Assembly (NCBI GenBank): GCA_013141415.1
Contig: JABFQY010000002.1
Span: 186,001 to 250,000, forward strand
Direction of reading: 5' to 3'
Length of the DNA stretch: 64,000 nt
From: Kiritimatiellaceae bacterium
GTDB lineage: Bacteria; Verrucomicrobiota; Kiritimatiellia; Kiritimatiellales; Tichowtungiaceae
Made by a program: the position numbers and the translations under genes. Below, piece after piece: positions 1 to 64,000 of this stretch. The notes under the pieces are model-generated. The model saw only the letters and a program-made list of their open reading frames with translations, was not told where the DNA came from and searched no databases. Each line of letters opens with the position of its first letter. Positions within the stretch are counted from its first letter, which is position 1.

Positions 1-751
1 GGCCGGAAATTGCAAAGATATGCAGCGTGCCAGTGCGGGTAAAGATCCGGTAAAGATCCGGAGGAATCGCCTGCCGGTAGCCGAGCAGCATGGCGTGCAG
101 CAGTTGCGTCTGTTCGGGAAATTTTTCAACTCCCAGCTGAAGGAACGCGGCGGCACGGCGGCGGACTTCATAGCACCGCCCGGAAAATGTGTCCCCGGCT
201 GCTTTGATTTTATAAATATCCGCCCCGGAAACACTGAGAAATCCGTCGGTGCCGCTGCGCGATCTTTCATAGCCGGTATATCGGCCTTTCAACCGCCATT
301 GTTCACCGAAGCGTACCGGCGCGGTGCAGTTTTTCAGATAAACCCGCAACACGGCGTCTGCCGGAAGCCGCTCCTCTCCGCAACGCACAGTCTGTACGCG
401 AAATAAAAAAGATGCCGTTTCGTCCGCGCCTGAAACAGACGGCTCATCTTCGATTGTTCCGGTCAGTTCCTGTTCGTTGAAATTCACCTCAACGACCGGC
501 AGCACCGTGCGGGAAAAAGCCGGCATTTCTTCGATCGCGTTGTGCGTGGCGGCCAGCAGTCCGCAGACGATATAAATCAACCAGGTCGTCCGGCGGCGCA
601 ACACCGTCCAGCAGGCGTAGGCCAGCAGAAAGGCGGCCCAGGTGAGCAGGAACATCGGAGAGCCGCCAACACAGCGCTGAATGTAAAGACCCGCCGCCAC
701 GAACAGGGCGACTCCAACCAGCGGACGGCGCACCTGTTGAGCCAAGATCAT
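1..751 (-). CDS. comEC: ComEC/Rec2-type DNA uptake channel, N-terminal part (cut by window edge)
   Basis: Reading the minus strand from an ATG at 751 gives 250 uninterrupted codons running off the left edge. The N-terminus is hydrophobic, with two or three membrane segments in the first 60 residues, followed by a soluble stretch with beta-rich character like the DUF4131/OB region of ComEC. The last visible residues, 'FTRTGTLHIFAISG', match the conserved start of the Competence domain, where the family has a tGt-H-ilaiSG motif. ComEC forms the inner-membrane pore that imports single-stranded DNA during transformation. The start lies 11 nt past the stop of the upstream TPR gene, so the two are probably cotranscribed. 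The start is chosen by position; the nearest Shine-Dalgarno-like run is about 20 nt away, so a different start is possible. Confidence 0.85.
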   Translation of the reverse strand, partial: MILAQQVRRPLVGVALFVAAGLYIQRCVGGSPMFLLTWAAFLLAYACWTVLRRRTTWLIYIVCGLLAATHNAIEEMPAFSRTVLPVVEVNFNEQELTGTIEDEPSVSGADETASFLFRVQTVRCGEERLPADAVLRVYLKNCTAPVRFGEQWRLKGRYTGYERSRSGTDGFLSVSGADIYKIKAAGDTFSGRCYEVRRRAAAFLQLGVEKFPEQTQLLHAMLLGYRQAIPPDLYRIFTRTGTLHIFAISG

Positions 752-761
752 GGCACGCTTA

Positions 762-2033
762 TTACTTGCGTCCTTTTAAATCAGGTTGTTTTGGAAGATC
801 CATGCCGGCAGGCATCTGTGAGCTGGATTTTTCAGCTTCGCGTTTGTTAATTGCTTCAATGGCTTTACGGGTTTCAACACCGACAAGGCGGTCGGCAAAC
901 GACCGGAACTCTGCGCTTTCACGAATCGGATCGTAAACGGCATCCTTCAGCCAGGGCGAAATTTCAGTTCCGCCAAAAAGACTGGCCGCCTGCCCCATAA
1001 AAACAACCGCTTTCCCGGCCTGATTCTGCTGAGCGTAGCAATGGGCCAGAGCCTGATAATAGTCCGGCTTCGGATCAAGTCGCACCAGCTCGACATAATA
1101 CGGAACGGAATTCGAATAATCGCCGCGCGCAAAATGAATCGCGCCGCAGCTTCTCAGCGCCACTGTGTTTTTTGCATCGTTTTCCAGCATCCGCTCAAAC
1201 AGCGTCAGCGCGGTGTTCGTGTTGCCCAGCCCGATCTGCCCGGCCGCGGCAATCGAAAGCACGGTTAAATTATTCGGCTGCTCTTGCAGCATCCGCTCGG
1301 CCAGCACCAATGCGGATGCGCGTTGTCCGCTCTTCTGCAAAGCTTGCAACAGATTCATCTGCAATTCCTGCTTCCAGCCCTCCTGATCCAGCAGGTGGAG
1401 GCATAGCGGCACCGCTTCTGTGTAAAGTCCGCGGCGCATATAAATGCCGACCAGCATCTCCTGCGCAGCCCGGTTGTCCGGCATAACTTGCAGGGCCAGA
1501 CCAAGCCGCTGCATCGCTTCCTCATCAATTCCGCGGCGGCTTAATGCTTCGGCTGAACGCAAGTGGCGTTCAGTTTCCTCCCATTGCCCTAACCGCTGTC
1601 CGATCAGTTCAGGGCTGACACCCAGTGCCTGTGCATTCGGAGTTCCGGCGGAAACAGCGTCCGCTGACCCTCCTTTCCCCATCTGAGTTGCCTTGGCCTC
1701 CCAACGTTTCTGTTCCTTCTCAGACGGTTCCGCCATGCGATTCAGAACCAGCTTCAGCACAAAGAATCCGCCAACCAGTAGCACGACAATCAAACCCGTC
1801 CGCAACAAAAGCATTGCGATGGCCCAGTTGCTGGCACGATTACTGGTCTCGCGGGTGCGGCTCGGACTGTGCCGTGATGTGCGGTTGGTTTGGCGCCCGG
1901 CAGAGCCGGACGCATACTCGTCCGGCGAGCCATCTGCGGTATACCGCGAGTAAAGACCGTGGTCGGCATTCGTCCCTGTAGTTTTTCGGGCGGCTTCAGC
2001 CGGACGAGCATTTTTTTTACGGAAGAATTTCAT
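762..2033 (-). CDS. single-pass membrane protein with TPR repeats
   Basis: 423 residues. The first 75 residues are polar, basic and low in complexity; one membrane segment follows at about residues 75-97 ('LLLRTGLIVVLLVGGFFVLK'). The rest is helical and contains tetratricopeptide-like repeats between about residues 155 and 360, for example 'MPDNRAAQEMLVGIYMRRG', 'QPNNLTVLSIAAAGQIGLG' and 'DAKNTVALRSCGAIHFARG'. TPR proteins scaffold protein assemblies; no specific partner can be named. It lies directly upstream of comEC on the same strand, so a role in envelope assembly or DNA uptake is possible but is only inferred from position. Confidence 0.7.
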   Translation of the reverse strand: MKFFRKKNARPAEAARKTTGTNADHGLYSRYTADGSPDEYASGSAGRQTNRTSRHSPSRTRETSNRASNWAIAMLLLRTGLIVVLLVGGFFVLKLVLNRMAEPSEKEQKRWEAKATQMGKGGSADAVSAGTPNAQALGVSPELIGQRLGQWEETERHLRSAEALSRRGIDEEAMQRLGLALQVMPDNRAAQEMLVGIYMRRGLYTEAVPLCLHLLDQEGWKQELQMNLLQALQKSGQRASALVLAERMLQEQPNNLTVLSIAAAGQIGLGNTNTALTLFERMLENDAKNTVALRSCGAIHFARGDYSNSVPYYVELVRLDPKPDYYQALAHCYAQQNQAGKAVVFMGQAASLFGGTEISPWLKDAVYDPIRESAEFRSFADRLVGVETRKAIEAINKREAEKSSSQMPAGMDLPKQPDLKGRK

Positions 2034-2140
2034 GGTGTTACACGTTCCGGTTAAAGAAATAAAACGGTTGCAGTATCGGGCGGGCCGCGTAAAGTGTCAA
2101 GCGTTGCGGGGTGCCGGACAACGTTCGCCTGGAGATGGTT

Positions 2141-3232
2141 ATGGAGTTTTTTATTCTGATTCTTCTGGGGCTTCTCGCCCTGCTGGTACTGGTGCAAACA
2201 GGACTGGCGCTGCACGGGAACTCCCGTCAGGACGCCCGGCTCGAAATGCTCACGCGCGGTCTCAATACACTGACTGAACAGATCGACAGCCGAACCCGCA
2301 AAAGCGAAGAGGCGGTTCAGTCGCAGGTTGAAAAGCTGATCGCCTCCAACAATCAGCGGCTCGACCAGATCGGCGAAAAAGTGGAACAGCGGCTGGAGAA
2401 AGGATTCAAGGACACCACCACCGTTTTCGGCGATGTGCTCAAGCGGCTGGCGCTGATCGACAAAGCTCAGGAAAAAATAGATCAACTTACCGGCAACGTC
2501 GTCAGCCTGCAGGAAGTTCTTTCGGACAAACGTTCGCGCGGCGCGTTCGGCGAAGTACAGCTCAGCGCACTGATCTCCAACATGCTGCCCGAAAACAGTT
2601 ATTCCCTTCAGCACACCTTCCCGAACGGCGTCCGTGCCGACTGCGTCCTGTTTCTTCCCGAACCGACCGGCACCATTTGTATTGATTCAAAATTTCCGCT
2701 CGAAAGCTACCGGCGCATGACCGACCTGTCGCTCGGCGATGCCGACCGCACCGCCGCCGAGCGGCAGTTCCGGCAGGACATCAAAAAACACATTAAGGAC
2801 ATTGCCGGAAAATACATCATTCCCGGCACAACCTCCGACGGCGCCATGATGTTTATTCCGGCGGAAGCCGTCTTCTCCGAAATCCACGGACATTATCCCG
2901 ATCTCGTTGAAGAAGCCCAGCGCGCGCGCGTCTGGATGGTTTCGCCGACCACGATGATGGCCGTACTCACCACAGCGCGCGCCGTTCTGAAAGATTCCGC
3001 AACCCGACAGCAGGTACATCTGATCAAAGATCATCTGGTCGCTCTGGCGCAGGATTTCAGCCGCTTTCAGGATCGGATGGATAAGCTGGCCGCACATATC
3101 GGTCAGGCCCACAAAGATGTGGATGAAGCGCAGACTTCCGCACGCAAAATCACCAGCCGTTTCGGAAAAATCGAAAAAGTCGAACTCTCCGGCGAGCGCG
3201 CCGCTCTGCCGCAAGAGACCGGTGAAGAGTAA
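2141..3232 (+). CDS. rmuC: RmuC-family DNA recombination protein
   Basis: RmuC proteins limit inversion and other recombination at short inverted repeats and are predicted nuclease-like proteins. The protein starts with a membrane anchor ('FFILILLGLLALLVLVQTG'), then a coiled coil to about residue 110, then the conserved RmuC core with 'RSRGAFGEVQL', 'DCVLFLP' and 'IDSKFPLESY', and 'VWMVSPTTMMAVL'. I place the start at ATG 2141 because GGAG at 2131-2134 is well spaced from it; the frame is open further upstream to a GTG at 2111 and an ATG at 2135. The length, about 363 residues, is normal for the short forms of the family. It is divergent from the TPR/comEC genes. Confidence 0.92.
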   Translation: MEFFILILLGLLALLVLVQTGLALHGNSRQDARLEMLTRGLNTLTEQIDSRTRKSEEAVQSQVEKLIASNNQRLDQIGEKVEQRLEKGFKDTTTVFGDVLKRLALIDKAQEKIDQLTGNVVSLQEVLSDKRSRGAFGEVQLSALISNMLPENSYSLQHTFPNGVRADCVLFLPEPTGTICIDSKFPLESYRRMTDLSLGDADRTAAERQFRQDIKKHIKDIAGKYIIPGTTSDGAMMFIPAEAVFSEIHGHYPDLVEEAQRARVWMVSPTTMMAVLTTARAVLKDSATRQQVHLIKDHLVALAQDFSRFQDRMDKLAAHIGQAHKDVDEAQTSARKITSRFGKIEKVELSGERAALPQETGEE

Positions 3233-3354
3233 GCGTTTTGGCCGAAAGTCCGTTTGGTTTCCGGTTTGAACTCACAGAATGAAGGTGGTACGTTGCCCGC
3301 CGTCATTAACAGCAGGCACAACCGACGGGCCTGCGATTAACAAGGAGAAGAATC

Positions 3355-3525
3355 ATGGCTTACGTAATTTCTAGTGATTGCACAATGTGCGGCGCTTGTG
3401 AAAGCTCATGCCCGGTAGAAGCAATCAGCGCAGGCGACGGCAAATACGTTATCGATGCTGGCAGCTGCACGGACTGTGGTGCTTGCGCGGCAACCTGCCC
3501 GATGAGCGCCATCAATCCGGCCTAA
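3355..3525 (+). CDS. 2[4Fe-4S] ferredoxin
   Basis: 56-residue protein with two CxxCxxCxxxCP motifs: 'CTMCGACESSCP' near the N-terminus and 'CTDCGACAATCP' in the second half. This is the clostridial-type bacterial ferredoxin fold carrying two [4Fe-4S] clusters, a low-potential electron carrier in the cytoplasm. The start is fixed by AAGGAG at 3342-3347, eight bases upstream of ATG 3355. It stands alone between rmuC and a strong terminator, so it is probably a monocistronic, well-expressed gene. Its redox partner cannot be told from the context. Confidence 0.95.
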   Translation: MAYVISSDCTMCGACESSCPVEAISAGDGKYVIDAGSCTDCGACAATCPMSAINPA

Positions 3526-3545
3526 GGCTGGCTTCGCTCACACGC

Positions 3546-3577
3546 AAAGCCTCTCGCTTCGGCGAGGGGCTTTTTTT
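3546..3577 (+). terminator. rho-independent terminator of the ferredoxin gene
   Basis: The stem AAGCCTCTCGC / GCGAGGGGCTT closes a TTCG tetraloop and is followed by seven T residues. It lies 20 bases past the ferredoxin stop codon and its T run overlaps the stop codon of the convergent DUF212 gene, so it may serve both directions. Confidence 0.9.
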
Positions 3578-4019
3578 ATTTCGGTAAAAACCGCAGCAGC
3601 GCCAGTGCCGAAAAAATACCGGTCAGCATTCCGAAGAACACTTCCAGCCGCGTATGGCCCAGCAGTTCTTTCAGTTTGTTTTCCGACAGATGGTGCGCCT
3701 TGAACAGCTCGTCCACGATCTGATTCAGCAGTCGGGCCTGCTTGCCGGCCGCCGCACGCACCGTCTGCGCATCAAACATAATCACCGCGGCAAAACAAAA
3801 TCCCAGCGTAAACAGCGGCGAACTGAACCCTTCCGTCATACCGATCGTTGTCGCCACCGCACAGGCCATTGCCGAGTGGGCACTCGGCATTCCGCCGGTA
3901 CTCACCAGATACCCGAAGTTCAGACGGCGGCTCTGCACCAGACAAATAATCATCTTGGTCGTTTGCGCGACCGTCCAGCCGGCCACTGCGGCCCAAAGGG
4001 AGATATGAACAAAATTCAT
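3576..4019 (-). CDS. divergent PAP2 family (DUF212) membrane protein
   Basis: 147 residues with about four hydrophobic segments. The motif 'GGMPSAHSAMACAVATTIG' is the hallmark of the DUF212/YuiD group, a small relative of PAP2 acid phosphatases, and 'ELLGHTRLEVFFGMLTG' is the conserved C-terminal block (usually GHTp-EV--G). The family is thought to act on membrane phosphates or lipid phosphates, but no substrate is established. Gene ends in the terminator shared with the ferredoxin gene. Confidence 0.9.
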   Translation of the reverse strand: MNFVHISLWAAVAGWTVAQTTKMIICLVQSRRLNFGYLVSTGGMPSAHSAMACAVATTIGMTEGFSSPLFTLGFCFAAVIMFDAQTVRAAAGKQARLLNQIVDELFKAHHLSENKLKELLGHTRLEVFFGMLTGIFSALALLRFLPK

Positions 4020-4098
4020 TGGTTTTCCTTATCAGGGTTGCTTCGGGAAGTCGCCGGAACAATAAAGAACTATCGCCGCGCGGCGCAACCTTTTAAAA

Positions 4099-4977
4099 TT
4101 ATTCCGCCCACGGCGGAACTTCAGACAGAACCGTGTTGAAGCGGGCGATCAAATTTTCCTGGTACGCACCGCAAAAGGTGCCGTTCAAAAGTCGCGGAAG
4201 CGCTTCTTCGCGTAGCTCGACCCAGCTCGCCGGCTCGTCGCCCGGAATAATCGGAAAAAACAGACAGCCGACAGCGCGGGCGGTTTCCAGATCGCCGGGA
4301 GCGTCGCCGACCATCAGCGTCTTGTCCGGCGCGTAACGCCCTTTCATCGCCGTTCCGAGCGATTCAATCTTCGATCCCAGCTCCGCTCCGGCGATGACGT
4401 CGACAAACTTTTCGAGTCCGGCGTTGCGCCACTCATGCACCAGCGCCGCTTCGTCGGTCTGAGAAACCACAATCGAATCCGCCGCCGTACGGATTTTTTC
4501 CAGCCCAACAGAAACTCCGGCGAACACCGGCATCTGCGAAACCGCCGCAATCTCCTTACTCACCGACCGGCTCCACTCCAACGCCCGCGTCAGCTCCGGG
4601 TCGCCGGTACGTTCAATCCGCTTCGCCAGTTCATCGGCACTCAGCGGAACGCCGGATTTGGCGAACGCCTCCAGAGCGTCCGTCGATGGCGGATTCGTAC
4701 AAGCCGGAATATATTTGGAGACCCCTTGCAGAATCCGCAACAGCAACTCGAAGCGGTTGAGGCCGCGCCACGGCGAAAACAGCGCCGTCCATTCCGCCAC
4801 TTTCCGGAATTCGGATTCGACCGCTGCGAGGCTCCAGAATTGGATAATGCCAGTATGAAAAATCCGCTGCTTGATTGTCATGCTGTCGAACACACAGCCG
4901 TCGGAGTCGATGGCGACCAGCACATCATGTTTCGGCTTTAAATAGATCAGATCGTCTTTGCACCATGTTTTTTTCAT
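4099..4977 (-). CDS. HAD-superfamily hydrolase
   Basis: 292 residues with the four HAD motifs: motif I 'DSDGCVFDSM' (Asp nucleophile and Asp acid/base), motif II in 'VVSQTD', motif III Lys in 'GSKIESL', and motif IV 'MVGDAPGDLETA'. A long helical cap (about residues 40-150) lies between motifs I and II. HAD proteins of this build are phosphatases, often on small phosphorylated metabolites; the substrate is not predictable here. The end of the protein ('EPASWVELREEALPRLL') resembles HAD proteins seen beside carbohydrate genes, but no such cluster is present. It is divergent from a methyltransferase, 77 bases away. Confidence 0.85.
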   Translation of the reverse strand: MKKTWCKDDLIYLKPKHDVLVAIDSDGCVFDSMTIKQRIFHTGIIQFWSLAAVESEFRKVAEWTALFSPWRGLNRFELLLRILQGVSKYIPACTNPPSTDALEAFAKSGVPLSADELAKRIERTGDPELTRALEWSRSVSKEIAAVSQMPVFAGVSVGLEKIRTAADSIVVSQTDEAALVHEWRNAGLEKFVDVIAGAELGSKIESLGTAMKGRYAPDKTLMVGDAPGDLETARAVGCLFFPIIPGDEPASWVELREEALPRLLNGTFCGAYQENLIARFNTVLSEVPPWAE

Positions 4978-5054
4978 GCGCCGCAGGCTACCCGTTTGCC
5001 CGCGCCCTGTCCAGAGGCTTGCCGCACCGGGGGTTTTCTGTAAACTTCACCTGT

Positions 5055-5747
5055 ATGTCGAAACTCTTCACCATCCTGAAGCACGTTTATCGTCTGCTGC
5101 CGCCGCCGCTCCGGAAAACTGGCCCCCTTCACAGCTTCGCGTTCCGGATCATGGAAAGGGTTGGCGACCGCAACGACATTTATTCGCCGAAATACTACCA
5201 GACACTCGTCGAACCCTACGCCCGACGCAGCGTCCCGCAAATGGCCCGATCCCTTGTTGAAACGTTCAGCCCCGCGTCCGTCATCGACGTCGGCTGCGGC
5301 TCCGGCGCCCTGCTCGTCGGCCTGCGCAAACTCGGCGTACGCCGCCTGCTCGGATTGGACTCTTCCGAAGCCGGACTCGACATTGCCCGCGCTCGCGGGC
5401 TCGACATCCGCAATTTCGACATCGCCTCTGACCGCTGGAGCGGCGGCGAACGGTTTGATATCGCCGTCAGCATGGAAACCGCCGAACACCTGCCGAAAAA
5501 TTCCGCCGACCGCTACGTCGAACTCCTCTGCTCGCTCGCGCCGGTCGTCATCTTCACCGCCGCGCATCCCGGACAAGGCGGAATCGGCCACCTCAACGAA
5601 CAGCCGCCGGAATACTGGACGGAACGATTCAAAGCCAACGGCTTCCAGCATGCAGAAAAAACCGTCGCCGACTGGCAATCCGCCTGGACCGCCGCCGGCG
5701 TCGCCAACTTCTACACCCGCAACCTCATGGTTTTTCAGCAATCTTGA
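5055..5747 (+). CDS. class I SAM-dependent methyltransferase
   Basis: 230 residues from ATG 5055. The Rossmann motif 'VIDVGCGSGALLVGL' (SAM-binding motif I) lies at about residues 75-90, followed by the acidic loop 'LGLDSSEAGLD' and post-I motifs, and 'FDIAVSMETAEHLP' as motif II. The C-terminus 'FYTRNLMVFQQS' is the last beta strand. This is the Methyltransf_11/23-like fold; the substrate is unknown. The frame is open for 180 bases upstream, but that part is antisense to the HAD gene, so I use the internal ATG. Confidence 0.8.
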   Translation: MSKLFTILKHVYRLLPPPLRKTGPLHSFAFRIMERVGDRNDIYSPKYYQTLVEPYARRSVPQMARSLVETFSPASVIDVGCGSGALLVGLRKLGVRRLLGLDSSEAGLDIARARGLDIRNFDIASDRWSGGERFDIAVSMETAEHLPKNSADRYVELLCSLAPVVIFTAAHPGQGGIGHLNEQPPEYWTERFKANGFQHAEKTVADWQSAWTAAGVANFYTRNLMVFQQS

Positions 5748-5753
5748 GCCAAC

Positions 5754-5818
5754 GTAGACGCGACGCCCTCGTCGCGTTTCTCTGTCACGACTGAACGCGA
5801 CGAGGGCGTCGCGTCTAC
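5754..5818. repeat. REP-like palindromic element (25-bp perfect arms)
   Basis: GTAGACGCGACGCCCTCGTC... at 5754-5778 is repeated exactly as its inverse complement at 5794-5818, with a 15-base loop. There is no T run, so it is not a typical terminator. It belongs to the set of large palindromes seen in this window, which share the outer bases GTAG/CTAC but differ in the inner words. Confidence 0.85.
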
Positions 5819-5957
5819 ATTCCACAAAGCCCCAAAAGGATTTCATGACTCGCCGTAGCCGCTAAACCTGTGAAGCAAATCGGCAAAGGCGGTTGCCCTT
5901 TTAGCCCGCCCCTGCTAAAAACATCCCGTATTCGGGGTTTGGAGCTCGGCACATCTT

Positions 5958-6006
5958 TCTGCCTAACACCGGGATTCCAGTAATAGGCAGAGACGGTCTC
6001 TGCCTA
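5958..6006. promoter_or_regulatory. nested inverted repeats just upstream of the 6032 gene
   Basis: The word TCTGCCTA occurs at 5958-5965 and 5999-6006 and its complement TAGGCAGA at 5984-5991, so two alternative stem-loops can form. The inner pair is an exact 11-bp palindrome (TAGGCAGAGAC at 5984-5994, GTCTCTGCCTA at 5996-6006) with a one-base centre. It lies 26 bases before the start codon. GCCTAAC at 5961 also fits a RYYYAAC integron-type end, but no matching GTTRRRY partner is present. An operator or a transcribed attenuator are possible roles. Confidence 0.5.
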
Positions 6007-6031
6007 ATAAACTGTTCGGGTAATAAATAAA

Positions 6032-6430
6032 ATGGATACAGATAATATGACGATTACGATAATTAGCTCATTACTGTCAGGCCTAGTCGGGGTAATTGTT
6101 TCTTCTGCATATTACCGACGATTCGAGCACAGAAAAGCCAAGCAAGACGTTCTTCGGCGATTAGTTGGAAACAGGATGTTTCTAACGGACAAATTGATGA
6201 CAGAAAAAAACAGGGATCTTTTCGTCGCACTAAATGAAATCTTCGTCGTCTACTCTGACTGTCCAGCGGTTATTACCGCATTAAAGAAAATGCACAACGA
6301 ACTTGGACAACAAGGTCGCCTCCTCGACAACCTTGTTTCGCTAATTAAGGAAATGTGCAAAGCATCCGGTGTTCCTTTTGGAAAACTGAACGACAACTTC
6401 ATTGAATCCCCTTTTACCCCAAAAAATTAG
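6032..6430 (+). CDS. small membrane-anchored protein, DUF6680-like
   Basis: 132 residues. One N-terminal membrane segment ('ITIISSLLSGLVGVIVSSAYY') is followed by a basic stretch ('RRFEHRKAKQDVLRRL') and a helical domain containing 'FVALNEIFVVYSD', which resembles the DUF6680 family; I am not certain of this. The gene is clearly poorer in GC than its neighbours and stands alone, with inverted repeats directly upstream, which suggests horizontal acquisition. No Shine-Dalgarno sequence is visible; the second Met at codon 6 is an alternative start. Function unknown. Confidence 0.6.
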   Translation: MDTDNMTITIISSLLSGLVGVIVSSAYYRRFEHRKAKQDVLRRLVGNRMFLTDKLMTEKNRDLFVALNEIFVVYSDCPAVITALKKMHNELGQQGRLLDNLVSLIKEMCKASGVPFGKLNDNFIESPFTPKN

Positions 6431-6601
6431 ACCCCAACCACCGCTTGCGCTCTATCGCGGGCTCCGCCCGCTCAGAGTGACGCGAAACGTTCTCTGACAA
6501 CTCCGCCTTCGTTCCCTCTTGTAAAACTCCCCTTCCGGAGCTTGTCCAAACCGGCGAATTCAGGCTAACTATGCGCCTCGCAACGAAAGGGCTTTTATCT
6601 C

Positions 6602-7867
6602 ATGAAGGTACTGGTGATTGGAAACGGCGGACGGGAACACGCGCTCTGCTGGAAACTGAAGAACGATTCGCGCAAGCCGGAGCTTTTCTGCGCGCCCGGT
6701 AACGCCGGTACCGCTCAGCTCGGCACCAATCTCGCCCTTTCCGCCACCGATGTCACCGGAATTGTCAGCTGGGCCAAAGCCAACCAGCCCGATCTGACTG
6801 TGATCGGCCCCGAAGCGCCGCTCTGCGCCGGTCTGGCCGACGCGCTGGAATCCGCGGGCTTCCGTGTATTCGGTCCGCGCAAGGCCGCCGCCGAGCTTGA
6901 GGGCAGTAAAAAATTCGCCAAAGAAATTATGCAGGCCGCCGGAGTTCCGACCGCCGCCTGCGCCGTTTTTACCGATGCCGGTAAAGCCTGCGCTTATGTC
7001 CGTCAGCGCGGCGCACCGATCGTTATCAAAGCCGACGGCCTCGCCGCCGGTAAAGGCGTGACGGTTGCCGAAACCGTCGAACAGGCCGAAGACGCCATCA
7101 AAGATGCGCTTGGCGGAGCGTTCGGCGACGCCGGAAGCCGCGTCGTCATCGAAGATTTTCTGGTCGGCGAAGAAGCTTCCATCCTCGCGCTGATCGACGG
7201 AGAACACGTCGTGATGCTCGCTTCGTCGCAGGATCATAAGCGTGTGTTCGACGGCGACCTCGGCCCGAACACCGGCGGCATGGGCGCCTACTCGCCCGCG
7301 CCGGTCGCCACCGATGCTGTGCTCGATATCGTCCGCACCGAAGTGTACGGCCGTACGCTGGCCGAACTGAAAAAGCGCGGCATCACCTACAAAGGCGTGC
7401 TCTACGCCGGGCTGATGATTCATAACGGCCAGCCGAGCGTGGTCGAATTCAACTGCCGCTTCGGCGATCCCGAAACGCAGGCGGTGCTGGCCCGCTGGGA
7501 CGGCGACATCATTCCCGCGCTCGAAGCCTGTATCGACGGCACGCTTTCCGAAAATTTGATTTCGTGGAAAAAAGAGCAGTCCGTTTGCGTCGTCATGGCG
7601 GCGGGCGGCTATCCCGGCGACTATAAAAAAGGCGACGAAATTTCCGGCCTCGACGCGGCGGCGGAACACGCCGTCGTCTTCCACGCCGGTACCGCGCTCA
7701 AGGACGGCAAGGTCGTCACCGCCGGTGGCCGCGTACTCGGCGTCACCGGAATCGGCAAGGATCTGCGCGCCGCCGTCGACAACGCTTACGCCGCCGTGAA
7801 AAAAATCTCGTGGAACGGCGGTTTTTACCGCAAAGATATCGCCCACCGTGAACTGAAAAGAAAGTAG
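6602..7867 (+). CDS. purD: phosphoribosylamine-glycine ligase
   Basis: 421 residues, normal for the family. GARS adds glycine to phosphoribosylamine with ATP, the second step of purine synthesis. Visible motifs: the N-terminal 'VLVIGNGGREHAL', the ATP-grasp loop 'IVIKADGLAAGKGV', 'DHKRVFDGDLGPNTGGMGAYSP', 'VEFNCRFGDPETQ' with metal ligands, and the C-terminal 'AGGRVLGVTG' block. purE follows 75 bases later with a palindrome between them, so they likely form one purine operon. The stop codon lies inside the left arm of that palindrome. Confidence 0.97.
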   Translation: MKVLVIGNGGREHALCWKLKNDSRKPELFCAPGNAGTAQLGTNLALSATDVTGIVSWAKANQPDLTVIGPEAPLCAGLADALESAGFRVFGPRKAAAELEGSKKFAKEIMQAAGVPTAACAVFTDAGKACAYVRQRGAPIVIKADGLAAGKGVTVAETVEQAEDAIKDALGGAFGDAGSRVVIEDFLVGEEASILALIDGEHVVMLASSQDHKRVFDGDLGPNTGGMGAYSPAPVATDAVLDIVRTEVYGRTLAELKKRGITYKGVLYAGLMIHNGQPSVVEFNCRFGDPETQAVLARWDGDIIPALEACIDGTLSENLISWKKEQSVCVVMAAGGYPGDYKKGDEISGLDAAAEHAVVFHAGTALKDGKVVTAGGRVLGVTGIGKDLRAAVDNAYAAVKKISWNGGFYRKDIAHRELKRK

Positions 7868-7926
7868 GACAGGCTTCCAGCCTGTCCACCCTGCACTGCA
7901 GACAGGCTGGAAGCCTGTCCTACTTT
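7861..7926. repeat. REP-like palindromic element between purD and purE (26-bp perfect arms)
   Basis: AAAGTAGGACAGGCTTCCAG... at 7861-7886 is exactly complementary to 7901-7926 with a 14-base loop. Each arm contains the inner words ACAGGCT and AGCCTGT, so each arm can also fold on itself. It overlaps the purD stop codon and is nearly identical to the element at 8443-8496. Confidence 0.9.
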
Positions 7927-7942
7927 AAAAAAGGAGAAAATT

Positions 7943-8449
7943 ATGGCTAAACCGCAAGTTGCAATCGTGATGGGAAGTGCCAGTGACTGGAAAACCGTCG
8001 AGTGCTGTTTTCAGACGCTGGGAGAATTCGGCATCAAAGCCGAAGTAAAAGTCATGTCGGCTCACCGGACACCGCACGAAGCGTGCGAGTTCGCCGAAAA
8101 CGCCGCCAAGAACGGTTTCAAAGTCATCATCGGCGCAGCAGGCGGCGCGGCGCACCTCGCCGGAGTTCTGGCCGGTCACACGATTCTGCCGGTGATCGGA
8201 ATTCCGATGCCGGGCTGGGCGCTCGACGGAATGGATTCGCTGCTTTCGACTGTGCAGATGCCGAAGGGCGTTCCGGTCGCTACCGTCGCGATCGGCAAGG
8301 CGGGCGCGATCAACGCCGCGATTCTCGCCGTACAGATGCTGGCGCTTTCCGATGCCGGACTGAAACGCAAGCTGGTGGCCTACAAAGCCAAAATGCGTAA
8401 AGAGGTGCTCAAGTCGAACGCCGAGCTGCAAACCCTGATTGGAAAGTAG
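7943..8449 (+). CDS. purE: N5-carboxyaminoimidazole ribonucleotide mutase
   Basis: 168 residues. Class I PurE converts N5-CAIR to CAIR in purine synthesis. The motif 'VMGSASDW' binds the phosphate, 'VMSAHRTP' carries the catalytic His, and 'IIGAAGGAAHLAGVLAG' and 'PVIGIPM' complete the signature; 'GMDSLLSTVQMPKGVPVATV' is the conserved C-terminal block. A good Shine-Dalgarno (AAGGAG) precedes the ATG. The partner purK is not in the window. Confidence 0.97.
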   Translation: MAKPQVAIVMGSASDWKTVECCFQTLGEFGIKAEVKVMSAHRTPHEACEFAENAAKNGFKVIIGAAGGAAHLAGVLAGHTILPVIGIPMPGWALDGMDSLLSTVQMPKGVPVATVAIGKAGAINAAILAVQMLALSDAGLKRKLVAYKAKMRKEVLKSNAELQTLIGK

Positions 8450-8496
8450 GACAGGCATCCTGCCTGTCTGGACAGGCTGGAAGCCTGTCCTACTTT
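8443..8496. repeat. REP-like palindromic element between purE and tsaC (26-bp arms)
   Basis: AAAGTAGGACAGGCATCCTG... at 8443-8468 pairs with 8471-8496 around a 2-base centre, with mismatches only in the middle of the arms. It overlaps the purE stop codon and ends exactly at the base before the next ATG, so the next gene has no room for an ordinary ribosome-binding site unless the element supplies it. Confidence 0.9.
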
Positions 8497-9090
8497 ATGA
8501 ACAAACTGGTTCAAATCAATGCAACACAGCCCGAGCCGGAAATCATCCGCCGGGCCTGTGCGCTTTTAGAGGCAGGTGAACTGGTCGTGGTGCCGACCGA
8601 AACGGTTTACGGAATCGCCTGCGATCCGGCGCATCTCGAAAAACTTTACGCCGCCAAGGAGCGCGAGCGCGGCAAACCCATCGCGCGGCTGGCCGCCAGC
8701 TTCGAGCAGGTCGAAGCGCTCGGCGCGAAGTTTGGAGTACACGGACTGGCGCTCGCAAAAAAATACTGGCCCGGTTCGCTGACGCTGGTACTGGATACGC
8801 CGGACGGATTGACCGGCTTCCGCGTTCCGGCCCACGAAGTCCCGCTGGCGCTGGCCCGCGCCTTCGGCAAACCTATCGCGCTGACCAGCGCAAATAAAAG
8901 CGGCGGCGCAGATGCCGTTTCGGCGCAAGAAGCTTTTCAGACTCTGAAAAATTCCGTCGCGCTGTTTCTGGATGCCGGAGAATGTTCCGGTAAAGTTCCC
9001 AGCACGGTCGTCCGGTGTCTGGACGGCGGCTTGACGATTTTGCGCGAAGGCGCGGTTTCCAAAGTTGAAATTGAACGGGTGGTCGCATGA
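8497..9090 (+). CDS. L-threonylcarbamoyladenylate synthase (TsaC/Sua5/YrdC family)
   Basis: 197 residues. The family makes threonylcarbamoyl-AMP from threonine, bicarbonate and ATP for the t6A modification at position 37 of ANN-decoding tRNAs. The YrdC domain shows 'VVVPTETVYGIACD', the basic 'KERERGKPIA' (family K-R-----P), 'YWPGSLTLVL', 'FRVPAHEV' and 'ALTSANKSGG', ending with 'STVVRCLDGGLTILREGAV'. It is the short form without the Sua5 C-terminal domain. Its stop overlaps the next start by 4 bases (ATGA), so it is translationally coupled to the phosphatase gene. Confidence 0.93.
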   Translation: MNKLVQINATQPEPEIIRRACALLEAGELVVVPTETVYGIACDPAHLEKLYAAKERERGKPIARLAASFEQVEALGAKFGVHGLALAKKYWPGSLTLVLDTPDGLTGFRVPAHEVPLALARAFGKPIALTSANKSGGADAVSAQEAFQTLKNSVALFLDAGECSGKVPSTVVRCLDGGLTILREGAVSKVEIERVVA

Positions 9091-9545
9091 AAAAGCTGAT
9101 TTTTGTCTGTACCGGCAATACCTGCCGGAGCCCGATGGCCGAAGGGCTGATGAAAAACCTGCTCGGGCCGGATTGCGGCTGGGATATTTCGTCGGCGGGC
9201 GTTCATGCGAACAACGGTTGTCCGGCAAGCTCCGGCGCGGTGGAAGCGCTCCGGATGCTGGGGCTTGATCTGTCCGGCCACTCCAGTCGGCGGTTGACTC
9301 CGGCGTTGGTTCATAACGCCGATTTACTCGTCACCATGACGCGCGGTCACCGCGACGCCATTCTGGCCATCGCGCCGGAAAGCGCGGGCAAAGTTTTCTT
9401 GCTAAAATCGTTCGGAGTTGCACAATGCGCGGCTGATATTTACGACCCGGTCGGGGAGGCGCTGGACGTTTACTGCCGCGTGCGCGACGAAATTGACGCC
9501 GCTTTACCCGACCTGATTCTTTACATGATGGAGCAAAGGAACTGA
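9087..9545 (+). CDS. low-molecular-weight protein tyrosine/arginine phosphatase
   Basis: 152 residues. The P-loop '[14 protein letters not shown]' at the N-terminus carries the nucleophilic Cys and the Arg; in this family a Thr before the second Cys (CTGNTCRS) is typical of the YwlE arginine-phosphatase branch and other prokaryotic members. The acid loop 'DIYDPVG' near the C-terminus provides the catalytic Asp. It is coupled to the tsaC-type gene, the same neighbourhood (ywlC-ywlE) as in Bacillus, and is followed by rpiB one base after its stop, again as in Bacillus (ywlE-ywlF-glyA). Confidence 0.93.
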
Positions 9546-9546
9546 C

Positions 9547-11229
9547 ATGAAAATCGTTATCGGTGCAGATCACGGCGGCGTAGAGCTGAAAGAAAAATTT
9601 GTATCCCTTCTGAAAACCAAAGGGTTCGAAATCGAAGACGTCGGAACCAACTCCGCCGAATCCGTTGATTATCCCGATTACGCCGCCGCCGTCGCGTGCC
9701 GGGTTTCACAGGGAAAGGCCGACCAGGGAATTCTGATCTGCAATACCGGTATCGGCATGAGCATCACCGCCAACAAATTTCCGCGCGTCCGCGCCGCCGT
9801 CTGCTGTACGCCGGAAATGGCCAAACTGACCCGTATCCACAATGCGTCCAACGTTCTCTGTCTCGGCGCAAACAATGTCGCGGATTCCGTCTCTCTGGAA
9901 ATTCTCGAAGCGTGGCTGGCGAACAAGCCGGAAGCGGGCGGCCGCCACGAGCGGCGCGTCAACAAGATCAAAGCCTTGGGCAAGAGTACCAGCGACGCGA
10001 TCGCGCTCTATGACGCCGATCCGGAAATGTACAAAATTCTCCGCGACGAAAACGTCCGGCAGAAAAACAACATTGAGCTGATCGCCTCCGAAAACATTGT
10101 CAGTCAGGCCGTGCGTGAAGCGCAGGGTTCGCGCCTGACCAACAAATATGCCGAAGGGTATCCGGGCAAGCGCTGGTACAACGGTTGCGAATACGCCGAC
10201 GAAGCCGAGCGGCTCGCCATCGACCGCGCCAAACAACTGTTCGGTGCCGAGCACGTCAACGTACAGCCGCACTGCGGCAGCAGTGCCAATATGGCGGTCT
10301 ACTACGCCATGCTGCAGCCGGGTGACACCATTCTCGCCATGAGTCTCGCCGAAGGCGGACACCTGACCCACGGTCACCCGATGAATTTTTCCGGCCGCTT
10401 TTTCAAAATCATCCCGTACGGCGTACGGAAAGACACCGAGCAGATTGATTACGACGAGCTGCAGCGTCTTGCGGAAGAACACAAGCCGCGCATGCTGGTC
10501 GCCGGAGCCAGCGCTTATTCGCGTATCATTGATTTCAAGCGGATGCGGAAAATCGCCGACTCTGTCGGCGCTTACTTCACCGTGGACATGGCGCACATCG
10601 CCGGTCTGGTCGCCGCCGGGTGCCATCCGAGTCCCGTGCCGGAAGCGGACTTTGTTACAACCACAACGCACAAAACGCTGCGCGGCCCGCGCGGCGGCAT
10701 GATTCTCTGCAAAGAAAAATTCGCTGCCGATATCGACCGGCAGGTTTTCCCCGGCATTCAGGGCGGCCCGCTGATGCACGTCATCGCCGCGAAAGCCGTC
10801 GCTTTCGGCGAAGCGCTGACGCCGGAATTTAACGCCTACCAGCAACAGGTCGTCAAAAATGCCAAGGCGCTGGCCGAAGCCATGCAGGCCAACGGATTCC
10901 GTATCGTTTCCGGCGGCACCGACAATCACCTGATGCTGGTGGATGTCAGCTCATGCGGGTTGACCGGTAAGGATGTGGCCAATGCGCTGGACAAGGCGTC
11001 GATCACTGCCAATAAAAACGGCATACCGTTTGACCAGAAGAGTCCGTTCGTCACCTCCGGCGTGCGGCTCGGAACTCCGGCGGTCACCACGCGCGGCATG
11101 AAGGAAGCGGACATGGTGCAGATCGCCAATTTTTTCAAAGCCGTCACCGACACTATGGCGGACGAAAAGAAGCTGGCGGAAATTCGCGCAGAAGTCATCG
11201 CGTTCTCCAACCGTTTTCCTCTGCTGTAA
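9547..11229 (+). CDS. fused ribose-5-phosphate isomerase B - serine hydroxymethyltransferase
   Basis: One 560-residue frame holds two enzymes. Residues 1 to about 148 are RpiB: '[12 protein letters not shown]' (active Asp/His), 'DYPDYA', '[17 protein letters not shown]' with the catalytic Cys at residue 65, and 'NVLCLGANN'. Residues from about 155 to the end are SHMT: '[12 protein letters not shown]', '[17 protein letters not shown]', '[15 protein letters not shown]', the PLP-binding Lys at residue 376 in '[14 protein letters not shown]', and '[14 protein letters not shown]'. RpiB interconverts ribose- and ribulose-5-phosphate; SHMT makes glycine and methylene-THF. In Bacillus rpiB (ywlF) and glyA are adjacent genes; here the stop and restart between them are gone. 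Both active sites look complete. Confidence 0.95.
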
Positions 11230-11231
11230 TG

Positions 11232-11660
11232 CTATTCCGTGTACGGAGGAAACGGGCTTGGGAGACCGACCAGCGTGTTGAACGCCTGCGGAGTGATTCC
11301 GGGCACTGAAGTTTTCTTGAATCCGTTGGTGCCGGCGATCGCCGCGATTTCCACGCCGGGCACCTTAAGAATCGGCGACGAACCGGGTGCGGCGGACGGC
11401 AGAGGGCGGTTGAGCAGATTCATCCCGAGGAAAATTACAAAGAGTGCGGCGATACCATAACGCGGCTGGGCCACCATCCACCCGAAGCTCTTATCGGGAA
11501 AAAGCAGCAGCGACGGGTCGTTGTTGGTTGTGCGAACCGCGCGCATGGTATTTTGAATGTTCTTTTCGACCCGGTTCGCGTCCGGCCGTTCATAGGTTTT
11601 GAGCGCCAGCAGACCGGCAATATTCAGTTCCGGAGTTTCGGATTTTTTGGTGTTGCTCAT
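11232..11660 (-). CDS. small single-pass membrane protein, probable partner of the ECF sigma factor
   Basis: 142 residues. A soluble N-terminal part of about 70 residues is followed by one membrane segment ('YGIAALFVIFLGMNLLN') and a Pro/Gly-rich outer tail. I recognise no family and no HxxxCxxC zinc-type anti-sigma motif. Its start overlaps the sigma factor stop by 4 bases (ATGA on the minus strand), the usual arrangement of a sigma/anti-sigma pair, so an anti-sigma role is inferred from position and membrane topology only. Confidence 0.6.
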   Translation of the reverse strand: MSNTKKSETPELNIAGLLALKTYERPDANRVEKNIQNTMRAVRTTNNDPSLLLFPDKSFGWMVAQPRYGIAALFVIFLGMNLLNRPLPSAAPGSSPILKVPGVEIAAIAGTNGFKKTSVPGITPQAFNTLVGLPSPFPPYTE

Positions 11661-12262
11661 TTTACAAACTCCGCCAGTTCCGCCTGTAGCTGTTTGTGCG
11701 CATAAAACAACCTTGAGCGGACTGTTCCTTCCGAGCAGCGCATTACTTCGGCAGTTTCCGCGTGGGACAGTCCCTGAATATCATGCATCGCGACCACGGC
11801 TCTTTGCTTCTCGGACAGCTTGAGCATCGCCGCGTTCATTTTTTCCTGGAATTCGCTCAGGCTCATTTTCCGCAAAACCGATCCTTTGCTGGAAAACTCG
11901 CGGTAGGATTCGGACGTTTTAATATCCGGATCGAACTCGTCAAAAGATACCGTCTGCCGGCGGTTGCGCCGCTTACGGAAGTTGATGGTGCGATTCAATG
12001 CAATGCGGTAAATCCATGTATAAAAGCTGGACTGTTCACGGAAGTGTCCGAGGGCTTTCCACGCTTTGACAAAAACCTCCTGAACCAGATCTTCGGCATC
12101 TTCGCGGCTGCTGGTCATGCCGTAAATGAGTCCGTAAATTTTGCTGTGATAACGCCGAACCAGTTCTTCGTAGGCGGCAATGTCGCCGGTCTGTGAACGA
12201 TGCACCAGTTCAAGGTCGTCCGGGCCGCCGAAACTCGGTTGTGTTTTTGATTCGTCGCTCAT
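11657..12262 (-). CDS. ECF-type sigma-70 factor
   Basis: 201 residues from ATG 12262. Region 2 shows 'YEELVRRYHSKIYGLIYGM' and 'DAEDLVQEVFVKAWKALGHF' then 'FYTWIYRIALNRTINFRKRRNRR' (region 2.4). Region 4 shows 'LSEKQRAVVAMHDIQGLSHAETAEVMRCSEGTVRSRLFYAHKQL' split over the helix-turn-helix. The frame is open upstream to an ATG at 12271 and beyond, but only 12262 has a GGA-rich stretch before it. That stretch is part of a 17-bp palindrome (12265-12281), so initiation or transcription may be regulated through it. Target promoters unknown. Confidence 0.92.
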   Translation of the reverse strand: MSDESKTQPSFGGPDDLELVHRSQTGDIAAYEELVRRYHSKIYGLIYGMTSSREDAEDLVQEVFVKAWKALGHFREQSSFYTWIYRIALNRTINFRKRRNRRQTVSFDEFDPDIKTSESYREFSSKGSVLRKMSLSEFQEKMNAAMLKLSEKQRAVVAMHDIQGLSHAETAEVMRCSEGTVRSRLFYAHKQLQAELAEFVK

Positions 12263-12264
12263 TT

Positions 12265-12281
12265 TTTCCATCGTTTGGAAA
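12265..12281. promoter_or_regulatory. 17-bp palindrome TTTCCA-N5-TGGAAA at the sigma factor start
   Basis: TTTCCATCGTTTGGAAA, one copy of a recurrent motif in this window (consensus TTTCC(A/G)A-N3-T(T/C)GGAAA). It directly precedes the chosen start codon of the ECF sigma gene, where a bound protein could block transcription or translation initiation. Confidence 0.5.
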
Positions 12282-12346
12282 AACGGGGTTTGTTTTATTC
12301 CAAAGCTTGAACTGCTTGTAGCAGGTTTCTTAAACCTTGGAAAAAG

Positions 12347-12379
12347 AAAAGCGCCCCGAAAAATTCCGGGGCGCTTTTT
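12347..12379 (-). terminator. rho-independent terminator of ppdK
   Basis: The stem AAAAGCGCCCCG / CGGGGCGCTTTT (12347-12358 and 12367-12378) lies just past the ppdK stop codon and is followed on the minus strand by a T-rich tract. It separates ppdK from the sigma factor gene. Confidence 0.9.
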
Positions 12380-12401
12380 GAACCGTTTGACCGGTTCGGG
12401 C

Positions 12402-15155
12402 CTAGCCCTGAATGGCGGCCTGCGCGGCAGCCAGACGGGCGATCGGTACGCGGAACGGCGAACAGCTGACATAGTTCAGTCCGGCTTTGCAGCAGAACTT
12501 CACGCTGGCCGGGTCGCCGCCGTGTTCACCGCAGATCCCGCACTTGAGATCCGGACGGGTCGAGCGGCCTTTTTCCACGCCCATCTGCACCAGCTGGCCT
12601 ACGCCGCGCTGGTCGAGGTGCTGGAACGGGTCGCACGGCAACAGTTTTTCCTGCAGGTAGTCCGGCAGGAACGAGCCGATATCGTCGCGGCTGAACCCGA
12701 AGGTCATCTGTGTCAGGTCGTTGGTGCCGAAGCTGAAGAACTCGGCGGTTTCGGCCAGTTCGTCAGCGGTCAGCGCGGCGCGCGGAATTTCGATCATCGT
12801 GCCGACCATATATTTCAGCTTCACGCCTTCTTTCTTGATCACTTCTTCGGCCGTTTCGCGGACGATCTTCACAAGGAAGTCGAGCTCGGCTTTGGCGCCG
12901 ACGAGCGGGATCATGATTTCCGGCAGAACTTTGACTTTTTTCTTGGCCTTGCCGACTTTACAGGCGGCGGCGATGATCGCGGTCGTCTGCATGACGCAGA
13001 GTTCCGGATAGGTTACCGAGAGACGGCAGCCGCGGTGTCCGAGCATCGGATTGAATTCATGCAGCTGCTGGACGCGATCCGCAACCTGTTTTGCCGGAAC
13101 ATTCAGACGTTTCGCCATTTCGGCCTGATCTTTCGCGGTATGCGGAACGAATTCATGCAACGGCGGATCGAGCAGGCGCACGGTTACCGGCAGGCCATCC
13201 ATCGCCTTGAAGATGCCTTCGAAATCTTTCTGCTGCAACTTGAGCAGTTTAGCGAGAGCTTTCTTCCGGCCCGCTTCGTCGTCGGCAATGATGAACTCGC
13301 GGATCGCCCAGATACGGTCGCCTTCGAAGAACATGTGCTCGGTACGGCAGAGGCCGATTCCTTCGGCACCGAATTCGCGGGCGTTCTGAGCGTCTTTCGG
13401 TGTGTCGGCATTGGTGCGGACGTTGATCTTGCGGTGAGCGTCCGACCACTGGGAAATCTGTTCGTACATTTTGTAGATCGGGTGTTTCTTGGCGGCGGCG
13501 TTGTTGTCCACCACGCCGGAAACGACCGGGCTCGACTGCGTCGGAATCTGGCCTTCATAAACCATACCGGTTGATCCGTTCAGGCTGATGAAGTCGCCCG
13601 CTTTGTAGGCTTTCTTGCCGACGGTGACGGTGCGTTTCTTATAGTCGATTTGCAGAGCGCCAGCGCCGCAAATACAGCACTTGCCCCAGCCGCGGGCAAC
13701 AACCGCCGCGTGGGAGGTCATGCCGCCAGTCGAGGTGAGTACGCCCTGTGCCGCCCACATGCCGCCGACATCTTCGGGGCTGGTTTCGTGGCGGACGAGA
13801 ATAACCTGCGCTTTCGGATCTTTCGCTACGGCCGCTTCGGCTTCTTTGGCGTCGAAAACAATCTTACCGACAGCAGCACCGGGTCCTGCGGGCATCGCCG
13901 TGGTGATCAGCTTGGCTTTCTTTTCAGCCGCAATGTCGAAGATCGGGAACAGCAACTGTTCGAGGTCTTCGCCGGAAACGGTCATGATCGCTTCCTTCTG
14001 CGTCAGAATTTTGGAAAGCGCCTTGCCGGTGTAAACATCTTTCCCGTTGACCATTTCAACAGCCCAGCGGACGCCAGCCAGACCGGTGCGCTTGGCATTG
14101 CGGGTCTGCAACATCCAAAGCTTGCCTTCCTGAACGGTGAATTCCACGTCCTGCGGATATTTGTAGTGCTTCTCGAGACGGTCCATAATCTTGAGCAGGT
14201 CGGCGTGCGCCTTTTTCCAGATCGGAGATTTTTCGTTCGGCATGTCGTCGATATTTTTCGGAGTGCGGATGCCAGCCACCACGTCTTCGCCCTGCGCGTT
14301 GATGAGATATTCGCCCATCGGCTTGCTGTCGCCTGTTCCACCGTCACGGGTGAAGGCCACGCCGGTACCGGACTCGTCGCCCATGTTGCCGAAGACCATC
14401 GCCTGAACGTTTACGGCCGTGCCGAGCAGGCCGGTGACCTTATTGATCTGGCGGTATTTTTCAGCGCGCTCAGAGTTCCACGAACCGAATACGGCCTGAA
14501 TGGAGAGATTGAGCTGTTCCATCGGATCCTGCGGGAACGGCTTTTTGACATGCGCCTGATAGACCTTCTTATAGATGTCAACCAGCTCCTTGAGCTGTTC
14601 GGCGGTCAGGTCGGTGTCTTCTTTGGCTTTATATTTTTTCTTCAGCTTTTCGATTTCGACTTCGAAGTGGTGGTGTTCGAGATCGGTATAGGGGCCCATC
14701 ACGACGTCACCGAACATGTCGATGAAGCGGCGGTAGCAGTCCCACGCGGTGCGCTCATTGCCGGTCTGCTTGATGAACCCGAGAACCGATTTGTCGTTCA
14801 GGCCGAGATTGAGAACGGTGTCCATCATGCCGGGCATCGAGATCGCGGCGCCGGAGCGGACAGAGACGAGCAGCGGATCACTCGGATCGCCGAGCTTTTT
14901 GCCCATCAGTTTTTCGAATTTGCTGAGGGTCTTTTTGAGCTGTTCTTCCATGCCTTCCGGATATTTGCCGCCGCTCTTGCTGTAGCAGGCGCAGGCTTCG
15001 GTGGAAATCGTCAGGCCGGGAGGAACCGGAAGTCCGGCATTGGCCATTTCGGCAAGATTGGCGCCTTTGCCGCCGAGAATTGCCTTCATCGTTTTGTCGC
15101 CTTCGGTATGTTCCTTACCGAATCCGTAGAAGTACACGTACTGTTTGTTCGCCAT
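12402..15155 (-). CDS. ppdK: pyruvate, phosphate dikinase
   Basis: 917 residues from ATG 15155, which has a GGAGAG Shine-Dalgarno. PPDK interconverts pyruvate + ATP + Pi and PEP + AMP + PPi, a pyrophosphate-dependent glycolytic/gluconeogenic switch. Seen in order: the nucleotide-grasp domain ('GGKGANLAEM', 'VSVRSGAAISMPGMMDTVLN', 'QDVEFTVQEGKLWMLQTRNAKRT'), the phosphohistidine swivel domain ('GGMTSHAAVVARGWGKCC' with the catalytic His), and the PEP-binding TIM barrel ('GIGLCRTEHMFF', 'NDLTQMTFGFSRDD', 'CGICGEHGGDP' with the catalytic Cys). Ends 'VPIARLAAAQAAI' as usual. The gene is a single transcript bounded by a terminator. Confidence 0.98.
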   Translation of the reverse strand: MANKQYVYFYGFGKEHTEGDKTMKAILGGKGANLAEMANAGLPVPPGLTISTEACACYSKSGGKYPEGMEEQLKKTLSKFEKLMGKKLGDPSDPLLVSVRSGAAISMPGMMDTVLNLGLNDKSVLGFIKQTGNERTAWDCYRRFIDMFGDVVMGPYTDLEHHHFEVEIEKLKKKYKAKEDTDLTAEQLKELVDIYKKVYQAHVKKPFPQDPMEQLNLSIQAVFGSWNSERAEKYRQINKVTGLLGTAVNVQAMVFGNMGDESGTGVAFTRDGGTGDSKPMGEYLINAQGEDVVAGIRTPKNIDDMPNEKSPIWKKAHADLLKIMDRLEKHYKYPQDVEFTVQEGKLWMLQTRNAKRTGLAGVRWAVEMVNGKDVYTGKALSKILTQKEAIMTVSGEDLEQLLFPIFDIAAEKKAKLITTAMPAGPGAAVGKIVFDAKEAEAAVAKDPKAQVILVRHETSPEDVGGMWAAQGVLTSTGGMTSHAAVVARGWGKCCICGAGALQIDYKKRTVTVGKKAYKAGDFISLNGSTGMVYEGQIPTQSSPVVSGVVDNNAAAKKHPIYKMYEQISQWSDAHRKINVRTNADTPKDAQNAREFGAEGIGLCRTEHMFFEGDRIWAIREFIIADDEAGRKKALAKLLKLQQKDFEGIFKAMDGLPVTVRLLDPPLHEFVPHTAKDQAEMAKRLNVPAKQVADRVQQLHEFNPMLGHRGCRLSVTYPELCVMQTTAIIAAACKVGKAKKKVKVLPEIMIPLVGAKAELDFLVKIVRETAEEVIKKEGVKLKYMVGTMIEIPRAALTADELAETAEFFSFGTNDLTQMTFGFSRDDIGSFLPDYLQEKLLPCDPFQHLDQRGVGQLVQMGVEKGRSTRPDLKCGICGEHGGDPASVKFCCKAGLNYVSCSPFRVPIARLAAAQAAIQG

Positions 15156-15265
15156 CGAGTCTCTCCTGGTTGGGTTCCGCTTCACTTGATCCATATTTTC
15201 AAAAAAAGACGCGCCATGCTAGCAGAGCATGCGGGTGTGTCAAGGCAGGTTTGGGCCGCGGCAGG

Positions 15266-16549
15266 CTATTCGGCCGGGCGTTCGAAATGAAACACTTCGC
15301 TTTTCACGGCGATCTCATCGATGTCGGAAATTCCGTCGCCGTTGCTGTCGGCTTTTGAATGAACGTATTCATACGCGCCGATATCGGCCCGCGCATTGCC
15401 GTTATTGTTGCCGTCGAGAATGCGCGGATGCCCGACCAGATCAACAGCCAGAAACGTCTTGGTGCCCGCGTCGATCAACGGAGAATCAAAGGTCGGCAGG
15501 AAAACGCCCTGATCGGTATTCTTAAAGCCCGGCTCCACGCCGCTGTTCCCCGGCCCGTAGCCTTTGGGCATACTGCAACAGTAGCTCATCTCCACTTCGA
15601 TAAAATTGTGATCGCCCACCAGCGTCTGATTATGGTGCAGCACCGTATTCTGCGCCTTGCCGAACGCCGCGCCGCCGCCCATCACTTCCGCACGGTTGTG
15701 CGTCACCGTGCAGTTGAACAGTTCGCTGTGGTGCGTGCCCCCGCCGTACCGTCCGGCGCGGTTATACTGGATCAAACAGCTCCCTAGCCGCGCGCGGCTG
15801 ACGCCGCCGCCGGAACGCCGCGCCGTATTGCCGGAAAACACACACTGCATCGCGTTGCCGCCGTAAAGTCCGCCGCCGTACCACAGCGCCGTATTGCTGA
15901 CGACCGTGCAGTTCACCAGCACGCCGCCCGGCTCGCTCCAGACCCCGCCGCCGGAAAGCGCCGTAAACTTATTACCCTCCGGCCCCTCTTTCATCGTCTC
16001 GCCGCCGGAAATGGTGAAGCCGACCACCTGCACGCCGTTGGTCATATAAATACAGCGCGTCGAAGGGCCGCCCGCGATGATCGTCACCTCCGGCCCCTTC
16101 TCGCTGCGTAACGTCAGCGGCTTATCAATCACCAGCCGCGTCGCCGGACCTTCCTGATTCAGCTGGCGACCGCCCATATCATAAATTCCAGGAGCCACCA
16201 CGATCTCGTCGCCCGGACTGGCTTTATCAATAACCATCTGGAGTGTATCGGGCGCATTTTTCGGCACATAAATTGTTCTGGGAACCGGAGCCATCGGCGT
16301 CACATAAAGCGGGCCGCGCAACGGGCCGCCGCCGCCGAACTCCGCCGCGTTGGTAAACGCCGCAGACACCGTATCGTTCGGATCGCGGAACTGAGCAACG
16401 ATTTTCGCGAGCTCCGTCGCCTGAATCTCGGTCAGCGCCTGAAGAACCTCAGGCAGCGGGGGCAGCGGGGGGATCTGTTCTTCGATTTGCTGGGCAGACA
16501 AAGCAGATGTCGCCAGCAATGATACCATCACAACAACTTTTGTTTTCAT
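15266..16549 (-). CDS. secreted right-handed beta-helix protein
   Basis: 427 residues with a signal peptide ('MKTKVVVMVSLLATSALSAQQ'). From about residue 90, 'IYVPKNAPDTLQMVIDKASPGDEIVVAPGIYD' marks the DUF1565-like start of a pectate-lyase-like parallel beta-helix, followed by repeated 'GGG' turn motifs ('NTALWYGGGLYGGN', 'NTARRSGGGVSRA', 'NRAGRYGGGTHHS', 'NRAEVMGGGAAF'). The segment 'DSPLIDAGT' near residue 370 followed by 'ILDGNNNGNARADIGAYEY' is the choice-of-anchor Q type end, and 'DSNGDGISDIDE' is a calcium-binding-like type 3 repeat. Likely a surface or secreted polysaccharide-binding protein; no catalytic residues can be assigned. Confidence 0.8.
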   Translation of the reverse strand: MKTKVVVMVSLLATSALSAQQIEEQIPPLPPLPEVLQALTEIQATELAKIVAQFRDPNDTVSAAFTNAAEFGGGGPLRGPLYVTPMAPVPRTIYVPKNAPDTLQMVIDKASPGDEIVVAPGIYDMGGRQLNQEGPATRLVIDKPLTLRSEKGPEVTIIAGGPSTRCIYMTNGVQVVGFTISGGETMKEGPEGNKFTALSGGGVWSEPGGVLVNCTVVSNTALWYGGGLYGGNAMQCVFSGNTARRSGGGVSRARLGSCLIQYNRAGRYGGGTHHSELFNCTVTHNRAEVMGGGAAFGKAQNTVLHHNQTLVGDHNFIEVEMSYCCSMPKGYGPGNSGVEPGFKNTDQGVFLPTFDSPLIDAGTKTFLAVDLVGHPRILDGNNNGNARADIGAYEYVHSKADSNGDGISDIDEIAVKSEVFHFERPAE

Positions 16550-16609
16550 AGATGCCTCGCTTTTAACCGTGGGCTGGTTTCTACCTGATTTTCATAAACT
16601 TTGGAACTG

Positions 16610-18226
16610 TTATTCCACATCCAACGGGCCGCCGGGCCGATCTTGAATGACGGTATGGCGGGCGTGGGCGGAAGTTTCCGGCCAGTCTTCATTATAATTC
16701 AGTCCGCGGCTTTCTTTGCGGTGCTGGGCGGAACGGACAATCAGTTCCGCCACGGCGGCGAGGTTGCGCAGTTCAATCAGATCGGCGGTGACGAGGTATT
16801 CCTTATAGTAGCTGCGGATTTCTTCGCGAATGTTATGAATACGCCGCCGCGCCCGCATCAGCCGCCGGTCGGAGCGGACAATCCCGACGTAGTCCCACAT
16901 CACCGAGCGCACTTCGTTCCAGTCGTGCGCGACGACAATCTCTTCATTACTGGAAACCGCGTCGCCGCACTCCCAGCGCGGAATCGTAAGATTCGCCACC
17001 GGATTTTCTTTCCAGACTCTGGATGCTTCGTCCGCGCAACGATGTCCGCAGACCAGCGCTTCGAGCAGTGAATTGCTGGCGAGACGGTTTGCGCCGTGCA
17101 GTCCTGTGCTGGCGACTTCGCCGACGGCGTAAAGCCCCGGCATTGCCGTGCGGCCATTGACGTCGGCAACCACGCCGCCGCAGGAATAGTGCGCCGCCGG
17201 AACAACCGGCACCGGCGCGCGGGCCATGTCGAAACCGTATTTCAGGCAGGCTTTATAAAGCGTCGGAAAGCGCTGCTGCAAAAAGTCGGCGTCGCGGTGC
17301 GAGATGTCGAGATAGACGAACGGATCGCCGTGCTTTTTCATGACCGAGTCAATGGCGCGAGCCGTGATGTCGCGCGGCGCCAGCGGGCCGCGTTCGTCAA
17401 AGTCATAAACAAATTCGTGCCCGCGCCGGTCGATCAGCTTCGCCCCTTCGCCGCGCACCGCTTCGGAAATCAAAAACGTTTTCGCATCGGGATGATAAAG
17501 ACAGGTCGGATGAAACTGGATCATCTCCATATCGCGGATCGGCAGTCCGGCGCGCCACGCCATCGCCACGCCGTCGCCGGTGGCGACGTCCGGGTTGCTG
17601 GTATAAAGGTAAACTTTGCCGAGCCCGCCGGTGGCGAGAATGGTGACCGGCGAGCGAACGGCGAGGATTTCGCCGGAGGTTTTATCGAGAAAGTAACAGC
17701 CGACACAGCGGTTTTCGCCGGACAGGCCGATCCAGCCGGTCGGCACCACGTCGATCGCCAGCCAGTTTTCGGCGATGGTAATGTTCGGATCGGCCTTGGC
17801 GCGGGCGAGCAGTCCTTTTTCGAGCGCCGCGCCGGTAATGTCACCGGCATGCAGAACACGGCGGCGGGAATGTCCGCCTTCCTGACCCAAATCGTATTCG
17901 GCGGGATTATCGTGGCTGCGCTCGAAGTGGACGCCCAGTGTTTCGAGTTCCGCAATCCGCTCCGGCCCGCCTTCGACAATGGCGCGCACAGCGGATTCTT
18001 CGCTGAGGCCTCCACCGGTTTGCAGTGTATCGGTAATGTGCTCCGCCATGGAGTCCGCCGGATCGACGACGCAAGCGACGCCGCCTTGCGCATAGCGGGT
18101 ATTCCCTTCGTCGGCGGAGCGTTTGGCCGCCACCAGCACCTTGCCGTGCGCGCTCAGCCGCAACGCGGCGGTCAATCCCGCCAGCCCGCTGCCGATTACC
18201 AGAAAATCTGTGTCGCGTGTTTGCAT
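16610..18226 (-). CDS. nadB: L-aspartate oxidase
   Basis: 538 residues. NadB oxidises L-aspartate to iminoaspartate with FAD, the first step of NAD synthesis. The FAD-binding 'FLVIGSGLAGLTAALRLS' is at the N-terminus, 'SADEGNTRYAQGGVA' and 'ADSMAEHITDTLQTGGGL' are typical, then 'GHSRRRVLHAGD', 'MEMIQFHPTCLY', 'SEAVRGEGA' and 'YSCGGVVADVNGRTAMPGLYAVGEVASTGLHGANRLASNSLLE' (split motif). The C-terminal helical domain is complete. The partners nadA and nadC are not in the window. Confidence 0.96.
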   Translation of the reverse strand: MQTRDTDFLVIGSGLAGLTAALRLSAHGKVLVAAKRSADEGNTRYAQGGVACVVDPADSMAEHITDTLQTGGGLSEESAVRAIVEGGPERIAELETLGVHFERSHDNPAEYDLGQEGGHSRRRVLHAGDITGAALEKGLLARAKADPNITIAENWLAIDVVPTGWIGLSGENRCVGCYFLDKTSGEILAVRSPVTILATGGLGKVYLYTSNPDVATGDGVAMAWRAGLPIRDMEMIQFHPTCLYHPDAKTFLISEAVRGEGAKLIDRRGHEFVYDFDERGPLAPRDITARAIDSVMKKHGDPFVYLDISHRDADFLQQRFPTLYKACLKYGFDMARAPVPVVPAAHYSCGGVVADVNGRTAMPGLYAVGEVASTGLHGANRLASNSLLEALVCGHRCADEASRVWKENPVANLTIPRWECGDAVSSNEEIVVAHDWNEVRSVMWDYVGIVRSDRRLMRARRRIHNIREEIRSYYKEYLVTADLIELRNLAAVAELIVRSAQHRKESRGLNYNEDWPETSAHARHTVIQDRPGGPLDVE

Positions 18227-18302
18227 AAATTAAAATATGGCGAGACGTTAGCACACTTTTTCCGAAGGGTGGAAACGGAAACTCTGTTCCGGCGAAGCTC
18301 CG

Positions 18303-19883
18303 TCAGCGTCCGGGCGCACCGTCCAATACCGGCGAGTTCCGGATGATCAGACGCTTTACGTCGTCAAACCGCGCCGCAACGACGCCCGGAGCCACCTGCG
18401 CCTTAAAGTTGTCAATCTCCAGTCCATCCACATCTGTGCAGACGATCGCCGGACGCAGATCTTCTTTTTCATAACTGACGCGAATATTCGCCAGCTCCAG
18501 ATCGCGGACGTGCCGGGCAAAAATACCATAGGCCGGAAGCGTTCCCAGCTGACGCGGCTCAGGATAGTTGCTTCCCAGTTCCGGCGGAACAATCGCCGCG
18601 TCGGCCTGCGTCCCGCCGCCGCGACTGATGAGGCGAATGTTTTCCAGCCGGATTCCTTCCAGCGGCTGTTCCGGCAGCCCCATGATCTGAATGCCGCTCA
18701 TCGGGCCGGTTCCGTCGATGATGACGTTCGAGATGTTAATGTTGCGAGCGCGGCTGGCGGTCGTGAGGTTCGGTGTGCGGTTGCGGTTTCCGGTGGTGAT
18801 GTAAATTCCGTAATCCGGAATCTCCGTCATGGTGAGATTGCTGATGCTGATATTTTCCATGATGCCGCCATCGACCTGTTCGAGCGCCAGCCCGAGACTG
18901 TGGCGAAAGATGCAATTGGCGATGACGATATTGCGAAAGCCGCCGCTTGATTCGGTGCCGAGCTTAATGCGCCCGTTGCACCAGCTGTTGGCTGACCATG
19001 CCGGCCGGGGCAGATTGTAAACCAGCGTTCCCACAGGGAAAGCGGAGAGCTGACAGTTGACGATGGTCACATCCTCCGTCAGGCGCACTTCGCCAAGCGC
19101 ATAGGTGCTTTTTAAACAGATTCCGTCATCCACCGGCGTGTTGACGCGGCAGTTGGAAATCGTGACGTTGCGACAGCAGTCGACGTCGATCCCGTCGCGA
19201 CTGGTGTCCATGGTGACATTGTCAACGGTCATGCCGTCACAGCCCGTCGCCAGAATCGCAAAATGCCCGCCGCGAAAAATGGTGATATCGCGCACAACCA
19301 CGTTACGGCAAAGCTTCAGCGCAATCGCTTTATTGCCTATTCTAACCGGCGGCATCCCGCTGGTTTCGCCGGGCGGAAATGCGGGAAGCGCATCTCCGGT
19401 AAAACCGATCATTCGATCCATGATCCCGGTTTTTTCCTTACTGATCAGTCCGCCGCCGTTAATCATGCCGTGTCCGGTGATGAAAACGTTGGTCAGATTT
19501 TCGCCCCAGATCAGACTGTTGTGAAAGAAGCTGTGCCCGCCGTCCTGATAACCGCCGGACGTGTACGGTTCGGTTTCGTCATACGCATTCATTTCCTGCG
19601 GCGCACCGAGAATGGTTGCGCCAGCGTCGATCAATAGATGAATGTTGCTCTTGAGACGAATAGAGCCGCTTAAGTAGGTGCCCGCCGGAACCAGTACCGT
19701 TCCGCCGCCAGAAGCCGCCGCCGCATCGATCGCTTTATTAATGGCCGGACTGTCGAGCGTTTGGCTGTCGCCGGTTGCGCCGTAATCGCGAACATTGAAA
19801 AACGCGCCGCCAAACGCCGCAGCCCCGTTCAGCCATATCCCGCTGACGACAAAAGACAGAACGACAAACTTGTTTTTCATCAC
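18303..19883 (-). CDS. glycoside hydrolase family 28 (polygalacturonase-like)
   Basis: 526 residues with a signal peptide (about 24 residues, cut near 'GAAAFGG'). The domain begins 'FNVRDYGATGDSQTLDSPAINKAID' and 'GGGTVLVPAGTYLSGSI', the usual GH28/pectate-lyase-like beta-helix entry. Catalytic candidates are the Asp residues in 'SRDGIDVDCCRNV' and 'VDDGICLKS', and 'GRIKLGTES' matches the RIK substrate-binding motif. These enzymes cleave galacturonosyl or related alpha-linkages in pectin or other uronic or rhamnosyl polymers; exact substrate unknown. It is upstream of nadB on the same strand but with a 76-base gap and unrelated function. Confidence 0.9.
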   Translation of the reverse strand: MMKNKFVVLSFVVSGIWLNGAAAFGGAFFNVRDYGATGDSQTLDSPAINKAIDAAAASGGGTVLVPAGTYLSGSIRLKSNIHLLIDAGATILGAPQEMNAYDETEPYTSGGYQDGGHSFFHNSLIWGENLTNVFITGHGMINGGGLISKEKTGIMDRMIGFTGDALPAFPPGETSGMPPVRIGNKAIALKLCRNVVVRDITIFRGGHFAILATGCDGMTVDNVTMDTSRDGIDVDCCRNVTISNCRVNTPVDDGICLKSTYALGEVRLTEDVTIVNCQLSAFPVGTLVYNLPRPAWSANSWCNGRIKLGTESSGGFRNIVIANCIFRHSLGLALEQVDGGIMENISISNLTMTEIPDYGIYITTGNRNRTPNLTTASRARNINISNVIIDGTGPMSGIQIMGLPEQPLEGIRLENIRLISRGGGTQADAAIVPPELGSNYPEPRQLGTLPAYGIFARHVRDLELANIRVSYEKEDLRPAIVCTDVDGLEIDNFKAQVAPGVVAARFDDVKRLIIRNSPVLDGAPGR

Positions 19884-19994
19884 ACATTTTCTCCAAAGAC
19901 GCCCGCCTTACGGCCTCACGGCACCACATCGTGCCGCCCCGAACATTAAAACAAAAGCCGCTGAAAGCTTCCGTACGTTCTGCGTGTTCTGCGG

Positions 19995-20879
19995 CTACAA
20001 AATGCTGATAACCAACCCGCCCCACTCGTTGTCGCAGTCGCGGACGATTTCGCGTCCGCCGAGCCGGACAAATGTATCGGCCACACCGTCGAGCTCCATT
20101 TCGCGAATGCCGGTCAGCAGCAGATATTTCCCGGCGATCCGCAGCAGTGTGGATGCGTTATCGATCAGCAGCGTTGAATAAATGTTGGCGCAGACGATGT
20201 CATATTTTTCATTCGGCCAGCCGTCGGTTATGTCGTGCTGACGGAAAGCCGTTTTATCCGCCACGCCGTTGGCTTCGGCATTCTCAATCGAACACTCGAC
20301 ACAGATCGGATCAAAATCCACGCCCAGCGCCTGTTCGGCGCCCAGCTTAACAGCGGCGATCGCCAAAACACCGGAACCGGTGCCGACATCAAGCATCGTC
20401 TTTGCGCCGCTCTGCGGAACAAACCGGTCGAGCTGTTCGAGACAGAAGCGCGTCGTGAAATGGTTGCCGGTTCCAAAACTCAGCCCCGGATTAATCACAA
20501 TCTCAATCTTCTCCCCGCTGACTTCTGACTCCTGATTCCTGTCCCCTGAATTTGCCAGCCACGGCGGAACGACGCGAAGCCGCTGCCCGATATCCATCGG
20601 TTTGAAATGTTTTTTCCAGCTTTCCGCCCATTCTTCGTCCGCATATTCGCGGATCGCACGCCCTTTGATCGGGAACTGCTCCAGTGCCCGCGCGGCGATT
20701 TCTGCCTCGATGGTGTTGTCGAAATAGATTTCGAGCGCGCATTCCGTTCCGCCCGGCTTTTTCAGCTCAACGACCGTCCTGCCGAGATTTTCTGCCACCC
20801 AATCACTAATCCGCTCCGCTTCGTTCTGCGCGATCATCAGCGTCAGAATCGCTCCGCCTTTTGGTTTTTCCGTTTTCAT
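19995..20879 (-). CDS. prmA: ribosomal protein L11 methyltransferase
   Basis: 294 residues from ATG 20879. PrmA methylates lysines and the N-terminus of L11. The substrate-binding N-terminal domain shows 'EEWAESWKKHFKPMDIG' (family W---W---f-P) and the catalytic domain 'INPGLSFGTGNHFTTRFCLEQL', 'LDVGTGSGVLAIAAVKLGA' (SAM motif I), 'GVDFDPICVECSIENAEANG' and 'DIVCANIYSTLL' (N-P-Y-like motif IV). A much longer open frame continues upstream but is antisense to pdxB and is not coding. The start lies 30 bases from the divergent pdxB start. Confidence 0.93.
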   Translation of the reverse strand: MKTEKPKGGAILTLMIAQNEAERISDWVAENLGRTVVELKKPGGTECALEIYFDNTIEAEIAARALEQFPIKGRAIREYADEEWAESWKKHFKPMDIGQRLRVVPPWLANSGDRNQESEVSGEKIEIVINPGLSFGTGNHFTTRFCLEQLDRFVPQSGAKTMLDVGTGSGVLAIAAVKLGAEQALGVDFDPICVECSIENAEANGVADKTAFRQHDITDGWPNEKYDIVCANIYSTLLIDNASTLLRIAGKYLLLTGIREMELDGVADTFVRLGGREIVRDCDNEWGGLVISIL

Positions 20880-20909
20880 ATGCAGACTTATACCGTAAAT
20901 TCTCCGCCA

Positions 20910-22055
20910 ATGAAAACGGTTGTGACAGAAACTGTACTGCTGGGCCGCGAAGCGTTCGAAACGCTCGGCGAAGTCGTTGTTGTCCCCGACCGGAAGATTC
21001 CTCCGGAACAGCTCAAAGATGCCGACGCGCTGATTACCCGCTCTCAAAGCAAGGTGGCGCCGGAACTGCTCGCCGGTTCTGCCGTCCGCTTCGTTGGCAC
21101 CGCCACCGCCGGATTCGAACACTACGACATCCGCGGACTGGAAACTCTCGGCGTCGTCTGGTGCGCCGCGCCGGGCTGTAATGCCGACAGCGTTGCCGAC
21201 TGGTTCACCGCCGCGATGCTGACGCTCCATAAAAATCACGGCGTCGCGCTCGAAGGAAAAACTCTCGGCATCATCGGCATCGGTCAGGTTGGTTCGCGCA
21301 TCGCGAAACGCGCTGAAGCGCTCGGCCTGCGCGTTCTGCTCAACGATCCGCCGCGTGCCGCCAAAGAAGGTGCCGCCGGATTTCAGCCGCTGGAAAAACT
21401 GCTGGCGGAATCCGATATCGTTTCGCTCCATGTGCCGCTGATTAAGGAAAAACCGTGGCCGACGCTTCACATGGCGGACTGCCGTTTTTTTGAACAGATG
21501 AAGCGCGGTTCTGTTTTCATCAACGCGGCGCGCGGTCCGGTACTGGATAGCGACGCCCTGCTGCTCGCCAAAGAGCGCGGCATCATCGCGCACGCCGTTC
21601 TCGACGTCTGGGATCCGGAGCCGGCTGTCCGCGCCGATGTGCTCCGGATTGCCACGATTGGAACGCCGCATATCGCCGGCCATTCGTTTGAAGGCAAGCT
21701 GAACGGCACCATTCAGGTTTACCGTGATGTCTGCAACTTTTTCGAAACGGCTCCGGTTTGGAATCCCGCGCCGCGACTGCCCGCGGTAGCCGTGCCGGAA
21801 CTGAAAATTGATTCGCGCGGGAAACCCGATCTCGATGTGCTGGCCGAAGCCGTCTTCGCGGTCTATGACATTGAAGCCGACCAGCTCTCGGTCGAAGATA
21901 TTGAACGGTTCGACAAACTGCGTGCTCATTACCGCGTGCGGCGGGAATTTAAGAACACAACCGTTCTTCTTTCGGAAATCCGTCCGGTGCTAAGCAGAAA
22001 ATTACATCAAGCCGGATTTACCGTTCCGGCGGCTTGCGCACCAGATAACGGGTAA
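20910..22055 (+). CDS. pdxB: erythronate-4-phosphate dehydrogenase (PdxB family)
   Basis: 381 residues from ATG 20910. PdxB oxidises 4-phosphoerythronate in the DXP-independent vitamin B6 pathway. N-terminal 'DADALITRSQSKVAPELLAGS' and 'FVGTATAGFEHYDI' (family GTATaGtdHiD), Rossmann motif 'LGIIGIGQVGSRIAKRAEALG', 'SDIVSLHVPLIKEKPWPTLHMAD', 'INAARGPVLDSDALL' and 'VLDVWDPEP', then 'IGTPHIAGHSFEGKLNGT', which is specific to PdxB, and the C-terminal dimerisation domain. It overlaps the 3' end of the convergent 22018-22188 gene by 38 bases. Confidence 0.92.
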   Translation: MKTVVTETVLLGREAFETLGEVVVVPDRKIPPEQLKDADALITRSQSKVAPELLAGSAVRFVGTATAGFEHYDIRGLETLGVVWCAAPGCNADSVADWFTAAMLTLHKNHGVALEGKTLGIIGIGQVGSRIAKRAEALGLRVLLNDPPRAAKEGAAGFQPLEKLLAESDIVSLHVPLIKEKPWPTLHMADCRFFEQMKRGSVFINAARGPVLDSDALLLAKERGIIAHAVLDVWDPEPAVRADVLRIATIGTPHIAGHSFEGKLNGTIQVYRDVCNFFETAPVWNPAPRLPAVAVPELKIDSRGKPDLDVLAEAVFAVYDIEADQLSVEDIERFDKLRAHYRVRREFKNTTVLLSEIRPVLSRKLHQAGFTVPAACAPDNG

Positions 22056-22188
22056 GACACAGTCGGCACTTCATCATGGTGCTATCCGGCAGAACCCAGC
22101 GAATAAAACGACCTCGACGAATGCGTTGTGAAGCATCTGCTCGACCACATGCAGGACATTTTTCTTCGGGATGAATTTTCAGGCGCAT
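22018..22188 (-). CDS. small zinc-ribbon-like protein
   Basis: 56 residues: 'MRLKIHPEEKCPACGRADAS' begins it, and a second pair 'CRLC' follows 27 residues later, giving a CPxCG ... CxxC zinc ribbon with a basic middle ('RIRRGRFIRWVL'). The ATG at 22188 has a very good Shine-Dalgarno (GGGAGGAAG, seen as cttcctccc on the + strand at 22194-22202). It is the last gene of the dusB transcript and its 3' end overlaps pdxB on the other strand. Function unknown; nucleic-acid binding is a fair guess from size, charge and zinc ribbon. Confidence 0.75.
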   Translation of the reverse strand: MRLKIHPEEKCPACGRADASQRIRRGRFIRWVLPDSTMMKCRLCLTRYLVRKPPER

Positions 22189-22253
22189 AACTTACTTCCT
22201 CCCAAAACAACGGAGTAGTTATACGCCTTTCCGGTAAAAAACGACAGGCTTTC

Positions 22254-22270
22254 GTGGGGAATATCCCCAC
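22254..22270. promoter_or_regulatory. short palindrome in the dusB operon gap
   Basis: GTGGGGA-ATA-TCCCCAC, seven-base perfect arms. It lies 10 bases past the stop of the 22281 gene and about 65 bases before the start of the zinc-ribbon gene. Either a transcript stem-loop (processing, protein binding) or an operator. Confidence 0.4.
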
Positions 22271-22280
22271 AACGGGTTTC

Positions 22281-22517
22281 TTAGCGATAATTAAACAACC
22301 GGTCGATTTTATAAGCCTCTCCGGTGGAGGCCGAAAGAGCGGAAACGATCTTGTCCTGAATATGGCGGGTCAGGCGGCGCCCCTTGCGCCCTTTTTGCAC
22401 CTGCTTATGCGTCAGTCCGTCTTTTGACGCCGCGACGAGATCGTGGTTTTTCAACCCGCGCTCTTCCATGATTTTGTCGAGAGGCTGTACACCCAATTCC
22501 AGTTCTTTGTCGCTCAT
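22281..22517 (-). CDS. small helix-turn-helix-like protein
   Basis: 78 residues, very basic. 'LDKIMEERGLKNHDLVAASKDGLTHKQVQKGRKGRRLT' has the spacing of a Cro/CI-type helix-turn-helix ('L..l...rgl...dL.......Lt..qv.k..kGr.lt'), with a final helix 'RHIQDKIVSALSAS'. Its start overlaps the dusB stop (ATGA), so the two are translationally coupled. Target unknown. dusB-fis is a classic coupling of a dihydrouridine synthase with a small DNA-binding protein in Gammaproteobacteria; this protein is not Fis by sequence, but the parallel is notable. Confidence 0.7.
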   Translation of the reverse strand: MSDKELELGVQPLDKIMEERGLKNHDLVAASKDGLTHKQVQKGRKGRRLTRHIQDKIVSALSASTGEAYKIDRLFNYR

Positions 22518-23524
22518 AAGTTTTGCTCCATTACCCTGTCCACCGCGTCCATTACCGTTTTGACATCCTGCATCGTATTGAGATGCTGCAAAAGATCGCG
22601 GCGGCCGCGCAGGCCTTTCATATACTGCGCCAGATGCGGGCGGAAATGCAGGCAGGCGCTCTGCTCAGGAATATATTTCGTTTTACAGCGCCGTCCCTGC
22701 GCTGTGGCGGAAGTCATTTCCACCAGCCGAAGCAAATGCGTTTCAATCGCTTTGCGGCGCCGTTCCAGCGACGGCGGTTCCGCCGCCGGATTTTTTATCT
22801 GCTCGAACAGCCATGGATTGCCGACTGCGCCGCGGCCGATCATTACGCCGTCCACGCCGGACACGCGCACCATTTCCGCCGCATCCTCCGGCTTCACGAT
22901 ACCGCCGTTGCCGATCACTGGAATTTGCAGCGCCTGTTTGATTTCACCCAGCTTTTCCCAGTCAGCTGGGCCGCCATGAAAATTACAGGCGTAGCGTCCG
23001 TGTACCGCGATCATGTCGGCCCCGGCGTCCTCGACGACTTTGGCAATCGTCAGGTGATCCGGAAACGCCGGACTGAAACCAATACGGGTTTTAACGCTCA
23101 CCGGCAGCGACACCGCTTTTTTGACGGCGCGGACAATCTCGCCGATCTGCTCCGGCTCTTTCATCAGCGCGGCACCCGCGCCGCGCCGGACGACTTTTTT
23201 CACCGGACAGCCGCAGTTCAGGTCGATCCAGTCAAACGTGCCGAGCTTTTCAATATAGATCGCCGCATCAACCATCGCTTCGACCGACTTGCCAAAAATG
23301 TGCCCCGCAATCGGATGGTCAAATTTGGAAACTTCCAGGAATTGGAACGTCTTCTGCGAATCGCGGCGGATTCCTTCGGCGCTGGTGACTTCGGTATAAC
23401 ACGCACCTGCGCCGTTTTCTTTACAGATCGAACGGAACGCCGCGTCGGTGTAACCCGCCATCGGCGCAAGCACCACCGGAAAATCGATCGTCACCGTTCC
23501 GAATTTTAGAGGTTTTAACTTCAT
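22514..23524 (-). CDS. dusB: tRNA-dihydrouridine synthase
   Basis: 336 residues from ATG 23524. Reduces uridines in the tRNA D-loop using FMN and NADPH. 'VVLAPMAGYTDAAFRSIC' is the FMN-binding start, 'DWIDLNCGCPVKKVVRRGAGAALM' carries the catalytic Cys region (family NmGCP), 'VSVKTRIGF', 'IAVHGRYACNFHGGPADW' (family HgRt--Q-y-G-adw), 'PVIGNGGIVKPEDA' and 'GVMIGRGAVGNPWLF'. The Cys pair 'NCGCPVKK' fits the DusB subgroup. Heads a three-gene transcript with two small proteins. Confidence 0.93.
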   Translation of the reverse strand: MKLKPLKFGTVTIDFPVVLAPMAGYTDAAFRSICKENGAGACYTEVTSAEGIRRDSQKTFQFLEVSKFDHPIAGHIFGKSVEAMVDAAIYIEKLGTFDWIDLNCGCPVKKVVRRGAGAALMKEPEQIGEIVRAVKKAVSLPVSVKTRIGFSPAFPDHLTIAKVVEDAGADMIAVHGRYACNFHGGPADWEKLGEIKQALQIPVIGNGGIVKPEDAAEMVRVSGVDGVMIGRGAVGNPWLFEQIKNPAAEPPSLERRRKAIETHLLRLVEMTSATAQGRRCKTKYIPEQSACLHFRPHLAQYMKGLRGRRDLLQHLNTMQDVKTVMDAVDRVMEQNL

Positions 23525-23532
23525 AAAAACTC

Positions 23533-23612
23533 TGGAGTGCGGACGCAAGCCGCAGGCGCGAGGCCGCTCTGTCCTCAAAGCGGCGTCGCGTTTTACTTGC
23601 CGCCGCACTCCA
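23533..23612. repeat. REP-like palindromic element upstream of dusB
   Basis: TGGAGTGCGG at 23533 is matched by CCGCACTCCA at 23603-23612, with inner words rich in GCGGC/GCCGC. The 80-base element fills nearly all of the gap between dusB and the phosphohexomutase gene. Same architecture as the other elements, different inner sequence. Confidence 0.75.
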
Positions 23613-23616
23613 AAAA

Positions 23617-24942
23617 TTATCCGCGAATCAGAGCCAGCACTTCGTCGCGCTTCTGTTCCATCTGCGCCTTGGTTTTGGCTTCGAGGTTGAGGCGGACGAG
23701 CGGCTCGGTGTTGGACGAACGGACGTTGAACCACCAGTCGGCGTATTCGTAGGAATTGCCGTCGAGCTGAAATTTGCGCGCATCGCCGTATTTCGCGTCG
23801 AGTTTTTTGAAAACCGTCTGCACATCGGCGACCTTCGAATTGATTTCGCCGGACGCGAAGTAGCGTTTGATCGGCTTGATGAGCTGGGAAAGTGTTTTGC
23901 CGGTTTTGCTAACGAGGTTGGCGACGCAAATGGCGGCCAGCGCAGAGCTTTCGGTGTAATAGTTGTCGCGGAAGTAGTAGTGGCCGGAAAGCTCGCCCGC
24001 GAAAACGGCGTCGGCTTCGCGCATCTGCGCTTTGATGAAGGCGTGGCCGACGCGACTCATCATCGGACGTCCGCCCGCTTCTTCAATGACTTCCTTGACG
24101 GCCCAGCTGCTACGCAGGTCGTAGAAAATGGCGGAGCCGGGAAATTTTTCGAGCATGGACTGCGCGACCAGCGCGGTGATCATGTCCATGGTGACGACGT
24201 CGCCGTTTTCATCGAGGAAGCCGGCGCGGTCGGCGTCGCCGTCGAAGGCGATACCGAAGTCGTACTTGCCCGCTTTAAGTTTGGCGGAAATGTCGTGCAG
24301 CGTGTGCAGGTCGAGCGGATTGGCTTCGTGGTTCGGGAAAGTGCCGTCCATAACATCGTACATCGGCGTGATATCAAACATCTTGTCGGTGAATACGCCG
24401 CCTTCGGAAATTCCCATGCCGTTGGCGTAGTCGATGACAACGTTGAGCGGCTTCTTCATGGTCGCAAAGGTGCGGATGTGGGCGAAGTATTCCGGCTTAA
24501 TGTCATACAGCGTCACTTTGCCGGGCTTGGCGGCAGGCGCGTCGAAGGATTGTTCGTTGACGATACGCTCGATATCGGCGATGCCGGTGGCGCCGCTGAT
24601 CGGAATCGCCAGCTCGCGGCAGATTTTCATGCCGTTCCATTCGCCGGGGTTATGCGAGGCGGTGATGATGACTGAACCGTCGGCGCCAAGCTTGCCGTTG
24701 GCGTGATAGGACATCGGCGTGGAAGCCAGTCCAATATTGATGACGTCAACGCCCTGCATCGTCAGCCCTTTGGCCATGGCGTTGAACAACGGAATGGAGT
24801 GCGGGCGCATGTCGTGGCCGATGACAAACGTCTTTGGCTTCAGAAAGGTGGCGACAGCGCGCCCGATTTTGAAGGCCACATCGTCGGTCAGTTCGGTGCC
24901 GTAGATTCCGCGGATGTCGTATGCTTTAAAAATTCCAGCCAT
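23617..24942 (-). CDS. phosphomannomutase/phosphoglucomutase
   Basis: 441 residues. Alpha-D-phosphohexomutase interconverting hexose 6- and 1-phosphates for nucleotide-sugar synthesis. 'FKAYDIRGIYGTEL' at the N-terminus, the phosphoserine loop 'VIITASHNPGEWNGMKI', the metal loop 'AFDGDADRAGFLDENGD', the sugar-binding 'GELSGHYYFRD' and the phosphate-binding 'NVRSSNTEPLVRLNLEAK' are all present. This is the AlgC/ManB-like bifunctional type (GEMSGH variant). Confidence 0.95.
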   Translation of the reverse strand: MAGIFKAYDIRGIYGTELTDDVAFKIGRAVATFLKPKTFVIGHDMRPHSIPLFNAMAKGLTMQGVDVINIGLASTPMSYHANGKLGADGSVIITASHNPGEWNGMKICRELAIPISGATGIADIERIVNEQSFDAPAAKPGKVTLYDIKPEYFAHIRTFATMKKPLNVVIDYANGMGISEGGVFTDKMFDITPMYDVMDGTFPNHEANPLDLHTLHDISAKLKAGKYDFGIAFDGDADRAGFLDENGDVVTMDMITALVAQSMLEKFPGSAIFYDLRSSWAVKEVIEEAGGRPMMSRVGHAFIKAQMREADAVFAGELSGHYYFRDNYYTESSALAAICVANLVSKTGKTLSQLIKPIKRYFASGEINSKVADVQTVFKKLDAKYGDARKFQLDGNSYEYADWWFNVRSSNTEPLVRLNLEAKTKAQMEQKRDEVLALIRG

Positions 24943-24980
24943 TTGCGTTTCCCTTTCGATTTCGAAAATGAGCGCCCTTT

Positions 24981-25388
24981 CTACTGAGATTGGGCGGGCG
25001 ATTCAACAAAACCTTCCATATAAAATGTGAGGGCCGGAACCTCCGAATCGGACGGCAAAAGGTAAACGGGTTTCTTTTGCTCGCCGGAGCGGCGGGCCGC
25101 CGTAAAAACCGCCGTCAGCTCAACCGTTTCGCCCGGCCCGATCATCCGTTTGCTGAGCCGGACTTTGGTACAGCTACAACCGGTACGCGGCATTCCGGCG
25201 ACAAACGTGGTGTCGCCCGCATTCCGGATGATAAAGACGTTGGTGATCACGGCCGACTGAGTCACTTTTCCGAATTTATACACCGGCGTATCGCACACCA
25301 GCCGAGCTCCTTCAACTGCGTTTCCAATGTCTGGAAACGCCAGTAGAAGGAAACTGACGAATATCGAATATCGAATATCGAATTTCAT
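24981..25388 (-). CDS. secreted DUF1573 protein
   Basis: 135 residues with a signal peptide of about 24 residues. The DUF1573 core is 'FGKVTQSAVITNVFIIRNAGDTTF' and 'TGCSCTKVRLSKRMIGPGETVELTAVF' (split motif), with the family's GCSCT motif. Proteins of this type have an Ig/ASPM-like beta fold and sit outside the inner membrane; role unknown. The first ten codons are built from a 7-base tandem repeat (25358-25385), so the true start could be later or the signal peptide may have been extended by the repeat. Confidence 0.85.
   Translation of the reverse strand: MKFDIRYSIFVSFLLLAFPDIGNAVEGARLVCDTPVYKFGKVTQSAVITNVFIIRNAGDTTFVAGMPRTGCSCTKVRLSKRMIGPGETVELTAVFTAARRSGEQKKPVYLLPSDSEVPALTFYMEGFVESPAQSQ
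25358..25385. repeat. 7-bp tandem repeat (CGAATAT) at the start of the DUF1573 gene
   Basis: Three exact CGAATAT units and a fourth ending in T-T-T. On the minus strand they encode the residues KFDIRYSIF of the signal peptide. Slippage here would shift the frame because the unit is 7 bases. Confidence 0.85.
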
Positions 25389-25399
25389 TAAAGAAGTTC

Positions 25400-26428
25400 C
25401 TATTGCGAATGTCCGGGCTTTCCGCCAGAGGCGGATCCGCCGGAGGAGGAGAGACCGAACAAATCAAACCCGCGCGGGAGAACGACGCGGCCCTGCGGAG
25501 TGCGTTTGATGAATCCTTCCTGAATCAGATACGGCTCGTAAACTTCTTCGATCGTGTCGGCTTCTTCGCCGACCGAAACCGCCAGCGAGCTGATGCCGAC
25601 CGGCCCGCCGCCGAACTTTTCGATGATGGTCTGCAAAATCCGCTTATCCATTTCGTCGAGGCCGCTGTCGTCAATTTCAAGCAGCGCCAGCGCTTTGGCG
25701 GCGACATCGGCGGTGATGACATTACCGGCTTTGATCTGCGCATAGTCGCGGGCTCGGCGAAGCAGGTTGTTGGCGATGCGCGGCGTGCCGCGCGAACGGC
25801 GGGCGATTTCGAGCGCGCCGTCCGGTTCGATATCCACGTTCAGAATGCGCGCGGAGCGGATGATGATTTTCTGAAGTGTCGCGGCGTCATAATAGTCGAG
25901 CCGGTTGACGAGGCCGAAGCGCGAGCGCATCGGCGCGGAAAGCAGACCGCTGCGGGTTGTCGCGCCGATCAGCGTGAACGGCTGAATGTTGAGCCGTACG
26001 GAACGGGCGTTCGGTCCCTGGTCGATGACGATATCGATGACGAAATCCTCCATCGCGGAATAGAGATATTCCTCAACCGACTTCTGCATGCGGTGGATTT
26101 CGTCGATGAATAGAAAGTCGCCGCGCTCCAGACTGGTAAGCAGTCCGGCTAGATCGCCGGGCTTGTCGATGACCGGCCCGGAGGTGCATTTGATGTTCGC
26201 GCCCATCGCTTCGGCGATGATATAGGCCAGCGTGGTTTTGCCGAGGCCGGGTGGGCCGGAAAGCAGCGCGTGGTCGAGGACATCGCCACGCGCCTTGGCC
26301 GCCTGCACAAACAGCTCCAGCCGCTCTTTGATTTTGTCCTGACCGGTAAAATCAGCGAACCGCGACGGGCGCAGCTTGATATCGAAGTCCTTATCCGGAC
26401 GGTTCAGCGTTGTGACGGTGTGTTCCAT
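25400..26428 (-). CDS. ruvB: Holliday junction branch migration ATPase RuvB
   Basis: 342 residues. RuvB is the hexameric motor of RuvABC. '[19 protein letters not shown]', Walker A '[18 protein letters not shown]', Walker B '[10 protein letters not shown]', the beta hairpin region '[23 protein letters not shown]', sensor/Arg finger '[16 protein letters not shown]', and '[18 protein letters not shown]' then the winged helix '[18 protein letters not shown]'. The short Gly/Ser tail is unremarkable. ruvA is on the same strand upstream but separated by an unrelated gene. Confidence 0.98.
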
Positions 26429-26502
26429 AAAAATACTTCCATCATTCGAAGTCCGAGCATCGGCAAATTCTAAAATTCATTGAATACTCCTTCGTCGACT
26501 TT

Positions 26503-27798
26503 TTATTGAGCCGCTTTCAGTCGGAAAAACATTTTTGGCTCAGAATTAAACTCAGTGAAATCTATCGTTAGCGCATTTGTTCTTGGAAGGCCGAGCTTTG
26601 CCCACTCCTTGAGGTCTCTGGAGCATTCTACTTGGAAAACACCGGAAGAAGTGTTTTCGGAATCAAGACATAGAACGTTAACAGTATTAGTAACAGTAAC
26701 AGGCGGGAATGAAAGCGAGGAGTCCTCGTACTCGTAAGAATCAAACCATATTTTTATGGGTCTGTTCGTGGTGCACGTGACAGGCGGATCATACGTTAAC
26801 TTATAAAACGTGGTATTGGTTGAGTTTGGTGAGTCCGCCAAAAGACATTCATGCCCATTATCGCCCACTCCGCGGATCGAGGTTAGCTGTGTTGTCGCCC
26901 ATGTTTGAGCGTAGTCGAAAGATGTGTAAAGGGATCCTCCGAGGGTGACTAATGAAATGCTTCCATTGTAGATAAAAGTATCCGGCGTGCCGCTTGCTGG
27001 GTAGTTAAAAGGAACCGCATTCCCAGCTTCATTCAAGACGGACGCCCCCCAAAAGAGGCTATATAAAAAAATGAAGGAGTCATAGGATCCCAAGGTACGT
27101 CGTCCCTCAGAAGAAAATAAGACGGTCCAGTCCCTCCCATTTGTCGATGAGATTATACGATTACAAAGAGATGAATCATGCGACATTGTTACAAATTGAG
27201 CTCCTTGAACAATGGGTCTGCTCACAGCACCAGGGAAAATCGGATACCCGCCTCCTTGGAAAATGCCAGGACTAAGCCTGCTTGTGGTGAATTCATACAT
27301 AGTATAGGGCTTCCATACAAATGGAGGTAAAATAAGCTCCCCCACTGTCATCTGAATAAGAAGAATATCTTCACAGGCAGTAATTGATGGATTTGCCGGC
27401 TGCTCGTGAATGCCAGAAATTATTTTACCAACATTTGTCCACGACAAGTCGGTCGCGGTTTTCCAAAGCTCCACGGAAACGTTGCTGGAGGCTACTCCTG
27501 AAGCGGTCATTGCCAAAAGAGTTCCATGCCCGTCGTGTCCCACGTAAATGGGAGAAATGGCAGAGTCATGCGATTCCCAGCTCGAACCGTTGGTAGATGA
27601 AAATATTTTCAGCGTTGGTGCCAGCCGATATCCGACGAAAGCCTCCCCCGTATAGAAGAATCCATCAATTCCTTCCGGGATCGAAGCCACTTCAGACCAT
27701 GCGTTTGATGCGGCATGCAGTGGAGAATGACAAACCGTTAGCAGAAAAATCGCTATGAGCTGTTTTTTTGAAAATTTCGGTTTCAACATAAAGTCCAT
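26503..27798 (-). CDS. secreted protein of unknown function, inserted between ruvA and ruvB
   Basis: 431 residues with a signal peptide (hydrophobic 'LIAIFLLTVCHSPLHAAS'). The body is beta-rich with repeats of the kind 'FSSTNGSSWESHDS', 'SSTNGRDWTVLFSSEG' and 'YTSFDYAQTWATTQ', resembling BNR/sialidase-like beta-propeller blades. The end 'FQVECSRDLKEWAKLGLPRT ... MFFRLKAAQ' is the C-terminal beta domain common in verrucomicrobial secreted proteins. The base composition is clearly poorer in GC than its neighbours, and it splits the ruvA-ruvB pair, starting 3 bases after the ruvA stop. Met 4 is an alternative start. Confidence 0.7.
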   Translation of the reverse strand: MDFMLKPKFSKKQLIAIFLLTVCHSPLHAASNAWSEVASIPEGIDGFFYTGEAFVGYRLAPTLKIFSSTNGSSWESHDSAISPIYVGHDGHGTLLAMTASGVASSNVSVELWKTATDLSWTNVGKIISGIHEQPANPSITACEDILLIQMTVGELILPPFVWKPYTMYEFTTSRLSPGIFQGGGYPIFPGAVSRPIVQGAQFVTMSHDSSLCNRIISSTNGRDWTVLFSSEGRRTLGSYDSFIFLYSLFWGASVLNEAGNAVPFNYPASGTPDTFIYNGSISLVTLGGSLYTSFDYAQTWATTQLTSIRGVGDNGHECLLADSPNSTNTTFYKLTYDPPVTCTTNRPIKIWFDSYEYEDSSLSFPPVTVTNTVNVLCLDSENTSSGVFQVECSRDLKEWAKLGLPRTNALTIDFTEFNSEPKMFFRLKAAQ

Positions 27799-27801
27799 TT
27801 C

Positions 27802-28392
27802 CTATTTCCCCGTTAACGCCATACGAATCAGCTCTTCAACCGACGTCGACGGCTCCAGCTTGAGCGCCTTAACCATTTTACGGGCGTCGTCCTGTTTGTA
27901 ACCGAGAGAAATGAGAGCCAGCGCGGCGTCACGCAACCGGCTGTCGCCGGGCAGATCGTCGGAGCCGGCCAGCGTTTCGAGCGCTTCGCCGGGCGAAAAT
28001 TTGTCGCGCAGTTCAACGATGATGCGTTCGGCGGTTTTTTTGCCGATGCCGGAAATGGAGGAGAGCCGTTTGACGTCGCTTTCGATCAGCGCGGTTTTGA
28101 GTTCGCGAACCGAAAGGCCGGAAAGCGCGGCGACCGCGATTTTCGGGCCGACACCGCTGACGCTGAGGAGCAGTGTAAACATCCGGCGTTCATCATCCGT
28201 GGCGAAGCCGAACAGCACCTGCGAGACGTCGGTGATGTGGTGGTAGATCAGGATGCGGGTTTTCGCTCCCTCGGGCGGCAGGCGGTCGAAACTGCTGAGC
28301 GGGATGATCACTTCATAACCGACGCCGCCGACGTTCACCACCGCGCGGCCGGGCTGTTTTTCTTCGAGGGTGCCTTCCAGGAAAGTAATCAT
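27802..28392 (-). CDS. ruvA: Holliday junction DNA helicase subunit RuvA
   Basis: 196 residues. RuvA binds the four-way junction and loads RuvB. The OB fold is 'MITFLEGTLEEKQPGRAVVNVGGVGYEV' (split), followed by the helix-hairpin-helix pair 'LLSVSGVGPKIAVAALSG' and 'SSISGIGKKTAERIIVELRDKF', and domain III 'DAALALISLGYKQDDARKMV', which contacts RuvB. Complete and of normal length. Confidence 0.97.
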   Translation of the reverse strand: MITFLEGTLEEKQPGRAVVNVGGVGYEVIIPLSSFDRLPPEGAKTRILIYHHITDVSQVLFGFATDDERRMFTLLLSVSGVGPKIAVAALSGLSVRELKTALIESDVKRLSSISGIGKKTAERIIVELRDKFSPGEALETLAGSDDLPGDSRLRDAALALISLGYKQDDARKMVKALKLEPSTSVEELIRMALTGK

Positions 28393-28466
28393 GGGCGGGA
28401 GACTATCAGAGAGTTCCCGAAGGTTGAACTATGAAATGGGAAAGATGAACCTGGAACAGGCTGTTC

Positions 28467-28536
28467 TGTAGCCGAGGTCTTTGACCTCGGAATATGGCAA
28501 GTCCGTTGGGTTCCGAGGTCAAGGACCTCGGCTACA
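28467..28536. repeat. REP-like palindromic element (26-bp perfect arms)
   Basis: TGTAGCCGAGGTCTTTGACC... at 28467-28492 is exactly complementary to 28511-28536 with an 18-base loop. Each arm also contains the self-complementary words GAGGTC/GACCTC. It lies between ruvA and the small basic protein gene. Confidence 0.9.
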
Positions 28537-28570
28537 AAAACTTCCATAAAACATCCGCCCCGATAAACAG

Positions 28571-28602
28571 AAAAGCCCCGCAGAAATGATTTCTGCGAGG
28601 TT
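28571..28602 (-). terminator. terminator of the small basic protein gene
   Basis: On the minus strand CCTCGCAGAAAT pairs with ATTTCTGCGGGG and is followed by CTTTTC. It lies about 28 bases past the stop codon at 28629. Confidence 0.75.
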
Positions 28603-28628
28603 ATTCGGTTCCGGGGTGCAAAAAGTGA

Positions 28629-28727
28629 TTACTTTTTGGCGGCGGCTTCACGAGCACGCACTTTGAGGCGTTTTTTGCGGCGCTCACGGCGTTTTTGTTT
28701 GGTGCGTTCTTTAAGTTGCTGACCCAT
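28629..28727 (-). CDS. small basic protein of the PVC type
   Basis: 32 residues: it starts 'MGQQLKERTKQKRRERRKKR' and ends 'KVRAREAAAKK', almost entirely Lys, Arg and Gln/Glu. I recognise it as the short basic protein conserved in Verrucomicrobia, Chlamydiae and relatives, thought to be ribosome-associated because of its composition; that role is not shown. No Shine-Dalgarno is visible, but the gene has its own terminator. Its presence is one of the reasons for placing this genome in the PVC group. Confidence 0.8.
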   Translation of the reverse strand: MGQQLKERTKQKRRERRKKRLKVRAREAAAKK

Positions 28728-28810
28728 AGTGGGGAGAGCTTGTAGCCGAAGGAGTCTGTGCCGTCAATTGCTTTTGCTAAAAACTGGATTTTACCGGTTC
28801 GCATTCTAGA

Positions 28811-29785
28811 ATGCCCCGCATGCACCGTCATAGAAACAGTCGTAAACCGTGGATTATCACCGCCCTGCTGGCTATCGCCCTGCTGGGCACCCTGCTCTCG
28901 CACTGCCGTCAGGTCGAAAAAGATTACCCGCGCGACGAAGCGCCAAAACTGGACGAAACCTGGTCGTTCGGCAGCGGTGACGTCAAAGTCGTACGCATTC
29001 CGCTCGACGGTGTGATCATGCGCTCAGAAGAAGAAGGTTTTCTAACCGCCCGCTCTGACATGGTCGCCAGTATTCTTGCTCAGGTGTGCGCCGCTGAACG
29101 CGATCCGGAAATGCGCGCCATCATTCTGGAAGTCAATTCGCCCGGCGGCGGCGTGACGCCGAGCGATGAAATTTATAATGCACTCCGCGGCTTCCGTCAG
29201 AGCCGTCCCGATCGCCGTGTCGTCGTTTTCATCCGCGACCTCGGAGCTTCCGGCGCATACTACGCCGCCATGGCTGGCGATTTCATCATCGCTGAACCGA
29301 CCGCCGTGGTCGGTTCCATCGGCGTGATCATGCAAACGATGAACTTTCAGGGACTATCTGAAAAACTCGGCATCACCGACGTCACCATCAAGTCGGGCGC
29401 GAACAAAGACATGCTCAACCCTTTCCAACCGGTGAACACCAATCAGGTGGCGCTGTTGCAGTCATTGATTGACGAGATGCAGAAGCGCTTCAGCGGCATC
29501 GTGGTCGAATCGCGCAAGTTGAATGCTGCGGATGCCGCCGGACTGTTCGACGGCCGGATTTTTTCGGCTTCCGATGCGCTGAACAAGGGGCTGATTGACG
29601 AAATCGGCTACTGGAACGACGCGCTGGCCCGCACGGCGCAACTGCTGGACACCGGCGCACTGCGCGTGGTGCGGTATGAGCCGCAGCGAACATTTGTTGA
29701 ACAACTGCTCGAAGGAAAAAGTCCGGTTGTTCTGCCGAATCTGAAACTGCATTCGCCGCAGTTCCTGTATCTTTGGAAACCGTAA
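28811..29785 (+). CDS. sppA: signal peptide peptidase SppA
   Basis: 324 residues with an N-terminal membrane anchor ('WIITALLAIALLGTLLSHC'). SppA is a membrane-bound Ser/Lys protease that degrades cleaved signal peptides. The S49 core has 'LEVNSPGGGVTPSDEIYNAL' (split), the nucleophile Ser in 'DLGASGAYYAAMAGD', 'VGSIGVIMQTMNF' and the catalytic Lys in 'VTIKSGANKDMLNPF'. Single-domain form as in Bacillus. Followed 12 bases later by a lipoprotein gene and then by a DNA-ligase-like gene; the three are likely one transcript. Confidence 0.93.
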   Translation: MPRMHRHRNSRKPWIITALLAIALLGTLLSHCRQVEKDYPRDEAPKLDETWSFGSGDVKVVRIPLDGVIMRSEEEGFLTARSDMVASILAQVCAAERDPEMRAIILEVNSPGGGVTPSDEIYNALRGFRQSRPDRRVVVFIRDLGASGAYYAAMAGDFIIAEPTAVVGSIGVIMQTMNFQGLSEKLGITDVTIKSGANKDMLNPFQPVNTNQVALLQSLIDEMQKRFSGIVVESRKLNAADAAGLFDGRIFSASDALNKGLIDEIGYWNDALARTAQLLDTGALRVVRYEPQRTFVEQLLEGKSPVVLPNLKLHSPQFLYLWKP

Positions 29786-29797
29786 AGGAGTGATGTC

Positions 29798-30310
29798 ATG
29801 ATGAAAAAGATTTGTTTTACCCTGCTGACCGCCGGACTGCTGACCGGTTGCGAAACCATGCCCTTCCCATTACAGACCCGCGCCGACCGCGCCGCGATGG
29901 GCGAAGACCAGCTCATCGCGCAGGAAAATCAGCGCCGCGCGGCTGGACGTCTGGAGTCGCTTGAACTGCAAATGAATCAGATGAGCCGCGATCTTGAAGC
30001 GCTGAAAGGACAACTCGACCGCCGCTGCGCAGCCATTGAGCAGAAAAACGAAGCCGATAAGCGGGAAATGGTGTCCCGGCTGAGCGGAGAACTGAACAAG
30101 CTGATGAAACAGGCGTCCGCTCCGGTTCCCCAGTCGTCGTCCAGGCCAGCCGTCAGCGGTAAGGCTGTCGAACATACCGTCCAGTCCGGCGAAACGCTCT
30201 ACATCATCGCCAAGGCCTACGGTGTCAGTGCGAAGACGATTACCGACAATAATAAAATCGCGGATCCGGGCCGTCTCTCTGTCGGCCAAAAACTGATTAT
30301 TCCACAGTAG
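29798..30310 (+). CDS. LysM-domain lipoprotein
   Basis: 170 residues. The signal peptide ends in the lipobox 'GLLTGC', so Cys at about residue 18 is lipidated. A coiled coil (about residues 48-105, with 'LESLELQMNQMSRDLEALKG') leads to a C-terminal LysM domain 'HTVQSGETLYIIAKAYGVSAKTI' and 'GQKLIIPQ', which binds N-acetylglucosamine polymers such as peptidoglycan. Good Shine-Dalgarno (AAAGGAG). A tether between the outer membrane or inner membrane and the wall is the likely role. Confidence 0.9.
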   Translation: MMKKICFTLLTAGLLTGCETMPFPLQTRADRAAMGEDQLIAQENQRRAAGRLESLELQMNQMSRDLEALKGQLDRRCAAIEQKNEADKREMVSRLSGELNKLMKQASAPVPQSSSRPAVSGKAVEHTVQSGETLYIIAKAYGVSAKTITDNNKIADPGRLSVGQKLIIPQ

Positions 30311-30329
30311 GAAACCGAAGGAGGTTGCG

Positions 30330-31562
30330 ATGCGGAGCAGGTGGATTCTTTTTTTTGCCGCCATTCATTTGATCTGTGCCGCCGCGCCGCCCGCCGTTGA
30401 GCAGCAAGCCCGCGCCTTACAGGTGATTTTGCGGCAAGCCGACGACGCTTACTATAATAAGCACGAATCGGTGGTGAGCGATGCGGCGTACGACGCGTTG
30501 CGGAAACAGTACGATCTGCTTCTGGCCGATTACCCGGAACTGGTCTCGACAAAGCCCGTCGGTTCTCCGGTTGAGGCGTCGACGCGTCGCGTCGCGCATA
30601 CCTCGCCGGTTTTAAGTTTGGATAAAGTCTATTCCGATCAAGACGTAAGCCGGTTTCTTCAGCAGACCGGAACAAACCTCCTCTATTGCGTGGAGCCAAA
30701 ACTCGACGGACTGACTCTGGTGCTGCGCTACCGTGACGGATTATTAGTTCAGGCGCTTACCCGCGGCGACGGAAAAACCGGCGTCGATGTCACGCCCGCC
30801 GTACTGGCCTCCGGTGCCGTTCCGGCCGCACTTACTAACGCTCCGGCTCAACTTGATGTGCGCGGCGAGGCCCTGCTCCCGTTGCCTGCATTTGAGGCAT
30901 TGAATCGGCGACGCATCGAGAACAAGCAGGAGCCGCTCAAAAATCCGCGCAATGCCGCTTCCGGAACGCTGGCGTTGACCGACTATGCGGAGATCGCCAA
31001 GCGCGGATTGGCGTTCCAGTGTTTCGAGCTGCTGGCGACTGAGAATATGCCCGCGACGCACACCGAGGCTCTCGCTCTATTGAAAAAAACCGGACTGCCG
31101 GTCATTCAAAGTGTTGCGGTTCAGTCCGCCGGAGTGCTTTCCACTGTAGAAAATATGAACCGGCTGCGCGCAAAGTTTTCTTTTATGACCGACGGCATCG
31201 TTATCAAGGTTGACGACCTCGCGGTGCGCAACCGGCTTGGTGCCACAGCGCATCATCCGCGCAGTGCCGTTGCCCGCAAATACGAAGAAACTCCAGTTCC
31301 AACCCGTTTACTGAATATCGAATGGTCACGCGGCGCAACCGGCAAACTGACGCCCGTCGCCCGGTTTGAGCCGATTGAAATTCAGGGCGCAACGGTTCAG
31401 CGTGCCACGCTCCATAGTTTGGAACACCTTCGCGCACTTGATTTAAAAATCGGCGACTGGATTAACGTCATCCGTTCCGGCGGAACCGTTCCTGAAATTA
31501 CCGGCATTTGCGTGGAGCGCCGCACCGGGAACGAAACCGCGATTCCTGATCCGGTGGAATAA
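30330..31562 (+). CDS. short NAD-dependent DNA ligase with an N-terminal signal peptide
   Basis: 410 residues. After a clear signal peptide ('MRSRWILFFAAIHLICAAAPP') comes the LigA Ia-like region ('DDAYYNKHESVVSDAAYDAL'), the adenylation domain with the nucleotide-binding Lys 124 in 'EPKLDGLTL', 'GDGKTGVDVT', 'RGEALLP' and 'NPRNAASGTL', 'MTDGIVIKVDD', 'AVARKYEE', and the OB domain ('WSRGATGKLTPVARFEPI', 'ATLHSLEHL'). The zinc finger, HhH and BRCT domains of LigA are absent. The start is secure: AAGGAGGT lies four bases before the ATG. E. coli LigB also has a signal-like N-terminus and lacks the C-terminal domains, so this is a LigB-like protein. A periplasmic or extracytoplasmic location is inferred from the signal sequence. 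Confidence 0.9.
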   Translation: MRSRWILFFAAIHLICAAAPPAVEQQARALQVILRQADDAYYNKHESVVSDAAYDALRKQYDLLLADYPELVSTKPVGSPVEASTRRVAHTSPVLSLDKVYSDQDVSRFLQQTGTNLLYCVEPKLDGLTLVLRYRDGLLVQALTRGDGKTGVDVTPAVLASGAVPAALTNAPAQLDVRGEALLPLPAFEALNRRRIENKQEPLKNPRNAASGTLALTDYAEIAKRGLAFQCFELLATENMPATHTEALALLKKTGLPVIQSVAVQSAGVLSTVENMNRLRAKFSFMTDGIVIKVDDLAVRNRLGATAHHPRSAVARKYEETPVPTRLLNIEWSRGATGKLTPVARFEPIEIQGATVQRATLHSLEHLRALDLKIGDWINVIRSGGTVPEITGICVERRTGNETAIPDPVE

Positions 31563-31565
31563 TTT

Positions 31566-32480
31566 ATGGCCTCTTCCTACAAATATCTTTTTGGCCCGGT
31601 GCCGTCACGACGTCTTGGCCGTTCGCTCGGCATCGACGTAACACCGTTCAAAACCTGTTCGTTCGACTGCGTGTTCTGCCAATGCGGATGCACAACACGC
31701 CTTGTTACAGAGCGCAGCGAGTTCGTTCCGCTCGAAGATGTCTGCGCCGAAATCGAGCGCTGGCTGAAAGAAGACGGCGCGGCCGATTGCATCACTTTCG
31801 CCGGCTCCGGCGAGCCGACGCTCTATTCGCGCCTCGGCGAGCTGATTGCCTTCATTAAGGCGCATACAACGATTCCGGTTATCGTTCTTTCGAATGGCAC
31901 CCTGCTCCACCGCATTGCGGTGCGCGACGAACTGATGACGGCTGATGTCGTAAAGGTCAGCCTGAGTGCGTGGGACGATGCGTCGTTTCGTAAAATCAAC
32001 CGCCCGGCCACTGGCCTTACGTTTGATCAGTTGCTGGCAGGACAGCGCGAATTCCGGCAAGAATTTACAGGAACGCTGTGGATAGAAGTTTTTTTGATGG
32101 AAGGATTTAACGCTAATCTGTCGCAGGTAAAAAAAATCGCCGCCGCCGTCGGCGGAATCCGGCCGGATAAAATTCACCTGAACACAGCGGCGCGGCCGTC
32201 AGCAGAGGCCTCCGTTCTGCCGGTAACCAAAGAAAAGCTGGCCTCGCTTTGCGAACTCTTTACTCCGCACGCTGAAGTCATCGCATCATTTTCCGCCACC
32301 CGTGCCGGCGGAGACATCGATGCCGAAAAACTGATCAGCCTGATTCGGCGGCATCCCGCCACGGCAGCCCAGCTGGCACAGAGTTTCGGCGTTGAATCAG
32401 CGACTATTTTGCCGTTGCTGGACGATCCCCGGCTGCAAAAAGAGATGCGCGGCGGCGAAGCCTATTACACGTGCCGGTAA
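31566..32480 (+). CDS. radical SAM protein (COG0731-like)
   Basis: 304 residues. 'YLFGPVPSRRLGRSLGIDVTP' and 'KTCSFDCVFCQCG' give the family start and the CxxxCxxC cluster motif, followed by 'ITFAGSGEPTLY' (SAM-binding GE motif), 'VIVLSNGTLL' and 'VKVSLSAWDDASFRKINRP'. The C-terminal 60 residues are a winged-helix-like addition ('ISLIRRHPATAAQLAQSFG'). The substrate is unknown. It starts 3 bases after the ligase stop, so it is the fourth gene of the sppA transcript. Confidence 0.88.
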   Translation: MASSYKYLFGPVPSRRLGRSLGIDVTPFKTCSFDCVFCQCGCTTRLVTERSEFVPLEDVCAEIERWLKEDGAADCITFAGSGEPTLYSRLGELIAFIKAHTTIPVIVLSNGTLLHRIAVRDELMTADVVKVSLSAWDDASFRKINRPATGLTFDQLLAGQREFRQEFTGTLWIEVFLMEGFNANLSQVKKIAAAVGGIRPDKIHLNTAARPSAEASVLPVTKEKLASLCELFTPHAEVIASFSATRAGGDIDAEKLISLIRRHPATAAQLAQSFGVESATILPLLDDPRLQKEMRGGEAYYTCR

Positions 32481-32549
32481 AAAGGACTTGCGCCGCACAG
32501 CTCGTTATGATTAAAAGGCCCGCTCTTTTAGCAAGGACTAGGTAAATAA

Positions 32550-32747
32550 ATGAAAAAAGAAATTCATCCCGAATACACTGATGCAGAAATTTCGTGCGCC
32601 TGCGGCCATGTGGTTAAAACCCGCTCGACCGTTAAGAAAATGCATGTGAACCTCTGCTCCGCCTGCCATCCGTTCTTCACCGGAACGGCCAAGATGCTTG
32701 ATACGGAAGGTCGCGTAGACCGTTTCCGCAAGCGCTACGGCAAGTAA
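32550..32747 (+). CDS. rpmE: 50S ribosomal protein L31
   Basis: 65 residues. Zinc-binding (C+) form: Cys in 'SCACGHVV' and '[14 protein letters not shown]', as in the zinc-containing L31 of E. coli. Followed by a strong terminator and prfA, a common bacterial neighbourhood. Confidence 0.97.
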
Positions 32748-32760
32748 CGACGCGTATTTC

Positions 32761-32796
32761 AGGCCGGACTCTGTTTTTCGGAGCCCGGCCTTTTTG
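32761..32796 (+). terminator. terminator after rpmE, directly before prfA
   Basis: AGGCCGGACTCT pairs with GGAGCCCGGCCT around a T-rich loop and is followed by TTTTT. Only 10 bases separate its T run from the prfA start codon. Confidence 0.8.
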
Positions 32797-32805
32797 TGTC
32801 CCGCC

Positions 32806-33900
32806 ATGATTAATCACGCCTATCTGGAAAACCTGCGCCGACGCATCTCCGGGCTCGAAACGGAAATGTCCGCGCCGGGCGTTGCCGCCAACCCCCAGAA
32901 AATGCAGGCGTTAATGCACGACTATTCGCATCAGAAAAGAGTCGCCGCCGCCGCCGAGTATTTTCTGAAGCTGGAAGAAACAATTGCCGAAAGCCGCGTA
33001 ATGCTGGCAGACGCATCCACGGATGCCGAATTGCGTGAAATGGCCGAAGCCGAGCTGGCTGATGCCGAAGCCAGATTATCCGGCGCGGAAAAAGCCGTAA
33101 AGATCGCCCTGCTCCCGCCAGATCCTTCTGATTCGAAAAACGTGATCATGGAAATCCGCGCAGGTACTGGCGGAGACGAAGCCGCGCTTTTCGCCGGCGA
33201 CCTCTATCGAATGTACAACCGCTATGCCGAAGCCAATGGACTCAAGGTTTCTGTCATAGATGTAAGCCATTCCGAAACAGGTGGATACAAGGAAATTGTT
33301 TTCTCCGTCGAAGGCGAGCTGGTCTATAAAAAACTGAAGTATGAAAGCGGAACACATCGCGTTCAGCGCGTTCCGGCGACTGAAACGCAGGGCCGCATTC
33401 ACACTTCGGCCGCCACTGTCGCCGTACTCGCTGAAGCCGAGGAAGTGGATATCGAAATCAAAACCGAAGACCTGAGAATCGACACCTACCGTTCCAGCGG
33501 ATCGGGCGGACAGCACGTCAACACGACCGATTCGGCGATTCGTATCACGCATATTCCGACCGGCGTGGTTGTGCAGTGTCAGGACGAGCGCTCACAACAC
33601 AAAAATAAGGCTAAGGCCTTGCGCGTTCTTCGCTCCAAACTTTATGAGGCCCGTCAGCAACAAATCGAAGCGGAACAGTCGGCTTCCCGGCGCTCACAGG
33701 TCGGATCCGGCGACCGCAGCGAAAAAATCCGCACATATAACTATCCGCAAAACCGCCTGTCGGATCACCGCATCAATTTGACGCTCTACAAACTCGACCG
33801 GGTAATGGATGGCGACCTCGACGACGTTTTCGATGCCCTCTATGAGCACGATGTGGAATTAAAAATCAAGGCCCATACCGACAAAGCCTCAAAAGCTTGA
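32806..33900 (+). CDS. prfA: peptide chain release factor 1
   Basis: 364 residues from ATG 32806. RF1 reads UAA and UAG. The catalytic GGQ is in '[20 protein letters not shown]', and '[20 protein letters not shown]' (split) and '[18 protein letters not shown]' are RF1-type; '[21 protein letters not shown]' closes the family signature. An upstream TTG at 32794 is in frame but sits inside the terminator tail. No clear Shine-Dalgarno is present, and the rpmE terminator lies immediately before the start, so either read-through or a promoter inside rpmE must feed this gene. Confidence 0.96.
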
Positions 33901-33960
33901 TTTTTTACAAAAAACCGCAGTTTCGGCTCTTTTTCCCATCAATTTCATTCGAAAACGGCG

Positions 33961-34275
33961 CTATTTGTAAAAAACCGCCAACCAGACGGTTTGCCCGTCT
34001 GCCGCAGTTTTTTCGACCCGGTGACGCTCTCCGGCCTGAATATTCAAATAATCGCCGGGGGCCAAATCAACCAGTCCGTCATCAAATCGGATTTGCGCGG
34101 ATCCTTCCAATAACAAAACCCATTCGTTTTCCGCCTGCTCATACCAGAACCCGGCGGACGAGCCTTGCCCGAAAGACACAATCCGCTCAATGCGAATATT
34201 GTCGGTCGAAAGCAGTTTGGTGAATAACTCTTTCTGTGACTGTTCCGGAATTGGGTCAAACAGGTTCTGTTTCAT
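33961..34275 (-). CDS. small single-domain cupin protein
   Basis: 104 residues. 'GFWYEQAENEWVLLLEGSAQIRFDDG' and 'LAPGDYLNIQAGERHRVEKT' fit the two cupin motifs, with the Glu and final His as metal ligands but no H-x-H pair in motif 1. This is the AraC_binding/ManC-like small cupin seen as a stand-alone protein of unknown substrate. No operon partner. Confidence 0.85.
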   Translation of the reverse strand: MKQNLFDPIPEQSQKELFTKLLSTDNIRIERIVSFGQGSSAGFWYEQAENEWVLLLEGSAQIRFDDGLVDLAPGDYLNIQAGERHRVEKTAADGQTVWLAVFYK

Positions 34276-34360
34276 GCAAAAATAATAACAGGACTGGGTC
34301 GTCAGTTGCTGAAAAAAAATCTGGTTTTATTTTTCAGTCGCCCCATCATTCACGGTCTCC

Positions 34361-36247
34361 ATGAGAAACAAGTCATACGATGTGATTGTGGTCGGTGGCG
34401 GGCACGCTGGGTGCGAAGCGGCGCTGGCTTCCGCCCGGCTCGGCGCGACCACACTTTTAATCAGTCTTGAAAAGACGTTTATCGGCCGAATGTCGTGCAA
34501 TCCTTCAATTGGAGGAATTGCCAAGTCGCACATCGTATGTGAGTTAGATGCGTTAGGTGGTGAGCAGGCTCGTAATACGGACTATACGGGAATCCAGTTT
34601 AGAACGCTTAACACCCGTAAAGGCCCGGCCGTTCAGGCCTTCCGCGCCCAGTGTGATAAGAATCTGTACCCTGCCCGCATGCAAGCTGTCCTTACAGCAC
34701 AAAACAATCTGGATATTTTCGAAGGTGTCGTGGCCTCGGTTTGGACTGAATTTGGACAGTTGCGCGGAGTTGTTCTGGAGTCCGGAGAAAAACTCGTCGG
34801 CAGGTCGGTCGTGTTGACCTCTGGGACTTTTATGCGCGGACGGGTCATGATCGGCCAAACCGTCGTTCATGAAGGACGCTGGGGGGAACGCTCCGTCGAT
34901 GATGTCTCTGTTTCGCTGAAAAGCCTCGGCTTTGAGCTTGGCCGGATGAAAACCGGTACGCCACCGCGGATTCACAAAGACAGCATTGATTATTCTAAAA
35001 TGGTTATCCAGCCCGGCGATGAGCCGCCGCCATTTTTTTCGCGTTCCGCGCGCCGCGACCAGCAGATGTTCCACGTAGAACCGGCTGCAGCTGCTTCCGC
35101 CGGGGTTCCACGTGGAACAGCGCTACGTCCGTGGCCGCCCGGAACCGACCAGATTCCGTGCTGGCTGACCCATACCAACGAAAAAACCCACCAGATTATC
35201 GCCGACAATCTTAAAAAAAGCTCTTTATACGGCGGTCTGGTTGAAGGCGTCGGCGTCCGGTACTGTCCGTCCATTGAAGACAAGATCGTAAAATTCCCGC
35301 AGCGAACCTCGCATCACATCTTTATCGAGCCGGAAGGCCGTAACAATGTGCGAATTTATCCGAACGGAACTTCCAACAGCTTGCCGGAAGATATTCAGGT
35401 GGAAATGATCCATTCCATTCACGGTCTTGAGAACGCGGTGTTTATTCGTCCAGCCTACGCTATTGAATACGACTATGCGCCGCCGACCCAGCTCTACCAC
35501 ACCTTAGAAACAAAAAACGTTGAAAACCTCTATTTTGCGGGTCAAATCAATGGGACAACCGGTTATGAAGAGGCTGCCGGACAAGGATTTGTCGCCGGTG
35601 TTAATGCTGCACGTAAAGTTCTTGGACTTCCGGAGTTCGTTCTAGGCCGCGACGAGGCGTATATCGGCGTTTTAATTGACGATCTGGTTCTGAAAGGCAC
35701 CGATGAGCCTTACCGGATGTTTACTTCGCGGGCGGAACACCGATTGACACTCCGGCAGGACAATGCATGGTTTCGACTTCATGCCCGCGCCAAAGAACTG
35801 GGTATTGTTTCGGCGGAAGATTTGGCAGAAACCGTGCAGACGCGGGATCAAATTGACAGGGAGATCGTTCGTCTGAAGAAAAAATTCCACAATGGAGCCT
35901 CACTGGCACAAATTCTGTGCCGACAAGACAACCACTATTCCGATCTGCCGGGAGAAAAACCGGAACTGCCGCCAGAGGCAGTGGAGCAGGTCGAGATTGC
36001 CATAAAATATGAAGGCTATATTAAACGCGAGCAGGGGCGCATTGCTGATTTCCAGACGCTGGAGAAACAGAGGATTCCGGTAGACTATAACTACGATGCC
36101 ATCTCTGCGCTGCGTTTCGAATCGCGTGAAAAGCTGAAAAAAATCAGGCCGGAAAATCTCGGACAGGCCTCGCGCATTTCCGGCGTCAATCCCGCCGACA
36201 TCTCTATCCTGTCGGTATGGATGAAGACGGCCAAAAACCGGAGCTAA
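34361..36247 (+). CDS. mnmG: tRNA U34 carboxymethylaminomethyl-modifying enzyme MnmG (GidA)
   Basis: 628 residues. With MnmE it installs the cmnm5 group at U34 of tRNAs. FAD motif '[21 protein letters not shown]', '[24 protein letters not shown]', '[18 protein letters not shown]', '[12 protein letters not shown]', '[11 protein letters not shown]', '[12 protein letters not shown]' and '[17 protein letters not shown]', and the C-terminal '[35 protein letters not shown]' (split). Between about residues 227 and 266 the loop is longer than usual, and it is exactly there that two parS-like sites are encoded. In many bacteria gidA lies near parAB and oriC; no par gene is visible here. Confidence 0.97.
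35067..35082. promoter_or_regulatory. parS-like site, imperfect (inside mnmG)
   Basis: TGTTCCACGTAGAACC differs at one core position from the palindrome TGTTCCACGTGGAACA. It encodes part of 'MFHVEP' in MnmG. Only 21 bases separate it from the second site. Confidence 0.65.
35104..35119. promoter_or_regulatory. parS centromere-like site (inside mnmG)
   Basis: GGTTCCACGTGGAACA; the core GTTCCACGTGGAAC is a perfect 14-bp palindrome and matches the chromosomal parS sequences bound by ParB, which in Pseudomonas are TGTTCCACGTGGAACC. ParB spreads from such sites to organise and segregate the origin region. Confidence 0.75.
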
Positions 36248-36257
36248 GCAATTCCCG

Positions 36258-37640
36258 CTACGCTTGGCGTTTCTTCTTTTTCTCTTCCAGGTCAGGGCGA
36301 GGGCGTGGAACAAATTTCAAATCAAGCGGCGCGCCTTCAAGGCCAAACGCCTTGCGGATCTCATGATCGAGGTACCGCTTATACCCTGACGTTGCTCGTA
36401 AAGTATTATTAACAAACATTTTAACACGAACAGGTTTTACGCCAGCCTGCGTGGCGTAATAGATCTTCAGCGGGCGACCATTGACGCTTGGGGGCGGATT
36501 TTTCTGTACGGCATCCTGGAGAATCCGGTTCAGCACGCCGGTGGAAAGTTTGAGCTGAACCTGATCAGAAATGTAGTCGATCAGTTCCACGCTCTTCCGA
36601 ATATTATAGCCGGATTTTGCCGAAAGAAAGAGCAGGGGGGCAAAGTCGAGAAACTGCATTTCTTTGCGTAACGCCGGCTCATACTTGGTTTGTGTAACCT
36701 CTTCTTCTTCAGCGATATCCCACTTGTTAACCGCCAGAATACAGCCTTTTTGCGCCTCGATGATTTTAGCGGCCAGTTTTTTGTCCTGAAGCTTTGGCCC
36801 CTCGGTGGCGTCCATCAGAAGAATAACGACATCGGCGCTTTCGACGCTCTCCTCGGCGCGCAGGTTACTGTAGTGCTCCACTGCTCCAGAGATACGGGTG
36901 TGCCGATTGACGCCGGCGGTATCGATCAGGATATAGTGCCGTGCGTGCGGACCGTTGCCGATGGCGAACGGGATCTCGATGCTGTCGCGTGTCGTGCCCG
37001 GAATATCGGAAACGATCACGCGCTCGCTGTTCAGCAACCTGTTGATATACGATGATTTACCGGAATTTGGACGTCCGACGACTGCCACGCGAAGTGGCGT
37101 GCGCTTTTCCCTCGGAAGCGCGGCAGGAAGCTTGGCCATTGCTGCCTGCAGGACAGAATCAATGCCGCGGTTATGAAGTGCGGAAACCGGAAACACCGGG
37201 AAGCCGAGCTTTTCAAATTCGGCCGCCTGTTCGTCGCGGGCGGAGGTATCTGCCTTATTCGCGAGAATAAACACCGGCCGGTTGGCGCGGTGGAGCAGCC
37301 GGGCAACCTCTTCGTCCATAGGAACAATGCCGGACGTGATATCGACCACGAAAAGAATGGCCGCGGCGTCTTCGATGGCGACGGCGACCTGTTTATTCGT
37401 GCTATCCACGATAATGTCGTGCGCCGAGCCGGAGTCCATCGTTCCGAGTCCGCCGGTGTCGATCAGATCAAAATACTGCTCGTTCCATTCGGCTTCGCAA
37501 ACCACGCGGTCGCGAGTCACGCCGCGCTCCTCGTGCACAATCGAGACGCGACGGCCTACAATTCGGTTAAACAGCGCCGATTTTCCGATATTCGGACGAC
37601 CAACGATCGCAACAGTTCTTTTCGGTTCAGGAGCACTCAT
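36258..37640 (-). CDS. der: ribosome biogenesis GTPase Der (EngA)
   Basis: 460 residues with two tandem G domains. First: '[20 protein letters not shown]', 'DTGGL', 'NKADT'. Second: '[19 protein letters not shown]', 'DTAGV', 'NKWDI'. Then the KH-like C-terminal domain ('[21 protein letters not shown]', '[16 protein letters not shown]', '[11 protein letters not shown]'). Acts in 50S assembly. Convergent with mnmG. Confidence 0.98.
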
Positions 37641-37747
37641 GTCAAAAATCCTTTAATAAGGCGCACATTGAACGGGTTGCGGCTTGTAAAAGCAACCCTC
37701 TTCGTATAAATCGGTATCGAGACCTGACCAAAAACAAGGAGAAATCT

Positions 37748-38245
37748 ATGGCTACCATCACCTTCAAAGGAACCCCGATTCACACCATCGGCGAACTGCC
37801 CGCCAAAGGAAGCGCCGCGCCGGACTTCGCGCTGGTTAAGCAGGACCTTTCGGAAACCGTGCTGGCGGATTATAAAGGCAAGCGGCTGGTGCTGAATATT
37901 TTCCCGAGCATTGATACCGGCGTTTGCGCCATGTCGGTGCGCAAGTTCAACGAAAAGGCCGCCGCGCTGAAAAACACCGTCGTACTTTGCGTTTCGATGG
38001 ATCTGCCATTCGCGCAGAGCCGCTTCTGCGGGGCCGAAGGAATAAAAAACGTCGTGACCGCGTCGGCGTTCCGCTCCGTTTTCGGTGACCACTACGGCGT
38101 CACCATCGCCGACGGCCCGCTGGCCGGACTGCTTTCACGCGCCGTAGTCGTCGTCAGCGAAACCGGCAAAGTGCTCTACACCGAACAGGTTCCGGAAATT
38201 GCGCAGGAGCCAAACTACGACGCCGTGCTCGCCGCCCTCAAATAA
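37748..38245 (+). CDS. tpx: thiol peroxidase
   Basis: 165 residues. Atypical 2-Cys peroxiredoxin reducing peroxides with thioredoxin. Peroxidatic Cys in '[14 protein letters not shown]' and resolving Cys in '[12 protein letters not shown]'; '[13 protein letters not shown]' is the usual family start. AAGGAG before the ATG. Confidence 0.96.
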
Positions 38246-38255
38246 AAAGGCGGAA

Positions 38256-38588
38256 GTGAAAAAATCAGCCCGTTTGATCTGCACGCTCCTTTGGTTCTGC
38301 GCGCCGTTATTTGCGCACGCCGAAAGTCTTGTCGTCGGCAAAGACGAGCAGGGCGTGCAGATACGCATTCTGGCGGTGGATGGCAAGGCCGCCAAAGGAG
38401 CGCCGGTCCGGCTGACGCCGGGCAAGCACCAGCTGGCTGTCTCCTGCATCAAAACGGAATCCTACGGGGCGCTGAGCGTGGACACCACGCTCGTGCTGAC
38501 CGTCAAACCGAACTGCGACTACGAACTGCTGGGCTTTTTCGAAGGAAAGAACGCAAAAGTGGCTGTTAAAGAAAAAGTTGTGCGATAA
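38256..38588 (+). CDS. small secreted protein, unknown
   Basis: 110 residues from a GTG at 38256 with AAGG about nine bases upstream. A signal peptide ('SARLICTLLWFCAPLFAHA') precedes a short beta-rich domain ('VRLTPGKHQLAVSCIKTES', 'DYELLGFFEGKN') that resembles PEGA-like or other small envelope beta domains. It starts 10 bases after the tpx stop, so may be cotranscribed. Family not recognised with certainty. Confidence 0.65.
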   Translation: MKKSARLICTLLWFCAPLFAHAESLVVGKDEQGVQIRILAVDGKAAKGAPVRLTPGKHQLAVSCIKTESYGALSVDTTLVLTVKPNCDYELLGFFEGKNAKVAVKEKVVR

Positions 38589-38660
38589 CACAAAATTAGA
38601 AAAGTCAGGCAGCTGGACTCCAAACGCTCAAAAATTGGAATCGAGTTAATACGGTTAAAA

Positions 38661-38951
38661 ATGGTTAAGAAAAATCTAGAATTGATTTCACGCAATGGAG
38701 CCAGAACGCCGTTTTCTATTGAGATCGGAATTCCGGTCAAGGATGACGGATGTTGGTGTTGTCCTGTCAATATTCCGGGACTCCATGATCTGACCATCAG
38801 AGGAGTTTGTGGGGAAGATGCCGTTCAAAGCCTTTGCCTAGCCATTGGGTTGGTAAAGAAATTATTGACCACTTCAATAGAAACCGGGGCTCGTATTGTT
38901 GAGGTCGGTTCGGATATCGACTGGCCAATGGACGTTATAATGAAAACTTGA
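38661..38951 (+). CDS. DUF6968-like small protein
   Basis: 96 residues. 'FSIEIGIPVKDDGCWCCPVNIPGL' and 'GVCGEDAVQSLCLAIGLVKKLL' resemble the DUF6968 family (dw-C-y-I-Gl and DsvQAL-LAl), cytoplasmic proteins of unknown function often found in accessory regions. Base composition is poorer in GC than the neighbours. It lies next to the duplicated radical SAM fragment and the DUF4143 ATPase, suggesting a small accessory insertion region. Confidence 0.55.
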   Translation: MVKKNLELISRNGARTPFSIEIGIPVKDDGCWCCPVNIPGLHDLTIRGVCGEDAVQSLCLAIGLVKKLLTTSIETGARIVEVGSDIDWPMDVIMKT

Positions 38952-38971
38952 CCTAGGTTCGGCGGGTTGGA

Positions 38972-39097
38972 CTATCCATCGAACGGCGCGGATTTGTCGA
39001 AGTCTGGCAGGTAGGTTTTCTGGCTCTCAAGAGTTTGGATAAAGGCGTTTTCGAGGCCGAGCTCGAGCGCGTAGTCAGTGATTTCGTCGTATTCCTC
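38972..39097 (-). pseudogene. 3'-end fragment duplicated from the 40328 radical SAM gene
   Basis: 118 bases at 38980-39097 align without gaps to 40333-40450, the last 38 codons of the radical SAM gene at 40328-41248. I count about 13 mismatches. Most are synonymous; the fragment still reads 'EEYDEITDYALELGLENAFI' followed by a C-terminus that differs by Lys/Glu, Ser/Pro and Asp/Glu, and ends in its own stop at 38972. It therefore diverged as coding sequence before landing here and is not a fresh local duplication. The rest of the gene is missing; the ATPase gene begins 6 bases away. Confidence 0.8.
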
Positions 39098-39103
39098 TCC
39101 GCG

Positions 39104-40258
39104 TTATGCCAATCGAGCAGCCAGCAAGGTCGGCGAAATTACGGTGGCGCGTTCGTTGAGCGGATATTCCTGTTCGTCGTCAAGCGGTGCAACGATGTAT
39201 CCCTGTTCCAGCCCCAGATCGTCCAGAGATCTGTAAAATCCCGCGGATGGTTGCGGTGACGCGGATGCTTTGCATTCTACAGCCATTAGCCGATCTCCCC
39301 GCTGGAGAACGAGATCAAGTTCATCGCCCTTGGCTGTTCGATAATAATAAAAATTCCATTGTCCATCTGCCGCGCCCGCGAGTTGCGCGGCGACATAACT
39401 TTCCCAGGAACATCCGTAAACCGGATGTCCGAACAAGCTGTTTCGGTCTTGGATGTTCAGCAGGGCGTGTAGAAGTCCGGTGTCGCGGAAAAGAAGTTTG
39501 GGGCTTTTGACCAAACGTTTTTTTACATTCACAAACCACGGATGAAGCTGCCGGAGCATGTACGTATGTTCCAGAAAATCGATGTAGCGCCGGATGGTCG
39601 GGGCCGAGACCCCAATGGATTCGGCCAGTTTTGCGGCGTTTAACGTCTGTCCATTTGCATGGGCCAGCATCGTCCAAAGCCTGCGCATAGTTGTCTCTGA
39701 CAGAGACGTTTCATACAAACGCAAATCCCGCTCCAAATAGGTTCGGATAAAATTCTGCCTCCAAATCAAGCTGGCCTCATCACTGGTCGCCAGAAAACTA
39801 TCAGGAAATCCACCGCGCAGCCAGTGACGGGATAAATCGCCGGACTTCAGCTCTGAAATCAGGAATGGCGTTAGATCCAGATAGGCGATGCGTCCGGCCA
39901 TGGACTCAGACGACTGTCTCAGTAACTCAGGCGAGGCGGAACCAAGAATCAGAAATCGGCCGGGCGTGCGCTTTTCGTCGCACAAACCGCGCAATATAGG
40001 GAACAGTTCGGGAGCGCGCTGGACTTCATCCAAACAAACCAACCGGTCTTTATTGGCGCGCAAAAAAGATTCAGCATCGTTCAACTTATTGAGATGCGAC
40101 GGGATTTCCAGATCGAGATATACGGCGTCCAAATTCTCAATGACATGACGGGCCAGTGTGGATTTTCCGCACTGCCGCGGACCGAGCACCGCCACGGCCG
40201 GAAACTGTTTAAGCCGATTTTTCAACGCATCCTGTAAAGTGCGGTTGAGGTATTTCAT
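39104..40258 (-). CDS. AAA ATPase with DUF4143 domain
   Basis: 384 residues. Walker A 'VLGPRQCGKSTLARHVI', Walker B-like 'LVCLDEVQRAPELF', 'RFLILGSASPELLRQ', then a helix-turn-helix-like 'NAAKLAESIGVSAPTIRRYIDFLEHTYM' and the C-terminal PD-(D/E)xK-like DUF4143 domain with 'GDELDLVLQ' and 'MAVECKAS'. The family is widespread in mobile or accessory gene sets; function unclear, possibly DNA or stress related. Flanked by a direct repeat made of the neighbouring gene's 3' end (38980-39097 and 40333-40450). Confidence 0.93.
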   Translation of the reverse strand: MKYLNRTLQDALKNRLKQFPAVAVLGPRQCGKSTLARHVIENLDAVYLDLEIPSHLNKLNDAESFLRANKDRLVCLDEVQRAPELFPILRGLCDEKRTPGRFLILGSASPELLRQSSESMAGRIAYLDLTPFLISELKSGDLSRHWLRGGFPDSFLATSDEASLIWRQNFIRTYLERDLRLYETSLSETTMRRLWTMLAHANGQTLNAAKLAESIGVSAPTIRRYIDFLEHTYMLRQLHPWFVNVKKRLVKSPKLLFRDTGLLHALLNIQDRNSLFGHPVYGCSWESYVAAQLAGAADGQWNFYYYRTAKGDELDLVLQRGDRLMAVECKASASPQPSAGFYRSLDDLGLEQGYIVAPLDDEQEYPLNERATVISPTLLAARLA

Positions 40259-40327
40259 GTCCGGAGGCTATCCTTAATTGTCGGGCAGTGCAAATCGAAA
40301 GTTTGATTTTTGATTTGCACCTTTTGT

Positions 40328-41248
40328 TTACTCAAACGGTGCGGGTTTGTCGAAGTCGGGCAGGTAGGTTTCCTGACTTTCCAAGGTTTGGATAAAGGCG
40401 TTTTCGAGGCCGAGTTCGAGCGCGTAGTCGGTGATTTCGTCGTATTCCTCCGCGGTCAGCGGACGGTTCAGTTCCGGAATTCCGCAGGCTTTATACTGCG
40501 GTGAATACTGCGACATGATGCTGACGGATATTTCCTGCGACAGCTCCGCCAGAAACTTTAAGCAGGCTTTGCTGTTTTCAAGCTGGCCCGGCAGAACGAG
40601 GTGGCGGACGAGCAGTCCGCGTTTGGCGACGCCGTCGTCGTCCAGTTCCAGCAGTCCGACCTGATCGAACATTTCGCGCAAAACGTCGGGAATGACGTCG
40701 GCATAATCGGTGGCCGCCGAAAACTTCCGTCCGAGCGCGTTATCCATGTATTTAATATCCGGCAGATAAATATCGACCAGTCCGCGAATCTGCCGGAGTG
40801 CTTCGACGGAGTCGTAGCCGTTGGAGTTGTAAACGACCGGAACGGTAAGTCCTTTTTGCTGAGCCGCTTGAATGGCGTCGGCCATTTGATAAATCATGTG
40901 CGACGGCGAAACGAAGTTAATGTTGTGTGCGCCATCAGATTGAAGCCGGAGCATTTCGTCCGCCAGTTCCGCGCCGGAGAGCTTCCGAACTTTGGAACCT
41001 TCAAACTCCTGACTGAGCTGCCAGTTCTGGCAGAAGACGCAGCGCAGGTTGCATCCGGCAAAGAAAATCGTTCCGGAGCCGCGCGTTCCGGAAATCGGCG
41101 GCTCTTCGCCGAAGTGCAGTCCGGCGTGCGACAGCAGAATGTCGCCGCCGACTTTGCAAAAGCCGGTCTGGCCTGCCCGACGGTTGACGCCGCAGCGGCG
41201 CGGACAGCATTCGCAGCGGTTCAACTGTTCTGAAAAGGTCTGTTTCAC
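40328..41248 (-). CDS. radical SAM protein, PflA-like (COG1313 group)
   Basis: 306 residues from a GTG at 41248; a TTG at 41284 gives a longer N-terminus and is less likely. The N-terminal Cys pairs 'CECCPRRCGVNR' and 'GFCKVG' bind an auxiliary site; the radical SAM motif is 'GCNLRCVFCQNW'. 'NINFVSPSHMIYQM', 'VVYNSNGYDS' and 'DIYLPDIKYMD' follow, as in AmmeMemoRadiSam/PflA-related enzymes; the partner proteins are not nearby. Its 3' end is duplicated beyond the DUF4143 gene. Confidence 0.9.
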   Translation of the reverse strand: MKQTFSEQLNRCECCPRRCGVNRRAGQTGFCKVGGDILLSHAGLHFGEEPPISGTRGSGTIFFAGCNLRCVFCQNWQLSQEFEGSKVRKLSGAELADEMLRLQSDGAHNINFVSPSHMIYQMADAIQAAQQKGLTVPVVYNSNGYDSVEALRQIRGLVDIYLPDIKYMDNALGRKFSAATDYADVIPDVLREMFDQVGLLELDDDGVAKRGLLVRHLVLPGQLENSKACLKFLAELSQEISVSIMSQYSPQYKACGIPELNRPLTAEEYDEITDYALELGLENAFIQTLESQETYLPDFDKPAPFE

Positions 41249-41339
41249 GGTGGCGGTTATAAGGAAGAACCCGGCCGGGCGCAACCGGCGGCTACTTTTT
41301 TCGTGTCATACCGGCACCAAGTGCGTATTGTCCCCGCCG

Positions 41340-42068
41340 ATGATTACAATTATTCCAGCGATAGATTTGAAGGGCGGCAAGTGCGTACGGCTGCGGCAGG
41401 GCTTGGCGAACGAGGAGACGGTTTACTCCGATTCTCCGGTCGAAATGGCTAAACACTGGGTGAGAGCGGGCGGAGAATTTCTGCATGTGGTGGATCTCGA
41501 CGGCGCGTTCGAAGGTCGACCGGTTCATACCGAAGTTCTGCGCGAAATCTGCGCCGCGATTAAGATTCCGGTCGAAATCGGCGGCGGAATCCGCACGGAT
41601 GAAGACATTGAGAAGCTGCTGGCGACCGGCGTGTGCCGTGTCATTCTCGGAACCCGCGCCTGCGAACACCCCGAAGAGCTGGCCCGGCTGGTTCAAAAGT
41701 TTGGCGGCCAGCGGATCGCGGTCGGCATTGATGCGCGCGGCGGCAAGGTTCAGACAAAAGGCTGGGTCGAGACGACCGATATTGAAGCGGTCGATCTGGC
41801 AAAACAGGTGGATGCGGCGGGGGTCGGCACCATTATTTATACGGATACGGCCCGCGACGGAATGCTCGACGGCGTAAACGCTTTTGAAATGGGTAAAATC
41901 TGCTCGGCAGTTTCATGCAATGTGGTCGCATCCGGCGGAGTTTCCGGCATCGAGGATGTTCAGCGGCTGGCGGCGCTCAGCTGCGATAATCTGACCGGCG
42001 CAATCGTCGGCAAAGCGCTTTACGAAAAAACGGTCACCGTCCGGCGGCTCAAAAAAGCGGCGCAGTAA
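41340..42068 (+). CDS. hisA: phosphoribosylformimino-5-aminoimidazole carboxamide ribotide isomerase
   Basis: 242 residues. Histidine synthesis step 4, TIM barrel. 'IIPAIDLKGGKCVRLRQG' with the catalytic Asp, 'LHVVDLDGAFEG', 'PVEIGGGIRT', 'VILGTRA', 'VGIDARGGKVQTKGW', 'TDTARDGMLDGVN' with the second Asp, and 'VVASGGVSGIEDV'. No other his genes nearby. Confidence 0.96.
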   Translation: MITIIPAIDLKGGKCVRLRQGLANEETVYSDSPVEMAKHWVRAGGEFLHVVDLDGAFEGRPVHTEVLREICAAIKIPVEIGGGIRTDEDIEKLLATGVCRVILGTRACEHPEELARLVQKFGGQRIAVGIDARGGKVQTKGWVETTDIEAVDLAKQVDAAGVGTIIYTDTARDGMLDGVNAFEMGKICSAVSCNVVASGGVSGIEDVQRLAALSCDNLTGAIVGKALYEKTVTVRRLKKAAQ

Positions 42069-42200
42069 TTCTGCCGCGTGGTTTCCAAAGCCCTGACAAC
42101 CAAATTTTAACGGTTTTGCGCTTGAAGGCACGGAACCGAAACGCCATATTTCGCGGCTCTTTTATAAGGAATAGAACCGAACCCAAACGAGGACAGAACC

Positions 42201-44300
42201 ATGGCCAGAACAGTACCAATGTCAAAAGTCCGTAATATCGGAATTATGGCGCACATCGACGCCGGCAAAACCACCTTCAGCGAACGCATTCTTTTTTACT
42301 CCGGCAAGTCGCACAAAATCGGCGAAGTGCACGACGGCGCGGCCGTGATGGACTGGATGGTTCAGGAACAGGAACGCGGCATCACCATTACCTCCGCCGC
42401 GACCAGCACCATGTGGGGCGACCACATGATTTCGCTGATCGACACCCCCGGGCACGTGGACTTCACCATGGAAGTGGAGCGCTCCCTGCGCGTGCTCGAC
42501 GGCGCCATCGCGCTGTTCTGCGCCGTCGGCGGCGTTCAGCCGCAGTCCGAAACGGTTTGGCACCAGTCTGAAAAATACAGCGTTCCGAAAATCGCGTTCG
42601 TCAACAAGATGGACCGCGTCGGCGCCGATTTCTTCGGCGTAGTTGAAGGCATTCAGAAAGAACTGGGCGGCAATGCCGTACCGGTGACGATTCCGATCGG
42701 CGCAGCCGACGAGTTCATCGGCATCATTGATCTGGTCAAGATGGTCGCGGTTTATTACGCCGAAGAAAACAAAGGCACCGAGTTCCGCGAAGAAGAAATT
42801 CCGGCAGCTCTGATGGATCAGGCCAAAGAATGGCGCAATAATCTGGTTGAAAAATGCGCGGAACAGGACGAATCGTTGCTGGAAAAATATTTCAGCGGCG
42901 AAGCACTGACCGAAGATGAAATCTGGGGCATCCTGCGGAAAGCCACCATCGCCCGCACCGTCGTTCCGGTTTATTGCGGATCGGCGTTCAAAAACAAAGG
43001 GGTTCAGCGCGTACTCGACGGTGTGGTTCACATTCTTCCAGCACCGAACGAAATCCCGCCGATTATCTGCGAAAAGGGCGGCGAAGGAATTTCCCGCCAG
43101 CCGAAAGACGACGATCATCTTTCCGCACTGGCGTTCAAGATTATGTCCGACAAGCACATGGGCAAGCTGACCTACGTCCGCGTTTACTCCGGCACGCTGA
43201 CATCCGGCACCAACATTTACAACAGCTCGCGCGACAAGATGCAGCGCGTCGGCCGCGTTCTGCGTATGCACGCCAACAAGCAGGAAGGCATTGATGCCGC
43301 CTACGCTGGCGACATCGTGGCCGTGGTCGGCTTGACCGAAACCAAAACCGGCGACACGCTCTGCGCCAAAGACCATCCGATCTATCTCGAAGCCATGGAA
43401 TTCCCGGCACCGGTTATCTCCATCAGCGTGGCTCCCGAATCCAAAATGGATAACGAAAAACTCGGCGAAGCTCTGCACCGTCTGGCCGACGAAGATCCGA
43501 CATTCACCGTCGCCTTCGACCAGGAAACCAGCGAAACGATTATTTCCGGCATGGGCGAGTTGCATCTTGAAATTATCGTCGACCGTCTGAAACGCGAATT
43601 CGGCGTACAGGCCAAGTCCGGACGTCCGGAAGTGGCCTACCGCGAAACCGCCACGACGGCTGCGAAAGGCCCTTACAAACACGCCAAGCAGTCCGGCGGA
43701 CGCGGGCAGTACGCGCACGTTGTGCTCGAACTCGAACCGCGCGGTCCCGGCGAAGGTTTCGAATTCAACAACGAAGTGGTCGGCGGACGCATTCCGCAGG
43801 AATACATTCCGTCGGTTGAGAAAGGCATCATTCAGGCGCTCCAGAGCGGCCCGTACGCCGGTTATCCGGTGGTCGATATGAAAGTTAACCTCGTGGACGG
43901 TTCATACCACGACGTTGACTCCAGCGACTTCGCCTTCCAGATCGCAGGACGCCAAGGCTTCAAGCAGCTCTTCCTTAAAGGAAATCCGCAACTGCTCGAG
44001 CCGATCATGTCGATTGAAATTACCACGCCCGAAGAATACATGGGCCCGGCCTCCGGCAGCATCTGCCAGCGGCGCGGACGTATCGAATCCATGGACAGCC
44101 GCGGCGGCATGAAACTCATTCGCGGTTATGTGCCGCTGAGCGAAATGTTCGGCTTCTCGAACACCATCCGTTCGTTCTCACAGGGCCGCGCCTCGTTCAC
44201 CATGCACTTCGAACACTACGAAGCCGTGCCGTTCTCGATCGCTGAAGAAGTGATCAAGAAACGTCGCGCTGAAGGTAAAGTTCGCGGCGGCGAAGAATAA
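42201..44300 (+). CDS. fusA: translation elongation factor G
   Basis: 699 residues, full length. GTPase motifs '[14 protein letters not shown]', '[11 protein letters not shown]', '[12 protein letters not shown]', 'NKMDR'. Domains II to V follow with '[20 protein letters not shown]', '[12 protein letters not shown]', and the C-terminal '[21 protein letters not shown]'. GAGGA precedes the ATG. Stands alone with its own terminator; not in a str operon here. Confidence 0.97.
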
Positions 44301-44324
44301 ACTTCTTCACCCTGCGCAAACAAC

Positions 44325-44354
44325 AAGCCGCTCCGGTATCGGGGCGGCTTTTTT
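44325..44354 (+). terminator. rho-independent terminator of fusA
   Basis: AAGCCGCTCC pairs with GGGGCGGCTT around GGTATC and is followed by TTTTTTC. Confidence 0.92.
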
Positions 44355-44483
44355 CTTTATATTCACTGATACCAAGACCGCATGGTACCCGGTTTATAGA
44401 CAAGGCAACCGAGACGGTTGCGATACGTACCGCCGCCGTCCCGGCGGCCTTGACATAAATACCGAACCTCATACGCATTTGGG

Positions 44484-45746
44484 GTGTCGTTAACTGCGTC
44501 TGGACGCCGCTCGGCATACTTCATCCATTCCGACGAACTCGGCAACGTCATCGCGGTATCGGATTCTTCCGGCAACATCGTCAAACAAACCTGCTACGGC
44601 CCGTACGGCGATGTCTGGTCCCAAACCGGCAGCTTCGACACCCCGTGGGGCTTCGGCGGAGCCTACGGCGTTTATACCGACCCCGACGTCGAACTCCTCC
44701 GGATGCAGGCGCGCTACTACTCCCCGGAAATGAAACGCTTCATCTCCGCCGACCCCACCGGCCTCAAAGGCGGCGTCAACTTCTACACCTACGCCGACGG
44801 CAACCCCCTCAACAGCATCGACCCCGAAGGCCTCTGCGCCCGGCCCTCGCTCTTTGGAAGAACTTCGCTCTTCGGCAGCGGTGGTACGTCCTCATTTGGT
44901 GGATTTGGGCCGGTCGGATCCTCCTATTCCTCCTTTGGGCGCACCTCCTACGGCAGCCCCTTCGGCTTGGGATCGCCACAAACCCGTTACGCGCAAAGCT
45001 CCCGAAGCTATCAGATGTTTGACGACGCCCGCAATAAGTGGGATTCAGGACACCGCTGGTCTGCGGTCGGGTCTGCGGCAAGAGAAACATTTGGACGGAT
45101 CAGCGGCTTTGATCAGGTCAATGCGGCGGGCAGCGGCTACGACACCTATGCGGGAAACCGCCTCAGCGCCGGACAGCGCCTTTCTGCCGGAGTCAGCGGC
45201 GGACTTTCCGTCGGCCTCTGGGCCGCCGGAAGTGTCGGCACTATCGGACGGGGCGCAAGCGCCACGGCGGGAACCATTTCCCGCAGCGAAGTTGCCGCAG
45301 AGAGTAGTGGCCTAAACTGGGTTACGGAGATTCCGAAAGGATCGAGGCCTCCAGTTACCTACATGTCCTTGGCTGAGAGGAAATCGCATGCAGCTCTGTT
45401 TCAAGGTGGTGCCGTACGAATTGGTCCTTCAAAACCGGTTGGCACTATTGGTCGGACGGAAACATGGGTATTTCCGCGCAGCGTTGTTGACAATCTGACG
45501 AAACAAGCTGGCGGTGATGTGGCAAAACTTGAGAGGCTTATTGGGCTTGATGCTGGCTATTTAGGTAAATCGCCAGTATTGGTTGATATTCCATCTCCGA
45601 AAGGTGTTCGAATTCCTTCGGGAAATGAACGCGGCGCCAACGCTTTTTGGCGAGCTGGCGGGCGAACAAGCGGAGGCCTACCCGAGGCGATTATCGATCC
45701 GGTGCCAGAAGGTTCCTATACAACCCGACCAGTATTTTGGAAATGA
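44484..45746 (+). CDS. orphan RHS C-terminal tip with a putative toxin domain (5'-truncated)
   Basis: 420 residues. It begins in the middle of an RHS core: 'YFIHSDELGNVIAVSDSSGNIV', 'ARYYSPEMKRFISADPTGLKGG' and 'NFYTYADGNPLNSIDPEGL' are the conserved end of the RHS-repeat-associated core. Then comes a Ser/Gly-rich linker and a C-terminal domain from about residue 295 with 'VVDNLTKQAGGDVAKLERLIGLDAGYLG', 'GVRIPSGNERGANAFW' and 'TSGGLPEAIIDPVPEGSY' (split), which I recognise as a polymorphic-toxin tip but cannot name. The rest of the RHS protein is missing; the 44355-44483 stretch has no coding continuation. Probably an unexpressed toxin cassette or silent orphan tip. Confidence 0.8.
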   Translation: MSLTASGRRSAYFIHSDELGNVIAVSDSSGNIVKQTCYGPYGDVWSQTGSFDTPWGFGGAYGVYTDPDVELLRMQARYYSPEMKRFISADPTGLKGGVNFYTYADGNPLNSIDPEGLCARPSLFGRTSLFGSGGTSSFGGFGPVGSSYSSFGRTSYGSPFGLGSPQTRYAQSSRSYQMFDDARNKWDSGHRWSAVGSAARETFGRISGFDQVNAAGSGYDTYAGNRLSAGQRLSAGVSGGLSVGLWAAGSVGTIGRGASATAGTISRSEVAAESSGLNWVTEIPKGSRPPVTYMSLAERKSHAALFQGGAVRIGPSKPVGTIGRTETWVFPRSVVDNLTKQAGGDVAKLERLIGLDAGYLGKSPVLVDIPSPKGVRIPSGNERGANAFWRAGGRTSGGLPEAIIDPVPEGSYTTRPVFWK

Positions 45747-45750
45747 GATT

Positions 45751-45993
45751 ATGAAGAAAAAGCTATTCACATTCAACGACCTCGAGATATGGCAAGAGGG
45801 CGACCGCTACTTTGCCATTTATGATGCAGGGGCGCATCAAGTGACCATGCGGAAGGATGAAATAACTGAATATGAAGCAAATCTCGCATGCAGTGGAAGA
45901 GGGAGTGCCATAGAGATGCTTTTCGGATTGGAGAAGCGTTTGATTAAACTAGGAGAGAATCCGTACGTCTCGAATTTCACCAAGGAACCTTAG
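45751..45993 (+). CDS. putative immunity protein of the RHS tip
   Basis: 80 residues starting 4 bases after the toxin stop. 'TFNDLEIWQEGDRYFAIYDAGAHQV' and 'RGSAIEMLFGLEKRLIKLGENPY' show no known family to me. Position directly behind the toxin tip and its size are the evidence for immunity. Composition differs from the housekeeping genes, consistent with transfer as a pair. Confidence 0.6.
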   Translation: MKKKLFTFNDLEIWQEGDRYFAIYDAGAHQVTMRKDEITEYEANLACSGRGSAIEMLFGLEKRLIKLGENPYVSNFTKEP

Positions 45994-46037
45994 GCAAAGG
46001 CAAAGCGAAGGGGTCATGTAATCTGGTAATTTTTTAG

Positions 46038-46054
46038 TTTCCGATGGTTGGAAA
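46038..46054. promoter_or_regulatory. 17-bp palindrome TTTCCGA-TGG-TTGGAAA
   Basis: Copy of the recurrent motif, in the gap between the immunity gene and the 46093 gene, 38 bases before that start codon. Confidence 0.5.
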
Positions 46055-46092
46055 AGAGCAGAAGGCGCGGCGGATTTTTCAGGAGAAAAGAG

Positions 46093-46377
46093 ATGACGAA
46101 AAAAGGTTTAAAATACGGATGGATCATTTTATTGGCCGCAGGGCTGGCGGAGGCCGGGAGCATAACCGCTAACTTCACCAACGAAACCGCTGCCGGGAAA
46201 CAACCGCTTTCCGCATCGGCAAAGAAACAGCCGAAACCTTTCAAAACATCCGCCCCGCCCACCATGCCCGTCTCCAGAGAAAAAGGGCTTTCGGAAGGAA
46301 AACGCGTCACCGCAGGTTCCGCCGACTTTGCCCGCTTCGCCGCCCCGTTTCCGGAGCGGCTTTTTATTTTACGGTGA
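46093..46377 (+). CDS. small secreted protein, unknown
   Basis: 94 residues from ATG 46093, which has AGGAG at 46081-46085. A signal peptide ('YGWIILLAAGLAEAG') is followed by a Pro/Lys/Ser-rich low-complexity tail. The last residues are encoded by the terminator at 46339-46370, which is odd for a real protein end; the gene may be a decayed reading frame. Kept because start signals and signal peptide are good. Confidence 0.4.
   Translation: MTKKGLKYGWIILLAAGLAEAGSITANFTNETAAGKQPLSASAKKQPKPFKTSAPPTMPVSREKGLSEGKRVTAGSADFARFAAPFPERLFILR
46339..46370 (+). terminator. rho-independent terminator
   Basis: GCCGCCCCG pairs with CGGAGCGGC (one mismatch) around TTTC and is followed by TTTTTATTTT. It lies inside the 3' end of the 46093 frame and between it and the convergent thioredoxin gene. 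Confidence 0.8.
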
Positions 46378-46384
46378 TCGGAAA

Positions 46385-46864
46385 TTATTTTTTCTGATCG
46401 GCGGCAATCGTACTTTTGATGAATTCGACGTATTTGGCCGCGCCGCCCTGCTGATAGCCGTCGCGGACAATTCCTTTGCCTTGCGGATTCAGAATCAGCA
46501 CGGTCGGAAATCCCTGCACTTGAAATTTTTCCAGCAGCATTTCGTGCTGTTTGGCAAATTCCGTATTGGTCGCGCGTCCGGAGTGGTCGAAGTCGAGCAG
46601 GACACAAATCAGGTTGTCTTTGGCGTATGCGATAAATTCCGGCTGAGAGAAAACTTCTTCTTCGAGCGTCTTGCACCAGCCGCACCAGCCAAGTCCGCTG
46701 ATGCTCACCAGCATATATTTGTTTTCTATCGCCGCCTGTTTAAGCGCCGCATCGTAATCCGCTTTCCAAACATCAGACCGCTTGGCCGTAACCGCCTTTT
46801 GATTGCATCCGCACAAAAGAACCGCCGCCAGAACCGCCGCCCCGAGAATTTTCGCTGTCTTCAT
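46385..46864 (-). CDS. thioredoxin-like lipoprotein
   Basis: 159 residues. Signal peptide with lipobox 'AVLLCGC', then a thioredoxin fold with the redox motif 'GLGWCGWCKTLEEEVF' (WCxxC type of thioredoxin_7/DUF255-like proteins) and the cis-Pro 'VQGFPTVLILN'. A periplasmic disulfide reductase or thiol carrier is likely. No partner nearby. Confidence 0.9.
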   Translation of the reverse strand: MKTAKILGAAVLAAVLLCGCNQKAVTAKRSDVWKADYDAALKQAAIENKYMLVSISGLGWCGWCKTLEEEVFSQPEFIAYAKDNLICVLLDFDHSGRATNTEFAKQHEMLLEKFQVQGFPTVLILNPQGKGIVRDGYQQGGAAKYVEFIKSTIAADQKK

Positions 46865-46954
46865 AACGCCTCCTTTTTCTGCTTAGAGCATACTCTCGCA
46901 ATAAACCCGCACCAAGCCTTGAGAGGGAACTCTGCATCCAGTATAAGAGACCGC

Positions 46955-47563
46955 ATGGACTTCATAGCTTTCGATTTAGAAACAACCGGCATTCAGCCGA
47001 AAACAGACGCGGTCATTGAAATCGGTGCCGTTCGTTTTCACGGCGCCGAACCGGCTGAAACATTTTGCACGCTCATCAATCCCGGACGGCCGATTCCCCC
47101 CGAAGCCTCCGCCGTCAATGGCATCACTGACGAAATGGTCGCGGGCCAGCCCGGCATACACACCGTTCTCACGGAACTGGCCGACTTTTGCAGCGACCTG
47201 CCGCTGGTTGCGCATAACGCCCCGTTCGACTTTAAATTCCTTCTCGCCGCCGTAGAAAAACACCGCGCCCGTGCGCCGAAAGGCGTTGTTCTGGATTCCT
47301 GCGCGCTGGCCCGCATCATTTTCCCCGGCATGTTCAACTACAAGCTCGGCACACTCGTCCGCCACTTCGGATTTCCGAACGGAACGTTTCATCGCGCGGA
47401 AGAAGACAGTGTTTATTGCGGACTGCTTTTCGCCCGCATCATTGAAGCGCTCGAAAAATCCGGCCAGCCCGCCAGCGTTCCCGCGCTGCTCGCACTCACC
47501 AAGCAACCTCCGCTGAAATTCCCGCAGTACGAAGCCCGCCCCGAACAGCTCGGCCTCTTCTAA
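46955..47563 (+). CDS. DnaQ-like 3'-5' exonuclease
   Basis: 202 residues. DEDDh family: 'FIAFDLETTGIQPKTDAVIEIGAVRF' (Exo I, D and E), 'LVAHNAPFDFKFL' (Exo II), 'HRAEEDSVYCGLL' (Exo III, H and D). It lacks DNA polymerase III alpha or BRCT parts, so it is a stand-alone exonuclease, possibly the polymerase III epsilon subunit or a repair nuclease. Confidence 0.92.
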   Translation: MDFIAFDLETTGIQPKTDAVIEIGAVRFHGAEPAETFCTLINPGRPIPPEASAVNGITDEMVAGQPGIHTVLTELADFCSDLPLVAHNAPFDFKFLLAAVEKHRARAPKGVVLDSCALARIIFPGMFNYKLGTLVRHFGFPNGTFHRAEEDSVYCGLLFARIIEALEKSGQPASVPALLALTKQPPLKFPQYEARPEQLGLF

Positions 47564-47646
47564 GCGGACATTAAGACAAAGCGACCCGAACTCCCGAAAC
47601 CAAACGGCTTGGGAGGCGGCGTGTGAAAAATTAACCGGCGAACGGT

Positions 47647-47931
47647 TTAGTGCCTGTGCGAATCGTGTCCGCGGAAACGACCATCGTTGTCGTGATGACC
47701 GTACCCGTGGAAGGATCTGTACTCGCGGTCGCGGTCAACATAGACCACAACCGGCGCCGGATAACAGCGCTGTTCATAGTACACCGGTGCCGGGGAATAA
47801 TATACCGGCGTGTAATACACCGGCCGTTCGTAATAAATCGGGAGTCCGACCCCGATATTCAGACTCACCTGAGTCCGTGCATAACCGCTGCCGCTCATCA
47901 ATATGAGTGCGACAACAACTATCTTCTTCAT
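47647..47931 (-). CDS. secreted Tyr/Pro/His-rich small protein
   Basis: 94 residues. Signal peptide ('IVVVALILMSGSGYA'), then 'IGVGLPIYYERPVYYTPVYY' with repeated PVYY units, and a His/Asp/Gly-rich tail ('FHGYGHHDNDGRFRGHDSHRH'). Such proteins are common among envelope or metal-binding secreted proteins. No family is recognised. Confidence 0.7.
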   Translation of the reverse strand: MKKIVVVALILMSGSGYARTQVSLNIGVGLPIYYERPVYYTPVYYSPAPVYYEQRCYPAPVVVYVDRDREYRSFHGYGHHDNDGRFRGHDSHRH

Positions 47932-48125
47932 CTTGTTCTTCTTTCCGGGATCGTCGGGCCTTTTATACCTTGTGACTTTTCTGCTAACCTGGCCGTAAAA
48001 ATCCCATTCCTACGGGAAACACGCTACTCGTTCGGAAGGCGATTTACAAGTCAACACGACAATCCGGCTGTCGGCGCCGGAAGTCCGGCGAAAATGATAA
48101 AGGTGTGCGAATAGCAGTTGATGAC

Positions 48126-48154
48126 TTGACCTGACCGTCCGTGGGCGTTACTTT
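48126..48154 (+). promoter_or_regulatory. sigma-70-like promoter of tRNA-Gly
   Basis: TTGACC at 48126-48131 and TACTTT at 48149-48154 are separated by 17 bases, and the tRNA begins 15 bases after the -10. Confidence 0.5.
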
Positions 48155-48168
48155 GTGCGACCTTTCCT

Positions 48169-48242
<74 letters not shown>

Positions 48243-48289
48243 TTCGACTCGCGCCGCTCGCTCATGGCGGGCCGCTTCGTTCTGCGGGT

Positions 48290-49672
48290 TCAGGTTCCGT
48301 CGCCGTTGGACCGGATAATATCACGATACCAGAGCGCCGAGTCTTTCAGTGTTCGCGTCTGGCTCTCGAAGTCCACATGGATCAAACCAAACCGGTGTTT
48401 ATACCCCTCGGCCCACTCAAAATTATCCATCAGCGACCAATGGAAATATCCCCTCACCGAGACTCCTTCTGAGATCACCTGCCGCAGGGCTGAAAGATAT
48501 CGGCTGACAAAATCTATACGCTGAGGATCGTGTACCTTCCCATCCAAATGAACCCAGTCGTTATTGGACAGTCCGTTTTCCGTGATGAGCAGCGGCGTTT
48601 TATAGCGCTCCCAGAGCCACCGGCACGTCCAGGCAAATCCGTTGGGCGTCATCTCCCACATAAACGAGGTTTTGGGCGATCCCGGATACGCCTCGGCCTT
48701 TTCGTCAAAAGAGCCGGAGGCTTTTTTCGTCAGAGTGCCCGTCCAATATTGATTGAGTCCGCAGAAATCCAGCGGCTGACTGATCGTGCGCAGTTCCGCC
48801 TCCGTGACTTTGGGAAAATCCGCGCCGAAATAGCGCAGGTGGCTTTCCGGATAATGACCGAGGAAAATCGGATCAGACCACCAGGCCGGATCACTCAGGT
48901 TGTCCTTAGGTGTTTCGAAGCTCAGCTTCCAGGCTTCTTTCACATCCTGCGGATCGTTCGAAACAGGATCGACAAACCATCCTGTCGGCGCGCAACCGAC
49001 AAACACCCGTCTGCGGGCCGCTTCGCGGATCGCCATAACGGCCCGGCCGTGTGCCAGCAACGTGTGGTGTGCCGCCTGCAAAAGATCCGGCCGCGAAAGT
49101 TTGAGTCCCGGGGCATGAACTCCGGCGTGATAACCCAGCCCCAGAAAGACCTGCGGTTCATTCATTGTGATCCAGTTTTCAACCCGATCCGAGAGCCTGG
49201 ACACAACGACCTTCGCATAGTCGGCGAACCAGTCGGGGCTTTTCGGCGACAGCCAGCCGCCTTCTCGATGAAGCGCCACCGGAAGATCCCAATGAAAAAG
49301 GGTCAGAACGGGAAGGATGCCGGCGGCAAGAAGCTGATCGACCAGCTGATCATAAAAATCCAGCCCGCGCTGGTTCACCGCGCCGCGCCCTTCCGGAAGA
49401 ATTCGCGGCCAGCTGATGGAAAACCGGTAGCCTTTGAGCCCGATTTCGCGCATTAAAGCAACGTCTTCTGCGCTCCGGTGATAATGATCGCAGGCGACCG
49501 CGCCGGTATTACCGTTGGCAATCCGCTTTGGCTCCAGACAAAAGGCGTCCCAGATCGACGGCCCTTTACCATCCTCGTCATGCGCTCCTTCTATTTGATA
49601 CGCGGCAGTGGCGGCCCCCCAGATAAAATCGGAAGGAAAGGCCGTCGGGTTCGTTGGTGTTGCTTTCTTCAT
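48290..49672 (-). CDS. beta-glucosidase (glycoside hydrolase family 1)
   Basis: 460 residues. 'FIWGAATAAYQIEGAHDEDGKG' is the GH1 N-terminal signature, 'WITMNEPQVFLGLGYHAGVHAPG' carries the acid/base Glu, and 'LLITENGLSNND' the nucleophile Glu; 'RGYFHWSLMDNFEWAEGYKHRFGLIHVDF' (split) is the C-terminal GH1 block. No signal peptide, so intracellular hydrolysis of beta-glucosides or cellobiose-type products. Confidence 0.96.
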   Translation of the reverse strand: MKKATPTNPTAFPSDFIWGAATAAYQIEGAHDEDGKGPSIWDAFCLEPKRIANGNTGAVACDHYHRSAEDVALMREIGLKGYRFSISWPRILPEGRGAVNQRGLDFYDQLVDQLLAAGILPVLTLFHWDLPVALHREGGWLSPKSPDWFADYAKVVVSRLSDRVENWITMNEPQVFLGLGYHAGVHAPGLKLSRPDLLQAAHHTLLAHGRAVMAIREAARRRVFVGCAPTGWFVDPVSNDPQDVKEAWKLSFETPKDNLSDPAWWSDPIFLGHYPESHLRYFGADFPKVTEAELRTISQPLDFCGLNQYWTGTLTKKASGSFDEKAEAYPGSPKTSFMWEMTPNGFAWTCRWLWERYKTPLLITENGLSNNDWVHLDGKVHDPQRIDFVSRYLSALRQVISEGVSVRGYFHWSLMDNFEWAEGYKHRFGLIHVDFESQTRTLKDSALWYRDIIRSNGDGT

Positions 49673-49684
49673 TCTGCGTCCCTT

Positions 49685-50467
49685 TTATTTGGCCGCAGGC
49701 GCCCCGACCGGATCGGGAATTGTGATCATCTCAACCTGCTCGATTTTTAATGCGGTTTTTCCGTTTTCCGACGGACGAATGATGTCGAGATCCTTGACCA
49801 TCCATATCTTGTCGAACTCTTTGACGCTGACGACCTTGATCTCTTTAACCATTTCTCCGGCGGGCGTTTCTTCCTTCGCGCCAAACACCCGTCCGGTTTC
49901 CTTTTCGATCCAAAGCAGCAGCCGGTTGTTGCCGCGCGGAACGGAGATCACATAACAGTCCTTGTTGAGCTTTTTATCCGCCTTCAGCGTCTCGGCCTGT
50001 TTCGTCCACAGGAAAGCAAAGCTCAGGTCGGCCCACGTTACGCCGAGTCCGGCAATTTCTTTATTCGGATCGAAGTCCGGAAGGTCTGTGCCGTTTTGCC
50101 TCTCCCTGCGGTCATTGCCTTGCCCGTTACCGGGCAAAGCCTCTCTCGCTTCGCTCGAGTCCGAATACCGGTAGCCCGGGCCACCGGAAAGCCATTGGAT
50201 TTCCAGCGTCTGGAACAGTCCGCTCTTTTCGTCGCGGATGCGGTAGGTCGCGTTCGCCGGTTCCGCGCCCCAGTTGAGATCCATTTCGACCGTCAGCTTT
50301 TTCTTCATGAAGTCGTTTCCCGCCCACTCCTTGAGCGTCCCGTTCATACGAATCGGCTGCTTTGGAAGCTGGGAGCGGGCAAAAGCGAGGATTTGTTGCG
50401 CCGGAGGGAGCTGTTCCGCACGGACGGAAGCGGTCAGCAAGAGAGTAAAAAATATTCGACGAATCAT
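49685..50467 (-). CDS. LolA-like outer-membrane lipoprotein-sorting protein
   Basis: 260 residues from ATG 50467, with a signal peptide ('RRIFFTLLLTASVRAEQ'). The body is an antiparallel beta half-barrel type: 'RSQLPKQPIRMNGTLKEW', 'VEMDLNWGAEPANATYRIRD', 'YVISVPRGNNRLLLWIEKETG' and 'KIEQVEMI'. It resembles the outer membrane lipoprotein-sorting family (LolA/LolB fold, DUF4292-like) often seen in Verrucomicrobia. Role inferred from fold only. Confidence 0.7.
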   Translation of the reverse strand: MIRRIFFTLLLTASVRAEQLPPAQQILAFARSQLPKQPIRMNGTLKEWAGNDFMKKKLTVEMDLNWGAEPANATYRIRDEKSGLFQTLEIQWLSGGPGYRYSDSSEAREALPGNGQGNDRRERQNGTDLPDFDPNKEIAGLGVTWADLSFAFLWTKQAETLKADKKLNKDCYVISVPRGNNRLLLWIEKETGRVFGAKEETPAGEMVKEIKVVSVKEFDKIWMVKDLDIIRPSENGKTALKIEQVEMITIPDPVGAPAAK

Positions 50468-50505
50468 GCGGCGGAGTGTACTCGAAGCGCCGGAGTCGCC
50501 GCCAG

Positions 50506-50520
50506 TTCCAAACTTTGGAA
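50506..50520. promoter_or_regulatory. palindrome TTCCAA-ACT-TTGGAA upstream of murA
   Basis: Perfect six-base arms with a 3-base centre, in the divergent gap between the LolA-like gene and murA, 43 bases before the murA start. Confidence 0.6.
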
Positions 50521-50562
50521 ACTTTTCTGGCAAACAACAGAATTTTGTCTATTGTCTGCGCT

Positions 50563-51840
50563 ATGGCAAAATTCATCATCAACGGCGGCAATATCATTGG
50601 CGGAAAGTTTTCTCCGCGCGGCAACAAAAACGCGGTTCTGCCCATGCTGGCGGCCTGTACCCTGACCGATCAGCCGGTCAAACTCTGCAATGTTCCTGAC
50701 ATCGCCGACGTCCGCGTCATGCTCGAACTGCTGATGTCGCTCGGCGTTTCGGTCGAAAAGTCCGGCGGCTGTGTAACGCTCTGTGCCAAAGGATTGAAGG
50801 CTACCGAACTCGACGAAGAATTCTGCCGCAAAGTGCGCACCTCGATTCTCCTGGCCGGACCGCTCACCGCTCGCCACGGCTCGGCGCTGATTCATTCGCC
50901 CGGCGGCGACGTCATTGGCCGCCGTCGCCTCGACACCCATTTTTACGGACTGCGCGCCCTCGGCATCGAAGTCAACGACACCGCTCCTTATCAGTTCAAA
51001 CGCAAGAAGCTCGTCGGCGCCGACCTGGTGCTCGATGAGGCCAGCGTCACCGCCACAGAAAATATCATCATGGCCGCTGTGCTCGCCGAAGGCGAAACCT
51101 CCATTTTCAACGCCGCCTGCGAACCGCACGTCCAGGATCTGGCACACCTGCTCGTCAAAATGGGGGCGGACATCGCCGGCATCGGCACCAACCGGATGCA
51201 CATCCGCGGCGTCAAACTGCTGGCTGGCGCAGAACACACCATTCAGCCCGACTACATTGAGGCCGGAAGCTTTCTGACCGCCGCCGCCGTCACCGGCGGT
51301 TCGCTGGAAATCGCCGCGCCGGGCGATATCGTCACGCTCAACGTCCTCGAAAAAGGATTTTCCAAACTCGGCGTCAACTGGAGCATCGAGGATGCTGTTT
51401 TAAAATTTAAAAATGAAACCAGTCGTATGACTGTTCCGGACCTTGGAAACTATACGCCGAAAATCGAGGACGGCATCTGGCCCGCGTTTCCGTCCGACCT
51501 GATGAGCGTGCTGATCGTGCTGGCGACGCAGACGCAGGGACAAATGCTCTTTTTCGAAAAACTCTTCGAGAGCCGCATGTATTTCGTCGATAACCTGATG
51601 GCGATGGGCGCGAACATCATCCAGTGTGACCCGCACCGCGTCGTCGTCAGCGGATTTTCAAAACTGCACGGCGCACGACTGAGCAGTCCGGACATCCGCG
51701 CCGGCATGGCCATGCTCATCGCCGCCTGCTGTGCCGAAGGGCGCAGCGTTATCGACAACGCTCAAGTCATCGACCGCGGCTACGAAGCCATCGACGAACG
51801 CCTCCGCGCCCTCGGCGCCGACATCGTGCGGGAAAAATAA
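50563..51840 (+). CDS. murA: UDP-N-acetylglucosamine 1-carboxyvinyltransferase with Asp at the catalytic Cys position
   Basis: 425 residues. MurA adds enolpyruvate from PEP to UDP-GlcNAc, the first committed step of peptidoglycan. 'GNKNAVLPML' holds the conserved Lys/Asn, 'LLAGPLTARHGSALIHSPGG' leads into the active loop 'SPGGDVIGRRRLDTHF', where the usual motif is GGC-IG-RPvD-H; the residue equivalent to Cys 115 of E. coli is Asp 116. The C-terminal 'VIDRGYEAIDERLRALGAD' is intact. In Chlamydia and mycobacteria the same Cys-to-Asp change gives intrinsic fosfomycin resistance. The arrangement resembles a genuine MurA, but a paralogue with another role is possible. Confidence 0.9.
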   Translation: MAKFIINGGNIIGGKFSPRGNKNAVLPMLAACTLTDQPVKLCNVPDIADVRVMLELLMSLGVSVEKSGGCVTLCAKGLKATELDEEFCRKVRTSILLAGPLTARHGSALIHSPGGDVIGRRRLDTHFYGLRALGIEVNDTAPYQFKRKKLVGADLVLDEASVTATENIIMAAVLAEGETSIFNAACEPHVQDLAHLLVKMGADIAGIGTNRMHIRGVKLLAGAEHTIQPDYIEAGSFLTAAAVTGGSLEIAAPGDIVTLNVLEKGFSKLGVNWSIEDAVLKFKNETSRMTVPDLGNYTPKIEDGIWPAFPSDLMSVLIVLATQTQGQMLFFEKLFESRMYFVDNLMAMGANIIQCDPHRVVVSGFSKLHGARLSSPDIRAGMAMLIAACCAEGRSVIDNAQVIDRGYEAIDERLRALGADIVREK

Positions 51841-51911
51841 TCAGGAACGTATCGAGTCACTCTGCGCGGGCGAGGTCTGCGATAGGGGAGGCAATCCGGA
51901 ACCAAATCAAA

Positions 51912-51990
51912 GTAGAGTAAGCGTCTCGCTCGCTTCTTTGTCTCCGGCAGATCCGCCAAAGGCGGAAAACGAGCGAGACGCTCGTTCTAC
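51912..51990. repeat. REP-like palindromic element downstream of murA
   Basis: GTAGAGTAAGCGTCTCGCTC... at 51912-51932 pairs with CGAGCGAGACGCTCGTTCTAC at 51970-51990 with a few mismatches; the middle holds its own hairpin TCCGCC-AAA-GGCGGA. Same GTAG...CTAC outer bases as the others. Confidence 0.75.
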
Positions 51991-52002
51991 ATTCGTTTTG
52001 AC

Positions 52003-52034
52003 AGTGCCTGCACTTTTAAAATAAAGTGCCTGCA
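52003..52034. promoter_or_regulatory. direct repeat, probable operator of the toxin-antitoxin pair
   Basis: AGTGCCTGCA occurs at 52003-52012 and again at 52025-52034, the second copy running into the antitoxin start codon; the first copy also forms the near-palindrome AGTGC-CT-GCACT. Repeats of this spacing, two helical turns apart, are typical for autorepression by antitoxin dimers. Confidence 0.45.
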
Positions 52035-52294
52035 TGAAAAAGAAGGCTACAATTCAATATACGATCCGGCAGGTTCCGGAAGAGGTGGACGCCAAACTGC
52101 GCGAGCTGGCCGTGAAGGAGACGTGCAGCCTGAACTATCTGGTTCTCGACGCGCTTTCCCATGCCGCCGGGGCGAAGGATTCGCCGCTGGTTTTCCATGA
52201 TCTGGATTCGCTGGCCGGTTCGTGGGTCGAAGACAAGGCGTTCGATCAGGCCATGAGCGCGTTTGAGCAGGTCGATGAGGATCTGTGGAAATGA
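52034..52294 (+). CDS. VapB-like antitoxin
   Basis: 86 residues. The N-terminus 'TIQYTIRQVPEEVDAKLRELAVKETCSLNYLVLDAL' (split) has the ribbon-helix-helix pattern (beta strand, 'VPEEVDAKLRELA', second helix), and the acidic C-terminus ('SAFEQVDEDLW') would wrap the toxin. The start ATG overlaps the repeat, so there is no normal Shine-Dalgarno. Its stop overlaps the toxin start by four bases. Confidence 0.8.
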   Translation: MKKKATIQYTIRQVPEEVDAKLRELAVKETCSLNYLVLDALSHAAGAKDSPLVFHDLDSLAGSWVEDKAFDQAMSAFEQVDEDLWK

Positions 52295-52677
52295 ACGTTT
52301 TGCTGGATACCAATTTTTACTCCGCCTTCTGCAAGGGCGACGAACAAGCCGTCCGCGTGATTCAACAGGCCCGCAAAATTTTTCTTCCGTTTGCTGTGCT
52401 GGCCGAACTGCGCGCCGGATTTCTTTGCGGCACGAAAGCCCGGAAGAACGAAAAGACGCTAACGCTTTTTCTGAATTCCGTCCGAGTCGAGGTGCTTTAT
52501 CCGGACGAAAACACGACGCATCAGTTTGCCGCTGTGTTCGCTCAGCTTCGCCTGCTGGGGAAACCAATCCCTACCAACGATATCTGGATTGCCGCGCTGG
52601 CGGTTCAGCATGATCTGATTCTCTGTTCGCGGGATAAACATTTCGATCTGCTTCCGCAGCTCGCACGCGTTTCCTGA
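52291..52677 (+). CDS. VapC-like PIN-domain toxin
   Basis: 128 residues. PIN-domain acidic residues: 'MNVLLDTNFYSAF' (first Asp), 'PFAVLAELRAGF' (Glu), 'PTNDIWIAALAVQHDLILCSRDKHFD' (split, with the last Asp residues). Type II VapC toxins cleave initiator tRNA or rRNA. Start chosen at ATG 52291; an in-frame GTG 6 bases upstream is possible. Confidence 0.88.
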   Translation: MNVLLDTNFYSAFCKGDEQAVRVIQQARKIFLPFAVLAELRAGFLCGTKARKNEKTLTLFLNSVRVEVLYPDENTTHQFAAVFAQLRLLGKPIPTNDIWIAALAVQHDLILCSRDKHFDLLPQLARVS

Positions 52678-52720
52678 TTTTTGCTGAGTCCGCGATCACG
52701 GATCGCGGCTACAATTCTTT

Positions 52721-52737
52721 TTCCCAATGGTTGGAAA
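52721..52737. promoter_or_regulatory. palindrome CCAA-TGG-TTGG
   Basis: TTCCCAATGGTTGGAAA, a copy of the recurrent motif with one extra C in the left arm. It lies between the toxin gene and the aminopeptidase gene, between two palindromic fragments. Confidence 0.4.
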
Positions 52738-52743
52738 ATCACA

Positions 52744-52799
52744 GGTAGGGCGGTGTGTCCTCACGCCGCCGCGGACGGCTGGAGACAGCCGTCCTTACC
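52744..52799. repeat. REP-like palindromic element downstream of the aminopeptidase gene
   Basis: GGTAGGGCGG... and ...CCGTCCTTACC flank two hairpins (GTGTGTCCTCAC and GGACGGCTGGAGACAGCCGTCC halves). A shorter related piece, CGCGATCACGGATCGCG, lies just upstream near 52691. Confidence 0.65.
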
Positions 52800-53912
52800 T
52801 TAATATTCAAACCGTTTAGGGCAGGAGGCGAGCATTTGATAGCCGTCCTTGGTGACGAGGATGGTGTCTTCGATGCGGATGCCGCCGATGTGCGGATAAT
52901 AAAGTCCCGGTTCAATGGTGATGATATTTCCGGCGCGAAGTTTTTTATGAACTGCGGATGACACCCGCGGCGCTTCATGGATTTCCAGTCCGACGCCATG
53001 GCCGGTTCCGTGGATAAAGCCTTGCGGCACGCCATTCACTGCGCCGGTTTGGAATCCGCGGCAATCCAGTTCGCCAGCGGCGGCGGCGTGAACATCGTCG
53101 GTCCAGGCTCCGGCTTTAACCACTTTTAATGCGGCGGCGTGCGCGGCTTTTACGGCGTTGTACATTTTCTTCAGCTCCGCCGGTGCCGGGCCGCGGCAAA
53201 CGGTGCGGGTGAGGTCGCCCCAGTAGCCGGTTGCGGTCGAGCGCGGAAAAATATCAAGGACGATGGGCTGTCCGGCGCGAAGCGGGCCGGTGCCGCGTTC
53301 ATGCGGGTCGGCAGAGTGCGGGCCGCAGGCAACAATCGTCTCGGTTGCGATGCAATCGTGATCGAGCAGAGTGTGGCAGATAGTCGCGCGAACCAGTTCG
53401 GAGGTCAGAATGGTTTTGCCGCAACGCAGAAGTCCGTCTTTGCCGATTTCCGAAGAAGCGATCTGTTTAATCGCGGCATTCATGGCGGCGACCGCGGCGC
53501 GCTGAGCATTTCGCACGGCAGAAATTTCGTCGGCTGTTTTGATTTCGCGCTGAGGACAAATGGCTCCCTCGGAAATTTTTAGTTTAGAACCGGCGCGTTT
53601 GAGTTTTTCGGCGAGGCCGAGCGGAAAGTCGGCGCTGACGGTCAGCTTTTTTTTATCCGTGCACTTTTTTATCCAGTCCGCCGACCCTTTTTTCCAGGAG
53701 GAGCCGATCATTTCCGGATGCAAAACGGTGATGCCGCGTTTGACGGTTCGGCGCAAACGGCTGTACTCCATTTCGGAAACGATGAGTGTTCCACGCGACC
53801 CTGTTTGGATAAGCATCGCGGTTTCAGGAGGTTCCGCGCCGCACAAATAACGAATGTCTGCGGTGTTTTTTGTGCTGCTGATAAGTATGTGGATGGGCAG
53901 GTGTGTTTTCAT
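52800..53912 (-). CDS. Xaa-Pro aminopeptidase (aminopeptidase P family)
   Basis: 370 residues. N-terminal creatinase-like domain ('LIVSEMEYSRLRRTV'), then the pita-bread metallopeptidase M24: 'PHERGTGPLRAGQPIVLDIFPRS' with the first metal Asp, 'GYWGDLTRTVCRG' with the second Asp, 'GFIHGTGHGVGLEIHEAP' with the His, 'AGNIITIEPGLYYPHIGGIRIEDTI' (split) with the Glu ligands. Removes N-terminal residues next to proline, a cytosolic role in peptide recycling. Confidence 0.93.
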   Translation of the reverse strand: MKTHLPIHILISSTKNTADIRYLCGAEPPETAMLIQTGSRGTLIVSEMEYSRLRRTVKRGITVLHPEMIGSSWKKGSADWIKKCTDKKKLTVSADFPLGLAEKLKRAGSKLKISEGAICPQREIKTADEISAVRNAQRAAVAAMNAAIKQIASSEIGKDGLLRCGKTILTSELVRATICHTLLDHDCIATETIVACGPHSADPHERGTGPLRAGQPIVLDIFPRSTATGYWGDLTRTVCRGPAPAELKKMYNAVKAAHAAALKVVKAGAWTDDVHAAAAGELDCRGFQTGAVNGVPQGFIHGTGHGVGLEIHEAPRVSSAVHKKLRAGNIITIEPGLYYPHIGGIRIEDTILVTKDGYQMLASCPKRFEY

Positions 53913-54202
53913 ATTCGTAAAGCTTCTGTTAGAAACGTATTTACAAAAAAAAGGTGCATTTTATGAGCTTTTCTTTTCCCGAACTTTGATCGTTATTTTG
54001 TGTCGCGTCTTTGTTTTCTAACTACATGTTGTGTGCGGCGAGTTTTTTCCCGCCGTGTCCGGCTTTGCCCTTGAGGCAATATGGTCTTGTCGACTAGCTT
54101 CTCCACGTCGCGAAAGCGCAGGGGAGATTCGCTTGTTGATAACCTGTCGATATCTCCCCTTGATTTGTTAATTGTTTTTTAACTGTGCCGATTTAGGAAC
54201 CT
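53913..54202. other. intergenic region upstream of dnaA, origin or promoter candidate
   Basis: 290 bases without a gene. A DnaA-box-like TGTTGATAA (54134-54142, one mismatch to TGTGNATAA) sits inside a 9-bp inverted repeat AGGGGAGAT (54120-54128) / ATCTCCCCT (54152-54160). AT-rich stretches lie at both ends of the gap. It may regulate dnaA or be part of oriC. Confidence 0.4.
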
Positions 54203-55561
54203 ATGCGCAAAGATAAAGATAAGCTTTGGGAAGAGGCCTGCCGCCATTTGGAAGAGACTCTGCCGAAGGATATTTTCGAGAAGTGGATCGCTGTCATCCA
54301 GTGCCGCAGTATCAAAGGAGACAAGGCGACTCTTGTGGTCGGCAACGATTTTTACCAGTCGTGGCTTGAGGAGCATTATCTGCCGCTCATTCGAAAGGCT
54401 CTGGCGGCGGTGTCCGGCAACACGATGGAGATAGATCTGACGGTGGACTATTCTCTGCTCGGCGAGCAGCCGGAGGAAAAACACGAGAAACGCCATTCCA
54501 TTCTGCCGATAAAGAAACCGGCGGAAACCAATCTCAATAAAAACTATACGTTCGATTCGTTTGTGGTCGGGCCGTCAAACCAGTTTGCCCACGCGGCGTC
54601 CATGGCTTCAGCCCAGTCGCCTTCGCGGGCTTATAATCCTCTTTTCGTTCACGGCGGAGTTGGATTGGGCAAAACCCACCTGATGCAGGCCATCGGTAAT
54701 TTCATTCATTCCAAAAACTCGCGCGGGCGGGTGTGCTACACCACCTGTGAATCGTTCACCAATGAGTATATCGAGGCTCTACAGACCAATTCGCTGGCCA
54801 AGTTCCGCAAAAAATACCGGACGGTGGATGCGCTGTTGATCGATGATATTCATTTCCTTGCCGGCAAAGAACGGATGCAGGAAGAATTTTTTCATACCTT
54901 TAACGCTATTTTTGAAAACCATAAACAGATCGTGATGACATCGGATCGTCCTGCCGGCGAGCTGGCCGGTCTGGCGCCTCGGCTGGTATCGCGCTTTGAG
55001 TGGGGTCTGGTGGTCGAGCTGGAAAGTCCGGACGTTGAAACCCGCGTTGCGATTCTGCGTAAAAAATGCGAGCAGCTTGATCTCGTCATCGAGCAAAGCC
55101 TGCTTTTCTACATTGCCGAGAGAATTTCATCGAATATCCGCCGTCTGGAGGGAGCGCTGATCCGTGTTGCGTCCTATGTTTCGCTGACGGGGCAGATTAT
55201 GGATCGTTCGAAGTTAGAATATCTTCTTCGCGACACGCTCGATCAGGAACAAAAGAACGCGATCAACATTGAAACCATTCAGAAAACCGTGGCCGAGCAC
55301 TTCGACATCCGTTTAGGGGATCTCGTCGGACCGAAACGTCCACAGAATATCGCCTGGCCGCGGCAGGTTGCCATGTATTTGGCCCGTACGATGACCAATC
55401 AGTCGTTCCCGGTCATCGGAGACGCTTTTAGTCGTAATCATGCCACGATCGTTCACGCCTGCCAGCTTGTCGAACGGCGACAAACTGAGGACTTGAAACT
55501 TCGCCAAACGATTTCTTTGCTTCGTCAGAGGGTCAGTCACGGGTCTCAGAAAATCGGATAA
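54203..55561 (+). CDS. dnaA: chromosomal replication initiator protein DnaA
   Basis: 452 residues. Domain I is 'LWEEACRHLEETLPKDIFEKWI' and interacts with DnaB. Domain III: Walker A 'VHGGVGLGKTHLMQAIG' near residue 149, Walker B 'DALLIDDIHFLAGKER' near 211, and 'PRLVSRFEWGL'. Domain IV binds DnaA boxes: 'RQVAMYLARTMTNQSFPVIGDAFSRNHATIVHACQLV' (split); the usual family block is G-dHtTV-hA, here 'RNHATIVHA'. Full-length with no gap. Upstream and downstream gaps are the origin candidates. Confidence 0.98.
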   Translation: MRKDKDKLWEEACRHLEETLPKDIFEKWIAVIQCRSIKGDKATLVVGNDFYQSWLEEHYLPLIRKALAAVSGNTMEIDLTVDYSLLGEQPEEKHEKRHSILPIKKPAETNLNKNYTFDSFVVGPSNQFAHAASMASAQSPSRAYNPLFVHGGVGLGKTHLMQAIGNFIHSKNSRGRVCYTTCESFTNEYIEALQTNSLAKFRKKYRTVDALLIDDIHFLAGKERMQEEFFHTFNAIFENHKQIVMTSDRPAGELAGLAPRLVSRFEWGLVVELESPDVETRVAILRKKCEQLDLVIEQSLLFYIAERISSNIRRLEGALIRVASYVSLTGQIMDRSKLEYLLRDTLDQEQKNAINIETIQKTVAEHFDIRLGDLVGPKRPQNIAWPRQVAMYLARTMTNQSFPVIGDAFSRNHATIVHACQLVERRQTEDLKLRQTISLLRQRVSHGSQKIG

Positions 55562-55801
55562 CCGCTTTTGATAAACTTCAGGGAATCCTGTTTATAAGTT
55601 GATGATAAAAACAATAACTTGAGGTTGCTGAAACCAGGGTGGATTTTAGCTCGATTTTTCAACAGAGATATTCACAGTGCTAAGTAGGGCAATTGGACTG
55701 GGTTAAAATAAAAAATAGCCTGACTGACAAGGCTATTTACAGTATGAATAATAAGACGGTTTATATAGATTTATAATACTATTGATTCTGGAGGGGTGTT
55801 A
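55562..55801. other. AT-rich dnaA-dnaN intergenic region, oriC candidate
   Basis: 240 bases, distinctly AT-rich. Imperfect DnaA boxes: TGTTTATAA at 55589-55597 (one mismatch) and ATATTCACA at 55668-55676 (one mismatch to TTATNCACA). A stem AAATAGCC (55713-55720) / GGCTATTT (55731-55738) may terminate dnaA, and TATAAT at 55772-55777 is a possible -10 for dnaN. Confidence 0.5.
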
Positions 55802-56896
55802 ATGAAACTTGTAATTGAAAAAGATGTCCTGCTCGAAGCGCTTCAAAAAGTTCAATCCATCGTTGGACAGCGAAGTACTCTTCCGATCCTATCCAACGTC
55901 CTTCTGAAAGCCGAAGGAGAGACCGTTTCATTAACCACTACTGATATGGAAGTTTGTGTAAAAACTAACGCGATCGCAGAGGTTAGTGAATCAGGTGGAA
56001 CAACACTGCCTGCCAGACGATTTTTCAATATCTGCCGTGAACTGCCGAGCGGACAGGTTGAAATCGAGGTAGATACAAAAGATGTGGCCACTATTAGATC
56101 AGGTCCATCCTACTTCAAACTTGTTGGCCTGCCAGAAGAAGATTTCCCCCCGTTGCCGGAATTTGAAGAAAGCACCGTTTATACGATAGATCAGGTTGTC
56201 TTTAGGGATATGCTTCAAAAGGTCGTGTATGCCTCTTCAACGGATGAGACCCGCTATATACTCAACGGAGCGTTGTTGAGCTTTAAGGACGAAAAATTAA
56301 CGGTTGTAGCAACAGATGGGCGGCGCTTGGCTCTGGTTGAACAGGAAGTAGAGTTTTCTGAAGATGCAGAAATAAATTTAGTTGTTCCCACTAAAACTCT
56401 AAATGAGCTGATTAAAACTCTTGGAGACGAAGGGGTGTTGAGAATCCGCGTGGCAAATACTCAAGTGGTATTTGATTTTGACAGGATTTTAATCATATCC
56501 AAACTGATCGAAGGAACCTATCCGAACTTCCAGCAGGTCATCCCCTCACAGTGCGAGGAACGCGTTGCCATAGATAGAGAAACGATCCTGAACGCTGTGC
56601 GGCGTGTTTCGCTGCTCACGGACGACCAGACGGCTTCAATCCATCTGACATTTGGAAAAAATAAACTCGAGCTGGTTACCAACAGCCCGGAAATCGGTGA
56701 GGCGAGAGAAACAATTCCCGTGAAATACGAAGGGAAAGAAATTTCCATCGCGTTTAATCCGGGCTTCTTAATGGCGCCTCTGCGCCATCTGGACTCTGAC
56801 GAAATATTTTTTGAACTGTCGGATGAACTGAGTCCCGGCGTGATTAAAACCAGCGTACCGTTCCTCTATGTGCTGATGCCGATTCGCGTGTCATAA
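55802..56896 (+). CDS. dnaN: DNA polymerase III beta sliding clamp
   Basis: 364 residues from ATG 55802, which has GGAGGGG six bases upstream; an in-frame GTG at 55796 is less likely. Three-fold repeated clamp fold: 'LEALQKVQSIVGQRSTLPILSNVLL' (split), 'YILNGALLSFKDEKLTVVATDGRRLAL', 'IEGTYPNFQQVIP', and the C-terminal 'PFLYVLMPIRVS' (family M-P-R). Complete. recF and gyrB do not follow, unlike in many bacteria. Confidence 0.98.
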   Translation: MKLVIEKDVLLEALQKVQSIVGQRSTLPILSNVLLKAEGETVSLTTTDMEVCVKTNAIAEVSESGGTTLPARRFFNICRELPSGQVEIEVDTKDVATIRSGPSYFKLVGLPEEDFPPLPEFEESTVYTIDQVVFRDMLQKVVYASSTDETRYILNGALLSFKDEKLTVVATDGRRLALVEQEVEFSEDAEINLVVPTKTLNELIKTLGDEGVLRIRVANTQVVFDFDRILIISKLIEGTYPNFQQVIPSQCEERVAIDRETILNAVRRVSLLTDDQTASIHLTFGKNKLELVTNSPEIGEARETIPVKYEGKEISIAFNPGFLMAPLRHLDSDEIFFELSDELSPGVIKTSVPFLYVLMPIRVS

Positions 56897-56904
56897 GGAA
56901 GGGT

Positions 56905-56978
56905 TGGTTGCCCGACTAGGATTTGAACCTAGACAAGCAGATTCAGAGTCTGCTGTGCTACCATTACACAATCGGGCA
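56905..56978 (-). tRNA. tRNA-Gln (anticodon CTG)
   Basis: 74 bases including the encoded CCA on the minus strand. Acceptor TGCCCGA / TCGGGCA, T arm GGTTCAAATCC, anticodon stem GCAGA/TCTGC with loop CTCTGAA, anticodon CTG. A weak promoter (TTGCAC, AAATAA-type spacing 18, + strand 57013-57018 and 56989-56994) lies upstream. Confidence 0.95.
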
Positions 56979-57025
56979 GAAGAACGGAAAATAAGCCAGA
57001 GATTGACGCTGAGTGCAAGTAGGGA

Positions 57026-57277
57026 ATGGATAAAAGAATGAGCGAAGCCGTACAAAGCCGGGTGGCAGGATTGCTGGGCGTCGGATTTGACACGAAAGAC
57101 GGGCACGTCCGAATCACCCAGGCGGATCAATACCGAGTCCTCATGGGTTCCGGAGAAACTCACGAAGCCCTGCAAACGATCTGTCGCCGGATTGAGGAGT
57201 CGGTTCAGGCGGCTGGCCGGACATTAAGCGACTATTCCCCGGAAGAATTTATGGAGCTGGTGCAGGAGCTGTACTGA
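57026..57277 (+). CDS. small protein of unknown function
   Basis: 83 residues. 'GFDTKDGHVRITQADQYRVLMGSGETHEALQTICRRIEESVQ' (split) is a compact alpha/beta pattern; I do not recognise the family. Met 5 is an alternative start. It stands 13 bases before the glycosyltransferase gene and may be cotranscribed with it. Confidence 0.6.
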   Translation: MDKRMSEAVQSRVAGLLGVGFDTKDGHVRITQADQYRVLMGSGETHEALQTICRRIEESVQAAGRTLSDYSPEEFMELVQELY

Positions 57278-57290
57278 GACGGATCCCGTC

Positions 57291-58496
57291 ATGAAAATAC
57301 TGTTTCTAACCAACAAGCTTCCGCACGCAGAAGTTGCCGGCGGACACCGCATCATCTATCAGCGCATTCGCTATCTGGCAGAACAGGGACATCAGATCGG
57401 GCTTCTGACGTTTATACAGAACGAAACGACAGAACAGATACACTCTCTGGAACCGCTGTTGAAAGAGCTGCACACTCTGCAACATCCACACCGAAACATA
57501 CTAATCCGTGCTTTTCATGACTATCTTTCTCTAAGCCGGCCGGCGGTGTTCTGGAAAAGCTATTCCAAAAAAATGATGGAAGCCGTTGGCGAAGTAAGCG
57601 AACACGGGAAGTACGATATAATCATCGCCGAGTTTTCCGAAATGGGGCAGTACCTCCACAAAAATCCCTACCTTTCAGCAGTCCATAAGGTGATTTCCTG
57701 CCACCGGTGTGTAGCCGCCTCCTACGAAAAATATTCATCGCTGGGCGAAATAAATTTAAAACTCTACCTGAAAAGTCTGCCCCAGCTCCGCGGGCTCCAG
57801 AAATACGAATTCAACATGTACCGTTGCGCAGATCGCATTCTTGTTCTTACGCCGCAAGACCGCTTCACCATGCAATATTATGCGCAGGATCTCGGCGTCT
57901 CGATCGCTTCCGCCGGAGTGGACATGCAATACCTTCGGGCTCTTCCGCCGGTTCCTAAAGAACCGATCGTTCTGCTCACCGGCTTCATGAGCGATCCGGC
58001 CAACGAAGACAGCGTGCTATGGTTTTACCACCACGTCTGGCCGAAACTCAGCGCGCGCCACCCCGACGTCAAATTTTACATCGTCGGAGCCGGAGCCGGA
58101 CCGCGCATCCGGAAACTGGCGGAAAAAGACAAGCAAATCGTCGTCACCGGGCAGGTTGATGATCTTCGTCCTTATCGTAACCGCGCCAGCGTTTTTGTTT
58201 CACCGGTCCGGCTGGGATCCGGCATGCGCACCAAAGTGCTCGAAGCGATGGCGGGCGGCCTTCCGGTGGTATCCACCTCTCTCGGAATGGCGGGCATTGA
58301 TGCGCAGACCGGCGTTAACTGTCTGGTTGCCGATACAGCGGAGCTTTTTACCCAGAGCGTCGAATGGCTGCTCACGGACCGTGCGCTTGCCGAACGGATG
58401 GCTGTCAGCGCCGGCGAGCTTGTCGAAAAGAAACATTCGCTCGAAGACGGCCTGCAGCGCTTTGAAAAAATCCTTACCTCCATCGTGGAAAGATGA
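57291..58496 (+). CDS. GT4-family glycosyltransferase
   Basis: 401 residues. 'ILFLTNKLPHAEVAGGHRIIYQRIRYLAEQGHQIGLLTF' (split) is the GT-B N-terminal fold, and 'VVTGQVDDLRPYRNRASVFVSPVRLGSGMRTKVLEAMAGGLPVVSTSLG' (split) the C-terminal fold with the nucleotide-binding 'KVLEAMAGGLPVV'. Sugar donor and acceptor unknown; envelope or capsule polysaccharide synthesis is the usual role. Confidence 0.9.
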   Translation: MKILFLTNKLPHAEVAGGHRIIYQRIRYLAEQGHQIGLLTFIQNETTEQIHSLEPLLKELHTLQHPHRNILIRAFHDYLSLSRPAVFWKSYSKKMMEAVGEVSEHGKYDIIIAEFSEMGQYLHKNPYLSAVHKVISCHRCVAASYEKYSSLGEINLKLYLKSLPQLRGLQKYEFNMYRCADRILVLTPQDRFTMQYYAQDLGVSIASAGVDMQYLRALPPVPKEPIVLLTGFMSDPANEDSVLWFYHHVWPKLSARHPDVKFYIVGAGAGPRIRKLAEKDKQIVVTGQVDDLRPYRNRASVFVSPVRLGSGMRTKVLEAMAGGLPVVSTSLGMAGIDAQTGVNCLVADTAELFTQSVEWLLTDRALAERMAVSAGELVEKKHSLEDGLQRFEKILTSIVER

Positions 58497-58536
58497 CCGG
58501 ATAAAATTCCGGTCAACGGAAATTTCGGCTCGCTAT

Positions 58537-58584
58537 TTTCCGAAGTTTGGAAAGAATGGACTGCATTTTTCCAATGGTCGGAAG
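58537..58584. promoter_or_regulatory. two 17-bp palindromes in tandem upstream of the SNF2 gene
   Basis: TTTCCGAAGTTTGGAAA at 58537-58553 and TTTCCAATGGTCGGAAG at 58568-58584, centres 31 bases (three helical turns) apart, immediately before the start codon at 58593. The same phase suggests cooperative binding of one protein. Confidence 0.55.
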
Positions 58585-58592
58585 ATCGAGTA

Positions 58593-61500
58593 ATGGCATT
58601 ACCTTTCACACAGAAAATCTTGCAGGACTGGGCTGGCTGGAAGTCGTTTCGCGACGGCAAGCTACTGTTCGAGCGCGGCGTTGTCGAAAAGGTTGAATAT
58701 GATCACCCGTTTGTTTCCGGCGAACTGGCCGTCGGGATTCGCGGCATGCGCAGCAAATTTGAAATCCTGCCCGACGGCCTCGTCGACAACCATTGCCCGT
58801 GCCGCGACAATCAGGAGCGCGGCCTCATCTGCGCCCATCTTGTTGCGCTCGGTCTCGAAGCGGTTAAGCAATACAGCGATCCGCAGCGGCAGGAAAAAGC
58901 GCGCAAGGAAAAACAGCGTGCCGAGCGGCTTCAGCAGGTTGATGAAGCCAAATATCTTTCGCGCGTGCCGGCCAATCATCCGAAAGCGGTTTCGGCAATT
59001 CTGCGGATAGCGCTCGAAGCCAACTGGCGCGAACAGGCGCGCGGCGGACGCTTTCCTCTGCGCTGCATAGCCGATTTCCAAGGGAAGCATCTTCTGCTCA
59101 ACGAAATTCCGTCCGGTACGCCGCTTTCCTTCACGCCGCGCGACGAAAACCTGCTGTTCGTTATAGAAGATATCTGCGACGGCCCGGCCCGCGGGCGGCT
59201 GGTTGCCGGAGAAGCCGACTTCATCAACCTGCTTCAGCTCTGCGTTAATAAGCCGATCTATGACGAAGGGGCGAATGCGCCGCTCACCGTTCTGCCCGAA
59301 ACCGCCGGCACACGGCTGCGCATGGATCTCGACGAGGCTGGCGGCGAACTCAACCTCTCCATGCACGCCGAACTGCTGGGAAGCAGCGAAAAACCGCTTT
59401 TCATCATCGGTGCCCGTGAAGGCTGGGTTTTTGTGAACAGCACATTCCGGAAACTGGACGAACTGCTGCCCGGCCCGCTGCGCAGCATCTATCACAACCC
59501 GACGCGCATCGCCCGGCCCGCCGTGCCGCACTTCTTGAACCACGAACTTCCAACGCTTGGAAATCTCATTCAGGTGGACACCGAAGTTTCGCCCGATCTG
59601 TTCACACTGACACCTGCGGAGCCGCGCTTCCGGCTGGTCGTCAGCGGCAGCCCCGCATCACTTGCCGCCAAACTCTATGCCGAGTACGACGGCACGGTTC
59701 TAATCGCCGGCCGCGAAGAAGTTGCTGGCGGCTTTGCCATTCCGTCGCCCGGCGATATTCTCGAATACGGCGTACGCAATCCCGAGGCGGAAAAACAGGC
59801 GCTCGAAAAACTGGCCTTCTCCGGGTTTCGCGGACACCGCGGCGATCTGCTCACCTCCATCGTCGGCCAGCGCGAAGTACTCAACTTTCTCGGCGGGGCC
59901 ATTCCGCGCCTGCGCCGCTACGGCTGGCGCGTCGAACTCGAAGGGCGCGTCGCGCCGTTCATGGACGAAGCGGAATTCACCACACCGGTCATCCGCATCA
60001 ACGAAGCGTCCGCCGGCGGATTTTTTGACGTCGGCTACGCTTACGAAAACAGCGGCGGACAAAGCCTGAGCGAAAGTGAAATCCAGCGCGCACTGAATAT
60101 GGGCGAGGCATTTGTCGAAAAGAACGGCCGCACCGTTCTGCTCGATATCGACGCCATCGAAACGGCGCGGGAAGTTTTCAGCGACTGCGCCTTCGGCGCG
60201 GGCGGCGCGGCGGGCACGTTCCGCATGAACGACATTTATGCCGCCTACGTTCAGTCCTCGCTCCAGTCGCTCGACGGTGTGGACATCGAAGCATCGCCGG
60301 ACTGGCTGAAAAAAGCGCAGACGCAGAATCGCGACGCGAAAATCGAACCCGAACCGCTCGGCGGAAAACTCGAAGGCATTTTGCGCTCCTATCAGAAAGA
60401 AGGCGTTTACTGGCTCCGCTATCTGGAGCGCAGCGGCTTCTGCGGAATTCTTGCCGACGAAATGGGCTTAGGCAAAACGCTTCAAGCACTGGTTTGGCTT
60501 CAGCTGGAGCGGTACAGCGAAAAGGCGCGCGGCAAACCGGCGCTGATTGTCTGTCCGACCAGCCTGGTTGAAAACTGGGCCGAGGAAGCTGAAAAATTTA
60601 CGCCGAACCTGCGCGTATTGAAAATGCACGGATCGGATCGCCACGAGCATTGGGAGAAGGTTGGTGAAAAAGATTTAGTCATCACATCCTACGCGCTGCT
60701 GCGCCGCGACCTCGACGAATATCTGAAGTACGAATTTTCTGTCGCGGTGCTCGATGAGGCGCAACACATCAAAAACCGCACCACGCAAAATGCGGTAGCC
60801 GCAAAAAAAATCCGGGCTCTGCAGAAACTAGTGCTCACCGGGACGCCGATTGAAAACAGCGTCGCCGATCTCTGGTCGATCATGGACTTCCTGATGCCCG
60901 GCTACCTCAGCAACCACAAAGCGTTCCGCGAACACTACGAACTGCCGATCAGCCGCGGCGGTCCCGACGCCGAACTGGCCCAGTTAAAACTGCGCCGCAA
61001 GCTGCATCCGTTTCTGCTGCGCCGCCTCAAGCGCGAAGTGGCCAAAGACCTGCCGGAAAAAATTCAGCGCGTCGCCCACGCCACGCTCAGCAAAGACCAG
61101 TACCTGGTCTACAAAGAACTGCTCGAAAGTTCGAAACGCAAAATCAGCGATATGGTCGCCGCGCAGGGCTTCAACCGGTCGCGCATGCAGATTTTCAAAA
61201 CGTTGCTGCGCCTCCGTCAAACCTGCTGTCATCTCGACCTGCTCAAACTGCCGGATCTTAAAAGCGAATTTCCGTCCGCCAAAATGGAACTCTTCTTCGA
61301 ACTGGTGGACGAAGCGCTCGACGCGCGCCACCGTATCCTGGTGTTCAGTCAATTCACGTCGATGCTGGCCATCCTGCGACGCGAGCTGGAAGCGCGCGAA
61401 CTCAAATACTGTTATCTCGACGGCGCCACGAAAAATCGTCAGGCGATGGTGAAAGAATTCAACACGAACCGTTCGATCCCGGTTTTCCTCATCAGCCTTA

Positions 61501-61784
61501 AAGCAGGCGGAAGCGGACTCAACCTCACCGGTGCCGACATGGTGATTCACTACGACCCGTGGTGGAATCCGGCCGTGGAAGATCAGGCGACCGACCGCGC
61601 GCATCGCATCGGGCAAAAGAACACCGTGTACAGCGTCAAGCTCATCACCAAAGACACTGTCGAAGAAAAAGTTTTGCAGATGCAGCAGCGCAAACAGGGC
61701 GTCATCAACGCCACGCTCGAAAAAGAAGGCGAGTTCATGCAGGCGCTCAACTGGAACGACGTGCAGGAACTGTTGTCGTTGTAG
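58593..61784 (+). CDS. SWIM zinc finger and SNF2-family DEAD-like helicase
   Basis: 1063 residues. Near residues 68-90 'NHCPCRDNQERGLICAHLVALG' is a SWIM zinc finger (CxCx-CxH), followed by a long beta-rich middle part. The Swi2/Snf2 ATPase begins near residue 590: 'SYQKEGVYWLRYL', motif I 'GILADEMGLGKTLQALVWLQL', motif Ia 'ALIVCPTSLVENWAEEA', motif II 'VLDEAQHIKNRTTQ' (DEAQ), motif III 'KLVLTGTPIENS', and the C-terminal helicase half with 'RHRILVFSQFTSMLAIL', 'FLISLKAGGSGLNLTGADMVIHYDPWWNPAVEDQATDRAHRIGQ' (split). Translocates on dsDNA; the substrate is unknown. No methylase or nuclease neighbour. Confidence 0.96.
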   Translation: MALPFTQKILQDWAGWKSFRDGKLLFERGVVEKVEYDHPFVSGELAVGIRGMRSKFEILPDGLVDNHCPCRDNQERGLICAHLVALGLEAVKQYSDPQRQEKARKEKQRAERLQQVDEAKYLSRVPANHPKAVSAILRIALEANWREQARGGRFPLRCIADFQGKHLLLNEIPSGTPLSFTPRDENLLFVIEDICDGPARGRLVAGEADFINLLQLCVNKPIYDEGANAPLTVLPETAGTRLRMDLDEAGGELNLSMHAELLGSSEKPLFIIGAREGWVFVNSTFRKLDELLPGPLRSIYHNPTRIARPAVPHFLNHELPTLGNLIQVDTEVSPDLFTLTPAEPRFRLVVSGSPASLAAKLYAEYDGTVLIAGREEVAGGFAIPSPGDILEYGVRNPEAEKQALEKLAFSGFRGHRGDLLTSIVGQREVLNFLGGAIPRLRRYGWRVELEGRVAPFMDEAEFTTPVIRINEASAGGFFDVGYAYENSGGQSLSESEIQRALNMGEAFVEKNGRTVLLDIDAIETAREVFSDCAFGAGGAAGTFRMNDIYAAYVQSSLQSLDGVDIEASPDWLKKAQTQNRDAKIEPEPLGGKLEGILRSYQKEGVYWLRYLERSGFCGILADEMGLGKTLQALVWLQLERYSEKARGKPALIVCPTSLVENWAEEAEKFTPNLRVLKMHGSDRHEHWEKVGEKDLVITSYALLRRDLDEYLKYEFSVAVLDEAQHIKNRTTQNAVAAKKIRALQKLVLTGTPIENSVADLWSIMDFLMPGYLSNHKAFREHYELPISRGGPDAELAQLKLRRKLHPFLLRRLKREVAKDLPEKIQRVAHATLSKDQYLVYKELLESSKRKISDMVAAQGFNRSRMQIFKTLLRLRQTCCHLDLLKLPDLKSEFPSAKMELFFELVDEALDARHRILVFSQFTSMLAILRRELEARELKYCYLDGATKNRQAMVKEFNTNRSIPVFLISLKAGGSGLNLTGADMVIHYDPWWNPAVEDQATDRAHRIGQKNTVYSVKLITKDTVEEKVLQMQQRKQGVINATLEKEGEFMQALNWNDVQELLSL

Positions 61785-61863
61785 GAGGGGTGCTGGATTA
61801 AAGGATGGGCGGATTATAGAGGGATCTGGACATATATCCAGTCGTCCGGCCGACCAGTCCCTG

Positions 61864-62682
61864 TTATCCCAGCGCGACGTCGAGGATCATCATGATGGCG
61901 AAGCCGAGCATGGCGCCCATGGTGGCGATGTCGGTGTTTTTATTCGACTGCGATTCGGGAATCAGTTCTTCCACCACGACGAAAATCATCGCGCCCGCCG
62001 CGAAGGAAAGGGCGTAAGGCAGAATCGGGCGCATCAGCAGAACGGCCGCCGCGCCGATTACCCCGGCCACCGGTTCGACGAAACCGGACAGCTGTCCGTA
62101 CCAGAAACATTTGCGGCGCGACATTCCTTCGCGACGGAGCGGCACAGAAACCGCCGCGCCTTCAGGAAAATTCTGAATGCCGATCCCGATCGCCAGCGCA
62201 ATCGCGCCGGCCAGCGTGGCGGACGGCAGGTTATACGCCACCGCGCCGAAAGCTACGCCGACGGCGAGTCCTTCCGGGATATTATGCAGCGTGATAGCCA
62301 GCACCAGCAAAACACTGCGCCGCCAGGTGGTGTGAATTCCCTCGGCGTTTTCTATCGGTTCGCCGAGATGAAGATGTGGCAGAACCAAGTCCATTCCGCG
62401 CAGGAAGAGCCCGCCGAGCAAAAACCCGACGGCGGCGGGAACCCACGGCGGAACCGCCGGGTTTTCCTTCGCCATTTCTATCGACGGAGCCAGTAGCGAC
62501 CAGAAGCTGGCGGCGATCATCACACCGGCTGCGAAGCCGAGCATGGCGTCCAGTACTCTGCGGTTAATGGATTTGAAAAAGAAAACCATCGCCGCGCCAA
62601 GCGCGGTGACACCCCACGTGAAGAGTGTCGCCATCAGCGCTTGAACCACCGGATGCAGTCCGACAAACCAGTCAGCAATCAT
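61864..62682 (-). CDS. ZIP-family metal transporter
   Basis: 272 residues, about eight membrane segments. '[19 protein letters not shown]' (segment IV HNIPEG) and '[18 protein letters not shown]' (segment V NFPEG) are the metal-binding motifs of the ZupT/GufA group, and '[10 protein letters not shown]' is typical for the C-terminal segment. Imports zinc, iron or other divalent metals. Confidence 0.94.
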
Positions 62683-62739
62683 GGAGCCCTCCGTTGGAAG
62701 CCCGCCGTCCGCCGACTTCCGTTCTCTGTCCTCCGGCTG

Positions 62740-64000
62740 TTACACCCCGCAGCACTTCTTGAATTTTTTGCCGCTGCCGCACGGACATGGATCATTGCGG
62801 CCGGTTTCCGGGCCGGTGTGACGGATCGGTTGCGGTGCCGGTACGGCGGCTGGCGGCGCGCCGTGACCGGGCTGTGACGCCGACTGTTTCGCCAGCGCCA
62901 TGGCCGAAGCCTGATCCTGCTGGGCGCGGCTGCTCACCATCATTTTGTTGAGCGACTGCCAGAAGCTTTGCAGAGCCTCCATCGAAGAGCCGGTACGGAA
63001 AATATTCTGGCCGATTTCATTTTTGATCCGGTCCATCAGGTCGCCGAAGAGGTTGAACGCCTCGCGTTTGTATTCCACCAGCGGGTCGCGCTGGCCGTAG
63101 GCGCGCAGGCCGATGCCTTCGCGCAGGCTGTCCATGTTGCGCAGATATTCCTGCCAGTGTTCGTCCACCGACTGCAGAATGATCATCTGCTCAATGCCTT
63201 TGACGCGTGACGGATCTTCGTGGGCCACTTTCAACTCGTACGCCTCTTTGACGCGGTCGAAAACGATCTGTGTACGCACCTCAGCATCCGCCTCGGCGGG
63301 AATATCGGTTTCGCGCAGGCCGATCGGGAAGGTGATGTTGGCCCAGGCGACATATTCTTCGACCGGCGACTCGGCTTTATCGCCGACGATTTCGCTGATG
63401 ATATCGTAAAGCAGTTCGCGCGGATCTTCGCTGCGCAAAACGGTCTGGCGGAAGCCGTAAATCACTTCGCGCTGCTGGTTCATCACGTCGTCGTATTTCA
63501 ACGTATTTTTCCGAATGCCGAAATTCATCTGCTCGACGCGCTCCTGCGCCTTTTCAATGGACTTGTTCAGCCACGGATGTTCGAGGACTTCGCCCTCTTC
63601 GATGCCGAGTTTTTCCATGATGCCCGCGATGCGGTCGGAACCGAACAGGCGCATCAGGTCGTCTTCGAGCGAAACGTAGAAACGGGATAGACCGGGGTCG
63701 CCCTGGCGCGCGCAACGTCCGCGCAGCTGGCGGTCGATGCGGCGCGACTCGTGGCGTTCGGAGCCGATCACATAAAGGCCGCACGGTTTTTCCATCAGCA
63801 GTTTTTTAAGCGGCGAGGTTTCGCCGGACGGCGCGGTGCTCAGCGAAAGCGACTTGTCCTGAATTTGCGACCGCTCGAGCCAGACGACGCCTTTGCCGAG
63901 CTTAATGTCGGTTCCGCGGCCCGCCATGTTGGTGGCGATGGTGATGGCGCCGGGCTGACCGGCCAGCGAAACGATCTCGGCTTCGCGGGCGTGGTTTTTG
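62740..64000 (-). CDS. secA: preprotein translocase ATPase SecA, C-terminal part (cut by window edge)
   Basis: Frame open from the right edge; at least 420 residues. '[16 protein letters not shown]' is the end of the second nucleotide-binding domain, then '[33 protein letters not shown]' (split), the wing and helical scaffold ('[16 protein letters not shown]', '[21 protein letters not shown]'), and the C-terminal SEC-C zinc motif '[17 protein letters not shown]'. SecA drives secretion through SecYEG; consistent with the many secreted proteins in the window. Confidence 0.97.

What the first reader, a model, noticed from the sequence alone, without database searches (positions are those of the whole stretch)
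38972..41248. DUF4143 ATPase gene flanked by a 118-bp direct repeat of the neighbouring gene's 3' end
The last 38 codons of the radical SAM gene (40333-40450) are repeated without gaps at 38980-39097, on the far side of the ATPase gene. Of about 13 differences most are synonymous, and the fragment keeps its own in-frame stop. This fits an incoming DNA piece that carried a homologous gene end and recombined in, preserving the host gene while adding the ATPase, in the manner of elements that integrate at gene 3' ends. No integrase is visible.
Basis: seen in the sequence. Interest (0 to 1): 0.66.

Follow-up and report, generated by a model that had tools for sequence, protein, structure and literature searches.

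The report
Defence-candidate ATPase inserted at gene end
A single ATPase-nuclease gene of a very common suspected phage-defence family has lodged at the end of a neighbouring gene and left a second copy of that gene's tail on its far side, and about a third of its relatives in this bacterial class carry similar repeats, which suggests an unrecognised way in which these genes spread.

Summary
A 119-nt, 90% identical direct repeat (38979-39097 / 40332-40450) of the 3' end of a radical-SAM gene brackets a DUF4143 ATPase gene (39104-40258). The copy behind the ATPase is a relic: it has no start codon, yet it differs from the intact end mostly at synonymous sites, so it comes from another functional allele. 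It continues into a DUF6968 gene and a 37-nt remnant of a hisH gene end, i.e. an alternative version of the hisH...amrS slot. The window lies in a Pontiellaceae (Kiritimatiellia) MAG. One congener has the same gene-palindrome-ATPase order; another has the gene without the ATPase. The pattern is not unique. The ATPase is PADLOC's PDC-S01. Of 59 DUF4143 genes tested in this class, 18 have direct flanking repeats, against 3 of 121 other ORFs (p=1.5e-7); inverted repeats 0/59. In at least seven cases the repeat is a neighbouring gene's 3' end (polA, ribF, beta-PGM and others); ten cases are site-unique. Closest known phenomenon: 'insertion with long target duplication' of restriction-modification genes. 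Most likely mechanism: allelic recombination in the gene end plus an illegitimate joint behind the ATPase. Ten plasmid-borne homologues showed none.

The parts
40328..41248 (-). intact AmmeMemoRadiSam-like radical SAM gene ('amrS-like'), the target gene
   Evidence: Pfam Radical_SAM 1.5e-10; NCBIfam TIGR04337 E 1e-9 but far below its cut-off; 85-90% identical in congeners G004 and G005
40332..40450 (-). repeat copy R1 = intact 3' end of amrS-like gene
   Evidence: closest to G005 (94% nt)
40288..40320 (.). palindrome GTGCAAATC-N15-GATTTGCAC between target gene and ATPase, probably the ATPase's operator/promoter region
   Evidence: exact in G004, related in G012 and G050 upstream of the closest ATPase relatives; palindromes upstream of DUF4143 genes 15/59 vs 5/153 other ORFs
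39104..40258 (-). AAA_14 + DUF4143 ATPase/PD-(D/E)XK protein, PADLOC PDC-S01; cargo of the insertion
   Evidence: Pfam DUF4143 3.7e-46, AAA_14 1e-26; PDC-S01 6.5e-95; R28, G31, K32, T34, D77, D315, E328 invariant, K330 nearly so, in 31 homologues; AlphaFold pLDDT 92
38979..39097 (-). repeat copy R2 = relic of the 3' end of another amrS-like allele, with own stop, no start
38661..38951 (+). DUF6968 gene, low G+C (45%), part of the block carrying the relic
   Evidence: Pfam 3e-11; G+C
38598..38634 (+). relic of a hisH 3' end (12 codons), other end of the block
   Evidence: 84% over 37 nt to hisH of G008, E 1.5e-6 against the window
38259..38588 (+). small conserved ORF ('VVGKDEQ'), which follows hisH directly in G008 and G012

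Best explanation
The ATPase gene with its upstream palindrome is a roughly 1.3-kb one-gene accessory cassette that was gained at the 3' end of the amrS-like gene. Incoming DNA from a related bacterium carried the end of its own amrS-like gene plus the cassette. The gene end paired with the resident gene by homologous recombination, and the other end joined illegitimately a few bases behind the ATPase stop, inside the resident gene's tail (homology-facilitated illegitimate recombination). The host gene was thereby kept whole with one allele's tail, and the other allele's tail was left behind the ATPase together with its own downstream genes (DUF6968, hisH remnant). The same architecture recurs around DUF4143/PDC-S01 genes in this class, so this gene family is repeatedly gained with duplication of gene ends. 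Shown: the repeat, its origin from a functional allele, presence/absence in congeners, and recurrence above control. Inferred: the recombination route, which copy is resident, and whether the ATPase-nuclease promotes its own gain.
For: Repeat confirmed and unique in the genome. Relic and intact tail differ 10 syn: 2 nonsyn; the intact tail is closest to congener G005 (94%), while the relic is an outlier (87-90% to main, G005 and G004). G004 has amrS-palindrome-ATPase; G005 lacks the ATPase there. The relic runs on into DUF6968 and a hisH remnant, i.e. a coherent other allele of the slot. Recurrence: 18/59 DUF4143 genes have direct flank repeats vs 3/121 other ORFs from the same loci (Fisher 1.5e-7), mismatched flanks 0/298, inverted 0/59. 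Restricting to ten site-unique cases the Fisher p is 7e-5 against tightly spaced controls (1/121) and 9e-4 against all controls (3/121). Repeats are 3' ends of neighbouring genes in L253, L257, L258, L261, L270, L279 and the window. Two further pairs are also mostly synonymous: L253 13:2, L279 5:0. The same process with displaced 3' gene ends has been proposed for Vibrio T6SS and Rhs loci (PMC5361080).
Against: Two of seven coding repeat pairs look like neutral decay (L258 4:16, L270 2:8) and two are uninformative or mixed (L257 1:1, L261 9:8), so the three clear cases may not be typical. Pooled over all seven the ratio is 44:37, only weakly above the 0.39 expectation (p 0.004). HFIR alone does not explain why this gene family is enriched, nor why in 16 of the 18 cases the downstream copy starts only 6-112 nt after the ATPase stop. 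Eight of the 18 repeats involve dispersed intergenic sequence or a distant second copy. Ten plasmid-borne homologues showed no such repeat of 40 nt or more. No donor genome and no fully sequenced empty site were found.
Confidence: 0.5

Rival explanations
1. Active insertion with long target duplication: the ATPase-nuclease (or a trans-acting enzyme) opens the target with nicks 50-230 nt apart and the cassette is inserted, duplicating the gene end; the outer copy then decays.
For: [quoted passage not shown] PMC1643837). Direct orientation only, compact unit with close spacing on both sides, intact Walker and PD-(D/E)XK motifs. L258 and L270 relics look neutrally decayed.
Against: Relics in the window, L253 and L279 differ almost only at synonymous sites (28:4), which a neutral outer copy would not show (P 2e-8 even at a 0.39 expectation). 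Repeat length is not constant.
Confidence: 0.22
2. Single-crossover integration of a small circle made of [gene tail + cassette], excised elsewhere by recombination between such direct repeats.
For: Gives exactly gene-cassette-tail with donor and recipient alleles on either side; direct repeats 80-98% identical would allow excision.
Against: No circle or excision product seen. The window relic carries foreign-looking DNA on its outer side (DUF6968, hisH remnant), which needs a further event.
Confidence: 0.13
3. A ~500-bp foreign fragment [hisH tail-DUF6968-amrS tail] was inserted between the convergent VVGKDEQ and ATPase genes; the ATPase was already next to amrS (as in G004) and the repeat is a by-product.
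For: The block is contiguous and lies exactly between the two intact convergent genes; G004 shows amrS-ATPase is an older pairing.
Against: Needs two illegitimate joints and a coincidence that the inserted piece comes from the same slot. Does not explain the recurrence of gene-end repeats around other DUF4143 genes.
Confidence: 0.1
4. Local duplication of the gene end by slippage or unequal exchange, followed by drift.
For: Direct repeat close by, on the same strand.
Against: Relic changes are synonymous; the ATPase lies between the copies; recurrence is specific to this gene family.
Confidence: 0.05

Closest known systems
Insertion with long target duplication (restriction-modification genes; Nobusato et al. 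2000, Furuta et al. 2010, as cited in PMC3874152 and PMC1643837)
   Same: A defence-type gene unit without transposase, flanked by direct repeats of the order of 100 bp of target sequence, at varied sites
   Different: One ATPase-nuclease gene instead of an RM pair; repeats are often 3' ends of adjacent genes; in several cases the copies differ like alleles of two lineages
Homology-facilitated illegitimate recombination with displaced gene ends (T6SS effector/immunity arrays and rhs; PMC5361080, PMC3240628)
   Same: Anchor in a homologous gene, new cargo behind it, old gene end left behind the cargo
   Different: There the anchor gene is the polymorphic effector itself; here unrelated housekeeping or accessory genes serve as anchor for one recurring cargo family
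PDC-S01 (PADLOC; Payne et al. preprint cited in PMC12988326)
   Same: AAA+ ATPase fused to PD-(D/E)XK domain, single gene, lineage-crossing spread
   Different: Nothing found in the papers read about flanking gene-end duplications; experimental validation is reported there as pending for most PDCs
Minimal mobile elements of Neisseria (from memory; papers holding the term listed, not read)
   Same: Alternative accessory genes exchanged in a slot between conserved genes (here hisH | ... | hisA)
   Different: As I recall them, MMEs leave no duplicated gene ends

Membership tests
PDC-S01 / DUF4143 ATPase | AAA_14 P-loop domain plus DUF4143 domain | tested here: met
   Pfam AAA_14 93.9 bits (cut-off 27), DUF4143 157 bits (cut-off 28.1); PADLOC PDC-S01 6.5e-95
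PDC-S01 / DUF4143 ATPase | PD-(D/E)XK motif in the C-terminal half and ATPase fold | tested here: met
   D315 and E328 invariant, K330 nearly invariant in 31 sequences; Foldseek best hits include archaeal ATPases 2QEN and 2FNA, TM about 0.5
PDC-S01 / DUF4143 ATPase | antiviral activity | not testable with these tools
Insertion with long target duplication | long direct repeat of target sequence on both sides of the inserted unit | tested here: met
   119 nt, 90%; family-wide 18/59 vs 3/121
Insertion with long target duplication | relative with a single copy of the target and no insert (empty site) | tested here: inconclusive
   G005 has amrS without palindrome/ATPase, but only 62 nt behind the stop are on the contig
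Insertion with long target duplication | copies identical at insertion, outer copy then neutral | tested here: not met
   10 syn: 2 nonsyn in the window; L253 13:2, L279 5:0; other family members differ
Integrative element using a gene 3' end as attB | integrase gene and an element-specific att core | tested here: not met
   no recombinase between or next to the repeats; repeats of relatives match different genes with different lengths
Homology-facilitated illegitimate recombination | one homologous and one non-homologous junction, donor and recipient alleles on the two sides | tested here: inconclusive
   allele-type divergence fits; donor not identified

The most novel reading that the evidence does not exclude
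PDC-S01/DUF4143 ATPase-nucleases are themselves selfish one-gene mobile elements: they insert, with their operator palindrome, at the 3' ends of host genes and duplicate the gene end so that the host gene survives, and their 'defence' annotation reflects this mobility.
Probability: 0.27. Interest if true: 0.85.

Novelty: new variant of a known kind. Interest (0 to 1): 0.66.

Why it matters
PDC-S01 is reported as the fourth most common (candidate) defence gene in prokaryotes (PMC12988326), yet how it spreads is, in the papers read here, unaddressed. A recurring signature of duplicated gene ends gives a way to find recent insertions, their donors and empty sites. It makes the old question of whether defence genes move by themselves testable for a single-gene system.

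Tried and rejected
Local duplication plus drift: rejected by synonymous changes. Recent transfer of the ATPase between G004 and G000: rejected, the ATPase DNA is 87-88% identical, like its neighbours. Integrase element: none found. Phage/virus origin: no relative in viral contigs. Shared ancestry of the window relic and the G008 amrS remnant: unlikely, since G008 is closer to the intact tail (84%) than to the relic (78%) and the two relics have different histories. The 28-nt hit in G008 C7 is a chance match inside another gene. The tail-only hit in G078 lies at a contig end. Plasmid replication of the pattern: negative, 0/10. The synonymous-divergence comparison of flanking genes gave no clear sign of which side is imported.

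Full report
WHAT IS THERE. The repeat was confirmed: 38979-39097 and 40332-40450, 119 nt, 90%, no gaps, and it occurs only twice in the 2.2-Mb genome. The gene between is AAA_14+DUF4143, a strong match to PADLOC PDC-S01, with intact Walker and PD-(D/E)XK residues, a confident fold and archaeal AAA+ ATPases (2QEN, 2FNA) among the best structural neighbours. The window lies in a Pontiellaceae MAG (Kiritimatiellia; named through the congener Prado239). A 33-nt palindrome separates amrS from the ATPase. It is exact in congener G004 and related in G012 and G050, where the flanking genes are quite different. Palindromes just upstream are a family trait (15/59 vs 5/153 other ORFs).

THE RELIC IS ANOTHER ALLELE. 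Over 39 codons the relic differs from the intact tail by 10 nt in synonymous and 2 nt in non-synonymous codons. All four changes private to the relic are synonymous (P 0.0015-0.006 under neutrality). The intact tail is closest to G005 (94%), while the relic is an outlier. So the relic spent most of its separate history in a working gene. It has no start codon. It is continuous with DUF6968 and a 37-nt hisH remnant that is itself synonymously diverged. In most of the genus hisH and hisA are direct neighbours; amrS, the VVGKDEQ ORF or a TPR gene are lodged between them in others. The window therefore holds parts of two alleles of one accessory slot.

RELATIVES. G004: amrS-palindrome-ATPase, the contig ending inside the ATPase; ATPase 97% aa and 87-88% nt, amrS 85% aa and 84% nt, so the pair is old and the ATPase strongly conserved. 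G005: amrS with no palindrome or ATPase in the 62 nt available. G008: no amrS, only a decayed tail that begins at the same codon as the window relic, near the VVGKDEQ ORF. No full amrS was found in most of the other congeners.

THE PATTERN IS GENERAL. Comparing the flanks of 48 DUF4143 genes gave 19 with direct repeats. Wider flanks were fetched for a largely overlapping set: 18/59 have a repeat of at least 40 nt with E<1e-8, against 3/121 other ORFs in the same loci (p 1.5e-7) and 0/298 mismatched flanks. Sixteen of the 18 are tightly placed: the upstream copy ends 56-248 nt before the start (the gap holds the promoter and palindrome) and the downstream copy starts 6-112 nt after the stop. 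Inverted repeats: 0/59. In seven clear cases the repeat is the 3' end of an adjacent gene: amrS, an ArsM-like methyltransferase, polA and LarC upstream in sense; beta-phosphoglucomutase, ribF and an unknown gene downstream in antisense (gene names from my reading of the translations, not from family searches). In each the gene stays whole. Ten of the 18 are unique to their site (p 7e-5 against tightly spaced controls, 9e-4 against all controls); eight involve dispersed intergenic repeats or a distant second copy. The second test is not an independent replication of the first, and ten plasmid-borne homologues had no comparable repeat.

MECHANISM. Copies that differ like alleles (window 10:2, L253 13:2, L279 5:0) fit gain by recombination with incoming DNA anchored in the gene end and joined illegitimately behind the cargo, as proposed for T6SS and Rhs loci. 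Copies that look decayed (L258, L270) or nearly identical (L257) would also fit insertion with long target duplication as described for restriction-modification genes. I put the first at 0.5 and the second at 0.22. Neither explains yet why the joint follows the ATPase so closely or why this family is enriched; the ATPase-nuclease promoting its own gain is the novel possibility (0.27).

LIMITS. MAG data, no reads, no donor, only a partial empty site. The coding comparisons are short. The amrS name is uncertain, since the TIGR04337 match is far below its cut-off. The literature was searched only in an open-access library, so absence of a prior report is not proven.

Noticed in passing
L062 (G008:C19) 11375-11481: G008 has no amrS-like gene but a decayed tail remnant that begins at the same codon (E267, within about 5 nt) as the window relic; coincidence of breakpoints unexplained.
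   Followed up: partly
window 40328-41248: The radical SAM protein is 60-72% identical to proteins of Chloroflexi, KSB1 and Bacteroidales but only about 44% to other Kiritimatiellia: probably acquired laterally by this genus.
   Followed up: partly
window 38598-38634: Remnant of a hisH 3' end directly behind the VVGKDEQ ORF; the full hisH is on another contig (G000:C5).
   Followed up: yes
hisH-hisA interval; L204 12866-14317 in G013: The gap between hisH and hisA is an accessory-gene slot in this genus: empty in several species, a TPR gene in G013, VVGKDEQ ORF and/or amrS in others.
   Followed up: partly
upstream of DUF4143 genes, e.g. window 40288-40320, L230, L245: Many DUF4143 genes have a palindrome of their own sequence just upstream of the start codon, which suggests autoregulation by the HTH part of the protein.
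   Followed up: partly
window 44484-45746: RHS-repeat-like protein (reads ...RMQARYYSPEMKRFISADPTGLKGGVNFYTYADGNPLNSIDPEG...) directly behind fusA.
   Followed up: no
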